The notes beneath the pieces were generated by a model. The model ran no database searches, had not been told where the DNA came from, and saw only the letters and a program-made list of their open reading frames with translations. Of a stretch of 64,000 nt of DNA, positions 1-64,000 are shown one piece after another. The stretch comes from Daejeonella sp. H1SJ63. GTDB lineage: Bacteria; Bacteroidota; Bacteroidia; Sphingobacteriales; Sphingobacteriaceae. The stretch covers positions 186,001 to 250,000 of the forward strand of contig NZ_JARKMZ010000028.1 of assembly GCF_029360775.1 (NCBI RefSeq), read 5' to 3'. Made by a program: the position numbers and the translations under genes. Position 1 is the first letter of the stretch. Every line of letters begins with the position of its first letter.

Positions 1-871
1 TTTCTTCTTCCAGTAATCTGTTTTTCAGGAACTCAAGCTCATCTGCACAGTGATCTAAGGCATATTGGATCAGGTATTTCAAAAGTTCTTCTGCCAGATC
101 CATATTGTCATTGAGGTCATAGAACGCCATTTCGGGTTCTATCATCCAAAATTCTGCAAGATGACGGGTAGTATTAGAGTTTTCGGCACGGAAAGTTGGC
201 CCGAAGGTATAAATATCTCCAAAAGCCATGGCTGCTAATTCTCCTTCCAGCTGACCTGAAACCGTTAGATTGGTGGCTCTGCCGAAAAAATCTTCTTTAT
301 AATTTATGCTCCCATCTTCATTTCTCGGGATGTTATCAGGGTCAATGGTAGATACCCTGAACATTTCACCCGCTCCTTCAGCATCTGATGCCGTAATAAT
401 TGGGGTATGCATGTACACAAAGCCCTTATCATTAAAAAACTTATGAACCGCATAGGCCAATGCATGGCGGATTTTGAAAACTGCGTTGAATGTATTGGTA
501 CGAAAACGCAGGTGTGCAATTTCGCGAAGAAATTCAAGACTATGCTTTTTAGGCTGCAAAGGAAACTTTTCAGCATCACTGTCGCCCAGTATCTCTAATT
601 CATTTACTTTAATCTCGATACGCTGACCCTTACCAAGTGATTCTACAACCTCTCCCTTAATGGATACTGCAGCACCGGTAGTCAGTCTTTTTAAAAGGCT
701 TTCATCAAAAGAATTAAAATCAACAACCGCCTGAATATTGTTAATGCTGGAACCATCATTTAATGCAATAAACTGGTTATTTCTGAAGGTTTTAACCCAG
801 CCCATCACAGTAACTTTCTTGCCGAAATCAGTTGTGTTTAATAAATCTTTAATTCGTGTACGCTTAGCCAT
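1..871 (-). CDS. asnS: Asparagine--tRNA ligase, 3' end cut by window edge
   Basis: Class II aminoacyl-tRNA synthetase that charges tRNA-Asn in the cytoplasm. The visible 290 residues start [11 protein letters not shown]. They contain the N-terminal OB-fold anticodon-binding domain (about residues 15-100) and the start of the catalytic domain, including motif 2 ([21 protein letters not shown] region, ending in the conserved E). Family members are about 465-480 residues, so roughly the last 180 lie beyond position 1. The ATG at 871 sits just downstream of a good TTG-N19-TATTTTTG promoter, which supports the start. The Asn rather than Asp assignment comes from overall similarity to bacterial AsnRS and is an inference from memory. 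Confidence 0.93.
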
Positions 872-888
872 GATTTTTTTATGAGTTG

Positions 889-918
889 CAAAAATACAAA
901 TCGTTCCGTTAACCACAA
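889..918 (-). promoter_or_regulatory. Promoter of asnS
   Basis: On the minus strand a TTG (916-918) is followed after exactly 19 nt by TATTTTTG (889-896). This matches the Bacteroidota -33/-7 consensus TTG-N19-TAnnTTTG and lies 17 nt before the asnS ATG. Confidence 0.7.
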
Positions 919-939
919 GAAAGAAGCGATTCTCTGATG

Positions 940-1365
940 TTATTTGCAGTTATTTAAGTCGTTCAGGACCTGCTGGTCTGAATAGAACCCCTGCTTGTTA
1001 CCAAAGGAATTGGTGATGTAAACAATTACTTGTGCAATATCAATATCTGCGAGATTGGGATTAGCGGGCATATTCCCATCAAAGGGGACATTGTTGATCT
1101 GTATTGTTTCATTCTGACCATTTTTAATAATACAGGCCAGTTTGTTTTTATTTTGTTTGAGATAAAGGCTGTCGGTTAGTGGGGGATACAAAGTGCCAAG
1201 GCCCTTTCCATCTGCACCATGACAGCTTTGACAATTCTTTTCATAAATCCCCTTGCCATTGACATAGTATCTTTTATAATTTATTCCTTCTTCATTCTGA
1301 CAAGAATGGAAAACGGCTGAGATACTTAAAAGAAAAAGCAGGGTATATATGATTCTATTTCTCAT
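940..1365 (-). CDS. Cytochrome c lipoprotein
   Basis: Small periplasm-facing mono-haem cytochrome c of 141 residues. The haem site is C45-Q-S-C48-H49, and a Met in GNMPANP is the likely axial ligand. The N-terminus is a hydrophobic segment ending in the lipobox-like VFHSC with Cys22, so it is probably membrane-anchored by lipid. I chose the ATG at 1365 over the TTG at 1383 because it gives a normal lipoprotein signal. The gene overlaps the end of the SCO gene by 11 bp, so the two are translationally coupled. The likely role is electron transfer near the terminal oxidase, but no oxidase genes are visible here. Confidence 0.85.
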
Positions 1366-2005
1366 TGGCAGCTTCTTCTGCAAGTAATTTATCTATATCC
1401 AGCATCAGTTGTTTTACCTGGTTTTCTTTAGTTCCGTCATAAGCACCTCTTAAATGCTTCTTGGTATCAACCAGAATGAACCAGCCCTGGTGGACGAGCC
1501 CTTGCGGATCTGTACTGTCCTCAAATGCAGAAACCAGATAACTTTTTGCAGCTATCCCAAATATTGAATCTCTGCTGCCATGTACAAATTCCCACTGATT
1601 CCCTTCAACGCCAAGTTTGGTTGCATATTTTTTTAGTCGGGAAGGGAGGTCATATTTGATATCTATTGAGTGTGAAAGGAATTTAATTTTGGGATTTCCC
1701 TTGTACTTGTTATACACATTCAGCATGTTTCTGTGCATTACAGGGCAGATGGTTGTACAAGAAGTAAAAAAGAAATCGGATACATAAATTTTGCCATCAA
1801 AGTCCTTATCAGTTACTGCAATGCTATCCTGATTCAGATAACTGAATGGAGGGATAGTCTGATAGATTGTATCTACAACTGTTTTACCATTTACGTTTTT
1901 TTCAACAGGCTCCCGACTTCCTAAAATCGGGAGCCTGTCGTCAGATTTATTGGTACAAGACTGGATTAAAGCAGCTGCAATTGTAAAAAACAGAATTTTG
2001 TTCAT
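1355..2005 (-). CDS. SCO1/SenC-family copper chaperone lipoprotein
   Basis: Thioredoxin-fold protein of the SCO family, which delivers copper to the CuA site of cytochrome c oxidase or acts as a thiol-disulfide protein. The copper ligands are visible: C83-T-T-I-C87-P and His172 in GLVHQGW. A lipoprotein signal ends at LIQSC (Cys17), which places it on the periplasmic face. At 216 residues it has normal family length. It is first in a two-gene operon with the cytochrome c, fitting a role in respiratory copper/haem assembly. A TACATTTG box lies just upstream. Confidence 0.9.
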   Translation of the reverse strand: MNKILFFTIAAALIQSCTNKSDDRLPILGSREPVEKNVNGKTVVDTIYQTIPPFSYLNQDSIAVTDKDFDGKIYVSDFFFTSCTTICPVMHRNMLNVYNKYKGNPKIKFLSHSIDIKYDLPSRLKKYATKLGVEGNQWEFVHGSRDSIFGIAAKSYLVSAFEDSTDPQGLVHQGWFILVDTKKHLRGAYDGTKENQVKQLMLDIDKLLAEEAANEK

Positions 2006-2009
2006 AATG

Positions 2010-2017
2010 CAAATGTA
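2010..2017 (-). promoter_or_regulatory. -7 box of the SCO/cytochrome c operon
   Basis: TACATTTG on the minus strand, 5 nt from the SCO ATG (2005). It fits TAnnTTTG, but no good -33 TTG is seen. The spacing implies almost no leader. Confidence 0.5.
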
Positions 2018-2082
2018 CGCCGTTTTACATTGTTAAAGTGCTTTATGGTAGATATTTCGGGATGAAATATTTCAGATCCGGA

Positions 2083-3819
2083 TCAAACTTCCAGATCTTT
2101 CATGATATGATCTATTTTTTTGTCCAGATCCAAACTCACCTGATCAAATTTGTTTGTATCAGGAAGAGCTGTCTTTACACTACAGTAAAATTTAATCTTT
2201 GGCTCTGTTCCTGAAGGTCTGGCTGAAATGATGCAACCATCGGCAGTAATGAATTGTAATACATCTGATTTTGGATAGTTAAGCTTATCTGATTTGCCTG
2301 AGATAAGGTCAGTATTTTTACCTAACTCATAATCTTTCAAACGGATTACTTTGGAACCCCCAAGGCTTTCGGGGGTATTGGTCCTGAAGCGCTGCATCAT
2401 TGCCTTAATCTCTTCAGCTCCGGTTTTCCCCTTTTTGGTTATCGAAACTAACTTTTCTTTGTAGAATCCATATTCATGATACATATCCAGCATGGCCTGA
2501 TATAAACTGCTTCCCATGTCTTTATAATAGGCAGTCATTTCAGCAATGAATGCGCAAGAAATCACGGCATCTTTATCTCTTACCAGCTCACCAACAAGAT
2601 ATCCGTAGCTTTCTTCGCCACCTGCAATAAAGGTCTTTTTGCTCTGCAGCTCAGTGATAAGGGCTCCGATCCATTTGAATCCGGTAAGTGTTTCAAAGAA
2701 ACTTACATTTCTCTTCCTGGCAATATCTTCGATCAACTTGGTAGTTACCACAGTTGAAACGATATATTCATTCCCGGTCAGTTTCCCTTTCTGTTCCCAT
2801 GCACTAAGAAGATAATTGATAAGAAGTGATCCGGTCTGATTTCCGTTAAGAAGGATGAATTCACCCTTGTTATCTTTTACAGCTATTCCAACGCGATCAG
2901 CATCGGGGTCGGTAGCAAGAACCAGATCAGCATCAATTGCCCGGGCTTTTGTTAATGCCAGACTAAGGGCTTCCTGCTCTTCAGGATTGGGGTAGACAAC
3001 TGTCGGGAAGTTGCCATCCGGATTTGCCTGCTCTTCTACAATATTTACATTCCTGAATCCAAATCGTTCAAGTGCTGCCGGAACAAGTGTAATCCCGGTT
3101 CCATGAATTGGAGAGTAAACAATTTTCAGATCCTTCTGCCTTTGAATGGCTTCCGGAGATACTGAAAGCGCAGTGATTTTATCGAGGTACAAATTGTCCA
3201 GGCTTTCTGTAATCAGTTCAATGTTCTGGTCAACCCTTTCAAATTTGATAAATTCAACCCCTTTAATTGCAGAAACCTCATCCATCACCATTTTATCGTC
3301 AGGCGAAATGAACTGTCCTCCATCATTTCCGTATGCTTTATAACCATTGTATTCTTTGGGGTTATGAGAAGCGGTAATCATAACACCACTTTTACACCCT
3401 AATTCCCTGATGGCAAAAGAAAGCAGGGGAGTAGGCCTTAAGGCTTTGAAAAAATATACATGTATGCCGTTGGCAGAAAACACTTCAGCAGTGATTCCTG
3501 CAAAATAATCAGATTGATTTCTGCTATCATGAGCTACGGCTACTTTAATTTTTTCTCCCGGATATTTTTTTAACAGGAAGTTGGATAATCCCTGTGTTGC
3601 GGCCCCGATCGTGTATTTGTTGATGCGGTTTGTTCCGGGACCCATTGTTCCGCGAAGTCCACCGGTCCCGAATTCAAGATTTTTATAGAATGAATCAGTC
3701 AGCTCTATATATGCTTTCTCATCAAGCAAGGTCTTGATTTCTTTCTTGGTATCAATGTCATAGCTTCCCTGAAGCCAGGAATTAATCTTGTTTAAAACGG
3801 ATATTTCTAGGTCGTGCAT
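2083..3819 (-). CDS. Phospho-sugar mutase (phosphoglucomutase/phosphomannomutase)
   Basis: Alpha-D-phosphohexomutase of 578 residues that interconverts hexose 1- and 6-phosphates. The phosphoserine loop TASHNP carries catalytic Ser151. The metal loop DPDADRVG is near residue 310, the sugar-binding GGEESYG near 405, and the phosphate-binding RPSGTEP near 535. The length matches the PgcA-like glucose 1,6-bisphosphate-dependent group, so glucose-1-phosphate/glucose-6-phosphate is the likely substrate. Mannose or pentose specificity cannot be excluded. It appears to be a single-gene unit. Confidence 0.92.
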   Translation of the reverse strand: MHDLEISVLNKINSWLQGSYDIDTKKEIKTLLDEKAYIELTDSFYKNLEFGTGGLRGTMGPGTNRINKYTIGAATQGLSNFLLKKYPGEKIKVAVAHDSRNQSDYFAGITAEVFSANGIHVYFFKALRPTPLLSFAIRELGCKSGVMITASHNPKEYNGYKAYGNDGGQFISPDDKMVMDEVSAIKGVEFIKFERVDQNIELITESLDNLYLDKITALSVSPEAIQRQKDLKIVYSPIHGTGITLVPAALERFGFRNVNIVEEQANPDGNFPTVVYPNPEEQEALSLALTKARAIDADLVLATDPDADRVGIAVKDNKGEFILLNGNQTGSLLINYLLSAWEQKGKLTGNEYIVSTVVTTKLIEDIARKRNVSFFETLTGFKWIGALITELQSKKTFIAGGEESYGYLVGELVRDKDAVISCAFIAEMTAYYKDMGSSLYQAMLDMYHEYGFYKEKLVSITKKGKTGAEEIKAMMQRFRTNTPESLGGSKVIRLKDYELGKNTDLISGKSDKLNYPKSDVLQFITADGCIISARPSGTEPKIKFYCSVKTALPDTNKFDQVSLDLDKKIDHIMKDLEV

Positions 3820-3841
3820 TGTAAATTTTCAATTGTAATTT

Positions 3842-3856
3842 GTGTAAATATTACAC
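3842..3856. promoter_or_regulatory. Inverted repeat GTGTAA-ATA-TTACAC between pgm and aspartokinase
   Basis: A perfect 6-bp inverted repeat with a 3-nt spacer in the 169-bp divergent intergenic region. It lies 23 bp upstream of the mutase start and 133 bp upstream of the aspartokinase start. It resembles an operator for a dimeric regulator, but no regulator can be named. Confidence 0.3.
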
Positions 3857-3988
3857 CTGGGTAGAATTTTGACCGGAAATGCCAAATAAATTCTGCTGAG
3901 CATGAAAAATAGTGTGCTTTTTCCTATTTTTAGCATCTCATTGCACAAGTATAAAAATCATTTGCTGCAATCTAAAATTCAAGCCTAA

Positions 3989-5302
3989 ATGAAAGTATTA
4001 AAGTTCGGAGGAACTTCTGTAGGAAGTCCCGATCGCATCAAAAAGTTATTAGACATTATTAATCCTAAAAACAGACAGATTGTTGTTCTTTCTGCTGTTT
4101 CCGGTACTACAAACAGCCTTGTTGAAATTTCTCAGGCATATCTTGCAGGAGATAAATCCAGAGCGGCAGAATTAACTGCTGCGTTAAAGGCGAAGTATGA
4201 TATTTTTATCAAAGAACTTTTTTCAACTGAAGATGGTTTACAAAATGGTAAAGAACTGATCGATTATCACTTCAATCTGATCTCTTCATTCGCTAATGAA
4301 CATTTTACCCCGGTTGAAGAAAAGGTAATTCTTGCTCAGGGCGAATTGATATCCACGACTCTTTATCATATCTATCTGACAGAGATTGGCGTACCATCAA
4401 AGCTTCTTCCTGCTCTTGATTTCATGAAAATAGATGAAGACAATGAGCCAATTGTTGATTTTATAACAGAGCATCTGCAGCCGATGCTGGATAAATATCC
4501 TGAAGATACCTTGTTTATTACCCAGGGTTATATCTGCCGCAATTCATTTGGTGAGACCGATAACCTGCGCAGAGGAGGCAGTGATTATACAGCTTCATTA
4601 ATCGGAGCTGCTATACGCGCTGAAGAAGTTCAGATATGGACAGATATTGACGGTATGCACAATAATGATCCAAGGATTGTTAAGGGAACGAAGCCTATTG
4701 CACAATTATCATTTGATGAAGCTGCGGAGCTTGCATATTTCGGAGCAAAGATTCTGCATCCTCAGAGTGTTTTTCCTGCTCAGAAATACAAGGTTCCGGT
4801 TCGCCTTCTTAATACCATGGAGCCAACTGCTCCGGGAACCCTGATCACAAATGAGAGCGAACGTGGCAAGATTAAATCTATCGCTGCCAAAGACGGGATT
4901 ACTGCAATCAGAATACAATCCAGCAGAATGCTGCTTGCTTATGGGTTTTTAAGAAGAGTTTTTGAGGTATTTGAACGTTATAAAACTCCAATTGATATGA
5001 TAACTACCTCAGAGGTGGCGGTATCAGTAACGATTGATGATACCCGAAATTTGGGTGAAATCATAGAAGAGTTAAATAGTTTTGGTACCGTTGAGATTGA
5101 CCATGAACAAACAATAGTTTGTGTGGTTGGAGATTTTGCTGCAGATAAGCATGGCTTTGCTGCACGTGTACTCGAAGCCCTGAAGCATATTCCATTACGT
5201 ATGATTTCATATGGTGGTAGTAACTATAATATTTCACTTCTGTTGGGCGACAGTAATAAAGTTGAAGCACTCAGATCATTACACCATCGTTTATTTGAAT
5301 AA
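3989..5302 (+). CDS. lysC: Aspartate kinase
   Basis: Phosphorylates aspartate in the first step of lysine, threonine and methionine synthesis. The N-terminal kinase motif KFGGTSVGSP is at residues 5-14, and the RGGSDYTASLIGAA segment near residue 200 is diagnostic. The C-terminal part (about 300-437) has ACT-type regulatory sequence (VSVTIDD, VCVVGDF, ISYGGSNYNISLLL), implying feedback control by an amino acid. At 437 residues it is the monofunctional form without homoserine dehydrogenase. It lies 35 bp upstream of lysA on the same strand, so lysine is the probable pathway and effector, although the effector is inferred. Confidence 0.9.
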   Translation: MKVLKFGGTSVGSPDRIKKLLDIINPKNRQIVVLSAVSGTTNSLVEISQAYLAGDKSRAAELTAALKAKYDIFIKELFSTEDGLQNGKELIDYHFNLISSFANEHFTPVEEKVILAQGELISTTLYHIYLTEIGVPSKLLPALDFMKIDEDNEPIVDFITEHLQPMLDKYPEDTLFITQGYICRNSFGETDNLRRGGSDYTASLIGAAIRAEEVQIWTDIDGMHNNDPRIVKGTKPIAQLSFDEAAELAYFGAKILHPQSVFPAQKYKVPVRLLNTMEPTAPGTLITNESERGKIKSIAAKDGITAIRIQSSRMLLAYGFLRRVFEVFERYKTPIDMITTSEVAVSVTIDDTRNLGEIIEELNSFGTVEIDHEQTIVCVVGDFAADKHGFAARVLEALKHIPLRMISYGGSNYNISLLLGDSNKVEALRSLHHRLFE

Positions 5303-5309
5303 TACATTA

Positions 5310-5325
5310 ATCCGCTAAGGCGGAT
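5310..5325. repeat. Short hairpin ATCCGC-TAAG-GCGGAT between aspartokinase and lysA
   Basis: A perfect 6-bp GC-rich stem with a TAAG loop in the 35-bp gap between two co-directional lysine genes. No T-tract follows, so it is not a standard terminator. It could be a small dispersed palindrome or an mRNA-processing or attenuation element. Confidence 0.4.
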
Positions 5326-5337
5326 ATTCTAAAATAT

Positions 5338-6489
5338 ATGTTTAGCAGGAATACAATTGCACGTTTTCAAAATACTGAAACACCGTTTTACTATTATGAT
5401 CTGAACTTATTGAATGAGACTTTAAGCTCATGCAAAAAAGCTTCAGATCAATATGGTTTTCATGTTCATTATGCTTTGAAAGCAAATTTTAATCAGGAGG
5501 TACTGAAAGCCATAGAAAAAGTGGGCTTTGGTGCAGATTGCGTTAGTGGGAATGAGGTGAAGAAAGCAATTGAAATTGGTTTCGATCCGGGAAAGGTAGT
5601 TTTTGCAGGTGTTGGAAAATCTGATAAAGAAATCATTTCAGCCCTGAACAATGATATTTTTTGTTTTAATGTTGAATCAGTTCAGGAATTAGGCATCATC
5701 AATGAACTTGCTGCAGGATTAGGGAAGAGCGCCAGAGTTGCTATCCGTATCAATCCGAATGTAGATGCTCATACCCATAAGTATATTACTACCGGACTTG
5801 AGGAAAATAAATTCGGCATTAATCAATGGGAACTAAATTCCTGTGTTGAGGAATTAAAAAAGTGCCAGAACCTCGAACTGATAGGAATTCATTTTCACGT
5901 TGGTTCGCAAATAACCAATCTTGAAGTATTCAGAAGTCTTTGCCTCAAAGTAAATGAACTAAGTGCCTGGTTCGAAGATCATGGGTTTAATCTTCAGATA
6001 CTAAATGTAGGAGGAGGACTTGGAGTTGATTATCAAAACCCTGATGAGCATCCGATCACTGATTTTGAGGCCTATTTCAGCATCTTTGATAAATTTCTGG
6101 AACGCCGTCCGGGTCAGGAGGTGCATTTTGAGCTGGGAAGAGCCCTGGTAGCACAGTGCGGAAGTCTGATCAGCCGTATTCTCTATGTAAAAAATGGCCT
6201 CAAGAAGAATTTTCTGATTCTTGATGCCGGAATGACTGAATTGATGCGCCCTGCTTTGTATCAGGCATATCATAAAATTGAAAATATCAGTTCAGATTCT
6301 GGTCAGACAGTAAAATATGATGTTGTTGGACCGATTTGTGAAAGTACAGACTGTTTTGGTAAAGAGATCGAACTTCCTGATTCTAAAAGAGGCGATTTAA
6401 TAGCAATCAGAACGGCCGGTGCTTATGGAGAGGTAATGTCTTCGGGATATAACCTTCGGGAGAGAGTTCAATCAGTATATTCTGAATGA
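5338..6489 (+). CDS. lysA: Diaminopimelate decarboxylase
   Basis: PLP enzyme of fold type III that converts meso-diaminopimelate to lysine, the last step of the pathway. The PLP lysine is K48 in HYALKAN. Also visible are HFHVGSQ near 190, the phosphate-binding GGGLGVDY near 225, and CESTDCFG near the C-terminus, which supplies the cross-subunit Cys. The length of 383 is slightly short but normal for the Bacteroidota form. It follows aspartokinase, so the two form a lysine operon closed by a clear terminator. Confidence 0.93.
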   Translation: MFSRNTIARFQNTETPFYYYDLNLLNETLSSCKKASDQYGFHVHYALKANFNQEVLKAIEKVGFGADCVSGNEVKKAIEIGFDPGKVVFAGVGKSDKEIISALNNDIFCFNVESVQELGIINELAAGLGKSARVAIRINPNVDAHTHKYITTGLEENKFGINQWELNSCVEELKKCQNLELIGIHFHVGSQITNLEVFRSLCLKVNELSAWFEDHGFNLQILNVGGGLGVDYQNPDEHPITDFEAYFSIFDKFLERRPGQEVHFELGRALVAQCGSLISRILYVKNGLKKNFLILDAGMTELMRPALYQAYHKIENISSDSGQTVKYDVVGPICESTDCFGKEIELPDSKRGDLIAIRTAGAYGEVMSSGYNLRERVQSVYSE

Positions 6490-6514
6490 GTATTAATGAT
6501 TTTTCAAATAAATG

Positions 6515-6545
6515 AGGGAGCCTGATTATTGAGCTCCCTTTTTTG
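6515..6545 (+). terminator. Rho-independent terminator of the aspartokinase-lysA operon
   Basis: Stem AGGGAGC (6515-6521) pairs with GCTCCCT (6533-6539) and is followed by a run of T. It sits 26 bp after the lysA stop. Confidence 0.75.
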
Positions 6546-6608
6546 TTGGATTGTCAGGCTCGTACATCAGACGTTTAAGTCTTAAGTTTTTATATAAGTA
6601 GTTAGATT

Positions 6609-7829
6609 TCAGGCAAATGCACTCAACCCGGTAATGTCCAGTCCGGTGATCAGTAAGTGAATATCATGAGTGCCCTCATAAGTTACTACCGACTCCAGAT
6701 TCATCATATGACGCATGATTGGAAATTCGCCGGTAATGCCCATTCCTCCAAGCATCTGACGGGCTTCTCTTGCAACATTAAGAGCTGTTTCAACACTGTT
6801 TCTTTTTGCCATGGATATTTGTGCCGGGCTTGCACGATTTTCGTTTTTCAGAACCCCAAGTCTCCAGACAAGTAACTGTCCTTTGGTTATTTCAGTAAGC
6901 ATTTCGGCAAGTTTTTTTTGCTGTAGCTGAAATCCGGCAATAGGACGTCCAAACTGCATACGTTCCTTGGAGTAACGAAGTGCGGTATCATAGCAGTCCA
7001 TTGCAGCACCTAATGCACCCCATGCAATTCCATATCGGGCCTGATTCAGGCAGCCCAGCGGCCCTTTTATTCCCTTAACTCCGGGTAATAAATTAGCCTT
7101 GGGTACTTTTACGTTATTAAATACGAGTTCACCGGTGGCTGAAGCCCTTAGGCTCCATTTGTTGTGGATCTCGGGTGCACTGTATCCTTCCATGCTTTTT
7201 TCAAGGATAAGCCCCCTGATAATGCCTTCCTCATCTTTTGCCCATACAATAGCAATATCTGCAAAAGGAGCATTCGAAATCCACATTTTTGAGCCGTTAA
7301 GCAGATAGTGATCTCCCATATCTTTGATATTAGTGATCATACTTCCGGGGTCTGAACCATGGTTTGGTTCAGTTAAACCAAAGCAGCCCATATATTCACC
7401 CGAGGCCAGTTTCGGTAGATAATGTGCTTTTTGTTCTTCCGATCCGTATGCATAAATCGGATACATAACCAGAGAGCCCTGAACTGATGCAGCAGAGCGA
7501 ATGCCTGAATCGCCACGTTCAATTTCCTGCATGATAAGGCCATAGGAAATATAGTCGAGCCCTGCACCGCCATATTCGGCAGGAATTGTTGGTCCGAAAG
7601 CGCCAATTTCAGCCAGTCCCGGGATTAAATGATGAGGGAATTGTGATTTTTGGGCGCAGTCTTCAATAATCGGACTGAGCTCCTTTTTTACCCAGCTACG
7701 TACACTATCACGTACAAGTTTGTGTTCTTCACTCAATAATTCATCCAGAAGGTAATAATCCGGAGCTTCAAATTGGTCTTTTTTAGCCGACCTGTGAAAA
7801 TCTTCAGCACTTGTAGTTTGATATGGCAT
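6609..7829 (-). CDS. Acyl-CoA dehydrogenase, glutaryl-CoA dehydrogenase-like
   Basis: FAD-dependent acyl-CoA dehydrogenase of 406 residues. The FAD/substrate segment GCFGLTEPNHGSDPGSM and the C-terminal YEGTHDIH are visible, with Glu385 as the catalytic base placed as in glutaryl-CoA dehydrogenase. This suggests oxidation, possibly with decarboxylation, of glutaryl-CoA from lysine or tryptophan breakdown. The ATG at 7829 is preferred over an in-frame codon at 7907 because a TAGTTTTG promoter box lies between the two. The decarboxylating specificity is inferred from family resemblance only. Confidence 0.85.
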   Translation of the reverse strand: MPYQTTSAEDFHRSAKKDQFEAPDYYLLDELLSEEHKLVRDSVRSWVKKELSPIIEDCAQKSQFPHHLIPGLAEIGAFGPTIPAEYGGAGLDYISYGLIMQEIERGDSGIRSAASVQGSLVMYPIYAYGSEEQKAHYLPKLASGEYMGCFGLTEPNHGSDPGSMITNIKDMGDHYLLNGSKMWISNAPFADIAIVWAKDEEGIIRGLILEKSMEGYSAPEIHNKWSLRASATGELVFNNVKVPKANLLPGVKGIKGPLGCLNQARYGIAWGALGAAMDCYDTALRYSKERMQFGRPIAGFQLQQKKLAEMLTEITKGQLLVWRLGVLKNENRASPAQISMAKRNSVETALNVAREARQMLGGMGITGEFPIMRHMMNLESVVTYEGTHDIHLLITGLDITGLSAFA

Positions 7830-7844
7830 GGACACTCTTTTTTT

Positions 7845-7852
7845 CAAAACTA
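7845..7852 (-). promoter_or_regulatory. -7 box of the acyl-CoA dehydrogenase gene
   Basis: TAGTTTTG on the minus strand, 15 nt upstream of the ATG at 7829. Its position rules out the longer reading from 7907. Confidence 0.6.
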
Positions 7853-7986
7853 CTAAAATAGCTTTATATAAAATCCATTTGTTGATCTTCAAATGGCATG
7901 CAGTCATTTACCGATAAATTCCCTGTTTTAACCGAAACCTTAGTGCCGCCTGCCAAAAAGTTCTATAGTAACCCTTCATAAGCGTA

Positions 7987-7994
7987 TAAATTTG
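7987..7994 (+). promoter_or_regulatory. -7 box of the triple-repeat secreted protein gene
   Basis: TAAATTTG, a full match to TAnnTTTG, 19 nt before the ATG at 8014. Confidence 0.6.
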
Positions 7995-8013
7995 ATCAAC
8001 AAAAAATAAACAG

Positions 8014-8337
8014 ATGAAAACTTTGATAACATTAAGCGGATCATTAATTATAATGATGGCACTGAAGGCCAGTGCAGCTGATCATGAAAATCCTGTTAAG
8101 AGTGATAAACCTGCGACAGCAGTTACAGTTGCTCCTTTCATATGGGGTAATCCGGAAGAGATTGCACCCATTGAACTTAAAAATGTGAAAGCAAAATATG
8201 CCAGTGTACCTGTAGCTCCATTTTTTCCGGGCGATGCTAATGAAATTGCTCCATCAGATCTGATAACTGATGTACAGATTCCTTTAGCACCATTTGTTTG
8301 GGGAGATCCTGAAGAAGAAGCGCCACAAATAGAATAA
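8014..8337 (+). CDS. Secreted protein of unknown function with three APFxxG repeats
   Basis: I do not recognise this family. The 107-residue product begins with a signal peptide (about residues 1-21, ending in ASA). The mature part carries three copies of a 13-residue unit: APFIWGNPEEIAP (40-52), APFFPGDANEIAP (68-80) and APFVWGDPEEEAP (92-104). The pattern is APF..G...EIAP, with acidic and proline residues conserved and no cysteine. The spacing between units is 28 and 24 residues. The mature protein is acidic and probably extended. It has its own TAAATTTG promoter and is monocistronic. Confidence 0.75.
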   Translation: MKTLITLSGSLIIMMALKASAADHENPVKSDKPATAVTVAPFIWGNPEEIAPIELKNVKAKYASVPVAPFFPGDANEIAPSDLITDVQIPLAPFVWGDPEEEAPQIE

Positions 8338-8410
8338 CAGTAATTTAAAGGCCTTAATTTTCAACTACATGGATAGATAATCTACCCGTATAGTAAATTA
8401 TGCTCGGAGA

Positions 8411-8821
8411 TTAGGATGAAGTCCGTTCATATAACCAGCCAATCAGTGCTCCTGAACTTGCTCCAAGTATTGCCATGCAAATAGCGTCAATAAGGCTAAC
8501 CGGCAAATTATATAGATTGTACTGAGAATAGGATACAATGTTCATTCCCAGACTGAACAGAAAAAATATTAATGCTCCGGTCAATGCTCCTTTTACTCCC
8601 GACTTAATACCCGTAATCTGTATAATATAAGACATGGTAATGCCCCATATGATATTTCCGACTGCAATAGCCCAGATTTCCATAGGGTCTTTCATTAAAC
8701 CGGGATAGCTGGGAATATTGCTTGAAAAATATTCCATCATCAGAATACCATAGATCAAAAAGCCGGTCAGGAAGACAACTATGCCTCCGGCAAGACCGAT
8801 CAGTAAGGTTTTAATATTCAT
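8411..8821 (-). CDS. Small integral membrane protein, four predicted helices
   Basis: Unrecognised 136-residue inner-membrane protein. Hydrophobic stretches at about 5-27, 48-70, 78-97 and 107-130 suggest four transmembrane helices. Glycines are frequent inside the helices (GLAGGIVVFLTGF, GVKGALTGALIF, GASSGALIGW). No catalytic or metal-binding motif is visible. The gene stands alone between two small + strand genes, so the context gives no functional hint. Confidence 0.65.
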   Translation of the reverse strand: MNIKTLLIGLAGGIVVFLTGFLIYGILMMEYFSSNIPSYPGLMKDPMEIWAIAVGNIIWGITMSYIIQITGIKSGVKGALTGALIFFLFSLGMNIVSYSQYNLYNLPVSLIDAICMAILGASSGALIGWLYERTSS

Positions 8822-8978
8822 TTTGTTACAGGTTTTTTAATGAATTTAACCTTATTGTTTGATATTAGCAAGTATTTTTTATTAGAATGTGTTGAAAATG
8901 AAGCATATATGTTTCAGCTGTTAAATTCAGAAGATTACTTAAGAGTTTGAAACTATATTGTCAATTCAATTATATTAA

Positions 8979-8986
8979 TATCTTTA
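8979..8986 (+). promoter_or_regulatory. -7-like box directly before the DUF551-like gene
   Basis: TATCTTTA, one mismatch from TAnnTTTG, with a TTG (8958-8960) 18 nt upstream. Only 4 nt separate it from the ATG at 8991, implying a nearly leaderless mRNA. Confidence 0.45.
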
Positions 8987-8990
8987 TCAA

Positions 8991-9176
8991 ATGATCTGGA
9001 AATTAGTTAGAGAGGAATTGCCTGAACAGGCAATTGACGTATTATTGTTTGACGGAGGTCAGATTTATTTTGGTTATTATAGTGAGAAGTATGATAAGTT
9101 TGTAGTAGCCAATGATAAAGTAGCGTTAGAGGATTTTACACATTGGATGTCCTTGCCGGAGTTTCCGGCTAAATAA
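8991..9176 (+). CDS. DUF551-like small protein
   Basis: A 61-residue protein with the pattern of DUF551: an opening Trp-rich segment (WKLVREELPE), a central VLLFDGGQIYFGYY and the ending THWMSLPEFPAK. In the family the corresponding end is typically THWMPLPEPP. The function of DUF551 is unknown; it is common in phages and mobile DNA but also chromosomal. No signal peptide or membrane segment is present. The call rests on motif memory only. Confidence 0.65.
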   Translation: MIWKLVREELPEQAIDVLLFDGGQIYFGYYSEKYDKFVVANDKVALEDFTHWMSLPEFPAK

Positions 9177-9233
9177 AGGAATTAGATACTTCGCAGCTTA
9201 TCTGAGTATATACACTCAATTTAATCTATTTGC

Positions 9234-9431
9234 TTACCTGCCGTAATTTTTGGTAATTGGTGGGGTAGAGGTAATTTCTCCGTACTCATTTACATAAGCC
9301 ATCATGTCTTCGAGTTTTCCGCCATTGGAATTTTGTTGGCGTTCCAGTTTTCTTTGCTCTTTATCTTCTTTCTTCTTTGCTCTGTTTTTTTCGAGCTGTT
9401 TCTTCATGAATGTTGCCTGCGATTTTGCCAT
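9234..9431 (-). CDS. Short basic conserved protein
   Basis: A 65-residue cytosolic protein with a Lys/Arg/Glu-rich helix (about residues 9-32, MKKQLEKNRAKKKEDKEQRK) followed by LEDMMAYVNEYGEITSTPP. I recall similar short proteins in other Bacteroidota, some annotated as cold-shock-related because the same segment precedes a cold-shock domain. No such domain is present here. A role in RNA binding is plausible from the charge pattern but is not shown. Confidence 0.6.
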   Translation of the reverse strand: MAKSQATFMKKQLEKNRAKKKEDKEQRKLERQQNSNGGKLEDMMAYVNEYGEITSTPPITKNYGR

Positions 9432-9627
9432 AATTTGTTTAATAATGTAAAAAATTACTATCCGAAATTATTGTTCGCTGCAGGTAGTGTATTGAATCCG
9501 ACTTGGGGAATGGATCTTGGTTTATGATTTAAATATATAAACTCCTGATCAGGCGAATTATGCAGTTATGAAATAAAGAATAGCGTGTGAGTTGATGTAA
9601 AGGTACGGATTTTTATGGGCAAAGGCA

Positions 9628-9666
9628 AGTTTAAGGGGCATAATTGTGGAGCATGTCCTCTTAAAC
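9628..9666 (-). terminator. Imperfect stem-loop after the M48 protease gene
   Basis: AGTTTAAGGGG-CAT pairs with ATGTCCTCTTAAACT, with one bulge and one wobble pair. It lies 16 bp downstream of the protease stop on the minus strand. The following T-run is weak. Confidence 0.35.
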
Positions 9667-9681
9667 TCGCTTGCTGAGGCT

Positions 9682-11133
9682 TTAGTTCGCTATGATTTTG
9701 ATCAACGATCCCTGCTGCACATTATCTGTCAACTGCATGCCGTTTAGAATTGAGAGCTCCTCCATTCTGCCTTCAGATATCTTATAACTGGCTAATGCCT
9801 GCTTAAGAGTGCCTGATTGTTTTACTGTTTTAATACGGATTCTTTCGGGTTGTTTATTCAGTTTCGATGTATCTTTCAGCTCTTTGAAATTTTTCATCGT
9901 TTGCGAAAATATCTCCGAATAGGAATTAAAATCGGCACTTGAGCATGCTCCAAGTAATACGTAGATATTTTGATTATACTGAATATAATAAGACATAGTC
10001 CTTACTGATGAATTTTGTTGTCCCTGTTGCGGTTTCACATCGGCTATAACCGCCAGTGCATTCAATCCGTTAAGGGTAATCTGATTCGACTCTATTACCT
10101 GAAGATTATTATTCTTTATTACTGTGTTCATTACATCCTGAAGTGTATTACCCTTGCCTAAAGTCATCATCAGCAGTGCTTTTCCATCTTTTGGAGCTAA
10201 CTGAATTCTTTGCGGAGTGTTCTGATAGTTCCATCCTGCCGGAGTAGGAAACTGGAATTTTAATTCAGGATGGTAGAAAACATCTTTCTCAAGAAAACCC
10301 TGCTTGGGATCTTCGCCATAAATCAGTCCCTCAATCCGGCGTAAGTAACTTTCCCTGTTAATATTTGGGTTCTTTAGATTTAATTTCTTTTTCCATTCTA
10401 CAGATAGGTTATTTACAGTCACATTTCTTTCGCCTGGATTAGGGTGGGTGGATAGGAAATCAGGAAGTTCTGCAGCTTGAGTGCCTGCTGTTTTTCTTTC
10501 AAGGGTATTGAAAAATCCGGCCATCTCGTGCGCATCGTATCCAATCTTTGATGAATACTCAACTCCCAGTTCATCCGACTGGCGTTCTGCATCGCGGCCA
10601 AATTTCAGGAAGAGGAGTCCCAGCCCCTGAGATAATGGTTGTGCAAAATCCGCCACCTGCGGAACGAGGATCATGCTTCCGATCAATCCAACCTGACCTA
10701 ATACGGCTTTAGTTTGCTGAGAAACTGAGTGTCGGGCAGTAATATGTCCTATTTCATGCCCGAGCACTCCGGCAAATTCAGCTTCATTGTTAAAATGAGC
10801 CATAATACCTCTGGTGAAATAAACATAACCACCGGGAACTGCAAATGCATTGAGAATTTCTGAATCCACAATTTTAAACTCGTATTTCAGGTTTGGCCTG
10901 TGAGAAATTGCAGCCATTTCCCTGCCCTTTTGGGTAATGAAATCCTGAAGTGCCTTATTTTCATAAAGTCCGTACTGGGCAACTATTTCAGGGTCGGCCT
11001 CTTTACCCATTGCTATTTCCTGTTCTTCAGACATTAAAACTATTTGCTTCTTACCTGTTACAGGATTAACTGCACATGAATTTGTAAGGAAAAGCGATGC
11101 GCTCAAACAGGAATAAAGTATAAAATTCTTCAT
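9682..11133 (-). CDS. M48-family zinc metalloprotease lipoprotein
   Basis: Periplasmic or membrane-anchored protease of the LoiP/BepA type. A lipoprotein signal ends in LTNSC (Cys20). The zinc motif HEIGH is at 126-130, and the third ligand is probably Glu183 in ERQSDELG. A C-terminal segment (about 430-483, TLKQALASYKISEGRMEELSIL onward) resembles a degenerate LysM or tail module. At 483 residues it is longer than E. coli LoiP and close to BepA, but TPR repeats are not evident. The role is probably outer-membrane protein quality control, by analogy. Confidence 0.88.
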   Translation of the reverse strand: MKNFILYSCLSASLFLTNSCAVNPVTGKKQIVLMSEEQEIAMGKEADPEIVAQYGLYENKALQDFITQKGREMAAISHRPNLKYEFKIVDSEILNAFAVPGGYVYFTRGIMAHFNNEAEFAGVLGHEIGHITARHSVSQQTKAVLGQVGLIGSMILVPQVADFAQPLSQGLGLLFLKFGRDAERQSDELGVEYSSKIGYDAHEMAGFFNTLERKTAGTQAAELPDFLSTHPNPGERNVTVNNLSVEWKKKLNLKNPNINRESYLRRIEGLIYGEDPKQGFLEKDVFYHPELKFQFPTPAGWNYQNTPQRIQLAPKDGKALLMMTLGKGNTLQDVMNTVIKNNNLQVIESNQITLNGLNALAVIADVKPQQGQQNSSVRTMSYYIQYNQNIYVLLGACSSADFNSYSEIFSQTMKNFKELKDTSKLNKQPERIRIKTVKQSGTLKQALASYKISEGRMEELSILNGMQLTDNVQQGSLIKIIAN

Positions 11134-11542
11134 TATCGTCTATTTTAACATGAATAGTTCAAAATTCCGGCCAATTAACACATTGTACAGCTCAATTGTC
11201 TGTATCAAATTTAGTGTTTGTTTGACTGAAGAATTTAGTCTGAATAAAAAATAGCTCAGATTGATTTTTTATTTGCTTGGTAAACAGTTATATATGATGT
11301 GAAGTTCTATTTTTATTTCGATAAATTGCTTAGAAGGATTCAATAATTATTCTTGTATTCTGGCAAACCGGACTCTTATTTTTGTCTTTTTTCGATCCGG
11401 GCTGATCTGATAACTGTATAGAAATCCGGATAAGTGCATCGGATTTTTGCATATAATCGGAATTGATCAGCAACCGCTCTGACAGATTATTGAGACATGT
11501 CAAAGTTCAGGTATTATGCGGGCTATGTGATAAATATTCTGG
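11134..11542. other. Intergenic stretch without a clear gene
   Basis: About 450 bp (11134-11585) between two minus-strand genes. I see no tRNA fold, riboswitch or conserved coding sequence. It should contain the M48 promoter at its left side. A 24-codon reading frame (11497-11571, starting MSKFRYYAGY) lies near the right end and may be chance or a gene remnant. Confidence 0.4.
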
Positions 11543-11578
11543 AAGAGCATCAGGATAATGCTATTATCTGATGCTCTT
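11543..11578. terminator. Hairpin downstream of the DUF1080 gene
   Basis: AAGAGCATCAG-GATAA pairs with TTATCTGATGCTCTT with one bulged base and a short loop. It begins 8 bp past the DUF1080 stop. There is no strong T-tract on the minus strand. Confidence 0.5.
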
Positions 11579-11585
11579 TAAATTT

Positions 11586-12344
11586 CTAAAGTTCTCTGAT
11601 CCAGATATTTCTGAAGCTTATGGGTTCGCTTGGATCACCATGATCCTGTAATTTTATAGATAAAGCCCCATGTTTTCTATAGAATGGTGCACCGATATAA
11701 AGTGTTTCTCCCTTTAATTCAAGATTGTTTTGAATCAATACTCCGTTGTGAAATACAGTAACCCTGGCCGGACTATTGATATTTCCGTTGTCGTTAAAGA
11801 CAGGAGCTGTCCATACTACGTCATAATATTGCCATTCTCCGGGTTTTTTGGATGCATTTACCAATGGAATAGCTTGCTTATATAGGCTGCCGGCCTGTCC
11901 ATTACTGTATGTTGAGTTCTTGTAGGAGTCAAGTAATTGAAGTTCATATCCGGCATCACCGCCACCTTCAGTTGAACCGAGAAATATTCCGCTATTCCCG
12001 CGTGCCTGTCCGCTTCCACTAATGTTTGCGGGAATTTGCCATTCAATATGTAACTGATAATTAGTGAATTTCTTTTTTGTCTCAATGTTTCCGGTTCCTT
12101 TTTTGACAGTGAAAATGTCGCCTTTAACTGTCCACTTAGCCTCTGAACCGTCTTTTACTGATTTCCATTGGTCAAGATTATTCCCATTGAATAATATAAT
12201 TGCATCATCAGGAACTGGATTGAAATTTATCTGTTTCGGAACCGGAGTCCATACTTCAGTGTCTTTTGGGTTAGCTTTTTGCTGTGCATATCCTTTCTGG
12301 CAAATCAGAATAGCAAGTGCACCTATCAATATGATCTTTTTCAT
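11586..12344 (-). CDS. Secreted DUF1080 (3-keto-disaccharide hydrolase family) protein
   Basis: Secreted beta-sandwich protein of 252 residues. A Sec signal ends near GYAQQ, and the DUF1080 pattern follows: IILFNGNNLDQWKS, FTNYQLHIEW, GNSGIFL, and a C-terminal PISFRNIWIREL. Members bind or hydrolyse modified glycosides, and some act on 3-keto-glucosides. The ATG at 12344 gives a clean signal peptide; a GTG 11 codons upstream is possible but less likely. No other sugar-degradation genes are adjacent, so the substrate is unknown. Confidence 0.85.
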   Translation of the reverse strand: MKKIILIGALAILICQKGYAQQKANPKDTEVWTPVPKQINFNPVPDDAIILFNGNNLDQWKSVKDGSEAKWTVKGDIFTVKKGTGNIETKKKFTNYQLHIEWQIPANISGSGQARGNSGIFLGSTEGGGDAGYELQLLDSYKNSTYSNGQAGSLYKQAIPLVNASKKPGEWQYYDVVWTAPVFNDNGNINSPARVTVFHNGVLIQNNLELKGETLYIGAPFYRKHGALSIKLQDHGDPSEPISFRNIWIREL

Positions 12345-12440
12345 GAAATTGGTTTTGTTTAATATGTTTTTGTTCACTCTAATTTAGGTTTATTTAGGAA
12401 ATATTCCATTTCAATACATTATTGTCTGTCGCAAATAATA

Positions 12441-12448
12441 TATTTTTG
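12441..12448 (+). promoter_or_regulatory. -7 box directly before folB
   Basis: TATTTTTG, a full match to TAnnTTTG, with only 5 nt (TCTCT) to the folB ATG. The mRNA would start within about 0-3 nt of the start codon. Confidence 0.6.
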
Positions 12449-12453
12449 TCTCT

Positions 12454-12819
12454 ATGGGGACTTTAAGGCAAAAAGTAAGTTTGGAGGGTGTTCGATTCTT
12501 TGCTTATCATGGGTTTTATCCTGAAGAACAACTATTGGGAACGGAGTTTATGCTTGATATAGAAGCAGAGACAGAGGTTTTTGGTTCAGGTGATGATGAA
12601 ATAAGTAATACTGTAAATTACGAACGCCTGTTTCAGATTGCTTCTGAAGAAATGAATGTCCCCCGTAAATTGATTGAAACTGTTGCTCACAGTATTCTCG
12701 ACAAGATCAGGCATGAGTTTCTTGCTGTTCAGATGATTAGGGTTAAGATCAGGAAAATGTATCCGCCTATGGGTGCCGAGATCAGGAATTCGGGTATTGA
12801 ACTTGTATTTAAGAGATAA
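12454..12819 (+). CDS. folB: Dihydroneopterin aldolase
   Basis: Folate-pathway enzyme of 121 residues that splits 7,8-dihydroneopterin to 6-hydroxymethyl-dihydropterin and glycolaldehyde. The family pattern is visible: VRFFAYHGFYPEEQ, NTVNYERLFQIA, LIETVAHSILDKI and the conserved VKIRKMYPP carrying the catalytic lysine region. Length and order match FolB. The next gene starts 1 nt after its stop, which suggests co-transcription with an FAD-linked oxidase. The aldolase releases glycolaldehyde and the neighbour may oxidise glycolate or lactate, but a metabolic link is only a guess. Confidence 0.92.
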   Translation: MGTLRQKVSLEGVRFFAYHGFYPEEQLLGTEFMLDIEAETEVFGSGDDEISNTVNYERLFQIASEEMNVPRKLIETVAHSILDKIRHEFLAVQMIRVKIRKMYPPMGAEIRNSGIELVFKR

Positions 12820-12820
12820 C

Positions 12821-14218
12821 ATGCAATTTAACTCTATTGATAGTGCTCTTTTGTCTGAGATATCAGGTATTGTTGGTAAAGAGAATGTTTATACCGGTTT
12901 GGATGAACTGGAGTCTTACTCTCATGATGAAACTGAGGATCTGGTATATTTTCCTGAGGCTGTGGCCATTCCTGCAGATACTGAGCAGATCTCAAGGCTG
13001 ATGAAACTATGTAATAAGCATCATATTCCGGTTACGCCCAGAGGGGCAGGCACCGGACTTAGTGGTGGTGCGCTTGCAGTTCAAGGTGGTTTGGTGATCT
13101 CAATGGAAAAGTTCAACAGTATTATTGAAATAGATGAACGTAATTTACAGGCAACGGTTGAATCGGGTGTAATTACAGAGGTTTTAATGAATGCGGTTGC
13201 AGAAAAAGAACTTTATTATCCGGTAGATCCGTCGAGCAAGGGCTCCTGTTTTATAGGTGGCAATGTAGCGCATGGCAGTGGCGGTCCAAGGGTTGTTAAG
13301 TATGGAACCATCAGGGAATATGTATTGAACCTGGAAGTTGTTTTGCCAGACGGGGAGATTATCTGGACGGGAGCAAATACTTTAAAATATGCTTCAGGCC
13401 TGAATCTGACTCAATTGATGATTGGATCTGAGGGTATTCTGGCAATCATAACAAAGGTTGTATTAAAGTTGATTCCTCGTCCGGCACATAGTTTGGTAAT
13501 GCTTGCCTCTTTCCCCGGAAATGAAGAGGCATGCATGGCGGTATCGTCTATATTCAGGGCCGGCATCTGTCCCTCAACTCTTGAATTCATGGAAAGAAGG
13601 GCAGTTGAATGGGTAATCGCTTATGATCATTTCCCTTTTGATCTGAAGGATGAAGTTGGAGCACTGCTGATGATAGAGATTGATGGCAATGATCTTGATA
13701 TGTTATACAGCGATTGTGAAAAGATAAACACCGTGCTGGAGGCTCATAATTGTTCAGATGTTTTATTGGGTGATACTGCTGCTCAGAAGGAGTCGATCTG
13801 GAGAATGAGAAGAACTATGCCACTTTCGGTTAAATCCAATTCAATTTATAAGGAGGAGGACACTGTTGTGCCGAGGGCTGAATTGCCAAAGCTTATTTAT
13901 GGTATAAAGGAAACCGGTAAGAAGTATGGCTTTGAGTCTATTTGCTATGGCCATGCCGGCGATGGGAATCTTCATGTAAATATAGTTAAAGCTGATATGT
14001 CTGATCACGACTGGAATACCAGGTTAAAGGAAGGTATTCGCGAAATCTTTGAACTAACTGTTGCTTTGGGTGGAACTATTTCAGGTGAGCATGGTATCGG
14101 GTTGGTTCAGCGGGAATATATGGATATCAGGTATCCTCATGTTCATATGGATCTGATGCGTGGAATTAAGAAAGTATTTGATCCCAAAGGGATTCTGAAT
14201 CCGGGCAAGATGATCTGA
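12821..14218 (+). CDS. FAD-linked oxidase, GlcD/D-lactate dehydrogenase type
   Basis: Flavoprotein of 465 residues in the vanillyl-alcohol-oxidase fold. The N-terminal PCMH FAD domain has PRGAGTGLSGGAL near residue 75 and SCFIGGNVAHGSGGPR. The C-terminal oxidase domain has CYGHAGDGNLHVN and ISGEHGIG. It probably oxidises glycolate or D-lactate and feeds electrons to the respiratory chain. The ATG at 12821 follows the folB stop (12817-12819) by one base. An upstream in-frame start at 12773 would sit inside folB and is rejected. Substrate choice cannot be read from sequence alone. Confidence 0.87.
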   Translation: MQFNSIDSALLSEISGIVGKENVYTGLDELESYSHDETEDLVYFPEAVAIPADTEQISRLMKLCNKHHIPVTPRGAGTGLSGGALAVQGGLVISMEKFNSIIEIDERNLQATVESGVITEVLMNAVAEKELYYPVDPSSKGSCFIGGNVAHGSGGPRVVKYGTIREYVLNLEVVLPDGEIIWTGANTLKYASGLNLTQLMIGSEGILAIITKVVLKLIPRPAHSLVMLASFPGNEEACMAVSSIFRAGICPSTLEFMERRAVEWVIAYDHFPFDLKDEVGALLMIEIDGNDLDMLYSDCEKINTVLEAHNCSDVLLGDTAAQKESIWRMRRTMPLSVKSNSIYKEEDTVVPRAELPKLIYGIKETGKKYGFESICYGHAGDGNLHVNIVKADMSDHDWNTRLKEGIREIFELTVALGGTISGEHGIGLVQREYMDIRYPHVHMDLMRGIKKVFDPKGILNPGKMI

Positions 14219-14221
14219 ACG

Positions 14222-14650
14222 CTACAGATTTTCCATTTTTTTGCGTTGGTATTCAGGTATTGGAACGGGTTTTCCTGCATTGTAATCGTAGGCAACGCAT
14301 AGGGTTGATCCTGTGGTGCATATTTGTTCCTCGCCATTAACAACTTTAATCAGTATGTATTCCAGATCAAAACTGCTTCCTCCAATTCTTGATGTTCGTA
14401 CATAAGCATAAACCTCGTCATTGAGCATAATCGGTTTCAGGTATTCAACATGCGAATTTCTTAAAATGATACCAATATTGCTCCAGTCCCATTCAATGAT
14501 TTCATTCCAATACGCACTTCTGGCTACCTCAAAATAGGTAAGATAAATGGCATTGTTTACATGTCCGAAAGCGTCAATATCTGCAAACCTTATTGGAATA
14601 TTGGTTTTGTAATGATAGTCTTCAGTTTTGATTGTATGCCGTATTGTCAT
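14222..14650 (-). CDS. Acyl-CoA thioesterase, hotdog (4HBT/YbgC) family
   Basis: Single hotdog-domain thioesterase of 142 residues that hydrolyses acyl-CoA. The catalytic signature FADIDAFGHVNNAIY is near residues 22-36, with Asp24 or Asp26 as the active acid. The motif is followed by a helix with FEVARSAYW, as in 4-hydroxybenzoyl-CoA thioesterases. The gene converges with the FAD oxidase, leaving only 3 bp between stops. Substrate is unknown. Confidence 0.88.
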   Translation of the reverse strand: MTIRHTIKTEDYHYKTNIPIRFADIDAFGHVNNAIYLTYFEVARSAYWNEIIEWDWSNIGIILRNSHVEYLKPIMLNDEVYAYVRTSRIGGSSFDLEYILIKVVNGEEQICTTGSTLCVAYDYNAGKPVPIPEYQRKKMENL

Positions 14651-14747
14651 TTGTTTTTAAGATATAGTGACACAATGGCTCGTTTGTTATTCAATAATAG
14701 TGATTTTTCTGATTGGTATATAGATTGGTAATGAAAAAAATAAACTT

Positions 14748-14753
14748 AGGAGG
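14748..14753 (+). promoter_or_regulatory. Strong Shine-Dalgarno AGGAGG before the Hsp20 gene
   Basis: A perfect AGGAGG ends 8 nt before the ATG at 14762. Such a site is rare in this window, where most genes have A-rich, SD-less leaders. Confidence 0.75.
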
Positions 14754-14761
14754 ACATAAAA

Positions 14762-15211
14762 ATGGCACTTGTAAAATTTGCAAACGGAAACTCAAACAAA
14801 GTATTTAAACCGGTTTATTCTGATGTTTTTGATTCATTTTTCAATTCAGATTCATTTTTGCCAAAAAGTACTGTAGTACGTATTCCTGCAGTAAATATAG
14901 CAGAAAATGAAAATCAATTTCATATTGAACTTGCAGTTCCGGGTATGAAGAAGGAAGACTTTAAAATTAGTCTTGAACACGATCAGCTGACAATTTCTGC
15001 AGAGAGTAAAGCGGAGAATGCCGAACAGAATGATGCAAAAAAATATAACCGGGTAGAATATAATTATTCATCATTTATGAGATCTTTCACTTTACCGGAG
15101 AGTGCTGATCCTTCAAAAATTGAGGCTGAATATAAAGACGGAATTTTGTTGATTGCGGTTGCAAAGAAAGAGGAAGCAAAGATTCAGGCCAGAGAAATTG
15201 TAGTGAAATAA
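14762..15211 (+). CDS. Small heat-shock protein, Hsp20/alpha-crystallin family
   Basis: ATP-independent holdase chaperone of 149 residues. An N-terminal arm of about 40 residues is followed by the alpha-crystallin domain (about 42-140: FHIELAVPGMKKEDFKIS, SSFMRSFTLPESADPSKIEAEYKDGILLI). The final AKKEEAKIQ fits the C-terminal I-x-I-type region loosely. It is monocistronic, preceded by a strong Shine-Dalgarno and closed by a 10-bp hairpin terminator, as expected for a highly expressed stress gene. No heat-shock operator such as CIRCE is visible. Confidence 0.93.
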   Translation: MALVKFANGNSNKVFKPVYSDVFDSFFNSDSFLPKSTVVRIPAVNIAENENQFHIELAVPGMKKEDFKISLEHDQLTISAESKAENAEQNDAKKYNRVEYNYSSFMRSFTLPESADPSKIEAEYKDGILLIAVAKKEEAKIQAREIVVK

Positions 15212-15234
15212 GTTTAATTGAATAGGTGAAAATT

Positions 15235-15265
15235 AAGGCAGTTCATAAGCGAACTGCCTTTTTTA
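15235..15265 (+). terminator. Rho-independent terminator of the Hsp20 gene
   Basis: A perfect 10-bp stem AAGGCAGTTC/GAACTGCCTT with a 6-nt loop and a T-tract, 23 bp after the stop. Confidence 0.88.
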
Positions 15266-15297
15266 TTGCACTTTAAGACACAAAAATCGTATTTTTA
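15266..15297 (+). promoter_or_regulatory. Promoter of the 438-residue orphan protein gene
   Basis: TTG (15266-15268), 21 nt, then TATTTTTA (15290-15297), four bases before the ATG at 15302. The TTG is the -33 element rather than a start codon. The leader would be almost absent. Confidence 0.5.
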
Positions 15298-15301
15298 CAG
15301 C

Positions 15302-16615
15302 ATGCAGAGAGAAATTTTAGAGACCAGAAGAAAAGCCTTAAAGATAAATTTAGATGAAGCGATTTACGGAACTTTTGCCGAAATAGGGGCAGGGCAGGAG
15401 GTCGCCAGAAATTTTTTCACTGCAGGTGCAGCCTCAGGTACAATTGCCAAGACCATGTCGGCCTATGATATGGTTTTTAGCAATTCTATTTACGGAACTG
15501 AAGAATCGGGCAGGTATGTTTCTGAATCACGTCTGGATAAAATGATTCAGCATGAGTTTGGACTGCTTTCTGAACGTCTTTGTGGTCCTAAATATGCCGG
15601 GAAGACTTTCTTTGCATTTGCAGATACTGTAACTACACTGAATTTTAATAAGACTAATGATCCTCATGGCTGGCTTGGAATACGTTTTCAGTTAAAGCCG
15701 GGCGGTGAGCCTAATGATATTATTTTTCATGTCAGGTTACTTGACAGCGATACCAGTTTGCAGCAGAATGTACTGGGAGTGCTTGGAGTAAACCTGGTTT
15801 ATGCTGCATATTATTATCATGATAATATTCAGTTTATGATTGAGTCGCTGGTAGATAATCTTACGGTTGGATCTGTAGAGATCGATTTAATTAGTCTCAG
15901 CGGGCCACATTTTAAAAACGCAAACGACAGGTTAGTGAATCTGTATTTAATTGCTAAAGGATTTTCAGGAGCTGCAATCTTTGATAAGGAGGGGCAGGTC
16001 AGGCAATCTAAAGATGTGCTGTACAAAAAGGATGTGATGATTTTGAGGACAAAATTTGGTCAGAAGTCAACCCCGAATTTTGATCTTTTCAACAAGGCAG
16101 TTGAACAGTTTAAACGTTCACAGAATGTAAGTGATGATAATATTATTGTGATGATCGAGATCCTCATGACTAATTTTCTGGAGAATGAAAGAACTGAAAA
16201 GGGAAATGAAGAACTTGAAACTTTTGCGAAGCGGGCTGAGGAATTGTGTGCAACAGGAAATTATGTAATTGTTTCTGATTTTACCAGGAACCATAAACTT
16301 GCTCAGTATCTGTCGCGATGCAATCCGAAAAGTGTTGGTATCTCTACCAATATTGCCAATCTGAAGAATATATTCAACTCTGCCAATTACGGAGAGCATT
16401 ATACTGATGAATTATTAGCTTATATCAGCGATCTTTTTAGTAAGAACGTGAAATTATATGCTTATCCCTATCTTGATAAAAAGAATAATGAGATTATCAC
16501 TACCAAAAATATGCCTGTTTCACCCGAGGCAAAGCATCTTTTTGAGTTTTTGATCCAGAATGGATATATAATGGATATAGATGAGTATGACGAGAAGTTT
16601 GTAAAAACAGTTTAA
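15302..16615 (+). CDS. Conserved cytosolic protein of unknown function
   Basis: A 438-residue protein starting MQREILETRRKALKINL. It has a striking conserved-looking segment IYGTFAEIGAGQEVARNFF followed by ASGTIAKTMSAYDM (about residues 20-60). I recall homologues in many Bacteroidota and some other phyla, often labelled as TonB-dependent receptor or nucleotide adenylyltransferase. Neither label fits: there is no signal peptide, plug or barrel, and no HxGH motif. It looks soluble, with mixed alpha/beta character. It is monocistronic with its own promoter. Function unknown. Confidence 0.7.
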   Translation: MQREILETRRKALKINLDEAIYGTFAEIGAGQEVARNFFTAGAASGTIAKTMSAYDMVFSNSIYGTEESGRYVSESRLDKMIQHEFGLLSERLCGPKYAGKTFFAFADTVTTLNFNKTNDPHGWLGIRFQLKPGGEPNDIIFHVRLLDSDTSLQQNVLGVLGVNLVYAAYYYHDNIQFMIESLVDNLTVGSVEIDLISLSGPHFKNANDRLVNLYLIAKGFSGAAIFDKEGQVRQSKDVLYKKDVMILRTKFGQKSTPNFDLFNKAVEQFKRSQNVSDDNIIVMIEILMTNFLENERTEKGNEELETFAKRAEELCATGNYVIVSDFTRNHKLAQYLSRCNPKSVGISTNIANLKNIFNSANYGEHYTDELLAYISDLFSKNVKLYAYPYLDKKNNEIITTKNMPVSPEAKHLFEFLIQNGYIMDIDEYDEKFVKTV

Positions 16616-16687
16616 TAACAGCGAGGCGATTGAAGAATCAAGGAACAGTATACTCCCTGCTCCTCATTCTTCACTTTCACTAAAGAA

Positions 16688-17179
16688 TTAGTTTCTCATG
16701 TTAATAAATTGCAGGGGTTGTCCAAAATCATCTCCTCTGCAAAGTGAAATTACAGCCTGAAGATCATCAATTTTTTTACCCTGAACTCTTACCTGATCAT
16801 CCATGATGGAAGCCTGAACTTTTAGCCCGCTGTCTTTTATTTTTTTAACAATTTTTTTTGCGGTTTCCTTGTCAATACCTTCTTTGATCTTAATTTCTTT
16901 TCGAAGCATATTGCCGGATGCATATTGTTCCTTGCCAAGATCCATACTTCCCGGGTCGAGGTTGTGTTTCACCATTCTGGATATGATAGCATCCTGAATG
17001 GCTTTCAGACGCATATCATTTTCTGTGATAATGGTAATCTCATTTGTCTTTTTATCAAGTTCCATACTGCTTTTGGAATCGTTGAAATCATAGCGGTTCA
17101 GAATCTCTTTTTTTGCGGTATTTATTGCATTGTCGAGGGTCTGACCATCTATTTTGCTTACAATATCAAATGTTGGCAT
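16688..17179 (-). CDS. YajQ-family nucleotide-binding protein
   Basis: A 163-residue member of the UPF0234/YajQ family, small two-domain proteins that in some bacteria bind cyclic di-GMP or tRNA. The opening PTFDIVSKIDGQTLDNAINT and the internal KKEILNRYDFNDSKSSMEL are diagnostic. The C-terminal VRVQGKKIDDLQAVISL is also typical. The gene stands alone. Binding of c-di-GMP is known for homologues (Xanthomonas) and is not implied by any visible residue here. Confidence 0.9.
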   Translation of the reverse strand: MPTFDIVSKIDGQTLDNAINTAKKEILNRYDFNDSKSSMELDKKTNEITIITENDMRLKAIQDAIISRMVKHNLDPGSMDLGKEQYASGNMLRKEIKIKEGIDKETAKKIVKKIKDSGLKVQASIMDDQVRVQGKKIDDLQAVISLCRGDDFGQPLQFINMRN

Positions 17180-17216
17180 GCTTGAATATCTAATTGGTTA
17201 ATGCTGAATTTTTTGG

Positions 17217-17224
17217 TATATTTA
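17217..17224 (+). promoter_or_regulatory. -7-like box of the H1-like gene
   Basis: TATATTTA with a TTG (17194-17196) 20 nt upstream. One mismatch from TAnnTTTG, 37 nt before the ATG at 17262. Confidence 0.4.
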
Positions 17225-17261
17225 GGTTATTACATTATAATCAATCCTAAAAATCAGGAAT

Positions 17262-17762
17262 ATGAAGGCAAATAAAGCAAAAACATCCAATAAAGCTGAA
17301 AAAAAAGTAGCTAAACAACTTATGAAAAAGGAGTTGGAGACTTCTATTTCAGCTAAATTTCTTGATGCATTGAGAGGCTTGGGGCACGACGCTGAAAAGT
17401 TTACAAAGGAAATCAGAAAAACCAGTAAGGAGCTTGCAAAGAAGATTGCTAAAAAATATAAGGACGCGAAAATTGCAGTTGAAGACAAGCTTGAGGGTAA
17501 TGCTAAAGTTAAGCCATTGAATACTGTTAAAAAGCCTGTATCTGCACCTAAAAAGGTTGTTGCTGCTGCAATTAAGAAAGCAGAAAAGGTTGTTGCAAAG
17601 GTTCAGAAGACTACGGTGCCAACAGTTAGGGCCGCTCGCAATAAAAGCATAGCTTCTGCGGCAGCTTCAGCCCCAAAAACTTCGGGCTCGCCCAAAGTAC
17701 CGGCGGTAAAAAAGCCAGTTGTGAAAAAAACTTCCGGTCCGAAACCCAAATCGGTTGAATAG
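17262..17762 (+). CDS. Lysine-rich histone H1-like protein
   Basis: A 166-residue, very basic protein with 41 lysines. The N-terminal half (to about residue 80) is a charged helical region with LDALRGLGHDAEKFTKEIRKTSKELAKKI. The C-terminal half is a low-complexity Lys/Ala/Pro/Val tail with repeated KKP, PKK and KP steps (VKKPVSAPKK, AVKKPVVKK). This resembles eukaryotic H1 tails and bacterial AlgP/PhaF-type proteins. It lies 96 bp upstream of ppk1 on the same strand. DNA or polyphosphate binding is inferred from charge and context only. Confidence 0.75.
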   Translation: MKANKAKTSNKAEKKVAKQLMKKELETSISAKFLDALRGLGHDAEKFTKEIRKTSKELAKKIAKKYKDAKIAVEDKLEGNAKVKPLNTVKKPVSAPKKVVAAAIKKAEKVVAKVQKTTVPTVRAARNKSIASAAASAPKTSGSPKVPAVKKPVVKKTSGPKPKSVE

Positions 17763-17858
17763 GATTGTTGCTATATCTTTATTTAATCTGTTATTAATAT
17801 TTAGTTAACATAAAAATCTGATTTTTATAGTCCCTGACTCCACAAAGGGATTTGTCCG

Positions 17859-19913
17859 ATGCCTAAAAATATTCCGCTTATTAATCGCGAGCTTAGCTGG
17901 TTATCCTTTAATGACCGGGTATTGCAGGAGGCTGATGACAGTACTGTCCCTCTTGTTGAACGTATCAGATTTCTGGCTATTTTTTCGTCTAACCTTGATG
18001 AGTTCTATAGGGTTAGGGTTGCAACATTGAACAGGCTTTCCAATTTAAATACAAAATCAAAGGAAATTCTGGGGTACAATCCTAAAAAGACACTGAACCA
18101 GATTAAGAATATTGTTGTAAAGCAGGAGCGGAAGTTCAATCATTTGTATGAGAATATCATTATAAAGGAACTTGAGCAGCAGAAGATATTCATCATCAAT
18201 GAGAAACAGCTGAATGTTTCCAGGGGGCTGTTTGTAAGGGAATATTTCAGGGAGAAGGTGCTTTCGACGCTTGTCCCGATTATGATTAACAAAGATGAAC
18301 CTTTTCCGGAGCTAAAGGACAGGGCCATTTATTTCTTTGTAAGACTGGTTCATCATAAGAATAAAGAAAAGTACAGGTACGCGCTTATTGAAATACCAAC
18401 AGACGGATCTAACCGTTTTCTTGTGCTTCCTGAGACCAATAATTTAAAGTTTATTACCCTCCTTGATGATATTGTAAGATATTGTCTTGATGATATATTT
18501 TTCATTTTCAACTATGATGATATAGAAGCTTATTCCATTCAGCTTACACGTGATGCTGAACTGGATCTGGATAAGCATGTAAGCGATAAATTTATCGATG
18601 CGTTGGCTAAAAGTTTGCAGAAGAGGGGAAAAGGCAAACCTATGAGGTTGATGTATGATACAGAAATGCCACTGGATATGCTTACATATCTTGTTACCGA
18701 GCTTGATCTGTCTGCCGACGGGCTAATCCCGGGGAACCGTTATCATAATTTCAAAGACTTTATAAGGTTTCCAAACGTTGGTGGTGCAGCTCTTGAATAT
18801 CCTCCATTGCAGGTTCTTCCGGTTAAGGGTCTCTCCAGTATGAAGAGTATATTTGGTCAGATAGCGATGCGTGATTATCTGGTTAATCTCCCATATCAGT
18901 CGTTTGATTACATTATTCATTTTTTAAGAGAGGCAGCCATTGATCCTAAAGTGAAGGAGATCAGTATTACTTTGTATCGTTTGGCTGAAAATTCGAGAGT
19001 TATTCATGCATTAATTAATGCGGCAAAGAATGGCAAAAAGGTTAATTGTTTGGTAGAACTTAAAGCAAGATTTGATGAGCAGGCAAATATTTACTGGACC
19101 AACAGACTTGAAGAAGAGGGGGTGAGCGTCAATTATGGCATCATGGACTATAAGGTTCACTCCAAAATCTGTCTGGTTAAGCGTTTGGAAAAGGGTAAGT
19201 TCTTTTATTATGCTAATCTTGCCACCGGTAATTATAATGAAAAGACAGCAGGTTTGTATTGTGATTATAGTCTGTTCACTGCTAATCCGCTGATTACGGA
19301 TGAGTTGATTAAATTATTCGACGGTCTTCAGAAGAAGGTGTTTTACAAGGGGTTTGAACATCTTATTGTATCTCCGCTTGAGAGCAGGAAGAAGTTTTAC
19401 GCGCTGATCGACAAAGAAATAAAAAATGTAAAATCTGCTAAAAAGGCATTCATTATTTTAAAAATGAATAGCCTTACCGATGAGGAAGTTATTACTAAGT
19501 TGTATGAAGCCAGTAATGCAGGAGTTAAAATTCAATTAATAATCCGTGGGATGTGCTGCCTTATACCCGGTGTTGAGGGTTTCAGTGAGAATATAGAAGT
19601 AATCAGTATCATTGATCGTTTTTTGGAACATGCAAGAGTATGGGTGTTCGCAAATGGAGGAAAAGAAAAGGTATTTTTGTCGTCTGCTGATCTGATGCCA
19701 AGGAATTTGGATCATAGGGTTGAGGTCGGATTTCCGGTTCTGGATCCGGATGTGAGAAAAGAGATTCTCGATATTCTTGAAATTCAGTTGAAGGATAATA
19801 CCAAGGCCAGGGAGATTAATGCTCAGAACAATAACAGATATATCAGAACAAGTTCAAAGGTTAAAAACAGGGCGCAAAAGGATATATATAATTACTTGAA
19901 ATTTAAAATATAA
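17859..19913 (+). CDS. ppk1: Polyphosphate kinase 1
   Basis: Makes inorganic polyphosphate from ATP, reversibly, via a phospho-histidine. The 684 residues match PPK1 length (E. coli 688). The N-domain opens with NRELSWLSFNDRVLQEA. The catalytic domains have two phospholipase-D-like halves: MDYKVHSKICLVKR with the active His near residue 433, and RFLEHARVWVFANGG with the second His near 590. YANLATGNYNEKTA is also typical. ppx follows 4 bp later, so synthesis and breakdown are coupled in one operon. Confidence 0.96.
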   Translation: MPKNIPLINRELSWLSFNDRVLQEADDSTVPLVERIRFLAIFSSNLDEFYRVRVATLNRLSNLNTKSKEILGYNPKKTLNQIKNIVVKQERKFNHLYENIIIKELEQQKIFIINEKQLNVSRGLFVREYFREKVLSTLVPIMINKDEPFPELKDRAIYFFVRLVHHKNKEKYRYALIEIPTDGSNRFLVLPETNNLKFITLLDDIVRYCLDDIFFIFNYDDIEAYSIQLTRDAELDLDKHVSDKFIDALAKSLQKRGKGKPMRLMYDTEMPLDMLTYLVTELDLSADGLIPGNRYHNFKDFIRFPNVGGAALEYPPLQVLPVKGLSSMKSIFGQIAMRDYLVNLPYQSFDYIIHFLREAAIDPKVKEISITLYRLAENSRVIHALINAAKNGKKVNCLVELKARFDEQANIYWTNRLEEEGVSVNYGIMDYKVHSKICLVKRLEKGKFFYYANLATGNYNEKTAGLYCDYSLFTANPLITDELIKLFDGLQKKVFYKGFEHLIVSPLESRKKFYALIDKEIKNVKSAKKAFIILKMNSLTDEEVITKLYEASNAGVKIQLIIRGMCCLIPGVEGFSENIEVISIIDRFLEHARVWVFANGGKEKVFLSSADLMPRNLDHRVEVGFPVLDPDVRKEILDILEIQLKDNTKAREINAQNNNRYIRTSSKVKNRAQKDIYNYLKFKI

Positions 19914-19917
19914 TACA

Positions 19918-20799
19918 TTGAGATACGCTGCTATAGATATTGGGTCGAATGCTGTCAGGTTGCTAATAGCTGATATTACACAGAATGATAAGACAATTTC
20001 TTTTAAAAAGAATACATTGATTCGTGTGCCATTGCGTTTGGGGGATGATGCCTTTCTGGATAAAAAAATTTCATTAAAAAAGATTGATGAACTGGTTAAG
20101 ACCATGGTTGCATTCAGAAATCTTATCGATGTTTATAAGGTTGGGGATTATATGGCTTGTGCAACTTCTGCTATGCGCGAAGCAAAGAACGGAAGTTTGA
20201 TTGTTCAGAAAATAAAGTCAGAAGCAAATATTGATCTGGAGATTGTAGAAGGGCAGAGAGAGGCCAAGATCATTTATGCAAGTCATATTGAGCAAAGCCT
20301 GGATAAGAAAAAGAATTATTTGTACATAGATGTTGGCGGGGGCAGTACCGAACTTTCTATTTTCAGTAATGGCGAAATGATAGCTTCACGTTCATTTAAT
20401 CTTGGTGGGATTAGAATTCTTGACAATCAGGACAAAGACGAAACCTGGGCAGAGATGAAAGACTGGGTTAAACAGAAAACTCAATCCTACAAAAACCTTT
20501 CGGGGATTGGAACCGGAGGGAATATTAATAAGTTATTTCGTATGGCTGACCTTAAAGATGGAAGTCCCGTTAGCTTTGCAAAGCTAAGATCATTGTATCT
20601 CTATCTGAATTCCTTTTCATTAAAAGACAGGATCAATGTACTCGGGCTTAATCAGGATAGGGCTGACGTTATTATTCCTGCTTCAGAAATATATCTTAGC
20701 GTAATGAAATGGGGCGGTGTTAAGCAGATTTACGTACCCAGAGTAGGTTTGGTAGATGGGATTATCCAGCTATTGATTGATAAAAATTTCGCTGAATAA
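19918..20799 (+). CDS. ppx: Exopolyphosphatase/GppA-family phosphatase, TTG start
   Basis: Ppx/GppA phosphatase of the actin-like ATPase fold that degrades polyphosphate or pppGpp. The phosphate loops AIDIGSNAVRLLI (residues 5-17) and DVGGGSTELSIF (near 140) are clear. At 293 residues it is the short form, lacking the C-terminal HD-like domain of E. coli Ppx. The only start that retains the first phosphate loop is TTG at 19918, four bases after the ppk1 stop, which suggests weak, coupled translation. Its stop abuts the stop of the convergent PAP2 gene. Confidence 0.9.
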   Translation: MRYAAIDIGSNAVRLLIADITQNDKTISFKKNTLIRVPLRLGDDAFLDKKISLKKIDELVKTMVAFRNLIDVYKVGDYMACATSAMREAKNGSLIVQKIKSEANIDLEIVEGQREAKIIYASHIEQSLDKKKNYLYIDVGGGSTELSIFSNGEMIASRSFNLGGIRILDNQDKDETWAEMKDWVKQKTQSYKNLSGIGTGGNINKLFRMADLKDGSPVSFAKLRSLYLYLNSFSLKDRINVLGLNQDRADVIIPASEIYLSVMKWGGVKQIYVPRVGLVDGIIQLLIDKNFAE

Positions 20800-21429
20800 T
20801 TAAGATTCAATGATTTTTTTAGACCCTACCCAAAGGAAATAAGTGATAACCGGTGCCATTATAACATCCATGGTATAATGAACGTGCTGAATGAGTACAG
20901 CGGCTCCAATAATCAGGGTTGCCAGTAAAGCAAGAACCTTATCAGTTCTTTTTTTCAGACAAAGAAACATCAGAAACATAGCTGCAGTATGTCCGGAAAA
21001 GAAGAGGTCTTTAGTTATAAATTTAGGGCCGTAAAACTGATTGGCTATTGGATCATGAATCGGAATTAGATCTGCTGGCGGATTCAGCGGAAAAAGGCCA
21101 ATTGAAACAAAGCGGGAAAGGTTTATAAGAATAAAGCCCCACAGGAAATTTAAAAATATATGCGGGTCTTGTTTGAATCTGCTGAATGTTAGCAGGGTCA
21201 TAGACCAGATTACTACAAAAATAAAGAGTGAAAGATCATATGCCGGTATATAAGCAAGTAAATAATCATTAAAGCCTATCCCGTTTCTTTGTTCAATAGC
21301 CTGATAAAAGAATGGAAGAGACACAAGAATGAAAGACATTAATATTAATCCGGTTATAAACTTCTTTCTGTAATCAGAATCTTGCCAGTTACTTCTCCAC
21401 ACACTGACTGCTACTCTTGGTTCAGACAT
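20800..21429 (-). CDS. PAP2-like membrane phosphatase/phosphotransferase (PAP2_C type)
   Basis: Integral membrane protein of 209 residues with about six hydrophobic helices. The C-terminal third carries FFSGHTAAMF and HVHYTMDVIMAP, which supply the His-His-Asp triad of the PAP2_C (sphingomyelin-synthase-like) group rather than the classic KxxxxxxRP motif of PAP2. It may transfer or remove a lipid head-group phosphate. It converges with ppx with no bases between the stops. Because Sphingobacteria make sphingolipids, a sphingolipid substrate is possible but unproven. Confidence 0.75.
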   Translation of the reverse strand: MSEPRVAVSVWRSNWQDSDYRKKFITGLILMSFILVSLPFFYQAIEQRNGIGFNDYLLAYIPAYDLSLFIFVVIWSMTLLTFSRFKQDPHIFLNFLWGFILINLSRFVSIGLFPLNPPADLIPIHDPIANQFYGPKFITKDLFFSGHTAAMFLMFLCLKKRTDKVLALLATLIIGAAVLIQHVHYTMDVIMAPVITYFLWVGSKKIIES

Positions 21430-21455
21430 CTATTTCTCCTTTTTTTTTAAGCGCA

Positions 21456-21463
21456 CAAAAATA
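21456..21463 (-). promoter_or_regulatory. -7 box of the PAP2-like gene
   Basis: TATTTTTG on the minus strand, a full match to TAnnTTTG, 26 nt before the ATG at 21429. Confidence 0.5.
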
Positions 21464-21575
21464 CATCTTTAATTTCTTTGTTAAAAGCCCAAAATCGCAT
21501 TCATTTAATACATGATTTCAGACTTATTTAACTGTGTGATTTATGTTTTATTATGTCTGAAAACTAGTTTTTTTC

Positions 21576-22862
21576 TTACATGATCCAGCCTGAAGGATTA
21601 ACCGGAGTTCCTCCTTTCCAGATCTGGAACTGTACCTCTGTCAATCCATCGGTAGGGTCTGTGGCTACGGTTCCGATACTTTGCCTTGCCTGTACCTCCT
21701 GTCCGGCAGCTACACTTACATTTTTCAATTTGGAATAAATTGAAAAGTATTCTCCATGCCTGATGATTACAGTATAGGAATTAACAAGAAAGACAACCTT
21801 GCTTACCTTGCCACTATAAACTGCTGCAACGTTCGCCCCCGGGTTGGTTTTAATATTTATGCCCGGGTTGAAAATGGTTACATTATTATATTTTTGCTGA
21901 CCAAAACCAAGTGTTATCACACCCTGAACGGGTTTTTGCATTCTGCCCCGGCTGCCCATAAACGAGGAAGAAAGTTTTGCATCTTCAGGACTTGAGGCAA
22001 GGATTGAGGAACCCTTTGCGGCAATTTTTGTTTCTGTAGTTTTTTCTGTAATGTTCCTGGTGCCGGCTTCTTTGGTTTTGAGAGCTGCTGCCTTTGCTGC
22101 TGCGATACGGGCCCGCTCAGCAGCTTTTATTTGTTCTTCCCTGATTTCCTTACGAATTGCAGCTTGAATAGCATTGTTTAATGCAGTAGCTTCTTTTTGT
22201 TTTTTAGACAATTGCTGTTGAAGTACTTTTTGCTGTTTTGTTAAGTTTGTCAGAATTTTGGATTGCTGAACTTTGTCTTTTCCAAGTGTCTGCTTTTCTG
22301 AAATCTGATCGAGGAGGAGTGAACTCTTTTCTTTTTTATTCTGGTCGAGCTTACTGATCTCTCTTTTCAAACTTACCTGGGTATTTTGTATCTCATGAGC
22401 TTGTTTTTTTCGTATGCGACCTACCTGCTGTATGTAGCGCAGACGCATGTATGCCTGATTGAAATCATGCGAAGCGAAAATGAACATCAGTTTATTATAG
22501 GCACCCTGATTTTTATAGGCGAAAATAATCATTTTAGCATACTGTACTTTTATTCTGTCCAGATTGGATTGTAAGGTCTTTACTTCAGTAGTATTACTGA
22601 TAATTTTGGTATCCAGTATCCTGATTTCAGTATTTATTGTACGTATCTTTTCTTCCCGAAGACGTATCTGTGTATTTAGCAGGTTGATTTGATTGAGTGA
22701 AAGCTTCTTACTGCGGTCAATTTTACTTCTGCTTTTCTTTAGTTGTTCAATTTCCTTATTGATTGTTTCTTTTCGTTTTTTCAGAGCCGCACTGCTCTGT
22801 GCGAATACTGTTTCGAAAGAAATAAGCAAGAAGAAAAAGGTTAGGATTTTGAGAAAACGCAT
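21576..22862 (-). CDS. EnvC-like murein hydrolase activator (degenerate LytM)
   Basis: Periplasmic protein of 428 residues with a signal peptide (ending near VFAQ), a long coiled coil (about residues 20-250) and a C-terminal M23/LytM domain. The metal ligands of active peptidases are altered: the HxxxD site reads NPGIN and the HxH site reads VQFQI. It therefore probably activates amidases at division, as EnvC does, rather than cutting peptidoglycan. The ATG at 22862 is chosen because it starts the signal peptide and a TAGTTTTG box lies just upstream. No ftsEX or amidase gene is adjacent. Confidence 0.87.
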   Translation of the reverse strand: MRFLKILTFFFLLISFETVFAQSSAALKKRKETINKEIEQLKKSRSKIDRSKKLSLNQINLLNTQIRLREEKIRTINTEIRILDTKIISNTTEVKTLQSNLDRIKVQYAKMIIFAYKNQGAYNKLMFIFASHDFNQAYMRLRYIQQVGRIRKKQAHEIQNTQVSLKREISKLDQNKKEKSSLLLDQISEKQTLGKDKVQQSKILTNLTKQQKVLQQQLSKKQKEATALNNAIQAAIRKEIREEQIKAAERARIAAAKAAALKTKEAGTRNITEKTTETKIAAKGSSILASSPEDAKLSSSFMGSRGRMQKPVQGVITLGFGQQKYNNVTIFNPGINIKTNPGANVAAVYSGKVSKVVFLVNSYTVIIRHGEYFSIYSKLKNVSVAAGQEVQARQSIGTVATDPTDGLTEVQFQIWKGGTPVNPSGWIM

Positions 22863-22880
22863 ACAAACATAATTGCGCCG

Positions 22881-22888
22881 CAAAACTA
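22881..22888 (-). promoter_or_regulatory. -7 box of the EnvC-like gene
   Basis: TAGTTTTG on the minus strand, 18 nt before the ATG at 22862. It lies within the longer reading from 22901 and so argues against it. Confidence 0.55.
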
Positions 22889-22979
22889 TTAACAATATCA
22901 TAAATACAGCCTATATTTCTGAGAATAATCATAATTGATCTCTCTGATTAATATTCAGGGTTTTGGCTTTAATTCTTCT

Positions 22980-22987
22980 TACTTTTG
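22980..22987 (+). promoter_or_regulatory. -7 box of the MFS transporter gene
   Basis: TACTTTTG, a full match, 17 nt before the ATG at 23005. It falls inside an in-frame TTG-initiated extension (22963), ruling that start out. Confidence 0.6.
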
Positions 22988-23004
22988 CCGCGCAGTTCAA
23001 CTTT

Positions 23005-24192
23005 ATGCTTCCTCAAAGACACCCGATTTATAACATGCAATTTGCTCTGCTTTGTCTGAGTTCATTCCTGTTTTCTGCCAGTTTCAATATGCTGATTCCT
23101 GAATTGCCGGCCTATCTGAGTAGTTTGGGCGGGGCAGAATTTAAGGGCTATATCATCGGATTGTTTACGATTACTGCCGGTATTGCCAGACCATTCAGCG
23201 GGAAACTGACCGATAGGGTAGGCCGGGTTCCGGTGATGGCCGTTGGATCATTGGTCTGTGTTATTTGCGGCCTTCTGTATCCTTTGCTGACAACTGTTGC
23301 AGGATTTTTATGGCTTCGTTTATTTCATGGGTTTTCAACCGGATTTAAACCAACGGCTACAGCAGCTTACGTGGCTGATATTGTTCCGGCAAACCGCTGG
23401 GGTGAGGCAATGGGAATACATGGTCTTTGTTTCAGTACCGGCCTTGCAATTGGACCTGCAATAGGAAGTGAATTATATCAAAGAGTTTCCATGAATGCTC
23501 TGTTTTATTGTTCATCCCTGTTTGCCTTATTGTCGATAGTCATATTGATGAATATGAAAGAAACGCTTGGCGAAAAGCAAAAATTTCAATTTGCTATGCT
23601 GAAGATGAGCAGAAAGGAAATATTTGAAATGCGGGTGCTTCCGGGTGCAATTGTATGCTTCCTTTCTTATTTGAGTTACGGAGCTATTCTGACACTAATC
23701 TCTGACTGGGGCAGTCACCTTGGGGTTGCTAATAAGGGACTGTTTTATATGGTATTTACCGTTTCTTCACTTTTAATCCGGTTTATGTCGGGTAAAATGT
23801 CTGATCGTATCGGACGGGTAAGTATTATTAAATTTTCTTTGTTTCTGCTTGTAGTTTCCATGTTGCTGGTTGCAATTGCAGAATCAGCTCTGTTCTTAAT
23901 GTTTGCTTCTGCCGTTTATGGGGTTGCAACCGGAATGCTTTCGCCTGCACTTACAGCCTGGATCATAGATCTCAGCCATCCTGAACACAGAGGAAAGGCG
24001 GTAGCAACAATGTATATTGCCCTGGAAGCAGGCATAGGACTTGGTGCATTTGTTGCCGGAGCATTATATATCAGCGATATCAATATGATACCTTTTACGT
24101 TTTATCTTGTTGCCGGTCTGACATTGCTTGCTTTGCTGTATTTGGTTTTAATATATAAACCGGGTCCCAAAATTAAGATCAATGAATCCTGA
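23005..24192 (+). CDS. Major facilitator superfamily transporter
   Basis: Inner-membrane secondary transporter of 395 residues with about 12 helices. Motif A appears twice, as DRVGRVPVM in the loop after helix 2 and DRIGRVSIIK after helix 8, as expected for the duplicated MFS fold. It resembles the drug-efflux/sugar-export group (YfcJ/YhhS-like), but the substrate cannot be read. The ATG at 23005 is supported by the promoter box; an ATG at 23035 is an alternative. It overlaps the downstream DUF3820 gene by 11 bp. Confidence 0.85.
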   Translation: MLPQRHPIYNMQFALLCLSSFLFSASFNMLIPELPAYLSSLGGAEFKGYIIGLFTITAGIARPFSGKLTDRVGRVPVMAVGSLVCVICGLLYPLLTTVAGFLWLRLFHGFSTGFKPTATAAYVADIVPANRWGEAMGIHGLCFSTGLAIGPAIGSELYQRVSMNALFYCSSLFALLSIVILMNMKETLGEKQKFQFAMLKMSRKEIFEMRVLPGAIVCFLSYLSYGAILTLISDWGSHLGVANKGLFYMVFTVSSLLIRFMSGKMSDRIGRVSIIKFSLFLLVVSMLLVAIAESALFLMFASAVYGVATGMLSPALTAWIIDLSHPEHRGKAVATMYIALEAGIGLGAFVAGALYISDINMIPFTFYLVAGLTLLALLYLVLIYKPGPKIKINES

Positions 24193-24394
24193 ATTACTGA
24201 AAGAACTTGTCAGTATACCGATGCCGTATGGCAAGTATAAAGGCAGAATAATTTGCGATTTGCCTGAAGCTTATCTGGTATGGTATCATTCAAAAGGATT
24301 ACCGGGAGGAAAACTGGGGATGTTACTTGCAACCATGTACGAGATTAAGCTTAATGGCCTCGAATATTTATTAAAGCCGCTGAGAAACAGATAG
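24182..24394 (+). CDS. DUF3820 family protein
   Basis: A 70-residue cytosolic protein with the DUF3820 pattern: MPYGKYKGRIICDLPEAYLVWYHSKGLPGGKLG. The family resembles a short segment sometimes found attached to exonucleases and is called a putative quorum-sensing-regulated factor in some annotations; its function is unknown. The gene overlaps the MFS gene by 11 bp. Next downstream, with its own promoter, is an exonuclease fusion, so a link to nucleic acid processing is possible. Confidence 0.85.
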   Translation: MNPELLKELVSIPMPYGKYKGRIICDLPEAYLVWYHSKGLPGGKLGMLLATMYEIKLNGLEYLLKPLRNR

Positions 24395-24444
24395 TCTGTT
24401 AAAAAAAACATTGCGCTAATATTTTTAGTATTTCTGATTTGTCT

Positions 24445-24452
24445 TACATTTG
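24445..24452 (+). promoter_or_regulatory. -7 box of the exonuclease/GIY-YIG gene
   Basis: TACATTTG, a full match, 19 nt before the ATG at 24472. It lies inside an in-frame TTG-initiated extension from 24439, which is therefore unlikely to be translated. Confidence 0.6.
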
Positions 24453-24471
24453 CGACAGAATTAATTCAGGG

Positions 24472-25842
24472 ATGTACGCAATAGTTGATATTGAAACCAC
24501 AGGAGGCCATGCCAGTGCAAATGGTATAACCGAGATCGCAATTGTCATTCATGATGGGAAGGAAATAAAGAGTACATTCAATTCACTGATTAATCCTGAA
24601 AGGCCTATTCCTGTTTATATTCAGGCATTGACAGGTATAAATGATGAGATGGTCAGTTCAGCCCCGGGATTTGCAGAACTGGCTCCACAAATTTATGATT
24701 TGTTGAAAGATAAGGTCTTTGTAGCCCATAATGTAAATTTTGACTATTCCTTTATTCATTATCATCTTTTATCTGCAGGATTTCAGCTTCAAAGTAAAAA
24801 GCTTTGTACGGTAAGGTTAAGTCGTAAGATTATTCCTGGTCTGATATCTTATAGTCTGGGGAAGCTTTGTAGCCAGGTGGGTATTAAGATCACTGATCGT
24901 CATCGTGCCATGGGAGATGCTTTTGCTACAGCAAAACTGTTTTCTATGCTAATTGAGAAAGATATTGAGGGCCATATCGAAAAGACTTTAAATATCAGGT
25001 CAAAAGAACAATCATTGCCACCTCATTTGCCCAAAGAGGATATGGAAAAGCTACCGGCAGTTCCCGGTATTTACTATTTTCATGATAAGAAATCAAAAGT
25101 GGTTTATGTAGGAAAGGCTAAGGATATAAGGAAGAGAGTGAGGAGTCATTTTGCCAACAATAAACCCGGGAAACAAAAACAGGATTTTTTAAGAGATATA
25201 CATCATATTACTTTCCAGGAATGCGGTACAGAGCTAATGTCGTTCATTCTGGAGGCAGTTGAGATTAAACGTTTATGGCCTGCCCATAATCGTTCTCTAA
25301 AACGATTTGAGCATGCTTATGGCCTGTATGCCTATGAAGATCAAAACAGGTATATAAGGCTTGCAATTGATAAAAAAACCAAATTTTCAAAGCCATATTA
25401 TACATTTAACAGTATTCTTGAAGGACATAATCTTTTAAGAAATCTTGTTTACAATTTTAATCTCTGTTCTAAATTATGTTTTATTCAAAGGAATAATGAT
25501 TCATGTATTTCTCTTGATGGACAATTATGCAGAGGGGCATGTGAGCAGTCAGAAGGTCCTGTTGAGTATAATTCCAGAGTTCAGGAGGCTCTGGACCATC
25601 TTCGCATGCGCCTGCCTGAATTTTTATTGATTGACAATGGACGGCATTATGAAGAGAAAAGCTGTATTCTAATGGAGCAAGGCCAATTTTATGGGATGGG
25701 TTATATCCCAAATGATGTCTCTGATTATTCTGTAAACGAGCTTAAAGTATATCTGACTAAATATCCTGCTAATGATTATATCAGAAATCTGATTATGAAC
25801 CATGCCTTGCAATTCCCTGAAAAGCTCAGACTGCATTCATAA
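24472..25842 (+). CDS. DnaQ-like exonuclease fused to a GIY-YIG (UvrC-type) nuclease domain
   Basis: A 456-residue two-nuclease fusion. The N-terminal DEDDh exonuclease (about 1-165) has VDIETTGG, HNVNFDYSFI and HRAMGDA. A GIY-YIG domain follows (about 195-275: VPGIYYFHDKKSKVVYVGKAKDIRKRV), as in UvrC and Cho. A Cys-containing C-terminal region (CSKLCFI, CRGACEQ) completes it. Such fusions are known in several bacteria and are sometimes misread as DNA polymerase III epsilon. The role is probably damage-related incision or trimming. UvrC C-terminal endonuclease and HhH domains are absent. Confidence 0.88.
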   Translation: MYAIVDIETTGGHASANGITEIAIVIHDGKEIKSTFNSLINPERPIPVYIQALTGINDEMVSSAPGFAELAPQIYDLLKDKVFVAHNVNFDYSFIHYHLLSAGFQLQSKKLCTVRLSRKIIPGLISYSLGKLCSQVGIKITDRHRAMGDAFATAKLFSMLIEKDIEGHIEKTLNIRSKEQSLPPHLPKEDMEKLPAVPGIYYFHDKKSKVVYVGKAKDIRKRVRSHFANNKPGKQKQDFLRDIHHITFQECGTELMSFILEAVEIKRLWPAHNRSLKRFEHAYGLYAYEDQNRYIRLAIDKKTKFSKPYYTFNSILEGHNLLRNLVYNFNLCSKLCFIQRNNDSCISLDGQLCRGACEQSEGPVEYNSRVQEALDHLRMRLPEFLLIDNGRHYEEKSCILMEQGQFYGMGYIPNDVSDYSVNELKVYLTKYPANDYIRNLIMNHALQFPEKLRLHS

Positions 25843-26015
25843 TAATTAAGTACACACATTCGGGAAGTGTAGACAATACTGGTCATTCTGATTACTTGAA
25901 TTAGCTGATAAGGGGGATTATTAAACAGGAATAATAATTGTATGATTAACTATGATTGCTTTTTTAATAAGCGTATCTTTAATATACATCAATATTCATT
26001 TCTAAAAAACAAACC

Positions 26016-26324
26016 ATGAAAAAGCAGATTTACATTTTAGCAGCAATTTTATTTTTAACTCTGGCTGCTCCGGTGGTTAAGGCTAATGATAATAAGTCTA
26101 AACCTGAAATAACTGCCAGTCAGATTGCACGTGCCGAAGTAATTCACAAGAGAGTGGAGGAGATCAGAGATTTAGATAAGTCGCAACTCAGTCGTGAAGA
26201 ACGTAAACAATTACGTAATGAATTGCAGGAATTGAAAAGAGAGGTTAAATCTATGGGTGGAGGAATTTACCTTTCCGTAGGTGCAATCATTATCATTCTG
26301 CTGGTATTGATACTGATTTTATAA
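26016..26324 (+). CDS. Small secreted/membrane protein with C-terminal helix
   Basis: A 102-residue protein typical of Bacteroidota. It has a signal peptide (about 1-23, ending in VVKA), a charged helical middle (RAEVIHKRVEEIRDLDKSQLSREERKQLRNEL within about 39-75) and a C-terminal hydrophobic helix starting GGIYLSVGAII. It is probably a periplasmic helix anchored in the inner membrane. I recall many similar unnamed proteins in the phylum; no function is known. It is monocistronic and ends at a strong shared terminator. Confidence 0.7.
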   Translation: MKKQIYILAAILFLTLAAPVVKANDNKSKPEITASQIARAEVIHKRVEEIRDLDKSQLSREERKQLRNELQELKREVKSMGGGIYLSVGAIIIILLVLILIL

Positions 26325-26330
26325 TTTAAA

Positions 26331-26365
26331 AATAAGGAGCTGACTTTCAAAATCAGCTCCTTATT
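26331..26365. terminator. Bidirectional terminator between the small membrane protein and ppnP
   Basis: A perfect 13-bp stem AATAAGGAGCTGA/TCAGCTCCTTATT with a 9-nt loop, lying between converging genes whose stops are at 26324 and 26375. Confidence 0.85.
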
Positions 26366-26374
26366 TAAGTCTGA

Positions 26375-26656
26375 TTATTTGTATTTACATAAGTACGAGC
26401 ATTGCTCTTCTGTACGTACTTTAAAGGATTGATTGGCATTAATCTCAAAAGACTGCCCTTTTTTAAAGCTTCTCCATTCAGTTGAACCTGGTAAAAGGGC
26501 GATAAGTTCACCCTCAATTACATACATGGTTTCATGCATGGATGTGCCAAATTCATATTCTCCTTTTTCAATTACGCCAATAGTAGATTTACCTTCTGCC
26601 GATTCATAGGCCAGTGATTTAACAGCACCGCCAAAATATTCATTAATTGCGATCAT
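26375..26656 (-). CDS. ppnP: Pyrimidine/purine nucleoside phosphorylase
   Basis: A 93-residue cupin-fold phosphorylase (DUF1255, YaiE) that splits ribonucleosides with phosphate. The near-full-length match is visible in VKSLAYESAEGKSTIGVIEKGEYEFGT, the conserved HETMYVIEGEL and the ending KVRTEEQCSYLCKY. E. coli PpnP is 94 residues. It is a single-gene unit with a TACTTTTG promoter box and a shared terminator. Confidence 0.93.
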   Translation of the reverse strand: MIAINEYFGGAVKSLAYESAEGKSTIGVIEKGEYEFGTSMHETMYVIEGELIALLPGSTEWRSFKKGQSFEINANQSFKVRTEEQCSYLCKYK

Positions 26657-26676
26657 AAACTTGTTTTATATGCCCA

Positions 26677-26684
26677 CAAAAGTA
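26677..26684 (-). promoter_or_regulatory. -7 box of ppnP
   Basis: TACTTTTG on the minus strand, 20 nt before the ATG at 26656. Full match to TAnnTTTG. Confidence 0.6.
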
Positions 26685-26853
26685 TAAAAATATTTTACCC
26701 GGACTTATTTAAGAGTGTAAGTATTCCTTATGCTTAGTAATCAGGATATAGCTTAAAAAAACAAACAAGCACTGAATTTGTATCCCTGAAAGCCGGGCTT
26801 TTATACGGATTTTGGTTATTTTTAGCTTTTCAGAGTAATAATAATTCAGTTTG

Positions 26854-27876
26854 ATGAAAATACTTTATGCCATTCAGGGTACCGGAAACGGACATTTAAG
26901 CCGGGCCATGGATATAATTCCATGTCTTCAGCGACATGGAGAAGTAGATATTCTCGTGAGTGGAACGCAGGGTGATTTGAGTATTCCTTTTTCAATAAAG
27001 TATAAGCTTCGTGGGCTGAGTTTTATTTTCGGAAAGGCTGGAGGGGTTGATCTTTGGAAAACCTGTGTCAAATCCAATGTTCGTAAACTGGTTAAAGAGA
27101 TTAATGCCTTACCGGTTGAGAACTATGATCTGGTTATCAATGATTTTGAGCCTGTTTCTGCCTGGGCCTGCTCCATGAAGGATATTCCCTGTATTGGTCT
27201 GAGTCATCAGGCTGCGGTACTTGCTGAAGAAGCTCCCATACCTGATCAAAGGGACATCATCGGTAAACTAATCCTTAAAAATTATGCCCCCAATACCAGT
27301 CAGTATGGTTTTCATTTCAAGAGCTATGAGGAGAATATATTTACTCCGGTTATTCGCACACAGGTGAGAGAACAAAGTATTGAGAATAAAGGCCATTATA
27401 CAGTTTATTTACCTTCATATGACGACAGAAGGCTAATTGCAAAATTGAGTCAGTTTAGAGATGTTAATTGGGAAGTATTTTCAAAACATAACCACAAGCC
27501 CTTTAAGTCAAAGAATGTATCAGTTCAACCTATTCATAATGAGAGATTTATAATGAGTATGGCTCAGTCGGAAGGAGTGCTTTGCGGTGCAGGTTTTGAA
27601 ACTCCGGCTGAAGCTTTGTTTATGAAGAAAAAGCTTCTGGTTATCCCGATGAAAAATCAGTATGAGCAACAATTAAATGCCGCGGCATTAAAGGAAATGG
27701 GAGTACCTGTGATCAAAAATTTAAAAGATAAGTATGATATGGTTATTAACCATTGGCTTGAAAGTAAGAAGATCATTGAAGTTCACTATCCGGATATTAC
27801 TCAACAAATCATTGATCAGATTATAAATAAACATCATAGTTTACCATTAATCAAATACCTGAGAAGTTCAGGTTGA
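26854..27876 (+). CDS. GT-B glycosyltransferase, MurG/UGT-like
   Basis: A 340-residue protein with a GT-B fold pattern. The N-terminus MKILYAIQGTGNGHLSRAMDI is the glycine-rich acceptor-side loop seen in MurG-like proteins. The C-terminal half has GVLCGAGFETPAEALFMKKKLLVIP and a NQYEQQLNA segment, the nucleotide-sugar-binding region of UDP-glycosyltransferases. It has no membrane segment. The ATG at 26854 follows a TTG by one codon. Monocistronic; acceptor and sugar unknown. Confidence 0.8.
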   Translation: MKILYAIQGTGNGHLSRAMDIIPCLQRHGEVDILVSGTQGDLSIPFSIKYKLRGLSFIFGKAGGVDLWKTCVKSNVRKLVKEINALPVENYDLVINDFEPVSAWACSMKDIPCIGLSHQAAVLAEEAPIPDQRDIIGKLILKNYAPNTSQYGFHFKSYEENIFTPVIRTQVREQSIENKGHYTVYLPSYDDRRLIAKLSQFRDVNWEVFSKHNHKPFKSKNVSVQPIHNERFIMSMAQSEGVLCGAGFETPAEALFMKKKLLVIPMKNQYEQQLNAAALKEMGVPVIKNLKDKYDMVINHWLESKKIIEVHYPDITQQIIDQIINKHHSLPLIKYLRSSG

Positions 27877-27931
27877 TCATAATATTCAGGGGAAATAATT
27901 TCAGATAGTTTTATTCAGCAATCTACACTAA

Positions 27932-28804
27932 TTAACCAAACAGATTACTGCTCAGATATCTGTCACCGCGGTCGCAGGCAATAAAGACAATCAGTCCCTC
28001 TTCCAGTTCCTTGGCCAGCCTGATTGCGGCAGATGCTGCACCGCCACTGCTCATTCCTGCAAATATTCCCTCAGTTTTAGCTAGTTTTCTACTCATCTCT
28101 GTAGCTTCACTTTCTGAGATGTCCATGATGCGGTCAACGCGGCTTGGTTCAAATATTTTTGGAAGATAAGCTTCCGGCCATCTTCGGATTCCCGGAATGG
28201 ATGAATCCTCAGTTGGCTGGCATCCAATAATCTGAATGTTCGGGTTCTGTTCTTTCAGAAAACGCGAACATCCCATAATAGTTCCGGTTGTTCCCATAGA
28301 GCTTACAAAATGAGTGATCTTATGATCAGAATCTCTCCACAATTCAGGGCCTGTTGTTTTATAATGAGCCAGATAGTTGTCGGGATTGGCAAACTGATTT
28401 AACAAAAAGCTCTCACCTTTAGCTGCTTTCTCTTCGGCATAATCCCGGCAAAGTTCTATCCCCTCAAGAAGGGTAACCTTTGCTCCGAAGGCTTCCATTG
28501 TCAGAGTACGCTCCCTGGTTGAATTGGAAGGCATAACAAGCTCAATTTCATAGCCAAACATACTGGCAATCATTGCCAGTGCGATGCCGGTATTTCCGCT
28601 TGTAGCCTCAATCAGAGGTGTACCTTTTTTCAGATCGCCCCGTTCAATGGCACTTCTTACCATATTTAGTGCTGCCCTGTCTTTTACACTCCCGCCAGGA
28701 TTATTTCCTTCGAGTTTAGCAAAAATTTTTACAGCTGGATTGGGACTCAGTCTTTGCAGTTCCACCATTGGAGTGTTCCCAATCTGATCAATTATGCCTG
28801 CCAT
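27932..28804 (-). CDS. cysM: Cysteine synthase B
   Basis: PLP enzyme of fold type II that makes cysteine from O-acetylserine and sulfide. The PLP lysine is K41 in NPGGSVKDRAA. The substrate loop TSGNTGIALAMIA and the phosphate loop SSMGTTGTIMG are clear. At 290 residues it fits CysM. It begins one base after the cysE stop, forming a serine-to-cysteine operon. Thiosulfate use is known for CysM but not shown here. Confidence 0.92.
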   Translation of the reverse strand: MAGIIDQIGNTPMVELQRLSPNPAVKIFAKLEGNNPGGSVKDRAALNMVRSAIERGDLKKGTPLIEATSGNTGIALAMIASMFGYEIELVMPSNSTRERTLTMEAFGAKVTLLEGIELCRDYAEEKAAKGESFLLNQFANPDNYLAHYKTTGPELWRDSDHKITHFVSSMGTTGTIMGCSRFLKEQNPNIQIIGCQPTEDSSIPGIRRWPEAYLPKIFEPSRVDRIMDISESEATEMSRKLAKTEGIFAGMSSGGAASAAIRLAKELEEGLIVFIACDRGDRYLSSNLFG

Positions 28805-28805
28805 G

Positions 28806-29624
28806 TTAATTGTTCTTTGATTTTTTATCGCTGGAGATCATTACTTCAGCGGTATTGTATACTGAAGATCCCGGAGGAATGCTTTTGGTAATCCAGACAT
28901 TACCTCCGATGATGCTATCGTGGCCTATAACGGTTTCTCCTCCAAGAATTGTAGCACCGGAATAAACCACTACGTGATCTTCAATAGTAGGATGACGTTT
29001 CGTATTGGCCATGCTTTTGTGCACACTTAATGCTCCAAGGGTAACTCCCTGATACATTTTTACATGTTTGCCTATTTTGCATGTTTCTCCAATCACAATA
29101 CCGGTTCCATGATCTATATGGAAGTATTCATCAATTTCTGCTGCAGGATGGATGTCGATACCCGTTTTTGAATGGGCATATTCTGTGAATATACGTGGGA
29201 GTAAGGGAATCTCTAATTTATATAGTGCGTGGGCAAGTCTGTAAAATGTAATTGCATAAAAGCCCGGATAGGTTCTTATCACTTCAAATTCACTTTTTGC
29301 AGCGGGATCGCCTTCAAATATGGCTTTTATATCTGTATTCAGTAAGCGGTAAAGCTCAGGGAGCTGCCTGAAAAATTCTTTGGCAAGCTTGGAATTGTCG
29401 CAGTTTACACAGGCTTTGGTTGCCTCCATCATACTGCATAGTTCAGCTTCCAGCTTGTTAAATTCCTTTTTTAACTCATCTATAGAGCTTATACTGCGTT
29501 TGGATTGCTCAGGGAATAACAAACGAATTAGTTCTAATGCCCAACGGGAAATCTCTTTGTTTGAAGGAACGGCATCAGCGTCCTGCTGCTTCTTGAAAAT
29601 ATGCCTGAAAAAGTCTTCGTTCAT
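28806..29624 (-). CDS. cysE: Serine O-acetyltransferase
   Basis: Makes O-acetylserine from serine and acetyl-CoA, the first step to cysteine. The left-handed beta-helix begins near residue 155, with GIDIHPAAEIDEYFHIDHGTG (catalytic His/Asp region) and the hexapeptide repeats VVYSGATILGGETVIG. The N-terminal helical domain of about 130 residues and the long form (272) match the EpsC type seen in many Bacteroidota. It is first in the cysE-cysM operon. Confidence 0.92.
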   Translation of the reverse strand: MNEDFFRHIFKKQQDADAVPSNKEISRWALELIRLLFPEQSKRSISSIDELKKEFNKLEAELCSMMEATKACVNCDNSKLAKEFFRQLPELYRLLNTDIKAIFEGDPAAKSEFEVIRTYPGFYAITFYRLAHALYKLEIPLLPRIFTEYAHSKTGIDIHPAAEIDEYFHIDHGTGIVIGETCKIGKHVKMYQGVTLGALSVHKSMANTKRHPTIEDHVVVYSGATILGGETVIGHDSIIGGNVWITKSIPPGSSVYNTAEVMISSDKKSKNN

Positions 29625-29739
29625 TTAATTTATTCCAACAGGAATCTTGTTTTGCGTACTGCAAGTTTAATGAAAAGAATGTTGTTGCTTTGTAAAAACT
29701 TAATTAATAAACTTTAGAATCTATCTTAAATTCTATAAA

Positions 29740-30831
29740 TCATCGCGTGAGCTGATGCAGCTCGAAAATTTCTGATGGATTATTTATTCCTTCCTCTGCA
29801 AGTACATTTAATATTTTTCTGAATGGTTCAGTATTGCCCGCAATGTTTGACAAGTAAACTATAGAAGTCTTTTTTCGCGGAATATTGACCGAGAATGTAC
29901 TGAATCCACAGGTGCTTCCTGAGTGAAATAATGCAGGTTCCCCTTTTGTAAAATAGAACCATCCCGGACCGTAATAGCTTTGAGTAAGCTCCTTTATAGA
30001 AAAATTTAATTCAGATAAGGCTTGCTGCATATCAATTAAGGTATTATTCCAAATGGCATGGGTCCATTTTTTATAATCTTGCAGGGAGGTATAAACCCCG
30101 CCATCACCCTTTACCGCACTTGTTGAACTCTGGTCATTTGCATAAAGTGATTGGTTTTTATCCCTCGCAAAACCCATTGCCCGATTAGAGACAGGCGTCT
30201 CTTTCTCATATATCAGAGAATGATTCATTTTTAAAGGTTTAAATATCCTTTCCTTTATGAATTGAGGATAGGATTGTCCGGATATCCTTTCAATAATCAG
30301 CGCCATCAATGCGTAGGCAGAATTACTGTATCTGAAATTACTTCCGGGTGTGAAATAGGTTTTATCATCTTTTTTAAGAAGATTCAGTACATCTGCATCC
30401 AGAAGCTGAATTCCGGCAGAGTTATCCATGATTTCTTCATAATCAATAATTCCGGATGAATGAGTGATCAGGTGTCTGATAAGTACCTTGCTTCCGATAC
30501 CTGATGGCAATTCAGGAAGATAACGGTTTACCGGATCGTCGAAGGAAATTTTATTTTCTTTCTCCAGCAGTAATAATCCCATTGCTGTGAATTGCTTGGA
30601 TACTGAAGCGAGTCTGAAATTAGTATTAGTTTTGATCTTTGTATTTGCATGGGAATCAGCCAGCCCAAAACCTTTATTGTAAATTACTTTACCTGCTGAT
30701 TCAACATATAGTGCAATTCCCGGTTCTCCGGTTCCAACAATGTTCCTCAACAAAGAGTCGAGACGCTTTTCCGTCTGAGCAAATGCAGATTCTATGATCA
30801 TGACAAAAAAAAATGCAGGGATATATTTCAT
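29740..30831 (-). CDS. Serine beta-lactamase-like hydrolase (class C/ esterase family)
   Basis: Secreted 363-residue serine hydrolase of the beta-lactamase class C/DD-peptidase family. A signal peptide ends near SAFAQ. The catalytic motifs are S76-V-S-K79 in LASVSKQF, YSN near 170 in FRYSNSAYAL, and a C-terminal HSGS replacing KTG. It may be a D-aminopeptidase, esterase or DD-peptidase. Nothing in the context indicates beta-lactam resistance. Confidence 0.85.
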   Translation of the reverse strand: MKYIPAFFFVMIIESAFAQTEKRLDSLLRNIVGTGEPGIALYVESAGKVIYNKGFGLADSHANTKIKTNTNFRLASVSKQFTAMGLLLLEKENKISFDDPVNRYLPELPSGIGSKVLIRHLITHSSGIIDYEEIMDNSAGIQLLDADVLNLLKKDDKTYFTPGSNFRYSNSAYALMALIIERISGQSYPQFIKERIFKPLKMNHSLIYEKETPVSNRAMGFARDKNQSLYANDQSSTSAVKGDGGVYTSLQDYKKWTHAIWNNTLIDMQQALSELNFSIKELTQSYYGPGWFYFTKGEPALFHSGSTCGFSTFSVNIPRKKTSIVYLSNIAGNTEPFRKILNVLAEEGINNPSEIFELHQLTR

Positions 30832-30864
30832 CTGTTTATTTTTTGTTTTTTAAAGGTGATTAAC

Positions 30865-30903
30865 CTACCTGCCGGTAGGCAGGCCTGCCTACCGCAGGCA
30901 GGG
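30865..30903. repeat. GC-rich compound palindrome upstream of the serine hydrolase
   Basis: A perfect 22-bp palindrome, CGGTAGGCAGG/CCTGCCTACCG (30873-30894), sits inside a wider CCTGCC/GGCAGG-rich unit whose halves can each also form their own hairpin. It is much more GC-rich than the surroundings and lies in the 205-bp gap between kdsB and the hydrolase gene. It looks like a REP-like dispersed element; copy number outside the window is unknown. Confidence 0.7.
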
Positions 30904-30908
30904 CGATC

Positions 30909-30940
30909 ATGATTTAATAATCATACCCCTGCGGGTTTTG
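30909..30940. terminator. Cluster of small stem-loops after kdsB
   Basis: ATGATT-TAAT-AATCAT (30909-30924) is followed by ACCC-CTGC-GGGT and TTTT (30925-30940). The T-tract points to the + strand, so on the minus strand, where the genes lie, terminator activity is uncertain. Confidence 0.3.
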
Positions 30941-31036
30941 GCAAAATCATGATGGTTTCATCTGAATTGATATTATGTAAGTCAATTTATCAAAATTAAT
31001 CAGCAAAGTGGTCAAATGGATGGAATTGTAATAGAA

Positions 31037-31777
31037 TCAGGACCCGATAATTGTCAGAATTTTTTGGAGATCTTCAGGTGTATCAATCGCCTGACATTCA
31101 AGTTCGGTAACTGCTACCCTAATTCTGTAGCCATTCTCGATCCAGCGTAATTGTTCAAGTGCTTCAGCTTTTTCAAGTGCGCTTACCTTTAATTGAGTAA
31201 TTTCTGAAAGTGTTTTCTTTCGAAAAGCATAGATACCGATATGCTTATAGAAGGTATGAAGTTCAAGCCAGTTTTCCTTCTTTACCCCTCTGAGGAATGG
31301 AATGGTAGAACGACTGAAATAAACCGCTTCCTGTTGTTTATTGACAATCACCTTAGGGGTGTTTTCATTAAACAGTTCATCATAAGAAATTACTTTTTTA
31401 ACTAAAGTGGCAATGGATGTATCCGCTTTTTCAAAACAGGAGCAAAGCAGATCAATTTGCAGCGGATCAATCAGAGGTTCATCGCCCTGAATATTTACCA
31501 GAATGTCAAAATCAGGGTATTTCTGACCTATTTCTCCGCATCGGTCTGTACCGCTTAGATGCTTATCTGAAGTAAGCATTACTTCAGCACCGAAACTCTT
31601 TACATGATCGTAAATACGTTTATCATCTGTTGCAACCACAACTTCTGAAAGTGATGAAGACTTAAGAGATTGTTCATAGACTCTCCTGATCATACTTTTT
31701 CCGGCAATATCAATCAGAGGTTTACCTGGAAACCGGCTGGATTCATAGCGGGCTGGAATAATGCCAAGAATTTTCAT
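31037..31777 (-). CDS. kdsB: 3-deoxy-manno-octulosonate cytidylyltransferase
   Basis: Activates Kdo with CTP to CMP-Kdo for lipopolysaccharide inner-core synthesis. The nucleotide-binding start IPARYESSRFPGKPL (residues 6-20) and NIQGDEPLID (near 93) are diagnostic. The 246-residue length fits KdsB. It follows the deoxynucleoside kinase gene with 15 bp between, so they may be co-transcribed. Together with the heptose kinase at 40 kb it shows a Kdo/heptose LPS core. Confidence 0.95.
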   Translation of the reverse strand: MKILGIIPARYESSRFPGKPLIDIAGKSMIRRVYEQSLKSSSLSEVVVATDDKRIYDHVKSFGAEVMLTSDKHLSGTDRCGEIGQKYPDFDILVNIQGDEPLIDPLQIDLLCSCFEKADTSIATLVKKVISYDELFNENTPKVIVNKQQEAVYFSRSTIPFLRGVKKENWLELHTFYKHIGIYAFRKKTLSEITQLKVSALEKAEALEQLRWIENGYRIRVAVTELECQAIDTPEDLQKILTIIGS

Positions 31778-31792
31778 GAGATCTTTATCTGA

Positions 31793-32407
31793 TTAAAATA
31801 ATCCGTGGATTTCGCGTTCAATACTATTGATTACAAATCCCAGGTCCTCAGGTTTATTTGCAAAATCCAGTTTGTCTTTGTCAAGTATCAGGAGTTTGCC
31901 CTGGGTATATGAATTGATCCAGTTAGCATATTTTTCATTTAGCTTGGAAAGATAATCGAGCCGTATCCCTGCTTCATATTCTCTGCCTCTTCTCTGAATA
32001 TTATTTACCAGGGTAGGGACAGATGCCCTGAGGTAAATTAAAAGATCAGGAGGATTAATGAATGCAGTAATATTCTCAAAAATGGCACGGTAATTATCGT
32101 AATCCCGGGAAGTCATTAAACCCATATCGTGCAGGTTCTCTGCAAAAATATAGGCGTCTTCATAAATCGTTCTGTCCTGAATGATATTTCGGTTGGTGCG
32201 CTGAAGTTCCAGAATCTGCTGAAACCGGCTGTTCAGAAAATAAATCTGAAGATTAAAGCTCCATCGTTTCATGTCGCTGTAAAAATCTTCCAGATAAGGA
32301 TTGTTCTCAACAGCCTCAAATTGAGCTTCATATCCAAGGTGTTTTGCGAGCAATTCAGTCAGGGTAGTTTTACCTGCCCCGATATTTCCAACTATAGCAA
32401 TGTGCAT
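31793..32407 (-). CDS. Deoxynucleoside kinase
   Basis: Phosphorylates deoxynucleosides for salvage. The P-loop GNIGAGKTT is at residues 7-15, and the family motifs EDAYIFAENLH and LRASVPTLVNNIQRRGREYE (lid arginines) are visible. The 204-residue length matches the Bacillus Dgk/Dck type. Whether the substrate is deoxyadenosine, deoxyguanosine or other cannot be read. It lies between trpS and kdsB on the same strand. A small hairpin, CATAGTG-aaagg-CACTATG (32424-32442), precedes its start. Confidence 0.88.
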   Translation of the reverse strand: MHIAIVGNIGAGKTTLTELLAKHLGYEAQFEAVENNPYLEDFYSDMKRWSFNLQIYFLNSRFQQILELQRTNRNIIQDRTIYEDAYIFAENLHDMGLMTSRDYDNYRAIFENITAFINPPDLLIYLRASVPTLVNNIQRRGREYEAGIRLDYLSKLNEKYANWINSYTQGKLLILDKDKLDFANKPEDLGFVINSIEREIHGLF

Positions 32408-32484
32408 GATGTTTCAGGTATTACATAGTGAAAGGCACTATGCAGGAATGAAAATACTAATTGTTTTTATAAACAGGCTAAGTG

Positions 32485-33480
32485 TTAAAAACTTTTAAAT
32501 CCAATGATCTCTCTTACTTCCCTGATTGTTTTTGATGCACTTTCTCTTGCTTTTTCTGCACCAAGACGGGCAACTTTTCTCAAATACGTATGATCATTTG
32601 AAATATCATGGATTTTTTCACGGATAGGGCTTGTGGCAATAATCATGTCTTCAGCAAGTTGCTTCTTGAAATCGCCGTACCTGATCTGCATTTTATTATA
32701 CAGATTGTCAAAATGATTATAAGTGTCTGAAGAAGAGACAATCTTCATCAGATCAAAGAGATTTTGTATTGGTTCAGGTTTTGCCTGGTTTTCTTCTGTA
32801 GGGCCTGCATCACTCACTGCTCTCATTACTTTTTTCCGGATTGCTTCAGGTTCGTCAGAAAGATAAACAGCATTGCCTTCACCTTCAGATTTTCCCATTT
32901 TACCCTTGCCGTCCAAACCAGGTACTTTTACAAGTTTTTCAGTGAAATTGAATGCATAAGGCTCGGGGAAATAATCAACATTGTACATCCTGTTAAAACG
33001 GTTCCCAAAGGTTCTGGCCATTTCAAGATGCTGTTCCTGATCTTTTCCAACCGGAACTTTAGTGGCTTTGTGGATGATTATATCCGCTGCCATCAGAACA
33101 GGATAGGTTAAGAGTCCGGCATTAACATTATCCGGGTGTGCCCGCACTTTATCTTTGAAAGAAGTACTTCTTTCAAGCTCACCCAGATAGGCGTTCATAT
33201 TAAGATAGAGGTAGAGTTCAGCAATTTCCGGAACATCAGACTGGATATAAATGGTTGCTGTTTCGGGATCAATTCCTGCAGCAAGGTATTCAACCAGTAC
33301 CTGCTTTACATTTCCATGCAGATCTGCCGGAGTTGGGTGTGTGGTCAATGAATGATAATCTGCAATAAAAAAGTAGCAGTTATACTCTTTTTGCATCTGA
33401 ACAAAATTTCTGACGGCGCCATAAAAATTACCTAAATGCAGTTTACCGGTACTGCGGATACCACTTACAACAGTTTCCAT
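32485..33480 (-). CDS. trpS: Tryptophan--tRNA ligase
   Basis: Class I aminoacyl-tRNA synthetase of 331 residues that charges tRNA-Trp. The signature motifs are HLGN at residues 15-18 (HIGH class) and KMGKS near 200 (KMSKS class). IRSTGKLHLGNFYGAVRN is typical for TrpRS. The start at 33480 (METVVSGIRS) agrees with homologues; an upstream in-frame codon at 33528 would add 16 residues across a TACTTTCG promoter-like box and is rejected. Confidence 0.95.
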   Translation of the reverse strand: METVVSGIRSTGKLHLGNFYGAVRNFVQMQKEYNCYFFIADYHSLTTHPTPADLHGNVKQVLVEYLAAGIDPETATIYIQSDVPEIAELYLYLNMNAYLGELERSTSFKDKVRAHPDNVNAGLLTYPVLMAADIIIHKATKVPVGKDQEQHLEMARTFGNRFNRMYNVDYFPEPYAFNFTEKLVKVPGLDGKGKMGKSEGEGNAVYLSDEPEAIRKKVMRAVSDAGPTEENQAKPEPIQNLFDLMKIVSSSDTYNHFDNLYNKMQIRYGDFKKQLAEDMIIATSPIREKIHDISNDHTYLRKVARLGAEKARESASKTIREVREIIGFKSF

Positions 33481-33551
33481 ACGCTGCGAAAGTAAGGAAT
33501 TTTCTCTAAACAGACTGATCCCGGGCACATTAAAAGCTCATCAGAATTTGC

Positions 33552-33559
33552 TATTTTTG
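33552..33559 (+). promoter_or_regulatory. -7 box directly before plsC
   Basis: TATTTTTG, a full match, with 5 nt (AAATA) to the plsC ATG at 33565, implying a nearly leaderless mRNA. Confidence 0.6.
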
Positions 33560-33564
33560 AAATA

Positions 33565-34332
33565 ATGAAGAGACTATTTAAAAGTGTGCACCTTTATTAT
33601 TTTCAGGTTTTACTGGCTCTTCTCTTTATCAGCCTTTATCCGGTAATATTTTTTTATTCAAAAAGTCCCGTGAAATTTCATGGGATGAACAGGATGCGCT
33701 ATTTGTTCAGTTACCTGAGTGCCCTGTTTTCCGGATTTATTTACCGTTATTCATTTGAACAAAAAATAGACTGGTCGCGAAATTATATTATTTGTGCAAA
33801 TCATACATCCAACCTTGATATTACAGCAATTATTCTTCTTGCCAGGCGAAATTATGTGTTTATGGGGAAAGAAGAACTGTTAAAGAATTTTGTTACAGGT
33901 ATTTATTTTCGTACGGTAGATATTCCCGTAAACCGTGAGAGTAAAATATCTGCTTTTCGGGCTTTTAAGAAGGCTGAAGAGAATCTGAAAGAAGGCAAAA
34001 GCGTGGTTATATTTCCTGAGGGAATGATTAGTGATACCTATCCTCCTGCTTTACAGCTATTTAAGAATGGTCCATTCAGGCTTGCCATAGAGCAGGGAAT
34101 CCCCATACTTCCAATAACAATCGGTAATAACTGGAGTTTAATGTGGGATGATGGAAAGAGATATGGAAGTAGTCCGGGGATTTGCGATATTTGCGTACAT
34201 GCACCTATAGAAACATTGGGTATGATTAATGCAGACGCCGAGGAATTGAAAAACAGGGTTTATGATATCATTAGTACTCAACTCAATAGTTTTGCAGGCA
34301 ATAAATCAGCTTTAGGTCAGGTCGAAAATTAA
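33565..34332 (+). CDS. plsC: 1-acyl-glycerol-3-phosphate acyltransferase family protein
   Basis: Transfers an acyl chain to lysophosphatidate or a related lipid. The catalytic NHTSNLD motif has His80 and Asp85, and the acceptor-site FPEGMI is near residue 153. An N-terminal hydrophobic segment (about 10-31) anchors it in the inner membrane. The 255-residue length fits PlsC. It is followed 13 bp later by gatC. Bacteroidota encode several PlsC-like proteins, including ones for ornithine and glycine lipids, so the exact acceptor is open. Confidence 0.85.
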   Translation: MKRLFKSVHLYYFQVLLALLFISLYPVIFFYSKSPVKFHGMNRMRYLFSYLSALFSGFIYRYSFEQKIDWSRNYIICANHTSNLDITAIILLARRNYVFMGKEELLKNFVTGIYFRTVDIPVNRESKISAFRAFKKAEENLKEGKSVVIFPEGMISDTYPPALQLFKNGPFRLAIEQGIPILPITIGNNWSLMWDDGKRYGSSPGICDICVHAPIETLGMINADAEELKNRVYDIISTQLNSFAGNKSALGQVEN

Positions 34333-34345
34333 AAATCAGCGAATA

Positions 34346-34639
34346 ATGAAGGTAAATACCGAAACCATAGATAAAATTGCTCATCTGGCAAGATTGGATG
34401 TTGAAGAGAAGGAAAAGCAGGGTTTGTTGGAAGATATGAATAAGATTCTGGCATTTATGGATAAGCTGAATGAGGTAGATACTGTAGGTGTTGAACCTCT
34501 GGTTTATATGAATGATGAGGTTAATGTCTTGAGGGAAGATATTGTTAATCATGAGATCAGCAGGGAGCAGGCTTTAAAGAATGCCCCTAAACAGGATGGT
34601 AAATTCTTCAGGGTTGCTAAGGTTATTAATAAGGCTTAA
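34346..34639 (+). CDS. gatC: Aspartyl/glutamyl-tRNA amidotransferase subunit C
   Basis: Small (97 residues) scaffold subunit of the GatCAB complex, which converts misacylated Asp-tRNA-Asn or Glu-tRNA-Gln. The family start TIDKIAHLARLDVEEKEKQGLLEDMNKIL and the central VDTVGVEPL are diagnostic. gatB is in the same window at 59.3 kb but far away, and gatA is not seen, so the complex is encoded at dispersed loci. Confidence 0.93.
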   Translation: MKVNTETIDKIAHLARLDVEEKEKQGLLEDMNKILAFMDKLNEVDTVGVEPLVYMNDEVNVLREDIVNHEISREQALKNAPKQDGKFFRVAKVINKA

Positions 34640-34689
34640 TTCTTTTCTTGTAACAAAGCAGGCATTGCTATAGTCTAAAAATAAAAAAC

Positions 34690-35451
34690 ATGGTCCAGAA
34701 TCCTCTTATTATTTTATCAGACATTGGCAGGAAATATGTAATTGGTGCAGAGACAATTCATGCTTTGAAATCTGTTTCACTGACTATAAACAAAGGAGAA
34801 TTTGTGGCATTGATGGGCCCATCGGGATCCGGAAAGTCAACACTGATGAATATTCTGGGCTGTCTGGATACCCCAAGTAAAGGGGTATACATACTTAACG
34901 GAAACCAGGTCAGTGAAATGACTGACAGTGAACTTGCCGAAATAAGAAATAAAGAGATCGGATTCGTATTTCAGACATTTAATCTTCTTCCCCGCTCTTC
35001 CTCTCTTGAAAACGTTGCTTTGCCACTTGTTTATGCAGGTATCGGAAGGGAGGAACGTGAGAGAAGAGCTCTGCATACTCTGGAGAGTGTGGGATTGGGA
35101 AACCGGGTACATCATAAGCCAAATGAACTTTCGGGTGGTCAGCGTCAGCGTGTTGCAGTAGCCAGAGCATTGGTAAACAAGCCCTCAATTATGCTTGCAG
35201 ATGAACCAACCGGTAATCTTGATACCAAAACTTCGGTCGAGATTATGGGTCTGCTTGAGGAGATTCATTCTAAAGGAAATACAATCATTCTGGTAACACA
35301 TGAGGAGGATATAGCGCAGCATGCCCACCGGATTGTGAGGATGCGTGATGGTTTAATCGAGAATGATTATATCAATCCGCATGTTAAGTCTGTTTCTCCC
35401 CGTTTAGCGGAAATGAGATCTAAGGGAACAGATTTTGAGCAAATACAATAG
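34690..35451 (+). CDS. ABC transporter ATP-binding protein, MacB/LolD type
   Basis: ATPase of 253 residues of the lipoprotein/macrolide-exporter class. Walker [10 protein letters not shown] is near residue 45, the signature [15 protein letters not shown] near 145, Walker [10 protein letters not shown] near 172 and the switch His in LVTHE near 205. [10 protein letters not shown] segment and a short C-terminal extension follow. No permease is adjacent, but a MacB-type permease lies 3.2 kb downstream on the same strand, its probable partner by inference. Confidence 0.9.
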
Positions 35452-35474
35452 TTAAGCCTTAATTGCGGTGTTTT

Positions 35475-35501
35475 ATGATTCACAGATGACTTATGAATCA
35501 T
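35475..35501. other. Stem-loop after the ABC ATPase gene
   Basis: A perfect 8-bp inverted repeat ATGATTCA/TGAATCAT with an 11-nt spacer, 24 bp past the stop. No T-tract follows, so its role is unclear. Confidence 0.35.
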
Positions 35502-35580
35502 GACTTTGGCTTTATTTCTACAGAATAATTATTAATATCGCAGGATCTGAACAATCAGTTATAATGCCAATTGAATTCAA

Positions 35581-36129
35581 ATGAAAATTTATACCAAAAG
35601 TGGTGATAAGGGTTTAACTTCCCTGATTGGTGGTACGCGCGTCCCAAAACATGATCTTAGGATTGAAAGTTATGGTACAGTAGACGAACTTAATTCCTAT
35701 ATAGGGATGATTAAGGATCATGATATTGATCAGATTTACAAAGATATACTGAGTGAAATACAGGACAGATTGTTTACTATAGGAGCTTCTCTTGCCTCTG
35801 ATCCTGAAAAATCTAAAATGAAAATTCCTGATCTGCATTTATCCGATGTCGTCATGCTAGAAAAGCAGATTGATCAGATGAATGAAATTCTACCTGAATT
35901 AAAACACTTTGTTCTGCCGGGAGGAACTCAGGTGGCTTCTTTTTGTCATATTGCTCGTTGTGTATGCAGGAGAGCAGAGCGCATTGTTGTGCATCTGAGC
36001 AGCGAAAGCTTTGTGGATGAGATGGTGATTATTTATCTTAACAGGCTGAGTGATTACCTTTTTGTTCTTGCCAGAAAGCTTTGTTTTGACCTTGATATTC
36101 CTGAGAATCAATGGAATCCGAGAGTTTAA
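35581..36129 (+). CDS. Corrinoid adenosyltransferase, PduO type
   Basis: ATP:cob(I)alamin adenosyltransferase of 182 residues that makes adenosylcobalamin, needed for enzymes such as methylmalonyl-CoA mutase. The ATP-binding start IYTKSGDKGLTSLIGG (residues 3-18) and VDELNSYIGM are diagnostic, and FVLPGGTQVASFCHIARCVCRRAER (within about 104-130) is the conserved core. No corrin biosynthesis gene or B12 riboswitch is nearby, so this suggests corrinoid salvage. Confidence 0.93.
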   Translation: MKIYTKSGDKGLTSLIGGTRVPKHDLRIESYGTVDELNSYIGMIKDHDIDQIYKDILSEIQDRLFTIGASLASDPEKSKMKIPDLHLSDVVMLEKQIDQMNEILPELKHFVLPGGTQVASFCHIARCVCRRAERIVVHLSSESFVDEMVIIYLNRLSDYLFVLARKLCFDLDIPENQWNPRV

Positions 36130-36172
36130 AGTGAGTGTTGAAAATTAATTAATAATCTTATTTAAATTATTA

Positions 36173-36180
36173 TACTTTTG
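36173..36180 (+). promoter_or_regulatory. -7 box of the DUF2795 gene
   Basis: TACTTTTG, a full match, 32 nt before the ATG at 36213. Confidence 0.6.
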
Positions 36181-36212
36181 CAAAAATAGTATAAACCAAA
36201 TTCTAAGAAAAT

Positions 36213-36434
36213 ATGTATTGGACTTTAGAATTAGCGTCACACTTAGAGGACGCTCCATGGCCGGCTACAAAAGATGAACTTATTGATTATGCAATTCGTT
36301 CAGGTGCACCAGTTGAAGTGATAGAAAACCTTCAGGCACTGGAAGATGATGGCGAACCTTATGAAAATATTGAAGAAATCTGGCCTGATTATCCGACCAA
36401 AGATGATTTCTTCTTTAACGAAGACGAATATTAA
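36213..36434 (+). CDS. DUF2795 domain protein
   Basis: A 73-residue acidic protein that matches DUF2795: APWPATKDELIDYAIRSGAPVEVIENLQAL. The end is strongly acidic and aromatic (DFFFNEDEY). The domain is common and of unknown function. It has its own promoter and a strong terminator, which suggests independent, possibly high, expression. Confidence 0.88.
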   Translation: MYWTLELASHLEDAPWPATKDELIDYAIRSGAPVEVIENLQALEDDGEPYENIEEIWPDYPTKDDFFFNEDEY

Positions 36435-36437
36435 TAG

Positions 36438-36473
36438 AAAGCCCTGAATTCTAAATCAGGGCTTTTATTTTTT
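36438..36473 (+). terminator. Rho-independent terminator of the DUF2795 gene
   Basis: A perfect 10-bp stem AAAGCCCTGA/TCAGGGCTTT with an 8-nt loop, then a T-rich tail. It begins 3 bp past the stop. Confidence 0.88.
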
Positions 36474-36730
36474 CAAGACCGATATGCGGCATGTTTTGGT
36501 GTAGGTTGTATATAATACTAAAACCTAATACTCAAACTACGAATAATTTACGTTATCTGAATAGCTGTTATATTAGTCATAGCCTGGATTTTTAGTGCTT
36601 TTGTTTCACCAATAGACGGTAATTTGATTCACATTCTATTGGTTTGTTGTAATTTCAATTTTGCTCCGCATTATCCGCGGAAATGGAATTTAAGCTAAAG
36701 TATTAAGCTTTGTGAGAAGGGATTGAATTC

Positions 36731-37402
36731 TTATTGACGGAAACTCAAATAATACTCTGCAAGCAGAATATCTTCAGGGAACGTTATTTTAATATTTTTG
36801 AGTTCACCTTCCGTAAGTTTGACCTGAACACCTGATTGCTCTACAACAGATGCATCATCAGTAAACGCACTGCGATATTCCTGTTTGTAGGCTTTGTTCA
36901 GAATTGAAGAGCTGAAAACCTGCGGGGTCTGGATCAGGAATATTTCATCTCTGTTAAGAGGAATAGTCTGACTGCCTTGCTGTTGTCTGACAGAATCTTT
37001 TGATTTTACTGCTGCAACGGCACTTCCTGAAATTTCTGCTTCTCTGAAGGTTTTACTTATCAGTTCATTACTTACCAACGGTCTTACGGCATCGTGAATG
37101 GCTATTATTGCTTCAGATTTAATGGAGTTAAGGCCATTTTTTACTGAATCAAACCTTTGCTCACCTCCCTTTACCAGGGTATGTGGTATCGTAAACTGAA
37201 ATGTACTGCACAGCTCTTTCCAGTAATTGTGGAAGTTGTTATTCAGAACCAGGATAATTTCAGGATGAATGTCGGAATGATAAAATGCTTCAATAGTATG
37301 CATGATAACCGGTTTCCCGTTCAATAGCATAAATTGTTTGGGAATATCCGACTGCATTCTGCTACCGGATCCACCAGCTACTATGATCGCATAGTATTTC
37401 AC
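36731..37402 (-). CDS. ispD: 2-C-methyl-D-erythritol 4-phosphate cytidylyltransferase
   Basis: MEP-pathway enzyme of 223 residues that makes CDP-methylerythritol from CTP. The nucleotide-binding AIIVAGGSGSRM (residues 5-16) and the conserved IHDAVRPLVS near 101 are diagnostic. The start codon is GTG at 37402. It lies 53 bp after queA on the same strand and is probably co-transcribed. Its presence shows isoprenoid synthesis by the MEP route. Confidence 0.95.
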   Translation of the reverse strand: MKYYAIIVAGGSGSRMQSDIPKQFMLLNGKPVIMHTIEAFYHSDIHPEIILVLNNNFHNYWKELCSTFQFTIPHTLVKGGEQRFDSVKNGLNSIKSEAIIAIHDAVRPLVSNELISKTFREAEISGSAVAAVKSKDSVRQQQGSQTIPLNRDEIFLIQTPQVFSSSILNKAYKQEYRSAFTDDASVVEQSGVQVKLTEGELKNIKITFPEDILLAEYYLSFRQ

Positions 37403-37455
37403 AGCTGAATCAGGGATGAGAACATGACAGGAGTTCTTAAGCCCATCTCTGATAT

Positions 37456-38505
37456 TTAGATGATGAGCATTGCATCGCCATAGCTATAAAAGCGATATTT
37501 TTCTTTTACGGCTACTTCATAAGCATTCATTACATGTTCATAACCTCCAAACGCAGCAACCATCATCAAAAGCGTTGATTCAGGGGTATGGAAGTTAGTA
37601 ATCATACAGTTTGCAATACTGAAATCATATGGAGGAAATATGAACTTACTTGTCCAGTCGTTAGCAGCTTTTAATTCTCTGTTTGCAGAAACTGCAGATT
37701 CAATTGCTCTCATTGATGTGGTACCTACAGCACAAACCCTGCGTTTTTCAGCAATTGCCTTGTTTACAATATCGGCATCTTTTTGCTCAATAATGAATTG
37801 CTCAGAGTCCATTTTGTGCTTGGTAAGGTCTTCAACTTCCACTGATCTGAAAGTACCCAGGCCAACGTGAAGTGTTACTTCAGCGAAGTCAACTCCTTTT
37901 AATTCAAGGCGTTTCATTAGTTCGCGACTAAAGTGCAGACCGGCAGTAGGAGCCGCAACAGCACCTTCTTTTTTAGCGAAAATAGTCTGATAACGTTCTT
38001 TGTCTTCAGCAGTTGCTTTACGTTTAATATATTTAGGAAGAGGTGTTTCTCCCAGAATTTCAATATTTCTTCTAAATTCCTCGTCAGTTCCGTCAAAAAG
38101 GAAACGAATTGTTCTGCCTCTTGAAGTGGTATTGTCTACAACCTCAGCAACAAGAAGGTCGTCATCTCCAAAGTATAATTTATTGCCAACCCTGATTTTA
38201 CGTGCAGGATCTACAAGCACATCCCACAGGCGTAATTCGCTATTTAGTTCACGAAGCAGGAATACCTCAATTGTTGCACCTGTTTTTTCCTTATTTCCAT
38301 ATAAACGGGCAGGAAATACTTTGGTGTTATTTAAAATCATCACATCTTTCTCTTCAAAATATCCCAGGATGTCTTTAAATATCTTATGCTCAATCGCACC
38401 GGTTTTTTTATCCAGTACCATCAGGCGTGCTTCATCACGATTTTCAACCGGGTTATGAGCTATTAAAGAATCAGGTAAATCAAATTTGAACTGGGATAAT
38501 TTCAT
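37456..38505 (-). CDS. queA: S-adenosylmethionine:tRNA ribosyltransferase-isomerase
   Basis: Makes epoxyqueuosine in tRNA from 7-aminomethyl-7-deazaguanine and SAM. The 349-residue protein shows the QueA pattern: the opening [12 protein letters not shown], then [21 protein letters not shown] and the C-terminal [18 protein letters not shown]. It is upstream of ispD. A TAAATTTG promoter box lies 26 nt before its ATG. Confidence 0.96.
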
Positions 38506-38531
38506 AATTATGTCTTGTGGATTTCAGGGCG

Positions 38532-38539
38532 CAAATTTA
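38532..38539 (-). promoter_or_regulatory. -7 box of the queA-ispD operon
   Basis: TAAATTTG on the minus strand, full match, 26 nt before the queA ATG at 38505. Confidence 0.55.
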
Positions 38540-38635
38540 GCAAAATAAAACTACAAATCTTTAGCCTTAATTCTAAGAATTTTATATTCTGATATTTATA
38601 TTTTCTATTTGATACTGATCTGTAACGTTTTTAAG

Positions 38636-38643
38636 TAATTTTG
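38636..38643 (+). promoter_or_regulatory. -7 box of the MacB-type permease gene
   Basis: TAATTTTG, a full match, 14 nt before the ATG at 38658. Confidence 0.55.
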
Positions 38644-38657
38644 GTCTAAACTCATGT

Positions 38658-39905
38658 ATGATATTTCTCAAACTATTAAAAGAGAGTTTTTTGTTTGCAT
38701 TCGAAGCATTGAGGCAAAATAAACTCAGGACTATCTTATCCCTTTTAGGTATAACGATTGGAATTATGACCATTATTGGCGTTTTTTCAGCTGTTGATAC
38801 GCTCCGGAATAATATACAGAGTAGTGTTGAGAAATTGGGAAGTAACACCGTTTATATTCAAAAATGGCCCTGGGTTGGCGGTCCGGATTTCCCATGGTGG
38901 AAATATATCAGCCGTCCGCAGCCTAGTTTAAGGGACTATGGGAAACTGACTGAACGAATGCAGAACGCAGAAGGTGTAGCTTATGTAATCGGGATTGGTA
39001 ACCGTACAATCAAATACAAAAATAACAGTATTGAAGGAGCTCAGTTATCAGCAGCTTCTCATGATTATTATAAGGTTTGGAAGTTTGATTTTGAAGGCGG
39101 GCGCTATTTTACTGATAGCGAATCAAAAAGTGGAAGGCCTTTAGCTATAATCGGGTATTCAATTGCTGAAGGTTTGTTCCCTAATGGGGATCCGATTGGG
39201 AAGGTGATTACTGTATTAGGGAGAAGGGTAACCATCATCGGGGTTTTTAAAGAAGAAGGTGAAGATATGCTGGGCATATCAAAGGATAAAACCATTTTGA
39301 TTCCGCTTAATTTTGCCAAAGGGGTAATAAAAGTTGAGGATGAAAGATATGGTCCGCAGATTGCAGTTAAGGGCAGGGAAAATATTTCAGTAATTGAACT
39401 TGAAAGTGAATTAAAAGGAACTATGCGCTCGGTTCATCGTTTGATCCCGCAGGATGATGATGATTTCTCTCTGAATAAGACTACAGTTTTAACTGCACAA
39501 CTCGATCAGCTTTTTGGCATAATTGATATTGCCGGTGCCATTATCGGCGGATTTTCGATTCTTGTTGGTGGATTTGGTATTGCAAATATTATGTTCGTTT
39601 CTGTAAAAGAGAGAACAAATATCATTGGGATTCAGAAATCACTTGGGGCGAAGAATTATTTCATTATGCTCCAGTTTCTGATTGAATCTGTTTTATTATG
39701 CTTGATGGGAGGCTTTATTGGTCTGTTGATTGTATTTGTTCTGGCATTTGTATCCAAAACATTTTTTGATCTTACCATTGTAGTTGATATAGGCAAGATA
39801 ATTCTGACCATTGCACTTTCAACAGCAATAGGACTCATTTCAGGATTTATTCCTGCATATAATGCTTCGCGTCTGGATCCTGTGGAGGCTATCAGAAGTA
39901 AATAA
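38658..39905 (+). CDS. ABC transporter permease, MacB/FtsX family
   Basis: Inner-membrane permease of 415 residues. One N-terminal helix (about 22-45, TILSLLGITIGIMTIIGVFSA) is followed by a periplasmic MacB core domain (about 46-270) and three C-terminal helices. The family end RLDPVEAIRSK is present. Start at 38658 (MIFLKLLKES); an ATG 4 bp upstream is out of frame. It has no ATPase of its own next door; the MacB-type ATPase at 34.7 kb is the likely partner. Confidence 0.88.
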   Translation: MIFLKLLKESFLFAFEALRQNKLRTILSLLGITIGIMTIIGVFSAVDTLRNNIQSSVEKLGSNTVYIQKWPWVGGPDFPWWKYISRPQPSLRDYGKLTERMQNAEGVAYVIGIGNRTIKYKNNSIEGAQLSAASHDYYKVWKFDFEGGRYFTDSESKSGRPLAIIGYSIAEGLFPNGDPIGKVITVLGRRVTIIGVFKEEGEDMLGISKDKTILIPLNFAKGVIKVEDERYGPQIAVKGRENISVIELESELKGTMRSVHRLIPQDDDDFSLNKTTVLTAQLDQLFGIIDIAGAIIGGFSILVGGFGIANIMFVSVKERTNIIGIQKSLGAKNYFIMLQFLIESVLLCLMGGFIGLLIVFVLAFVSKTFFDLTIVVDIGKIILTIALSTAIGLISGFIPAYNASRLDPVEAIRSK

Positions 39906-40024
39906 TAAAGGGTTGGTTTTCAGTTACCTGTGTTAGCTTTGTCAGACGAAGAGTTGCTAATTTGAAATTATTACTTTATGGTCTTGACTCCTGTTTTTTC
40001 AGTAGTATATTGAACGGTATATGA

Positions 40025-41011
40025 TTATTTGTAGGATTCGAGCTTTTCACTTTCTTCCAGCAATCTTGACTTATCTATAGGAACTACTCCGACATGCTCG
40101 CATACCAGTCCGCCGGCAAGGTTTGCAATTTCAGCAGTTTTGAATACGTCCAGTCCTGCGGCAAGGCAAAGCGCGGTAGTTGCAATCACAGTATCGCCGG
40201 CACCGGAAACGTCTGCTATATCACGTTTGTGCGCCGGAAAATGTTTCTTTCCCTCATCAGAACTGATGAATACACCGTGTTCGGAGAGAGTAAGCATAAC
40301 GGCATTTGCACCCAGTTGCGTTCTTAGTTTATTTACAGCATCTTCAACTTCTCCGGATTTGGCAGGATCAACTTCTATTTTAAGTCCTTCCTTCAATTCT
40401 TTCAGGTTAGGCTTAAATAAGTTTACTCCCTTATAATCAAGGAAATTGCGCTTTTTAGGATCAACTACAGTAATAATATTCTTTTTTTCAGCGAGTTCAA
40501 CCACATTATTGATTAGATTTTTGTTGATCAGACCTTTGTCGTAATCTTCGAAAATGATCGCACTGATATTTTGGGAATCAATAAGAGTGTTGATTTTTTT
40601 AATTATAGACCGTGTGCTTTCTTCAGAAATATTTGCTTCAGTTTCAGCATCAACTCTTACTATCTGCTGATTGTGGGCAATAATCCGGGTTTTAACGGTA
40701 GTCGGGCGGGCATTTATTCTTAAAATACCTTCGGTACTTAGTTTCTGAGTATTTAAAAGTGATAAAAATTCATTCCCCTCGGGATCATCTCCGATAACAG
40801 CACAAATGAATGGGTTGGCTCCAAGCGATTGTACATTAAGGGCAACATTTGCGGCACCTCCTAATCTGTTTTCTTTCTTGGTGACTCTGACAACAGGCAC
40901 AGGAGCTTCGGGAGAGATACGATCTGCCTTCCCCCAGATATAGCTATCCATCATCACATCTCCGATGATCATCACATTCAAAGAATTGAACTTTTCGAAG
41001 ATTTCTTTCAT
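40025..41011 (-). CDS. hldA: D-glycero-beta-D-manno-heptose-7-phosphate kinase
   Basis: PfkB-family sugar kinase of 328 residues in the RfaE1/HldA group, acting in LPS heptose synthesis. The N-terminal GGAANVALNVQSLGA (near 50-65) and catalytic DVSGAGDTVIA (near 264, with Asp as base) are visible. It is a single-domain protein, without the fused adenylyltransferase of E. coli HldE, so a separate HldC/RfaE2 should exist elsewhere. It is downstream of an aminotransferase on the same strand. Confidence 0.88.
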   Translation of the reverse strand: MKEIFEKFNSLNVMIIGDVMMDSYIWGKADRISPEAPVPVVRVTKKENRLGGAANVALNVQSLGANPFICAVIGDDPEGNEFLSLLNTQKLSTEGILRINARPTTVKTRIIAHNQQIVRVDAETEANISEESTRSIIKKINTLIDSQNISAIIFEDYDKGLINKNLINNVVELAEKKNIITVVDPKKRNFLDYKGVNLFKPNLKELKEGLKIEVDPAKSGEVEDAVNKLRTQLGANAVMLTLSEHGVFISSDEGKKHFPAHKRDIADVSGAGDTVIATTALCLAAGLDVFKTAEIANLAGGLVCEHVGVVPIDKSRLLEESEKLESYK

Positions 41012-41026
41012 GTCGAAATGAAGTTT

Positions 41027-41049
41027 AACCCCGGATTTAATCCGGGGTT
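41027..41049. terminator. Hairpin between the aminotransferase and heptose kinase genes
   Basis: A perfect 10-bp stem AACCCCGGAT/ATCCGGGGTT with a 3-nt loop, between the two minus-strand genes. The T-run after it is short. It may end or attenuate the aminotransferase transcript. Confidence 0.6.
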
Positions 41050-41062
41050 GAAGAAGGGAATA

Positions 41063-42259
41063 TTATTTTAATGCTGCTAAAGCAGTTTTAATGCGCTTCA
41101 TAGCCTCAATTAGTTTCTCATTTGCTGCTGCATATGAAAGACGAATCGAGTTCGGATCTCCGAAAGAATCACCGCTAACGGTAGCTACATGCCCTGTATT
41201 TAAAAGGTATAAAGATAAATCTTCAGCATTTTTGATTACCTCGCCATCAGGTGCAGTTTTTCCGAAGAAGGAACTAACTTCAGGGAAGAAATAGAACGCA
41301 CCACCAGGAAGATTAACTTTTAATCCCGGAATATCCTTTAACAGACCATAAACAAGATCACGACGCTCTTTGAAAACAGTTCTCATCTCATTTATAGTTT
41401 CAAGTCCGCCTTCATAAGCTGCAATACCGGCTTTCTGAGTAATCGAACAGGTACCTGAAGTGATCTGGCTCTGAAGCTTATCACATGCTGCAGCTATTTC
41501 TTTATTACTTGCAGAATAACCAATACGCCATCCGGTCATCGCATAAGCTTTGGATAAACCGTTGATGATGATTACACGATCCTTAATTGAAGGGAACTGT
41601 GCAATTGATTCGTGATCATTCAGAAAATTGATATGCTCATAGATCTCATCAGAGATGATGTAGATATTCGGATATTTTTCAAATACTTTCACCAAACCCT
41701 CAAGCTCTTCGCGGGTATAAACGCTGCCTGTTGGATTGTTCGGTGAAGAAAACATGAATAACTTTGTTTTCGGAGTAATTGCTGCTTCAAGTTCTTCAGG
41801 AGTAATTTTGAAATCACTTTCAAGTGTTGTGTTGATAAACACAGATTCGCCTTCTGCAAGCTTTACAAGCTCTGAGTAAGACACCCAGTATGGGGTTGGA
41901 ATGATTACCTCATCACCAGGGTTTACTACGCAAAGAATAGCATTAGCAAGTGATTGTTTCGCACCTGTTGATACAACAATCTGGTCGAAATCATAGTCCA
42001 GATTATTTTCACGTTTAAGCTTTGCTGCAATTGCCTTACGCAGTTCAGGATAACCTGCAACTGGTGTGTAGTAAGAAAAGTTCTTGTCAATAGCCTCTTT
42101 GGCTGCTTCTTTAACAAAGTCAGGAGTGTAAAAATCGGTTTCGCCTAAGCTAAGACTGATAACATCTATTCCCTTTGCTGCTAATTCCCGGCCCATTTTT
42201 GCCATTTTTATGGTGGCAGACTCGGAAAGATTGTTGATTCTGTTTGATAATGTGCTCAT
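41063..42259 (-). CDS. Class I aminotransferase, aspartate aminotransferase-like
   Basis: PLP aminotransferase of fold type I with 398 residues. The substrate/PLP segments are NNPTGSVY near 175, SDEIYEHI near 205 and the PLP lysine in NGLSKAYAMTGWRIGY near 235. It resembles the AspC/AAT group of bacterial class Ib, so aspartate-oxaloacetate is the probable reaction; prephenate activity is known for some members. The ATG at 42259 is chosen because the promoter box lies directly upstream and the extension to 42292 would include it. Confidence 0.88.
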   Translation of the reverse strand: MSTLSNRINNLSESATIKMAKMGRELAAKGIDVISLSLGETDFYTPDFVKEAAKEAIDKNFSYYTPVAGYPELRKAIAAKLKRENNLDYDFDQIVVSTGAKQSLANAILCVVNPGDEVIIPTPYWVSYSELVKLAEGESVFINTTLESDFKITPEELEAAITPKTKLFMFSSPNNPTGSVYTREELEGLVKVFEKYPNIYIISDEIYEHINFLNDHESIAQFPSIKDRVIIINGLSKAYAMTGWRIGYSASNKEIAAACDKLQSQITSGTCSITQKAGIAAYEGGLETINEMRTVFKERRDLVYGLLKDIPGLKVNLPGGAFYFFPEVSSFFGKTAPDGEVIKNAEDLSLYLLNTGHVATVSGDSFGDPNSIRLSYAAANEKLIEAMKRIKTALAALK

Positions 42260-42267
42260 AATTAACG

Positions 42268-42297
42268 CAAATATATGAACATGACCTGCCAATGCAA
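42268..42297 (-). promoter_or_regulatory. Promoter of the class I aminotransferase gene
   Basis: TTG (42295-42297) is followed by 19 nt and TATATTTG (42268-42275) on the minus strand. This is a full match to the -33/-7 consensus, with the box 8 nt from the ATG. Confidence 0.7.
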
Positions 42298-42358
42298 AAA
42301 TTAAAAAGAAATGTACCTTAAATTTCCAATTTATTAATAAATGCTCTGTTGCTTTGTA

Positions 42359-42366
42359 TAAATTTG
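42359..42366 (+). promoter_or_regulatory. -7 box of the CDF-Nudix-bioA operon
   Basis: TAAATTTG, a full match, 19 nt before the TTG start at 42386. Confidence 0.5.
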
Positions 42367-42385
42367 CTCAGAATAAGTCTCAATT

Positions 42386-43369
42386 TTGCAAACTCAAAAA
42401 AAGGTCATACTTCTTTCTCTGGCAATCGGCATTCTGCTGATGCTTGCAAAGTTTACTGCCTATTTTATTACTTCTTCAAACTCAATTCTGACTGATGCAG
42501 CTGAAAGTATTGTTAATATACTTGCAGGCCTGTTTGCTTTTTACAGCATTTACCTGGCTGCACAGCCAAGAGATGTTAATCATCCCTATGGTCATGGTAA
42601 GGTCGAATTTTTCTCAGTGTTTATTGAGGGAAGTCTGGTTATGCTTGCAGGGATTCTGATCAGTTTTAAATCAGTTTACAATCTTTATTACCCGCATGAA
42701 ATATCTGATCTTCAGGATGGTATAGCTATTGTTGCGGTTTCGGGTCTGATCAATTTTGTATTAGGTTATTATCTGGTCAGGCAAAGTAAAAAATTTAATT
42801 CCCTTACCCTTTACGCTGATGGTAAACATTTACAGGTAGATGCTTATACCAGTGTGGGCCTTGTATCCGGATTGGTTTTAATCTATTTAACAGGATTGAA
42901 TTACCTGGATAGTATTCTGTCAATTTTAATAGGGCTGTATATTATTTACTCGGGTTATAAGCTGGTTCGTAAATCTGTCTCAGGTCTGATGGACGAGTCT
43001 GATTTTGATACAGCAGATGAGATTATCGCCATTATCAATAGTCACCGGAAGGATTCCTGGATTGATATGCATAATCTGCGTACGCAGAGATACGGGACCG
43101 ATATTCATATCGATTGCCATTTGACTCTCCCTTATTATTTTGATCTGAACAAGGTTCATGAGGAAGTCTCAGAAGTAGATAAACTGGTTAATCATAAGGG
43201 CAGTTCAAATACTGAATTCTTCATTCATGCAGACCCATGCATTCCTGAATGTTGCCATTATTGCAGAATGCCTGCCTGTGTGGTAAGGTCAGAGCCTAAG
43301 AGCAAAGACTTTTTATGGACGAGGGACAATGTAACCAAAAATCAAAAACACTTTAATTCAGATGTTTAA
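42386..43369 (+). CDS. Cation diffusion facilitator family transporter, TTG start
   Basis: Inner-membrane metal/proton antiporter of 327 residues with six helices, exporting Zn, Fe, Mn or similar. Helix 2 has LTDAAESIVN, helix 5 HLQVDAYTS (H-x3-D, the transport site), and the loop HPYGHGKVEFF is typical. The cytoplasmic C-domain ends with a Cys-rich segment: DPCIPECCHYCRMPAC. The TTG at 42386 is the only start that keeps the whole of helix 1. The next gene overlaps by 8 bp. Confidence 0.87.
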   Translation: MQTQKKVILLSLAIGILLMLAKFTAYFITSSNSILTDAAESIVNILAGLFAFYSIYLAAQPRDVNHPYGHGKVEFFSVFIEGSLVMLAGILISFKSVYNLYYPHEISDLQDGIAIVAVSGLINFVLGYYLVRQSKKFNSLTLYADGKHLQVDAYTSVGLVSGLVLIYLTGLNYLDSILSILIGLYIIYSGYKLVRKSVSGLMDESDFDTADEIIAIINSHRKDSWIDMHNLRTQRYGTDIHIDCHLTLPYYFDLNKVHEEVSEVDKLVNHKGSSNTEFFIHADPCIPECCHYCRMPACVVRSEPKSKDFLWTRDNVTKNQKHFNSDV

Positions 43370-43805
43370 ATTTAATGTTCGGGTTTATGGCCTTCTGATT
43401 AATGAAAAGAATCAGATACTGCTTAGTGATGAAGAGGAATATGGTTTCCGGTTTATTAAGTTTCCCGGTGGAGGTCTTGAATATGGTGAAGGGCTTGCCG
43501 ATGGTTTAAAAAGGGAGTTTCTTGAGGAATGTAATACTGAAGTTGAAATTCTGGACCATTTCTATACTACTGATTTTTTTATTAAATCAGCTTTTAACGA
43601 CAGTCAGGTAATCAGCGTATATTATATTGTAAAAGCCTTAAGTCCGCTTGAATTGGATTTTAAGGAAGTCCCATACGATTTTGGTGCTGAGGGTGATATT
43701 TTGCAGGCATTCAGGTGGAAATCTTTGAATGAACTTGAGGTCTCAGATGTGACCTTTCCGACAGACCAGCGGGTAATCGAATTATTGAAAGAGAAATGGC
43801 AATAA
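43362..43805 (+). CDS. Nudix hydrolase
   Basis: Nucleoside-diphosphate-linked pyrophosphatase of 147 residues. The Nudix box G-x5-E-x7-REFLEE is present (GGLEYGEGLADGLKREFLEE near 39-58). Substrate cannot be read; homologues act on damaged nucleotides or sugar nucleotides. It overlaps the CDF gene upstream by 8 bp and bioA downstream by 10 bp, so it is the middle member of a coupled three-gene operon. Confidence 0.88.
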   Translation: MFKFNVRVYGLLINEKNQILLSDEEEYGFRFIKFPGGGLEYGEGLADGLKREFLEECNTEVEILDHFYTTDFFIKSAFNDSQVISVYYIVKALSPLELDFKEVPYDFGAEGDILQAFRWKSLNELEVSDVTFPTDQRVIELLKEKWQ

Positions 43806-45070
43806 AATCTATAGCCGAACGCGACAGGGAGTTTATCTGGCATCCTTATACTCAAATGAAAAATGCAGGTATGCCTGTCCCTGTTATCAGGGGGGAGGGG
43901 GTATATCTTATTGCCGAGGATGGTAAAAGATATATTGATGCAGTTTCATCCTGGTGGGTAAATATTCATGGACATGCTCATCCATATATCGCAGAAAAAG
44001 TGGCTGAACAACTCAGGACGCTGGAGCATGTAATATTTGCAGGCTTTACTCATCCTTCAGCAGTAGATCTGGCTGAACGGCTTTTGAAAATACTGCCGGA
44101 GGAGCAGAATAAGGTTTTTTATTCTGATAATGGATCAACAGCTGTAGAGGTAGCTTTGAAAATGTGCTTCCAGTACTGGTCTAATCAGGGGATAGAGAAA
44201 AAAAAGGTCCTTGCATTCAATAATTCTTATCATGGCGATACCTTCGGAGCCATGGCTGTAAGTGCAAGAAGTGCATTCACACGACCATTTGATGATCTGT
44301 TGTTTGATGTCAGGTTTATTGATTTGCCAGATAAAGAGAATATTCAGGATTTAAAATCATATATCAGCTCAATAAGCCACGAACTTTCTGCATTTATTTT
44401 TGAGCCTTTGGTTCAGGGCGCCGGAGGGATGCTGATGTATGAGGCAGAATACCTTGATCAGCTTATCCTACACTGTAAAAATGAGGGAATACTTACAGTT
44501 GCTGATGAAGTAATGACCGGATTTGGTCGTACAGGTAAACTTTTTGCATCAGATCATCTTACTGAGAAGGCTGATCTGATGTGTTTTTCAAAGGGACTTA
44601 CCGGTGGAACAATGGCATTGGGTATTACCACCTGTACGAAAAGAATTTACGAGGCATTTCTTTCAGATGATAAGCTGAAAACCCTGTTTCACGGGCATTC
44701 TTTTACAGCAAATCCTATAGCCTGTGCAGCAGCTCTGGCAAGTATGGATATCTTACTCAGGGGAGAAACTATTTCAGCTATTGAAAGGATAAAAAATTCT
44801 CATCAGCAATTTGCAGAGCGTATTAAAAATCATTCCAAGGTCAGGGATGTCAGACAAACAGGAACAATTCTGGCAATTGAATGGGATAGTTCTGCCGGAA
44901 CATCTTATTTTAATCAGTTAAGAGATAATTTATATGATTTCTTTCTTGAAGAGGGGATAATATTACGCCCGCTTGGGAATATCATCTATATTCTGCCTCC
45001 CTATTGTATAAGTAATGAGGAACTTGATTTTGTTTATTCAAAAATAAGTTTGGCTCTGGAACGATTTTAA
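43796..45070 (+). CDS. bioA: Adenosylmethionine-8-amino-7-oxononanoate aminotransferase
   Basis: Biotin-pathway enzyme of 424 residues that makes 7,8-diaminopelargonate using SAM as amino donor. The start DREFIWHPYTQM, the family's SSWWVNIHGHAHP near 45-55, DEVMTGFGRTG near 240 and the PLP lysine in FSKGLTGG near 270 are visible. It lies at the end of an operon with CDF and Nudix genes; other bio genes are not in the window. Confidence 0.93.
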   Translation: MAIKSIAERDREFIWHPYTQMKNAGMPVPVIRGEGVYLIAEDGKRYIDAVSSWWVNIHGHAHPYIAEKVAEQLRTLEHVIFAGFTHPSAVDLAERLLKILPEEQNKVFYSDNGSTAVEVALKMCFQYWSNQGIEKKKVLAFNNSYHGDTFGAMAVSARSAFTRPFDDLLFDVRFIDLPDKENIQDLKSYISSISHELSAFIFEPLVQGAGGMLMYEAEYLDQLILHCKNEGILTVADEVMTGFGRTGKLFASDHLTEKADLMCFSKGLTGGTMALGITTCTKRIYEAFLSDDKLKTLFHGHSFTANPIACAAALASMDILLRGETISAIERIKNSHQQFAERIKNHSKVRDVRQTGTILAIEWDSSAGTSYFNQLRDNLYDFFLEEGIILRPLGNIIYILPPYCISNEELDFVYSKISLALERF

Positions 45071-45085
45071 GGATTTAAAAGCTGT

Positions 45086-45100
45086 ATCCATTTTATGGAT
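45086..45100. terminator. Short stem-loop between convergent bioA and sulfatase genes
   Basis: ATCCAT-TTT-ATGGAT lies in the 29-bp gap and touches the sulfatase stop. It is short and lacks a clear T-tract. Confidence 0.35.
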
Positions 45101-46962
45101 CAGAAATCCAGATATTGCTGGAACACCTCCTGCATATAAGCTTTGCCTTTCTTCGTTAGTTCTGCATCAATTTTTGGTTCGGCATTATTTTTTCTGAGAA
45201 TGATATTCTTACCCACATTATCGAAGGAGATGATCTGTTCTTCAGTAGCAAAGCCAAAGCCATTATCCCAGTTGAAAAAGCCAAAACCAGGTGTTTTGGG
45301 GTTCAGCAGGTCTTTGCTCCATGGATAACGCTTATCTGAAATGTTCAGCTGACTTAAAAGTGTAGAAGCAAGGTCTGTCTGATTCCCGTATTTACTGATT
45401 CTTGTTCCTCTGAATTCAGGTTTAACAGCATCTCCAAAGAATAGCATGGGGATCCGGTAGCGTTTAGGGTCAAATTCTGTAAGGTTTTCCGGTAAGCGGT
45501 GGCTATGATCGGCAATGACAATAAACAAAGTGTTTTTATACCAGTTTTTTTGACGGGCTTCCCTGATATAAGCACCCAGGCAGGAATCAGTGTAAAAGGT
45601 AGTGCTTCTGAATCTGTTCTCAACATTATCGCCTTTAAATCGGGCTTTGCCCGGAAGCTCAAAAGGCTCGTGATTTGTTAGTGTAAGTATGGTAGAGAAA
45701 AATGGAGATTCTGCATGATCCAGATCCTTCAGGTTTTTGCTGAATACCTTATCATCATAAGTACCCCATTTAGAATTCATGTCTTTGGGACTGAATGAAT
45801 GCTGATCGGTCATTTTTTGATACCCATGACTTAGTATATAAGACTTCATATTGAAGAATTCGCTTTCACCGCCGTAATAAAATGAAGTTTGATAGGAGTT
45901 TTGAGCCAGATCTTGTGCAATTCCGGGCAGTTTCTCCTGTTTCGAATTCTGTTTCATGATGCTCCGGATAGCCTGAGATGGAAATGCACTTAAGGTAGCG
46001 GTAACTCCTTTATCAGTCCTTCCAGCTGCGGCATAAATATTTTCAAAAAGAATTCCGTCCCTGCTTAATGCATCGAGATTCGGACTTACTCCTTTTTCAC
46101 CGTTCAGACTGCCCACCAGTTCTGCAGTGAAACTTTCCAGAATAATTAAGACTATGTTTGGACGAGGGCTTTTAAGTATCTTAACAGGGTTGTCCTCTTT
46201 ATTTCCAAATAGTTCCTTCAGAATATTTTTTGCTTCTTCACGGTTGTAGTATTTATAAGGATTATCATTTCCGTACTTGTTATTCAGGATGTCCTGCATT
46301 AAATTCCACTCAGTGTTAACCGCAGCATGATTTAGAATAGATTTCGTAGAAAAATAAGCCATACTCTGGTTTATGGGACTAAGTTGCCAACCTCCTCTGA
46401 GCAGTAGAAAGGTAAGGCATAATGAAATGATAGTAATGCCAGTCTTCTTTGCAATGGATACCGAATAGGAGGGAATGGAAAATAGAACCAATTTCCTGCT
46501 GATTATATAACCAGTGATGATCAACGTAAGTATGATGATTACTGACAGGAAGATGGGGGATGAAGAACTGGAAGCAATTGCTTCTTTGGTGGAGTTAAAT
46601 GCCAGATCTACTGCCCTGTAATTGATTTTTGAGCCCCATTCGCGGTAAAGATTCAGGTTAGCTGCCGAAATGATGGAAAATGTAATTATTAACAGAGATA
46701 CATATGTTTTAGCCAGAATAGCTGGGAAACGAAATTTTGGAAAAAATAAAAGTATCAGGTAGATAAGCAGTGGTATGACAGACAAGTAAGCTATCATGGA
46801 GGCATCAAGCCTCAAAGCATATAGAAATGTGCTGCTTAGTTCTTTAAAACCAATATTGCTTATACTGTCAGCGAAGTAAATCAGAAAAATCAGCCGGTCC
46901 AGAAAAAAGAAGCAGATCCAGAATAGAAAAAAACGGCCAAAAACAATAAAGCTTTTCAACAT
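45100..46962 (-). CDS. LTA synthase-like membrane sulfatase/phosphoethanolamine-type transferase
   Basis: A 620-residue inner-membrane enzyme. About five N-terminal helices (to residue 195) are followed by a periplasmic alkaline-phosphatase-fold domain. The nucleophile is the Thr in GRTDKGVTATLSAFPSQ, and further metal motifs are LIILESFTAE, ADHSHR and LTLTNHEPF. Members include LtaS and phosphoglycerol/phosphoethanolamine transferases. In a Gram-negative the product may be a modified lipid A, capsule or glycan; the donor is unknown. It converges with bioA. Confidence 0.88.
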   Translation of the reverse strand: MLKSFIVFGRFFLFWICFFFLDRLIFLIYFADSISNIGFKELSSTFLYALRLDASMIAYLSVIPLLIYLILLFFPKFRFPAILAKTYVSLLIITFSIISAANLNLYREWGSKINYRAVDLAFNSTKEAIASSSSSPIFLSVIIILTLIITGYIISRKLVLFSIPSYSVSIAKKTGITIISLCLTFLLLRGGWQLSPINQSMAYFSTKSILNHAAVNTEWNLMQDILNNKYGNDNPYKYYNREEAKNILKELFGNKEDNPVKILKSPRPNIVLIILESFTAELVGSLNGEKGVSPNLDALSRDGILFENIYAAAGRTDKGVTATLSAFPSQAIRSIMKQNSKQEKLPGIAQDLAQNSYQTSFYYGGESEFFNMKSYILSHGYQKMTDQHSFSPKDMNSKWGTYDDKVFSKNLKDLDHAESPFFSTILTLTNHEPFELPGKARFKGDNVENRFRSTTFYTDSCLGAYIREARQKNWYKNTLFIVIADHSHRLPENLTEFDPKRYRIPMLFFGDAVKPEFRGTRISKYGNQTDLASTLLSQLNISDKRYPWSKDLLNPKTPGFGFFNWDNGFGFATEEQIISFDNVGKNIILRKNNAEPKIDAELTKKGKAYMQEVFQQYLDF

Positions 46963-47023
46963 CGCCGCAAGTTATAAAAAACAAGGCGTGTTAAAAAGCG
47001 TTATCCTTAAGGTTAAGAGAAGT

Positions 47024-47698
47024 TTATCTGCCTCCCTGCATTTGCATTAACTGGTCAAGAGTAATTTCTTCAAAATCTTTGCTGGCAGTAAACGATCCTG
47101 CCGGAACCGGCCCTGATTGTATTTCTTTTACAATGGCTTTAAGGCTCAACCCATTCATATAAGAAGTGAATTCCAATGGGAAACCTAAACTTTTATCGAA
47201 AAAACGGCTTAAAGAATTAGGAGTAATATCTGCATCTTTTGTGAACCATGCTTCAGAGTTCTGATTTGACTTCTTCTCAGTTACTTCATATTTAAGGGCA
47301 TTGTATCCTGCAATGGTTTTGGTTTCTGATCCTGCCTTTGTACTTAGTTGAGGCATGTTGGCCTGAATTCTATCCTGATCTGCCGGACTGAATATTACAG
47401 ATAATTTTTTACCCAGCATCGGAATGTCGAGCAATAATCTCTCATATTTCTGTTTGAAATTTAGAATGTTTGTACTCTTGTACATCGCCGATTCTGTTTT
47501 AAGGCTTGAAGAATCTCCTTTGAAATAAACTTTAAGCTCGTTCGGTAAATTCGCTGCCAAAGCCTGCATCTGCTCGGGAACTTTCCATTCAACAGTGTAA
47601 ATAATAGTGCCCTCGCTGATTTTAGTGCTGTTTTTTGCCTGTGCAAAAGCACCCACCGCAATAAATATTAATGCGATGCTAAATAAGATTTTTTTCAT
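47024..47698 (-). CDS. Secreted protein of unknown function (DUF4412-like)
   Basis: A 224-residue secreted protein with a signal peptide (about 1-20, ending in AFAQ). The mature part is beta-rich, with SEGTIIYTVEWKVPEQ at the start and AGYNALKYEVTEKK in the middle, and resembles DUF4412/GLPGLI-type periplasmic proteins common in the phylum. It has no catalytic motif. A TATATTTA box lies upstream (47729-47736, minus). Function unknown; the call is by pattern only. Confidence 0.6.
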   Translation of the reverse strand: MKKILFSIALIFIAVGAFAQAKNSTKISEGTIIYTVEWKVPEQMQALAANLPNELKVYFKGDSSSLKTESAMYKSTNILNFKQKYERLLLDIPMLGKKLSVIFSPADQDRIQANMPQLSTKAGSETKTIAGYNALKYEVTEKKSNQNSEAWFTKDADITPNSLSRFFDKSLGFPLEFTSYMNGLSLKAIVKEIQSGPVPAGSFTASKDFEEITLDQLMQMQGGR

Positions 47699-47806
47699 GC
47701 TTTTTAATTGATCTGTCTTAGTGACGACTAAATATAAATTTTGTTACCCGATACCGTTCAATAATTTTTTTTGACCGTTTTCGGGCCAGCTGGTAATTTC
47801 ATTATC

Positions 47807-48601
47807 ATGATACGCATTGGTCTGATCATCTTATTGCTTCAAACTCCGCTGTATGCTCAAATTTATCCCGGACCCAGATCTTCAGCTTTAGGGTCTGCAT
47901 CCATGGCATTACAGGGTTCATGGTCAATTCAGCAGAATCCTGCAGGTATTTCAACTCTGGAAAGGCCTGTACTTGCATTTTCATATGAGCAGCATTTTTT
48001 AGATCCTGAGTTAAGTTCGCAGAGTGCTCTTCTGGTGCTCCCAATTAATAAGCATGTTCTTGGTTTAAGTTTTCGCCGTTATGGGTTTTCAGAATATGCT
48101 GAACAAAGTGCAGGCTTTGCCTATGCCAGAAGTTTTTCGGGAACACTATCGCTGGCTATTGCATTAAGATTACATCAGATTCATATAAACCAGTATGGCA
48201 ATGCATCTGCCTTAAGCCTTGATGCAGGGATGCAATTTCGTCTGACAGAAAGAATTATGATTGGGTCATTTATAAGTAATCCCGGCAGGAGCGGATACTC
48301 CAATTCCCCTGCTTCAAACGTTCCTGTGGGTATGAGTCTGGGGATATCATATTTTTTTAGTGATAAAGTTCTGGTTCTGACTGATCTTGAAAAGGTATTG
48401 GGGAGGGCGATGGATCTGAAATTCGGACTTGAGTACAAGCCGGTTAAAGAGTATGCTTTACGCGGAGGGGTTTCTGTTAATCCATATAAGCAGTATGCCG
48501 GCTTCGGGTTTAATTTTAAAGGAATAGCGATAGATGCTGCAATTATATCCCACCCGAGCCTGGGTATTTCACCTAACCTTGGATTGAGCTATGAATTTTA
48601 A
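47807..48601 (+). CDS. Outer-membrane barrel protein, PorV/PorQ-like
   Basis: A 264-residue protein with a signal peptide (MIRIGLIILLLQTPLYAQ). It opens with YPGPRSSALGSASMAL and SIQQNPAGIS, the pattern of the PorV/PorQ/FadL-like barrel group. About 14 amphipathic strands follow, and the end LGLSYEF has the C-terminal aromatic residue expected for BAM assembly. It overlaps the next gene by 11 bp and so belongs to the barrel/ComEC cluster. Whether it is a type 9 secretion factor cannot be decided. Confidence 0.75.
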   Translation: MIRIGLIILLLQTPLYAQIYPGPRSSALGSASMALQGSWSIQQNPAGISTLERPVLAFSYEQHFLDPELSSQSALLVLPINKHVLGLSFRRYGFSEYAEQSAGFAYARSFSGTLSLAIALRLHQIHINQYGNASALSLDAGMQFRLTERIMIGSFISNPGRSGYSNSPASNVPVGMSLGISYFFSDKVLVLTDLEKVLGRAMDLKFGLEYKPVKEYALRGGVSVNPYKQYAGFGFNFKGIAIDAAIISHPSLGISPNLGLSYEF

Positions 48602-50621
48602 GCATCACACAGGAATATTGATTTTTCTTCTGTTGCTGTTGAATGTTAATAGAACCAATGCTCAGGTTCCGGCAGAAGAGTTATTTATTCAGCTCATAGA
48701 GTCGTTTAACCCTGATATTCAGGACGCATACGATCAAACCGAGCTTTTAGAGCAATGGAATCATTACAGAAAGCATCCATTGAACCTGAATACCGCTGAC
48801 AGTGATGAGTTAAGGCAACTCTTTTTTTTGTCTGAAATTCAGATAAATGCAATTTTAAAACACAGGAAAGAGAATGGCTTATTCCTTGATATTCTGGAAT
48901 TGCAGGCCATTCGGGAGCTGGATATTCCTGCTATTCGGCTGATCGGTTTTTTTTCAATGATAAGGGAACCATATAATCTGTCGGTATCTAATGCTGCTGA
49001 ACTTTTTCAAAGATCCGAACAGGAGCTCATCCTCAGATTTGGGATGAACTCAGATCAGTTAAATGCAGCCGGTCAATCAGAAAGTGAATATTCCGGTTCT
49101 TCGCTTCGGATGCTTGTCAGGTATAGATATAATTATCAAAATAAGCTCTATGCTTCATTGAATATGGAGAAGGATGCTGGCGAACAATTTTTTAATGGCA
49201 GGAAGCCAGGAGGCTTTGATTTCTATTCAGGTAATATTTTTCTGAAAAACGCCGGGGTCTTTAAAAAGTTCCTGATTGGTGATTATTCACTGCAGTTTGG
49301 TCAGGGATTGGCCATGTGGACCGGCTCCGGTTTTGGAAAAGGAGTGGTTCTGAATACGGTTGCAAGGCAGGATCATGGACTTAAGCCATACAGTTCAGTG
49401 AATGAAGTGCTGTTTTTAAGGGGATTGGCTGGAAGTATCGCTTTCAATAAAATTCTTTTCACTCCATTTATGTCTTTCAGAAAATATGATGCTTCAATAT
49501 CAGATTCCGGAACCGAAATCAATAGTTTGGTTCTGACCGGTTTGCACCGTACCTCGGCTGAGCTTGCGAACCAAAACCGGCTAAACTCATTTATCATTGG
49601 GGCTAATGTTGGCTTAAGTCAAAAACATTTTCACCTGGGTCTGACAGCTTACCGGACAAAATTTAATCTTCCTTTCGGGAAAGGGAAGTATTTGTATGAT
49701 CAATATAGCTTTACGGGTAATCATCTCATCAATAGTAGTTTGTATTATAGCTACACATTCAGAAATACTTATTTTTTTGGTGAACTGGCTAACTCTTATA
49801 GTTCGGGAACAGCATTGATTAATGGTATGATGAGTAGTCTTTCATCAGGGGTATCACTTCTGTTGCTTCAAAGGAATTATTCAAGAAATTATCATTCATT
49901 TTTTAATCAGGCACTATCTGAATCATCAGAGGCTGTAAATGAAAGGGGCTTTCTTGCCGGTTTAGAATTAAAGTTTAATCCCGGCTGGGAGTTCTTCTCA
50001 TATACGGATCTTTTCAGATTCCCATGGCTGAAATTCAGGGTGGATGGCCCATCTAAAGGGTATGAAAATCTCTTTCGGTTAACTTATAAGCCCAATAAAA
50101 AGTTTAAACTGCTTGCTCAGGTTAAGCAGCAGTTAAAACAGGAAAACCCTGATCTGTTTTTGAATTCTGCCGGACTGGAAAACGTATACAGATACAATTA
50201 TAGATTGGAGCTTAGCTATAGAATCAATGATAAGTTTACTCTCAGAAATCGGGCAGAATTTGTGAAGTATCATAAAATACCTTATAACCCTGAATATGGA
50301 TTTTTAAATTATCAGGATATCATTTATGATCCTATGAGTTCACGGTTTTCGGCTAATCTGCGTTTTGGGATCTTTGATACAGAAGGTTTTAATTCCAGGA
50401 TTTATGCTTATGAGAACGATGTGCTGTACTCTTATTCTGTACCGGCTTATCAGGGAAGTGGTTTGAGATTTTATGTAAATGCCCGGTATACCTTGCTGCG
50501 GGGAATTGATGTATGGTTGAGGTACGCACACAGGAGTTTGCATGATAATAAGTTTAAAGTAAGTGAGAATGATTCGGAAAAGCAGTCAGATCTCAGAATA
50601 CAGCTCCGGTATCAGTTTTAG
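48591..50621 (+). CDS. Helix-hairpin-helix domain protein with C-terminal beta-barrel
   Basis: A 676-residue secreted protein. After a signal peptide (ending in NAQ) an N-terminal ComEA-like helix-hairpin-helix region (about 55-115) has NLNTADSDELRQLF and ILKHRKENGLFLDILEL. The remaining 540 residues alternate aromatic and charged residues like an outer-membrane barrel and end in LRYQF. This suggests a DNA-binding domain attached to an outer-membrane pore. It is followed 2 bp later by comEC. I recall such proteins in many Bacteroidota annotated only as HhH-containing. Confidence 0.82.
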   Translation: MNFKHHTGILIFLLLLLNVNRTNAQVPAEELFIQLIESFNPDIQDAYDQTELLEQWNHYRKHPLNLNTADSDELRQLFFLSEIQINAILKHRKENGLFLDILELQAIRELDIPAIRLIGFFSMIREPYNLSVSNAAELFQRSEQELILRFGMNSDQLNAAGQSESEYSGSSLRMLVRYRYNYQNKLYASLNMEKDAGEQFFNGRKPGGFDFYSGNIFLKNAGVFKKFLIGDYSLQFGQGLAMWTGSGFGKGVVLNTVARQDHGLKPYSSVNEVLFLRGLAGSIAFNKILFTPFMSFRKYDASISDSGTEINSLVLTGLHRTSAELANQNRLNSFIIGANVGLSQKHFHLGLTAYRTKFNLPFGKGKYLYDQYSFTGNHLINSSLYYSYTFRNTYFFGELANSYSSGTALINGMMSSLSSGVSLLLLQRNYSRNYHSFFNQALSESSEAVNERGFLAGLELKFNPGWEFFSYTDLFRFPWLKFRVDGPSKGYENLFRLTYKPNKKFKLLAQVKQQLKQENPDLFLNSAGLENVYRYNYRLELSYRINDKFTLRNRAEFVKYHKIPYNPEYGFLNYQDIIYDPMSSRFSANLRFGIFDTEGFNSRIYAYENDVLYSYSVPAYQGSGLRFYVNARYTLLRGIDVWLRYAHRSLHDNKFKVSENDSEKQSDLRIQLRYQF

Positions 50622-50623
50622 AT

Positions 50624-52720
50624 ATGTTTTACAAAGGAGAGACACCATTTGTCCGTTTGTTAATTCCCCTGCTTGCCGGGATTGTTTTCGCTTATTCATT
50701 TCCATCGCAAATAATTGCAGATCTGTGGCTTTGTGTTGCAGTTTTCCTGCTTTTTTTACTGTTTCTTTTCCTTCTTTTTTACAAAAAGTACAAACTTTAT
50801 AAAACTTCCTGGCTTGCCGGTTCGATCATTCATGCATGTATATTTTTTACAGGTGCGGGACTGACGGTTAATAATTCTAACAGGTTTGATCCTTCATATT
50901 TTGCTTATGGAGAGTCTGATTATTTTATTTTGAAGCTGACGAATGAACCGGTCTTGTCAAATGGAATTTTCCGGTTTGAAACAGAGGTTTTGAAAAGCTT
51001 TAAGGCTAAAACTATTCAGGAAAGATCAGGTAATCTTCTGGTTTTATGTAAACCGGATAAACCTTTTGTGCTGAACCTGAAGTATGGTGACATTCTGATG
51101 ATGCCCGCAAAATTTTCAGAGGTCAATGCCCCCTTTAATCCCGGGGAGTTTGATTATAAAAGATATCTGAGCAACAGGAAAATACATTATCAGGCATTCC
51201 TCAATGGAGAGCAGATCAAGTTATTAAGACGTAATGCGGGCAATCCGGTTATAAGTTATGCACTTAAATTAAGACTTAACTGTGTTGAACGGATAAATAG
51301 ATCGCTCGCTGATAAGGATGCGGCCGCATTGGCTTCAGCACTGATTTTAGGTTATCGCTCTGATCTCAGTACAGAAATTGTGAACGCTTATGCCGATACA
51401 GGCACAATGCATGTACTTTCTGTATCCGGAATGCATGTAGGAATTGTATTTCTTGTGCTGAATGTGCTATTAAAACCTTTAAGCAGAAATAGCAGACTGA
51501 TTTTCCTCAGGTCTGTGCTGATCATTGGATTTATCTGGTTTTATGCTTTACTGACAGGGTTTTCTGCATCTGTTTGCCGGGCAGCTTTTATGTTAAGCTT
51601 CGTGCTTATCGGTAAAAGCTTAAATAGAGACCTGAATACTTATAATCTGATCGCCATCTCAGCGTTTTTTCTACTCCTTGTTGATCCCTGGTACCTTTTC
51701 GATGTTGGATTTCAACTTTCTTATCTTGCAGTTTGCGGACTTATTTATTTTCAACCGATCATTTATAATGCCTTGTACTTTGAGAATAAGATTTTTGATA
51801 TGGTCTGGTCATATTCTGCATTGTCGCTTGCCGCACAAATCGCTACTTTCCCTTTAAGTATCTATTATTTTCATCAGTTTCCGGTTTATTTTCTGATCAG
51901 TAATTTGCTGATAGTTATGCCGGTAGCAGTAATTATGTATGCGGGTATTGCATTTATACTGTTTCCTTTCACCATTGTTGAAAATGTATCAGGTCAATTT
52001 CTGAACCATCTGATCATTATTACCAATAATGTTTTATTCAAAGTAGAAGCATTGCCGTCTGCCGTGTTAAGCGGACTTTGGATCAATGAACTTGAATTAG
52101 TGCTTATAAGCTTGATTATTTTCTCAATCTCATTAGGCTGCTCATTTAAAATCAGATATATGTTATGGCAGGTTCTGATACTAATATTGATACTCTCAGT
52201 CAGTCTTTCACTGAAAAGTATCGGTAACTTCAAAAGAAATGAACTCGTTTTCATGAGCCTGAGGAAGAATTCAGCAATCGCCTGGTTTAATCAGGGGAAG
52301 GTAGTTGTGGTTTCTGATATAAATCCTTCCGATAAAATTTTTGATTATTCTCTCAGACCCATGATTGCAAGTATTGGGGGGCATGAAAATCTGTTTGCAA
52401 ACTTCGGACAGAATATTTCCGGGCATAATTTTAAAATGGGTATGAATTTCATACAGTTTGGCAATTTTAAATTGCTCAGGTGGAATAAAGATTGGAATAA
52501 ATGTACTTTTCAATCAGATATTCAGTTTGATGCGGTATTGATCAGCAATGATGCTGTGTGGAATTTAAAAGATATTATGACCCGTTTTCAGGTAAAAATG
52601 ATTCTTATTGATGGTACTAATTCTGATTATAGAATCAGAAAGTGGCTCATTGAGGCGAAGAGATTAAAGATCAGATCATATTCACTGAAGAAAAATCCTG
52701 CCTATATTGTTAAGCTATAA
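50624..52720 (+). CDS. comEC: ComEC/Rec2-family DNA uptake channel
   Basis: Inner-membrane protein of 698 residues that in other bacteria carries single-stranded DNA into the cytoplasm. An N-terminal hydrophobic and DUF4131-like region (to about 200) is followed by the Competence domain (about 210-500), with the signature DTGTMHVLSVSGMHVG. The C-terminus (about 540-698) lacks the HxHxDH metallo-beta-lactamase motif found in many ComEC proteins. It starts 2 bp after the HhH barrel gene. Confidence 0.9.
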   Translation: MFYKGETPFVRLLIPLLAGIVFAYSFPSQIIADLWLCVAVFLLFLLFLFLLFYKKYKLYKTSWLAGSIIHACIFFTGAGLTVNNSNRFDPSYFAYGESDYFILKLTNEPVLSNGIFRFETEVLKSFKAKTIQERSGNLLVLCKPDKPFVLNLKYGDILMMPAKFSEVNAPFNPGEFDYKRYLSNRKIHYQAFLNGEQIKLLRRNAGNPVISYALKLRLNCVERINRSLADKDAAALASALILGYRSDLSTEIVNAYADTGTMHVLSVSGMHVGIVFLVLNVLLKPLSRNSRLIFLRSVLIIGFIWFYALLTGFSASVCRAAFMLSFVLIGKSLNRDLNTYNLIAISAFFLLLVDPWYLFDVGFQLSYLAVCGLIYFQPIIYNALYFENKIFDMVWSYSALSLAAQIATFPLSIYYFHQFPVYFLISNLLIVMPVAVIMYAGIAFILFPFTIVENVSGQFLNHLIIITNNVLFKVEALPSAVLSGLWINELELVLISLIIFSISLGCSFKIRYMLWQVLILILILSVSLSLKSIGNFKRNELVFMSLRKNSAIAWFNQGKVVVVSDINPSDKIFDYSLRPMIASIGGHENLFANFGQNISGHNFKMGMNFIQFGNFKLLRWNKDWNKCTFQSDIQFDAVLISNDAVWNLKDIMTRFQVKMILIDGTNSDYRIRKWLIEAKRLKIRSYSLKKNPAYIVKL

Positions 52721-52738
52721 TAAATTGAATTAAATTTG
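52707..52738 (+). promoter_or_regulatory. Promoter of the enoyl-CoA hydratase gene
   Basis: TTG (52707-52709), 21 nt, then TAAATTTG (52731-52738). It lies partly in the comEC 3' end and gap, 31 nt before the ATG at 52770. Confidence 0.6.
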
Positions 52739-52769
52739 ATTATCAGCATTCTGAAAGGCGGGAATAAAC

Positions 52770-53543
52770 ATGGATCTAATCGAATATAGTATATCAGACC
52801 GGATTGCAGTAATAAAGATTAATCGCTCCGAAAAGAGGAATGCCCTGAATCCCCGCCTCGTGAATCAGTTGACTCTTTGTTTCAGTAAAGCAATTGCTGA
52901 TTCATTAGTAAAAGTAATAATTCTGAAATCAAGCGGTGATGTATTTAGCGCCGGAGCAGATCTTGACTATCTGAAGCAATTACAGCATAGTAGTTTTGTT
53001 GATAACGAGAAAGATACCATTGCCTTAATGGAACTTTTCTTAATGATATATGAATCTCCAAAACTGGTAATTGCCCAGGTTGAGGGTCATGCCATTGCCG
53101 GTGGATGTGGTTTAGTTTCTGTTAGCGATATTGTTTTTTCTGTTCCTGAAGCTAAGTTCGGATATACTGAAGTAAAGATAGGTTTTATTCCTGCACTGGT
53201 TAGCTGTTTCCTGATCAGGAAATTAGGGGAAGCTCGTGTAAAGGAGTTATTGCTCAGTGGTGATCTTATCAATGCAGGTACAGCATGTAATTACGGGCTG
53301 ATCAATTTTATTTTACCTGCCGATGAGATTGAGGCAGGTGTACTTGAATATGCTTCACTCCGGGTGAATACGGCATCAGCAAACTCTGTTTCACTCACTA
53401 AGAAGTTGTTGAATGCTGTGCAAAATCTACCATTAGAGGAAGGTCTTGAACTCGCTGTAAATTTTAATGTTCAGGCCCGCTCGTCTGAAGATTGCAAAAG
53501 AGGAATCTCGGCATTTTTGAATAAGGAAAAGCTGAACTGGTAA
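52770..53543 (+). CDS. Enoyl-CoA hydratase/isomerase family protein
   Basis: Crotonase-fold enzyme of 257 residues. The oxyanion motifs SAGADLDYL and GHAIAGGCGL are clear. Both catalytic glutamates of hydratases appear to be kept: one in FGYTEVKIG and one in VKELLLSG. It could act on short enoyl-CoA or methylglutaconyl-CoA. It has its own promoter and is followed 24 bp later by a metallophosphoesterase. Confidence 0.85.
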   Translation: MDLIEYSISDRIAVIKINRSEKRNALNPRLVNQLTLCFSKAIADSLVKVIILKSSGDVFSAGADLDYLKQLQHSSFVDNEKDTIALMELFLMIYESPKLVIAQVEGHAIAGGCGLVSVSDIVFSVPEAKFGYTEVKIGFIPALVSCFLIRKLGEARVKELLLSGDLINAGTACNYGLINFILPADEIEAGVLEYASLRVNTASANSVSLTKKLLNAVQNLPLEEGLELAVNFNVQARSSEDCKRGISAFLNKEKLNW

Positions 53544-53567
53544 TATTGTTGGAAATTCTGATAGGTG

Positions 53568-54638
53568 ATGTCTTCGGGAAATAAAGAAAATAAAGCGTTT
53601 GAGGTTTTTTTGGTAGGAGATACAGGGAATGTTCAGCGATATGGATATGATCCGGTTTTAGATACTTTGAAAGCCCATTTCAATAGAGATCAGCATTCTG
53701 CTGTAATTTTTCTGGGTGATAATGTTTATCCGCGTGGATTACCTGATCTGGGACATGCTCTCAGAAAAGATGCTGAGGATGCCTTAATTGCTCATAAAAA
53801 TGCATTGAGTGATTATCATGGTAAAGTTTTATTCATCTCAGGGAATCACGATTGGGATAAGGGGAGAGAGGATGGGTTTAATTATATAATCAGACAGGAG
53901 AAATATCTTCAGAAATTATTCGGCTATAATGTGATGTATCCTACAGGTGGCTGTCCGGGGCCAACCGAAATCAGTATTAATCATCACCTTACCGTAGTTC
54001 TTATCAATACCCAATGGTGGCTGCAGCCCGGATATCGTCCGATTGGTAAAGATTGCGGATGCAGGGTTGAATCTGAAGAGGAGTTTTTCAGGCATCTTAC
54101 AGAGATTATTGAGAAGAATAAAGGTAAACGTATTCTTATAGCCGGGCATGCACCTGTTTATAGTTATGCAATTCATGGAGGCAGATATAAGCTCAGACAT
54201 CATATTTTTCCGTTCACAGTTTATCACAGAAAGGCCTATGTTCCTCTGCCTTTGGTTGGGTCGCTTTTACCGATTTACAGAAAGTATTTTGGTGCAAAAG
54301 AGGATATTGCACACCCCAGATACAGGCATTTACGTCACCGGTTGATTGAAATCTTTAAAAGCCACCCGGGCATAATTTATGCCGCAGGACATGAACATAA
54401 TTTACAGCATATCGCAAGGGAAGACAATCATTTTATTATCAGTGGTGCCGGTTCAAAGCTGAAATATGTTTTAAGAGAGGGCAAAAATCTGAAGTTTGGG
54501 ATTAAAGCAAAAGGCTTCTTTAAGCTGAGGGTAGAAGCCGATGGATTTGCTAAACTTCAAGCCTGGGTGGTTGACTCCCGTTTGGAAAGAGGGAAGCTTG
54601 TTTATGAGTATGAAGTAGGGCAGCTAATTAAGGAATAA
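53568..54638 (+). CDS. Calcineurin-like metallophosphoesterase
   Basis: A 356-residue phosphoesterase with the dimetal motifs in order: GDTGN (residues 16-20), GDNVYP, GNHDWD near 97, GHAPVY near 200 and GHEHN near 275. It has no signal peptide and no other domain. A GTG one codon earlier (53565) is an alternative start. The 3' end overlaps the convergent lipid kinase gene by 11 bp. Substrate unknown. Confidence 0.85.
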   Translation: MSSGNKENKAFEVFLVGDTGNVQRYGYDPVLDTLKAHFNRDQHSAVIFLGDNVYPRGLPDLGHALRKDAEDALIAHKNALSDYHGKVLFISGNHDWDKGREDGFNYIIRQEKYLQKLFGYNVMYPTGGCPGPTEISINHHLTVVLINTQWWLQPGYRPIGKDCGCRVESEEEFFRHLTEIIEKNKGKRILIAGHAPVYSYAIHGGRYKLRHHIFPFTVYHRKAYVPLPLVGSLLPIYRKYFGAKEDIAHPRYRHLRHRLIEIFKSHPGIIYAAGHEHNLQHIAREDNHFIISGAGSKLKYVLREGKNLKFGIKAKGFFKLRVEADGFAKLQAWVVDSRLERGKLVYEYEVGQLIKE

Positions 54639-55527
54639 TTACCGTAAGTGCCCGGGGTATACTTTTAATTCCGATCTCTTTTACTTTGCCAAATACCTCT
54701 CCGTCTATCTGCAGGGTAGTTTTTTTATTGCTGAATACCTGAGCATTGCGGCAGCTGATGATCTCCACATAATCAGAAGTATGCAGTCGGTTAACGAACA
54801 TTTTCCAGGCTATTGACAATAGTTTAATACCCGGAAACGGCTTAATGATTACCAGTTCAAATTTCCCGTCATCCAGTTTACCTTCAGGATTGATTACAGC
54901 ACCTGTGCCATATTTAGAAGCATTTGCGAATGTTATTGAAACCCCTTTTCTTTTGATTTTTACACCATCAATCACTATCCTGAAGGTGTAAGTCTTAAGC
55001 AGGAACATTTCTCCGAAAAGGTGTCTGGCATAGGTTAATAATCCTCTTTTGGGGTCTTTTTCAAAGCGTTTTACGACCCGTGCATTTAATCCTACATCTG
55101 CAAGGTGAATACAGGTTTTGTCATTTATCCTCATCAGATCGATAGTTTTTGTATTGCCTCTGTTGCAGGTCTCCAGAGCAGCTTCAATTCTGGATGGGAT
55201 ATTCAGTTCTTTTGCCATTCCGTTTGCAGACCCTGTCGGAATAATGCTAAGGGGGATAGAGCTCCCATTGAGAATTGTGGCCATCAGGCTGATCGTCCCA
55301 TCTCCACCGGCTGCAGCAATTCTGTCGGGTAAAAACGTGTCAATTTCAGCTTTTATCGCATTTTCATCATTTTCGCTCATGGAATAAATGCGAAAGTCCC
55401 ACGAATGTTTTTTCGCATATTCCGAAATAAGCCCCGATATGACTTTTTCTGATCCCCTGCCTGATCTGGGATTGATTATGAACAGTAGCCTTAAAGGCCT
55501 GCCGGCCGGTTCTGCTGCTTTATGCAT
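54628..55527 (-). CDS. Diacylglycerol/lipid kinase family protein (YegS/BmrU)
   Basis: ATP-dependent lipid kinase of 299 residues. The N-terminal INPRSGRGS is followed by the nucleotide loop AAGGDGTIS near residue 75. The C-terminal barrel has NPEGKLDDGKFELVII. Substrate may be diacylglycerol, phosphatidylglycerol or, in Sphingobacteria, a sphingoid base. It follows the MerR gene by 4 bp on the same strand, so it may be under its control. Confidence 0.88.
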   Translation of the reverse strand: MHKAAEPAGRPLRLLFIINPRSGRGSEKVISGLISEYAKKHSWDFRIYSMSENDENAIKAEIDTFLPDRIAAAGGDGTISLMATILNGSSIPLSIIPTGSANGMAKELNIPSRIEAALETCNRGNTKTIDLMRINDKTCIHLADVGLNARVVKRFEKDPKRGLLTYARHLFGEMFLLKTYTFRIVIDGVKIKRKGVSITFANASKYGTGAVINPEGKLDDGKFELVIIKPFPGIKLLSIAWKMFVNRLHTSDYVEIISCRNAQVFSNKKTTLQIDGEVFGKVKEIGIKSIPRALTVIIP

Positions 55528-55531
55528 GGCT

Positions 55532-55867
55532 TCAGAGCTGCTCTTTTACCTCGAGTAAAAATTGTTTCAGGCGTTCAAGAGAATCAATTACCTTCTGGTT
55601 TTCTTTTACCTCCCCTTTATTGTTTTTGAGATGCTCTTTTGCACCCTGAAGTGTAAATCCTTTCTCTTTGACCAGATTGAAAATAATTTTCAGGTTCTCA
55701 ACATCTTCAGGGCTGAAAAGACGATTCCCTTTTTTATTCTTCTTTGGTTGAAGAATGTCAAATTCGCGTTCATAAAAACGGATCTGGGATGCATTTACAT
55801 CGAACATCTGGGTCACTTCACCCATGGTATAATACAGTTTCGTTATATCTCGTTCTTTATATGGCAT
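55532..55867 (-). CDS. MerR-family transcriptional regulator
   Basis: A 111-residue regulator with an N-terminal winged helix (LYYTMGEVTQMFDVNASQIRFYE region, about 10-75) and a short C-terminal coiled coil, with no cysteine effector site. The ATG at 55867 (MPYKERDI) fits the family start; an upstream codon at 55918 would add 17 residues. It lies 4 bp before the lipid kinase gene. The effector is unknown. Confidence 0.87.
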   Translation of the reverse strand: MPYKERDITKLYYTMGEVTQMFDVNASQIRFYEREFDILQPKKNKKGNRLFSPEDVENLKIIFNLVKEKGFTLQGAKEHLKNNKGEVKENQKVIDSLERLKQFLLEVKEQL

Positions 55868-56019
55868 TCCACTGGTTTTTCCCAGTAAAAATAATACTAT
55901 TTGCACAGATGCAAACAATTATTCTCATTGGCCGGTTATAAGACGGTATGACTTGTCCTTATTGTTCAGATGGAGCCAATATTCTCACATTCAAACCTTA
56001 CAAATCCATATCTAAAATT

Positions 56020-56027
56020 TATATTTG
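56020..56027 (+). promoter_or_regulatory. -7 box of alaS
   Basis: TATATTTG, a full match, 17 nt before the ATG at 56045. Confidence 0.6.
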
Positions 56028-56044
56028 CGGATTAGTTTTTCAGG

Positions 56045-58681
56045 ATGACCACGAAAGAGATAAGACAAGGTTTTTTAGATTTTTTTGCTGCCAAAGGGCA
56101 TCAGATTGTGCCATCAGCACCAATTGTAGTTAAAAATGACCCTACATTAATGTTCACCAATGCCGGGATGAATCAGTTTAAAGATTTGTTTCTGGGTGAA
56201 GCGGCAATAAAGTTTCCGAGGGTTGCAGATACGCAACGTTGTCTTCGTGTATCAGGAAAACATAACGACCTTGAGGAGGTCGGGATTGATACTTATCACC
56301 ATACTATGTTCGAGATGCTTGGTAACTGGAGTTTTGGTGATTATTTTAAGAAGGAAGCGCTTGCTTGGAGCTGGGAATTATTAACTGAAGTATATAAAAT
56401 TCCTAAAGACAGGCTTTATGTCAGTGTTTTTGCGGGTGATGATAAAGAAGGACTTCCTAAAGATCAGGAAGCTTATGATATCTGGAAAGAATTGATTTCA
56501 GAAGATCGTATTCTGCTGGGAAATAAAAAAGATAATTTCTGGGAAATGGGCGAAACGGGTCCTTGCGGACCATGCTCTGAAATCCATGTGGATATGCGTC
56601 CTGACTCAGAACGGATAAAAGTTGATGGGAGTAAGCTTGTTAATCAGGATGATCCGCAGGTAATTGAAATCTGGAATAATGTATTCATGCAGTTTAACCG
56701 GCTGAAGAACGGCTCTCTTGAAAAGCTTCCCAATCAGCATGTGGATACCGGAATGGGACTTGAACGTTTGGTCAGAGTGATCCAGAATAAAACTTCCAAT
56801 TACGATACAGACGTATTTCAGCCCCTGATTCAGTTTATTTCAGAGGAATCGCGTATTCCTTATGCCGGCGATTCTAATCCGGGTGAAGAAGGATGGGGTA
56901 CATCTGTTGCCATGCGTGTAATGGCAGATCATATCCGGGCAATTTGCTTTTGTATTGCTGATGGTACCTTGCCTTCAAATAATAAAGCAGGCTATGTTGT
57001 CAGACGGATTTTGAGAAGAGCCGTGCGCTATGCTTATACTTTTCTTGGTTTTAAAGAGCCTTTCATGAACAAACTGGTTCCAATTCTTGCTGATCAGTTT
57101 GAAGGAGTCTTCCCTGAATTAAAAAAGCAGCAGGATTTTGTTCAGAAAGTTGTTTTAGAAGAAGAATTGTCGTTTTTAAGAACACTCGCAACCGGAATTC
57201 AGCGTTTTGAGCGTTTTGAAACCAATGACAAGATAATTAAGGGCGATTTTGCATTTGAATTGTACGATACCTTTGGTTTCCCGATTGATCTTACAGAATT
57301 AATGGCCAGAGAAAAAGGCTGGACCGTTGATATGAAGGGTTTTGAAGCTGAACTGCAGAAGCAAAAAGACCGTTCGCGCGCCGCTACAGCAATCGATACC
57401 GGCGACTGGGTTATAGTTAATGAGGACGAAGAAGTAGAGTTTGTTGGCTATGATTATCTTGAATGCGAATGCAGGATTCTGAAGTACAGAAAAGTTTCGG
57501 CAAAAGGTAAAGATCAGGTACAGCTTGTATTGAATCGAACTCCGTTTTATGCTGAAAGTGGAGGACAGGCCGGCGATTCCGGTAAACTTGAAGATCATTC
57601 AGGTTTGTTCGAATATCAGATTACCGATACCAGGAAGGAAAATGGTCTGATTATTCATTTTATGGATGAAGCTCCTCAAGATCCGTCAGGCTCATTCAGG
57701 GCTGTGGTTGATTTTGAAAAGCGAAAGGCTACAGAAAATAATCACTCGGCCACCCATCTTTTACACGCTGCCCTTAAACAGGTTTTGGGTGATCATGTAA
57801 ACCAGAAAGGTTCATTGGTAAATTCAGAATATCTGCGTTTCGACTTTTCGCATTTTTCAAAACTTTCAGATCAGGAACTGGCTGAAGTTGAGGCTATTGT
57901 CAATAGAAAGATTCGGGAAAATATATCCCTGAAAGAGCAAAGGGATGTTCCTTATCAGGAAGCTGTCAATTCAGGGGTAACTGCTCTTTTTGGTGAAAAG
58001 TACGGTGATTTTGTACGTGTGATCACATTTGACGATCATTTTTCCAAAGAGCTTTGCGGCGGAACACATGTGAAAGCTACCGGACAGATCGCCTATATGA
58101 AAATCATATCTGAAAGTGCAGTAGCTGCAGGCGTGAGAAGGATAGAGGCGATTACTGCAGGGTCTGCTGAACAATATTTTAATAATCAGGCTCAACAGAT
58201 TAAAGGACTAAAGGAATTATTGAAAAACCCAAATGATCTGTTGAAATCAGTAGAGACAATTCTTGAAGAAAATAGCCGTCTGAAGAAGGAAGTAGAAAAA
58301 AGTATTCTGGAGCGGGCTGCAGGATTGAAGCATGAACTTGTTAAAAATGCAGTTCAGATCAATGGAGTAAACCTGATTGCTAAGCAGGTTGAATTGCCTA
58401 ATACTGATGCTGTAAAGAATCTGGCTTATGCAATTAAGGACATGATCAATGATCTTTTCCTTGTTCTGGCATGTGATATTGAAGGGAAGCCAAGCCTTAC
58501 CGTAATGGTATCAGAGAATCTGGTAAAGGAAAAAAATCTCAATGCCGGGAATATTGTCAGAGAGCTTGCCAAAGAGATTCAGGGTGGAGGAGGTGGCCAG
58601 CCTTTCTTTGCTACTGCAGGAGGGAAAGATAGTTCAGGACTTACAAATGCATTGAATAAAGCACAGAGTTTTATTAGTTAA
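56045..58681 (+). CDS. alaS: Alanine--tRNA ligase
   Basis: Class II synthetase of 878 residues, full family length. The catalytic domain begins GFLDFFAAKGHQIVPSAP. The editing domain has zinc-type residues in NHSATHLLHAAL (H-x3-H) and CGGTHV, and the C-terminal Ala domain has GGGGGQPFFATAGGK. It is a single-gene unit with its own promoter and a strong hairpin terminator. Confidence 0.97.
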   Translation: MTTKEIRQGFLDFFAAKGHQIVPSAPIVVKNDPTLMFTNAGMNQFKDLFLGEAAIKFPRVADTQRCLRVSGKHNDLEEVGIDTYHHTMFEMLGNWSFGDYFKKEALAWSWELLTEVYKIPKDRLYVSVFAGDDKEGLPKDQEAYDIWKELISEDRILLGNKKDNFWEMGETGPCGPCSEIHVDMRPDSERIKVDGSKLVNQDDPQVIEIWNNVFMQFNRLKNGSLEKLPNQHVDTGMGLERLVRVIQNKTSNYDTDVFQPLIQFISEESRIPYAGDSNPGEEGWGTSVAMRVMADHIRAICFCIADGTLPSNNKAGYVVRRILRRAVRYAYTFLGFKEPFMNKLVPILADQFEGVFPELKKQQDFVQKVVLEEELSFLRTLATGIQRFERFETNDKIIKGDFAFELYDTFGFPIDLTELMAREKGWTVDMKGFEAELQKQKDRSRAATAIDTGDWVIVNEDEEVEFVGYDYLECECRILKYRKVSAKGKDQVQLVLNRTPFYAESGGQAGDSGKLEDHSGLFEYQITDTRKENGLIIHFMDEAPQDPSGSFRAVVDFEKRKATENNHSATHLLHAALKQVLGDHVNQKGSLVNSEYLRFDFSHFSKLSDQELAEVEAIVNRKIRENISLKEQRDVPYQEAVNSGVTALFGEKYGDFVRVITFDDHFSKELCGGTHVKATGQIAYMKIISESAVAAGVRRIEAITAGSAEQYFNNQAQQIKGLKELLKNPNDLLKSVETILEENSRLKKEVEKSILERAAGLKHELVKNAVQINGVNLIAKQVELPNTDAVKNLAYAIKDMINDLFLVLACDIEGKPSLTVMVSENLVKEKNLNAGNIVRELAKEIQGGGGGQPFFATAGGKDSSGLTNALNKAQSFIS

Positions 58682-58686
58682 AATAA

Positions 58687-58724
58687 AAATGGAGCATTGT
58701 TATTTTACTCTCAATGCTCCATTT
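58687..58724. terminator. Bidirectional terminator between alaS and the secreted basic protein
   Basis: A perfect 13-bp stem AAATGGAGCATTG/CAATGCTCCATTT with a 12-nt loop, between converging genes. Confidence 0.85.
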
Positions 58725-58738
58725 AGTTTAATTTCTAC

Positions 58739-59188
58739 TTAGTGTTTTCCTTTTCCCTGTGAATGATTTTTATTCCCGTTTGAATGTGGATTTCCTTTGG
58801 AATTGGAATTGTTGTTTTTAATAACGGCCTGCTTCCCATTATAGCCCTTGAATTTTGAGTATTTTACTTTGTGTGAATTAAAATACTGGTAAGGGCGGGG
58901 AGAATTGATAACCACTTTGTAGCCATTATACAGGTTATAAGTTCTATAGCGGGCTGGTAAAGCAGATCTGTAAACCCAATTGCCGCTTTCCAGATAAATG
59001 AACTGACGTTTAGGAACATAATAATAAGTTTCAATATCCGGCAGGTAATAATAATCAACATGGTCGTAACCGGAAGGGCCCCATGCAGGTTGTGTACCTA
59101 TATTTATATTTACACTCAGTTGCGCTTTTGAATTCTGGGCAGACAGAATGATAATCCCGCTTATTAAAGCAATAATTAATCTTTTCAT
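58739..59188 (-). CDS. Secreted Tyr-rich protein with Asn/Gly/Lys/His tail
   Basis: A 149-residue secreted protein with a signal peptide (ending near SKAQ). The middle is aromatic-rich (YYYLPDIETYYYVPKRQFIY), and the C-terminal 35 residues are low-complexity with Asn, Ser, Gly, Lys and His (NPHSNGNKNHSQGKGKH). I recall related small proteins in Sphingobacteria, all unnamed. The tail is basic and may bind metal, nucleic acid or polymer. Function unknown. Confidence 0.7.
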   Translation of the reverse strand: MKRLIIALISGIIILSAQNSKAQLSVNINIGTQPAWGPSGYDHVDYYYLPDIETYYYVPKRQFIYLESGNWVYRSALPARYRTYNLYNGYKVVINSPRPYQYFNSHKVKYSKFKGYNGKQAVIKNNNSNSKGNPHSNGNKNHSQGKGKH

Positions 59189-59292
59189 TTTTCCTTATTT
59201 ATTTGTTGATGTACAGATATATGCCAAATCTATGCCATATTTAAAAAATGAACCTTTAATGATGTGAAATCGACATTCCATTATCAAATGCT

Positions 59293-59300
59293 TATCTTTG
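59293..59300 (+). promoter_or_regulatory. -7 box of gatB
   Basis: TATCTTTG, a full match, 30 nt before the ATG at 59331. Confidence 0.6.
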
Positions 59301-59330
59301 CTATCAGAAACAAGACACTTTTTATTTTAA

Positions 59331-60800
59331 ATGACGACAATAACGGACAGTTTAACTGATAAATATGAGCTTGTAGTTGGACTTGAGGTTCATGTTCAGC
59401 TTTCAACAGAAAGCAAAATATTTTCATCAGATTCTGCCGGTTTTGGCGGAGGACCGAATGAACATATTAGTCCGGTAAGTTTAGGCCTGCCCGGCACCTT
59501 GCCCAAACTGAACAGGAAAGTAGTTGAGTATGCCATTAAAATGGGACTCGCCACAAACTGCAGTATCAATACAAATACACATTTTGACCGTAAGAATTAC
59601 TTCTACGCAGATCTTCCCAAAGGTTTTCAAACTACTCAGGATAGTCAACCCATCTGTTATTCCGGATATATTGATGTAAAATCGGATGATCATTCTGCAA
59701 GACGAATACGTATTCATCGTATTCATATGGAAGATGATGCAGGTAAGAGTATGCACGATCAGGATGAGTTTGATTCTTTGATTGATCTTAACCGTGCCGG
59801 AGTGCCTTTGATTGAAATCGTTTCAGAGCCTGATATTCGCACTGCACATGAGGCGGCGGCCTATCTGAACGAGATCCGTAAACTGGTACGATATCTGGAT
59901 ATCTGCGACGGCAATATGGAAGAAGGCAGTATCCGTTGCGATGCGAATATTTCTGTCAGATTAAAAGGTTCTTCTCAGTACGGCAACAGATGTGAAGTAA
60001 AGAATTTAAATTCTATCCGAAATCTGCAAAGAGCAATTGAACATGAGTTTGTTCGTCAGGTTCAGCTGATTGAAAAGGGTGAACATATTGAACAGAATAC
60101 CCTGAATTTCGACGCAGAAACAGGAAATACAAGTCCGTTGAGAAGTAAGGAGATGGCAAATGATTACCGTTATTTCCCTGAACCTGATCTTCCGCCTCTT
60201 GTTCTTGATGAAAAGTTTATAAATGATCTTGCAGATTCATTACCTGAGTTGCCTGCAAAAAAAATAGAGAGATATATGTCTGATATGGCTTTGTCTGAAT
60301 ATGATGCTATTCTGCTTTCCTCAGAGAAGGAGATAGCGGCATATTTTGATGAGCTTTGCTCTTACACGGCACATTACAAGGCGGCTGCTAACTGGGTTAT
60401 CGGGCCCCTGCGATCTTATCTCCATGAGTCAGGGCAGCCAATATCAGATATAAAAGTTAGTCCTGAGCAGCTTTCAGAACTTATCCTTCTGATTGATAAC
60501 GAAAAATTAAATTATTCTGTCGCAGCTCATAAGGTATTTCCTGAAATGCTGAAAGAATCATTGACTGCTGAGCAGGCAGCTGTAAAACTTCAGGTTCTGA
60601 TTGATACGAATGATGATGATCTCTGCCGTTTAATTAATGAGGTGCTCGAAAAGTTCCCTGATAAGGTTAAAGAATATCACAATGGCAAAAAAGGAGTGCT
60701 TGGATTATTTATGGGTGATTTGATGAAGCGCTCAAACGGTAAGATTAATCCACAAACAGCAACTAAGTTGGTAGTAGAAAAATTAGAAAGTAAAAAATGA
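59331..60800 (+). CDS. gatB: Aspartyl/glutamyl-tRNA amidotransferase subunit B
   Basis: The tRNA-binding kinase subunit of GatCAB, 489 residues. The opening ELVVGLEVHVQLSTESKIFSS and the segment DLNRAGVPLIEIVSEPD near 150 are diagnostic, and the C-terminal YqeY-like tail (about 380-489) is present. It overlaps the next gene by 4 bp (ATGA). gatC is 25 kb away and gatA is not in view. Confidence 0.96.
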   Translation: MTTITDSLTDKYELVVGLEVHVQLSTESKIFSSDSAGFGGGPNEHISPVSLGLPGTLPKLNRKVVEYAIKMGLATNCSINTNTHFDRKNYFYADLPKGFQTTQDSQPICYSGYIDVKSDDHSARRIRIHRIHMEDDAGKSMHDQDEFDSLIDLNRAGVPLIEIVSEPDIRTAHEAAAYLNEIRKLVRYLDICDGNMEEGSIRCDANISVRLKGSSQYGNRCEVKNLNSIRNLQRAIEHEFVRQVQLIEKGEHIEQNTLNFDAETGNTSPLRSKEMANDYRYFPEPDLPPLVLDEKFINDLADSLPELPAKKIERYMSDMALSEYDAILLSSEKEIAAYFDELCSYTAHYKAAANWVIGPLRSYLHESGQPISDIKVSPEQLSELILLIDNEKLNYSVAAHKVFPEMLKESLTAEQAAVKLQVLIDTNDDDLCRLINEVLEKFPDKVKEYHNGKKGVLGLFMGDLMKRSNGKINPQTATKLVVEKLESKK

Positions 60801-61894
60801 AGAAGGTATTATTTGCAATTGCAGGCTTAGGTTTGTTCATTGCTTCATGTAAAAATAACGATGAGCTGAGTATATCCGGTAAAGTGGATAATGCAGGGGA
60901 TATAAAAAAGGTTTTGCTATATGAAGCTGACCAATTGGTAGATTCAGCTTTCCTTAACGAGAGTAACGAGTTCAAATTCCGCCGGCTTGCTCCGCAGGCT
61001 AATTTTTATACACTGGTTATTGGAGAAAAGAATTATCTCCTGGTAGGAGCCAATGGGGATGAACTTGAGTTCAAAGCGAACCTGTCGGATGCTACTAATG
61101 CCTATGATATTAAAGGATCAAAGGATGCTGAGAAGATTCGTGAGTTTAATGTGATGAGCAATGAGTTTGGTCAGATCAACAAAAAGATACAGGATGAATA
61201 TTCATCGATGGTGAATGCAAGACCCAATTCAAAAGATTCGATTTACAATGTATTAATGCCTAAGTTTCAGGATAACATGAAGAAATTTTCTGAGACTGCA
61301 TTTAAGTTTGTTCAGGCAAACAAAGATAATCTTGCCGGATTTTTTGCTGCCGGAAATATCGATCAGACCCAATATGAGCAGGAATTGATAGCCTACGCTG
61401 AAGAAGTTAAGCCAAAGTTCCCTGACAATAAGGCCGTACAGTCTTTTGCAGACAGAATGATTTCTATCAAGCCGGTATCTGTAGGACAGATCGCTCCTGA
61501 TTTTGAATTGCCTGATGCTGAGGGTAAAAACCATAAATTGTCTGATTTCAGGGGTAAATATATTTTGCTTGACTTCTGGGCTTCATGGTGTGCTCCCTGC
61601 CGTGAGGAAAACCCGAATATCGTAAAGCAGTATGAAAAATTTAAGGATAAGGGCTTTACTGTTTTGGGAGTTTCACTTGATGAAGACAAGGCCGACTGGC
61701 TTAAGGCAATTAAGGATGATAAATTGAACTGGCCGCACCTTTCAGAGTTAAAACGCTGGGATGGTAAGGTTACTTTATTGTATAAAGTGGAAGGTATTCC
61801 GGCTTCATTTTTATTGGATCCACAAGGTAAAATTGTTGCAAAGAATTTAAGAGGCGCTGATTTACAGCAATTTCTGGAAAAAACTCTCAAATAA
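60797..61894 (+). CDS. TlpA-like thioredoxin lipoprotein with N-terminal DUF4369-like region
   Basis: A 365-residue periplasmic disulfide reductase of the TlpA/ResA class. The lipobox FIASC has Cys18. The first 110 residues resemble DUF4369, a beta-rich domain common before thioredoxins in Bacteroidota. The thioredoxin domain (about 230-365) has the active site DFWASWCAPCRE. It overlaps gatB by 4 bp. It probably reduces exported proteins or cytochromes, by family. Confidence 0.88.
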   Translation: MKKVLFAIAGLGLFIASCKNNDELSISGKVDNAGDIKKVLLYEADQLVDSAFLNESNEFKFRRLAPQANFYTLVIGEKNYLLVGANGDELEFKANLSDATNAYDIKGSKDAEKIREFNVMSNEFGQINKKIQDEYSSMVNARPNSKDSIYNVLMPKFQDNMKKFSETAFKFVQANKDNLAGFFAAGNIDQTQYEQELIAYAEEVKPKFPDNKAVQSFADRMISIKPVSVGQIAPDFELPDAEGKNHKLSDFRGKYILLDFWASWCAPCREENPNIVKQYEKFKDKGFTVLGVSLDEDKADWLKAIKDDKLNWPHLSELKRWDGKVTLLYKVEGIPASFLLDPQGKIVAKNLRGADLQQFLEKTLK

Positions 61895-61993
61895 GATTAA
61901 TATATTGTATACCGCAATGGTTTACAATTTCTTAATGTAGGCTTAATGATTTAATAGGACTGTCAGCTTAACTTTAAATAAAATTAATATTGT

Positions 61994-62683
61994 ATGAGTA
62001 CGGCTAAGCACAAGATTCTGATTGTTGATGATGAACCTGATATCAGGGAGCTTATTGAATATAATCTGAAGAAGGAAGGATATCAGGTATATACTGCTTC
62101 TAATGGTCAGGAAGGAGTAACAGAAGCTAAGAGAGTTTTGCCGGATCTGATCATTCTTGATATCATGATGCCCAAGATGGATGGTATTGAAGCCTGTCGT
62201 ATTTTAAGATCCATGAATGAATTTAAGAATACATTCATGGTGTTCCTTACTGCCAGAAGCGAAGAGTATTCAGAGATTGCAGGTTTTAATGTGGGTGCAG
62301 ATGATTATATCGCTAAACCTATTAAACCACGGGCATTAACGAGCAGGATCAATGCAATTTTAAGACGTAATGTTCATTCAGAAGAGCATGTAGAGAATAA
62401 AGTTGAAATTGGAGATCTTGTTATTGATCGTGAGGCATTTCTGGTGTTCCGTAAGGGAGAGAGGATCGTACTTGCCAAAAAAGAATTCGAGCTGCTGTAC
62501 CTTCTGGCCTCCAAGCCTGGTAAAGTTTATACCAGAGACGTAATTCTTAAAAATATCTGGGAAGATTCTGTTGTAGTAACCAACCGTACTATCGATGTGC
62601 ATATCCGTAAGCTTCGCGAGAAGCTGGGGGATAATTACGTAAGTACTGTAAAGGGGGTAGGCTATAAATTCGAATTAAAGTAA
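61994..62683 (+). CDS. OmpR/PhoB-family response regulator
   Basis: A 229-residue DNA-binding response regulator. The receiver domain has the acidic pair in VDDEPDI, the phospho-acceptor Asp56 in ILDIMMPKMDG and the conserved Lys in DDYIAKP. A winged-helix domain follows (about 130-229, VVTNRTIDVHIRKLREKLG). No histidine kinase gene is adjacent; the next gene is an RluA-type enzyme. Its partner must be elsewhere. Confidence 0.93.
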   Translation: MSTAKHKILIVDDEPDIRELIEYNLKKEGYQVYTASNGQEGVTEAKRVLPDLIILDIMMPKMDGIEACRILRSMNEFKNTFMVFLTARSEEYSEIAGFNVGADDYIAKPIKPRALTSRINAILRRNVHSEEHVENKVEIGDLVIDREAFLVFRKGERIVLAKKEFELLYLLASKPGKVYTRDVILKNIWEDSVVVTNRTIDVHIRKLREKLGDNYVSTVKGVGYKFELK

Positions 62684-62720
62684 TTCTGTTCAATTTAGGA
62701 CTTCAGCTGGATTTATTCCT

Positions 62721-62728
62721 TAACTTTG
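62721..62728 (+). promoter_or_regulatory. -7 box of the RluA-family gene
   Basis: TAACTTTG, a full match. A TTG codon lies within it (62726-62728), so the in-frame TTG start is a promoter artefact. Confidence 0.6.
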
Positions 62729-62746
62729 CATTTTAATTTACAATCT

Positions 62747-63466
62747 GTGAAGTTTCCCAAGTTTAAGGACTTAATTCTTTTCGAAAACGAAAATCTGATC
62801 GTTGTTAATAAACCTGCGTTTCTGAGCTCGCTTGACGACCGCGATGGTGGAGAGAATAATCTTCTCCGTATGGCCAAACAGTATTCTTTTGATGCTCAGA
62901 TATGCCATAGACTGGACCGGGAAACTTCAGGAGCACTTATTATTGCTAAGAATCCCGAAACCTACCGCTTTATCAGTATGCAGTTTGAACACAGAAAAGT
63001 GAACAAAGTGTATCATGCGATCATAAACGGTACGCACATTTTCGAAGACCTTCATGTTGATCTCCCGATTTTAAACCTGGGAGCAAAGAATGTTGCCATC
63101 AACAAGCAGGAAGGAAAAGCTGCAGAAACTATATTTAATTCTTTAAAATATTATAAACATTATACGCTGGTAGAGTGCCGGCCAATTACGGGTAGAATGC
63201 ACCAGATCAGGATACATCTGGCTTCTCAGCGTGCAAATATTGCCGGCGATGAAATGTATGGCGGCAAGCCGGTTTATCTCTCTGAAATAAAGAGAGGATA
63301 CAGGATCGGAAAAGATCAGGAAGAACTTCCCATAATGAAGCGATTTGCACTGCATGCCAGGCAAATCACTTTTAAGATTGATGAAAAAACGGAAATGACA
63401 TTTGAGGCTCCTTATCCCAAGGATTTTGCAACTCTTCTTAAATTGCTGGATAAGTTCGATTCTTAA
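62747..63466 (+). CDS. RluA-family pseudouridine synthase, GTG start
   Basis: A 239-residue RNA pseudouridine synthase. The catalytic Asp is in CHRLDRETSGALII near residue 57, and GRMHQIRIHLAS near 150 is typical of the RluA/RluC fold. There is no S4 domain. The start is GTG at 62747, 18 nt downstream of the -7 box, rather than the TTG inside the box. The stop overlaps that of the next gene. The target RNA is unknown. Confidence 0.88.
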   Translation: MKFPKFKDLILFENENLIVVNKPAFLSSLDDRDGGENNLLRMAKQYSFDAQICHRLDRETSGALIIAKNPETYRFISMQFEHRKVNKVYHAIINGTHIFEDLHVDLPILNLGAKNVAINKQEGKAAETIFNSLKYYKHYTLVECRPITGRMHQIRIHLASQRANIAGDEMYGGKPVYLSEIKRGYRIGKDQEELPIMKRFALHARQITFKIDEKTEMTFEAPYPKDFATLLKLLDKFDS

Positions 63467-64000
63467 TTTTTAAGGCTTAGCGCTTCATAAAAAGAGGCTA
63501 CAGCCTCCCATTTTGGGTCTTTCTCAAAAGAAATTGATTCGAGCCTGTTTTGGTAATCAATTTTGATGAGCTCTAAAATCTCCTTAGCTTTTTGCATATC
63601 CTCCTCTTTGATATAAAGCAGAATATCTCTGTAGCCATTCATTGTGGTTGTTCCTACAAAACAAAACATCCCCAAGTCCCTGCTTAATTCTGAAATAATC
63701 TCTGTTTGAAGCTCGTTAAAGATCTTTGCTTCTTTCTCGTCGGGGTGCCCGTCCTTGTTTTTATTCATGGTATTGACCATGATGAACAGGGATAAAGGGT
63801 ATAGCTCTTTATCTTTAAAGTTGATATACCTTTTATTGATCATGGCCTGGCACGGTTTCCCTTCAGCCTCAAACATTAACTGGCCAAAGCTTGGCTGGGA
63901 GGGATGTGTCCCGGACTTTAAATCGATCGGTTCCGATTTTTTATTCTGCGAGCAGGACAATAATGGAAGCACACAAATCAAAGCGAGGCAGGCGATTTTC
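63463..64000 (-). CDS. Putative lipoprotein of unknown function, 5' end cut by window edge
   Basis: The frame is open to the right edge, where it reads KIACLALICVLPLLSC: a lipoprotein signal with LLSC lipobox, so only a few residues are missing beyond 64000. The mature part (about 165 residues) is hydrophilic, with LFIMVNTMNKNKDGHPDEKEA and a Lys/Glu-rich C-terminal helix. No known domain is recognised. Its stop overlaps that of the RluA-type gene. Confidence 0.7.
   Translation of the reverse strand, partial: KIACLALICVLPLLSCSQNKKSEPIDLKSGTHPSQPSFGQLMFEAEGKPCQAMINKRYINFKDKELYPLSLFIMVNTMNKNKDGHPDEKEAKIFNELQTEIISELSRDLGMFCFVGTTTMNGYRDILLYIKEEDMQKAKEILELIKIDYQNRLESISFEKDPKWEAVASFYEALSLKN

What the first reader, a model, noticed from the sequence alone, without database searches (positions are those of the whole stretch)
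17262..20799. Histone H1-like protein encoded beside ppk1-ppx: candidate polyphosphate-granule organiser
Seen: a 166-residue protein with 41 lysines and a Lys/Ala/Pro tail lies 96 bp upstream of polyphosphate kinase, and ppk1 and ppx are 4 bp apart, all on the + strand. Established: in Pseudomonas aeruginosa the H1-like protein AlgP, with an Ala-Lys-Pro tail, is reported to affect polyphosphate granule spacing, and PhaF-type tails bind DNA. Inference: this gene may encode a Bacteroidota counterpart that binds polyphosphate, DNA or both. The family has no name I can recognise.
Basis: partly seen in the sequence, partly recalled or inferred. Interest (0 to 1): 0.72.

Follow-up and report, generated by a model that had tools for sequence, protein, structure and literature searches.

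The report
Lysine-rich partner gene of polyphosphate kinase
A small, very basic histone-H1-like protein with no recorded family sits just before the polyphosphate-making enzyme gene in many Bacteroidota, which makes it a strong but untested candidate for a protein that packs or places polyphosphate in these cells.

Summary
In detail: a 166-aa protein with 41 lysines ("H1L", 17262-17762) lies 96 bp before ppk1, and ppx follows ppk1 after 4 bp. The window is Daejeonella-like (Sphingobacteriaceae). No curated family matched.

H1L is a real, selected gene: a confidently predicted helical hairpin (residues 6-79), then a mostly disordered Lys/Ala/Pro tail, with low dN/dS in the hairpin. In 121 family genomes 63 of 75 profile matches lie directly upstream of ppk1 on the same strand; the 3 genomes without ppk1 and the 18 with only a divergent ppk1 have none. 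The link persists where the other neighbour, yajQ, is absent.

By profile comparison the hairpin is homologous to short Lys-rich proteins before ppk1 (often sixA-H1L-ppk1) in other Bacteroidia and, probably, to a domain fused to SixA and overlapping ppk1 in two MAGs of other phyla.

Binding to polyP is inferred.

The parts
17262..17762 (+). H1L gene: 166-aa Lys-rich protein, stop codon included
   Evidence: homologues; purifying selection
17277..17498 (+). codons 6-79: predicted helical hairpin (helices 6-39 and 44-79, turn at the LGHDAEK motif)
   Evidence: AlphaFold2, block means of pLDDT 80-97 for residues 11-80; motif conservation
17499..17759 (+). codons 80-166: basic Lys/Ala/Val/Pro tail, mostly disordered in the model apart from a low-confidence helix 98-116
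   Evidence: block means 45-60 from residue 81; composition
17783..17809 (+). three TTAAT/TTAAT/TTAAC repeats 11 bp apart (17783, 17794, 17805): Pho-box-like element in the H1L-ppk1 gap
   Evidence: sequence; 43 of 48 family gaps have the pair, 0.4 expected; the name Pho box is recalled
17829..17852 (+). stem-loop just before the ppk1 start (weak in the window, stronger in many relatives)
   Evidence: window z -0.7; z < -2 in 29 of 59 family loci
17859..19913 (+). ppk1, polyphosphate kinase 1 (684 aa)
19918..20799 (+). ppx, exopolyphosphatase family (293 aa)
16688..17179 (-). yajQ (DUF520), divergent neighbour; not the gene that H1L follows when the two are apart

Best explanation
H1L is a PPK1-linked polyanion-binding scaffold. 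Shown here: a conserved (predicted) helical-hairpin domain with a faster-changing basic tail, under purifying selection, kept directly before ppk1. Inferred: the hairpin oligomerises or docks on PPK1 or a partner; the cationic disordered tail binds newly made polyphosphate, and perhaps DNA, through many weak lysine-phosphate contacts, so that polyP is condensed into granules or held to the nucleoid. It would work like AlgP of Pseudomonas aeruginosa without being shown to be an AlgP homologue.
For: 63 of 75 family profile matches are directly upstream of ppk1, same strand; 67 of 100 genomes with the main ppk1 type have a match, 0 of 18 with only the divergent type, 0 of 3 without ppk1. A second, remote branch has 16 of 19 profile matches directly before ppk1, and the two branches are homologous (hhalign 29.85 against at most 14.67 in 200 column shuffles). 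Order SixA-H1L-PPK1, and a SixA-H1L fusion overlapping ppk1, in loci where yajQ is absent. Confident hairpin plus disordered tail in both branches. Median net charge +33 over 47 proteins. In E. coli YihI a disordered Lys-rich region binds polyP (PMC12345225, passages); the Lys-rich AlgP sits on polyP granules (PMC9239181).
Against: No binding, location or mutant data. ppk1 is kept without an adjacent H1L in 9 of 9 genomes of genus g4, 15 of 16 of g15 and 5 of 5 of g149 and in most other Bacteroidia sampled (3 of 60 loci have it). Unlinked short paralogues of the hairpin exist (11 of the 12 unlinked matches were re-found). A Pho-box-like repeat in the gap suggests separate control of ppk1. Genomes are related, so adjacency counts are not independent. 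A genome without ppk1 has a KKAAP-repeat ORF beside yajQ (L062).
Confidence: 0.5

Rival explanations
1. H1L is an accessory subunit or regulator of PPK1: the hairpin docks on PPK1 (or on SixA where present) and the tail holds or guides the growing chain, changing chain length or direction; it does not organise granules.
For: Immediate adjacency to ppk1 in two remote branches; SixA-H1L fusion overlapping ppk1 by 23 nt in L132 and L137 if the nearest in-frame GTG is the start; joint absence of H1L and the main ppk1 between yajQ and ppx in G026.
Against: PPK1 works without it in E. coli (recalled) and in the many lineages that lack it; unlinked paralogues; no interaction data.
Confidence: 0.25
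2. H1L is a general nucleoid-associated protein (H1-like DNA binder); its place before ppk1 is inherited gene order with no bearing on polyP.
For: H1-like tails bind DNA (AlgP and PhaF, PMC9239181 section 14); own transcription likely in this family; unlinked paralogues in varied places.
Against: Other neighbours change while the link to ppk1 stays (yajQ, sixA or other genes upstream); H1L is absent where yajQ is away from ppk1 (13 of 14 loci that could be judged); no H1L match in the 21 genomes without main-type ppk1. Hc1, a known H1-like family, is encoded elsewhere in the same genomes.
Confidence: 0.17
3. H1L is an RNA- or ribosome-binding basic protein.
For: Only general: very basic, helical. 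Weak Foldseek matches include ribosomal proteins, all at E >= 1, which carry no weight; polyP binders of E. coli include ribosome-biogenesis proteins (PMC12345225 abstract).
Against: No family, sequence or fold match; no such link in the gene neighbourhoods read.
Confidence: 0.06

Closest known systems
AlgP (Pseudomonas aeruginosa), histone-H1-like polyP-granule protein
   Same: Helical N-terminal part, long disordered Lys/Ala/Pro-rich C-terminal part, high positive charge (+55 in AlgP by PMC9239181, +31 here); here also a genomic tie to polyP
   Different: No KPAA array (0 in the window protein, at most 4 in 48 family proteins; 25 perfect repeats in AlgP by PMC9239181 passages); N-terminal homology not tested; the polyP link here is gene adjacency, in AlgP it is experiment
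PhaF (PHA-granule protein of pseudomonads)
   Same: Tail of the same kind, thought to tether a storage granule to DNA (PMC9239181 section 14)
   Different: No match to any phasin model in Pfam scans; sits by ppk1, not by PHA genes
Hc1 (PF07432), H1-like proteins of Bacteroidota and chlamydiae
   Same: Small, basic, H1-like
   Different: No Hc1 match in the window protein or any of 37 + 15 homologues; Hc1 is a separate gene, two copies in this genome on other contigs
CHAD-domain polyP-granule proteins
   Same: Positively charged helical proteins on polyP granules, in some bacteria encoded near ppk (PMC10892726 passages)
   Different: No CHAD match
SixA (phosphohistidine phosphatase)
   Same: Often the gene before ppk1; in L132 and L137 carries an H1L-like C-terminal part
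   Different: H1L itself has no phosphatase domain; the fusions reach 62-67 bits on TIGR00249, under its cut-off of 74.5

Membership tests
AlgP | C-terminal KPAA-repeat array | tested here: not met
   0 KPAA in the window protein; 19 in 48 family proteins, at most 4 in one
AlgP | alpha-helical N-terminal domain followed by a disordered basic tail | tested here: met
   AlphaFold2, predicted only
AlgP | N-terminal sequence homology to AlgP | not tested
   no AlgP sequence was fetched
AlgP | location on polyP granules, granule spacing | not testable with these tools
   needs microscopy
Hc1 (PF07432) | match to the Hc1 profile | tested here: not met
   no match; Hc1 genes elsewhere in the genome
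PhaF / phasin | match to a phasin profile | tested here: not met
   no match
CHAD proteins | match to the CHAD profile | tested here: not met
   no match
ppk1-linked H1L family (defined here) | hairpin core homologous between the Sphingobacteriaceae and C-type branches | tested here: met
   hhalign 29.85, 47 columns, 0 of 200 column shuffles reach it
ppk1-linked H1L family (defined here) | gene directly upstream of ppk1, same strand | tested here: met
   window; 63 of 75 family matches and 16 of 19 C-type matches
ppk1-linked H1L family (defined here) | SixA-fused domain in L132 and L137 belongs to it | tested here: inconclusive
   profile-profile 23.96 and 21.29, 0 of 200 shuffles each, but HMMER only 11.2 and 4.1 bits; two close sequences; L140 does not match

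The most novel reading that the evidence does not exclude
sixA - H1L - ppk1 is an old polyphosphate synthesis-and-packaging module: the H1L hairpin, as its own protein or as the C-terminal part of a SixA-type histidine phosphatase, docks at PPK1 while its basic tail catches and condenses the nascent chain, and the phosphatase tunes PPK1's phosphohistidine. Sphingobacteriaceae keep the packaging part without sixA beside it and control ppk1 from a Pho-type promoter inside the gap.
Probability: 0.25. Interest if true: 0.85.

Novelty: new variant of a known kind. Interest (0 to 1): 0.66.

Why it matters
A 2025 review gives AlgP as the factor that places polyP granules (PMC13052382, passages incl. 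the end of Table 1). A gene family kept beside ppk1 in two branches of Bacteroidota, with a predicted folded domain and a basic tail, offers a second, independently placed candidate and makes the question of how bacteria pack and place polyphosphate directly testable in cultured Pedobacter or Daejeonella. The probable fusion of the same domain to a SixA-like phosphatase points to a link between histidine phosphatases and polyP synthesis that I did not find described in the searches listed.

Tried and rejected
Rejected: (1) Not a gene, or low-complexity noise: conservation and dN/dS say otherwise. (2) Hc1, phasin, CHAD: no profile match. Scattered weak matches of single members (Pfam apolipoprotein in 11 of 37, NCBIfam ZorA_1 in 4 of 37, GerE in 1 of 15, and others in 1-2 members) were taken as helix or composition effects. 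NCBIfam was not run on the C-type set. (3) Linkage to yajQ instead of ppk1: 15 loci with yajQ away from ppk1 were read; one (L075) is cut at the contig end on the side that matters, 13 have no such gene, and L062 has a pure KKAAP-repeat ORF by yajQ in a genome without ppk1, which I could not explain. (4) Foldseek against the PDB: 20 matches, none at E <= 0.001; profile search of PDB sequences: one match at E 0.2. (5) The Bacteroidota promoter pattern TAnnTTTG (recalled) before H1L or ppk1: not enriched. (6) Rfam on 16600-21500: nothing. (7) In one search small Lys-rich ORFs that were very short (L034, L050, and a 50-aa one in L052) or not next to ppk1 (L049) were not counted as family members. 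(8) L140 (Spirochaetales MAG) is SixA plus a basic extension that did not match the H1L profiles; it is not counted as a fusion of this domain.

Paper searches behind the statement that I found no description of the family; only open-licence PMC papers are held there.
Full report
OBSERVATION. The 166-aa ORF, its 41 lysines, the 96-bp gap to ppk1 and the 4-bp gap between ppk1 and ppx are as described. ppk1 and ppx are identified by Pfam and NCBIfam; the ppx hit to TIGR03706 is under its curated cut-off, but Pfam Ppx-GppA is clear. The window protein ('H1L' below) has no Pfam or NCBIfam family; at E up to 1 only matches far under the cut-offs appear. The nearest named genomes are Daejeonella, Sphingobacteriaceae, Bacteroidota.

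IS IT A REAL, SELECTED GENE? A BLAST search of 60 genomes (the own one included) finds it in 22, among them 14 of 19 congeners. Four of the five congeners without it have no ppk1 match either (G007, G013, G014, G017), but G014 and G017 are incomplete and G007 also lacks yajQ, so only G013 is informative; the fifth, G008, has ppk1 at a contig end. In the 21 orthologous loci L003-L023 yajQ is beside it in 21 and ppk1 in 20; the remaining one (L008) runs off its contig, and the ppk1 contig of that genome (L059) begins inside an H1L-like tail. L024 is a second copy in G025, away from ppk1. The alignment of 37 homologues has an invariant LG and nearly invariant HD after it. Over 11 close pairs dN/dS is 0.01-0.32 for the first 80 codons and 0.10-0.41 for the rest (simple Nei-Gojobori, some dS above 1). 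AlphaFold2 gives two helices (6-39, 44-79) at high confidence and a mostly disordered tail.

DOES IT GO WITH PPK1? In 121 genomes of the family (completeness >= 95%), ppk1 is in 118 and the H1L profile matches in 67 (75 matches). 63 of 75 matches lie directly upstream of main-type ppk1 on the same strand (102-609 bp between the two profile matches); 12 do not, and four genomes have only such an unlinked copy. At least 20 of the 67 genomes gave members to the profile, and the genomes are related, so these are not independent trials. I split the 118 by rank in the ppk1 list into 100 with the main ppk1 type and 18 with only a divergent type; any H1L match: 67 of 100, 0 of 18, and 0 of the 3 genomes without ppk1. 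By genus (genomes with main-type ppk1) the adjacent gene is present in 13 of 13 (g1, the window's), 17 of 17 (g14), 15 of 15 (g147), but 0 of 9 (g4, which holds Parapedobacter soli), 1 of 16 (g15, which holds a Mucilaginibacter) and 0 of 5 (g149) (genus names by matching contig lengths). Most of the 18 are one genus (g17, 15 of 18), so that contrast is few events. Profile searches miss some members: in g6 (L028) a divergent Lys-rich ORF is in place but was not matched.

PPK1 OR YAJQ? H1L lies between yajQ and ppk1. Of 15 loci where yajQ is away from ppk1, 14 can be judged: 13 have no H1L-type gene beside yajQ; L062, in a genome without ppk1, has a pure KKAAP-repeat ORF there, which counts a little against. 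Conversely Lys-rich ORFs precede ppk1 without yajQ in L028, L032, L042, L052 and L054. In G013 (no ppk1) yajQ stands next to what looks like a transporter gene and H1L is gone too; in G026 yajQ and ppx are direct neighbours and H1L and main-type ppk1 are both missing from between them. These two are joint losses, each of which could be one deletion.

WIDER FAMILY. Upstream of ppk1 in Chitinophaga-labelled and other Bacteroidia MAGs lie 70-130-aa Lys-rich proteins, 15-94 bp before ppk1 ('C-type', 15 collected). Their core aligns with the Sphingobacteriaceae core over 47 columns: hhalign score 29.85 against mean 8.7, maximum 14.7 in 200 column shuffles. AlphaFold2 gives a hairpin plus low-confidence tail for one of them (helices 3-24, 26-57). 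Their profile, run on 217 class genomes, matches in 17 (19 matches); 16 of 19 are directly upstream of ppk1. At least six of the 17 genomes gave members to the profile; of the other 11, 10 have the adjacent copy. The Sphingobacteriaceae profile on the same 217 gives 4 matches, all in that family and all before ppk1; neither profile finds the other branch, so their kinship rests. The family is not general: among 60 ppk1 loci taken over many families of the class only three (L183, L197, L212) have a Lys-rich ORF in place.

SIXA. A SixA-like ORF (found by a motif search) precedes H1L in 11 of the 13 C-type loci examined; the other two C-type loci, L042 and L054, show other genes. Such an ORF lies within 700 bp before ppk1 in 42 of 136 loci, duplicates and H1L loci included. 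In L132 and L137 (MAG records titled Deltaproteobacteria and Calditrichaceae) the SixA-like protein carries a C-terminal part that aligns without gaps over 50 columns with the C-type core (23.96, best of 200 shuffles 13.25; against the Sphingobacteriaceae core 21.29 over 29 columns, best shuffle 15.68), then a K/A/P tail, and its frame overlaps the nearest in-frame GTG of ppk1 by 23 nt. HMMER alone scored these weakly (11.2 and 4.1 bits), and the two proteins are close relatives, so I call the homology probable.

REGULATION. The H1L-ppk1 gap holds TTAAY-N6-TTAAY direct repeats (11-bp period) in 43 of 48 family gaps (mean 0.4, maximum 2 in 50 dinucleotide shuffles); 0 of 47 stretches of 200 bp before H1L have one. 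Among 103 further ppk1 loci 31 have one within 300 bp (shuffles 1.4); these 103 include some duplicates of the 48. From memory, 11-bp direct repeats are the form of PhoB-type boxes; no call tests this. In 59 family loci the 75 bases before ppk1 fold better than shuffles (mean z -2.1; 29 of 59 below -2), with stems of differing sequence at about the same place; the window copy is weak (z -0.7). So ppk1-ppx in this family probably has its own start site and leader, and one transcript with H1L is not a safe assumption. In the C-type gaps there is no such box, and they are short, so an operon is likelier there.

INTERPRETATION. Charge (median +33 in 47 proteins), predicted disorder and K/A/P content make polyanion binding likely; which polyanion is open. 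AlgP is the best functional parallel (PMC9239181: abstract, section 14 and passages seen). Its KPAA array is absent here and its N-terminus was not compared, so membership is not claimed. The link to ppk1 tilts the odds to polyP or to PPK1 itself. I give 0.5 to a polyP scaffold or organiser, 0.25 to a PPK1 accessory subunit, 0.17 to a plain nucleoid protein, 0.06 to RNA or ribosomes.

PRINT. Eight searches of open-licence papers listed no paper that I recognised as describing this family or its link to ppk1, judged from titles and abstract starts and from passages of four papers (PMC9239181, PMC10892726, PMC12345225, PMC13052382). Papers outside that library were not searched.

Noticed in passing
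17783-17809 and the H1L-ppk1 gaps of relatives: Pho-box-like direct repeats with 11-bp period before ppk1 (43 of 48 family gaps); also before ppk1 in relatives that lack H1L, such as L089, L091, L103.
   Followed up: partly
17829-17852 and relatives such as L003, L015, L023, L111: Conserved stem-loop, often followed by a T-rich stretch, between the Pho-box-like repeat and the ppk1 start codon: possible leader, attenuator or terminator (z < -2 in 29 of 59).
   Followed up: partly
L132 (2749-4005), L137 (2791-4017): SixA-like phosphatase fused to an H1L-like domain and a long K/A/P tail, overlapping the start of ppk1.
   Followed up: partly
L029, L033, L055, L056, L057: A second, divergent ppk1 type (38-42% identical to the window's) has no H1L and no ppx in the stretch read, but each has a 389-440-aa same-strand ORF with an HN..HT motif (by eye, HD-like) 21-50 bp upstream.
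   Followed up: no
L200-L203: In class family f9 the ppk1 frame starts 612-1377 nt early, giving PPK1 proteins of 888-1148 aa with a long N-terminal extension.
   Followed up: no
L064: In G026 yajQ and ppx are direct, divergent neighbours: H1L and main-type ppk1 are missing from between them.
   Followed up: partly
L229 (3048-3434): An unlinked H1L paralogue lies about 700 bp upstream of genes that look by eye like pstS and pstC.
   Followed up: no
L062, 231-584 bp from the yajQ start: Pure KKAAP-repeat ORF of 117 aa beside yajQ in a 2-Mb genome (G029) without ppk1.
   Followed up: no
15302-16612: 437-aa ORF between hsp20 and yajQ, about 62-89% identical in relatives over the parts seen, with no Pfam match above chance.
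   Followed up: no
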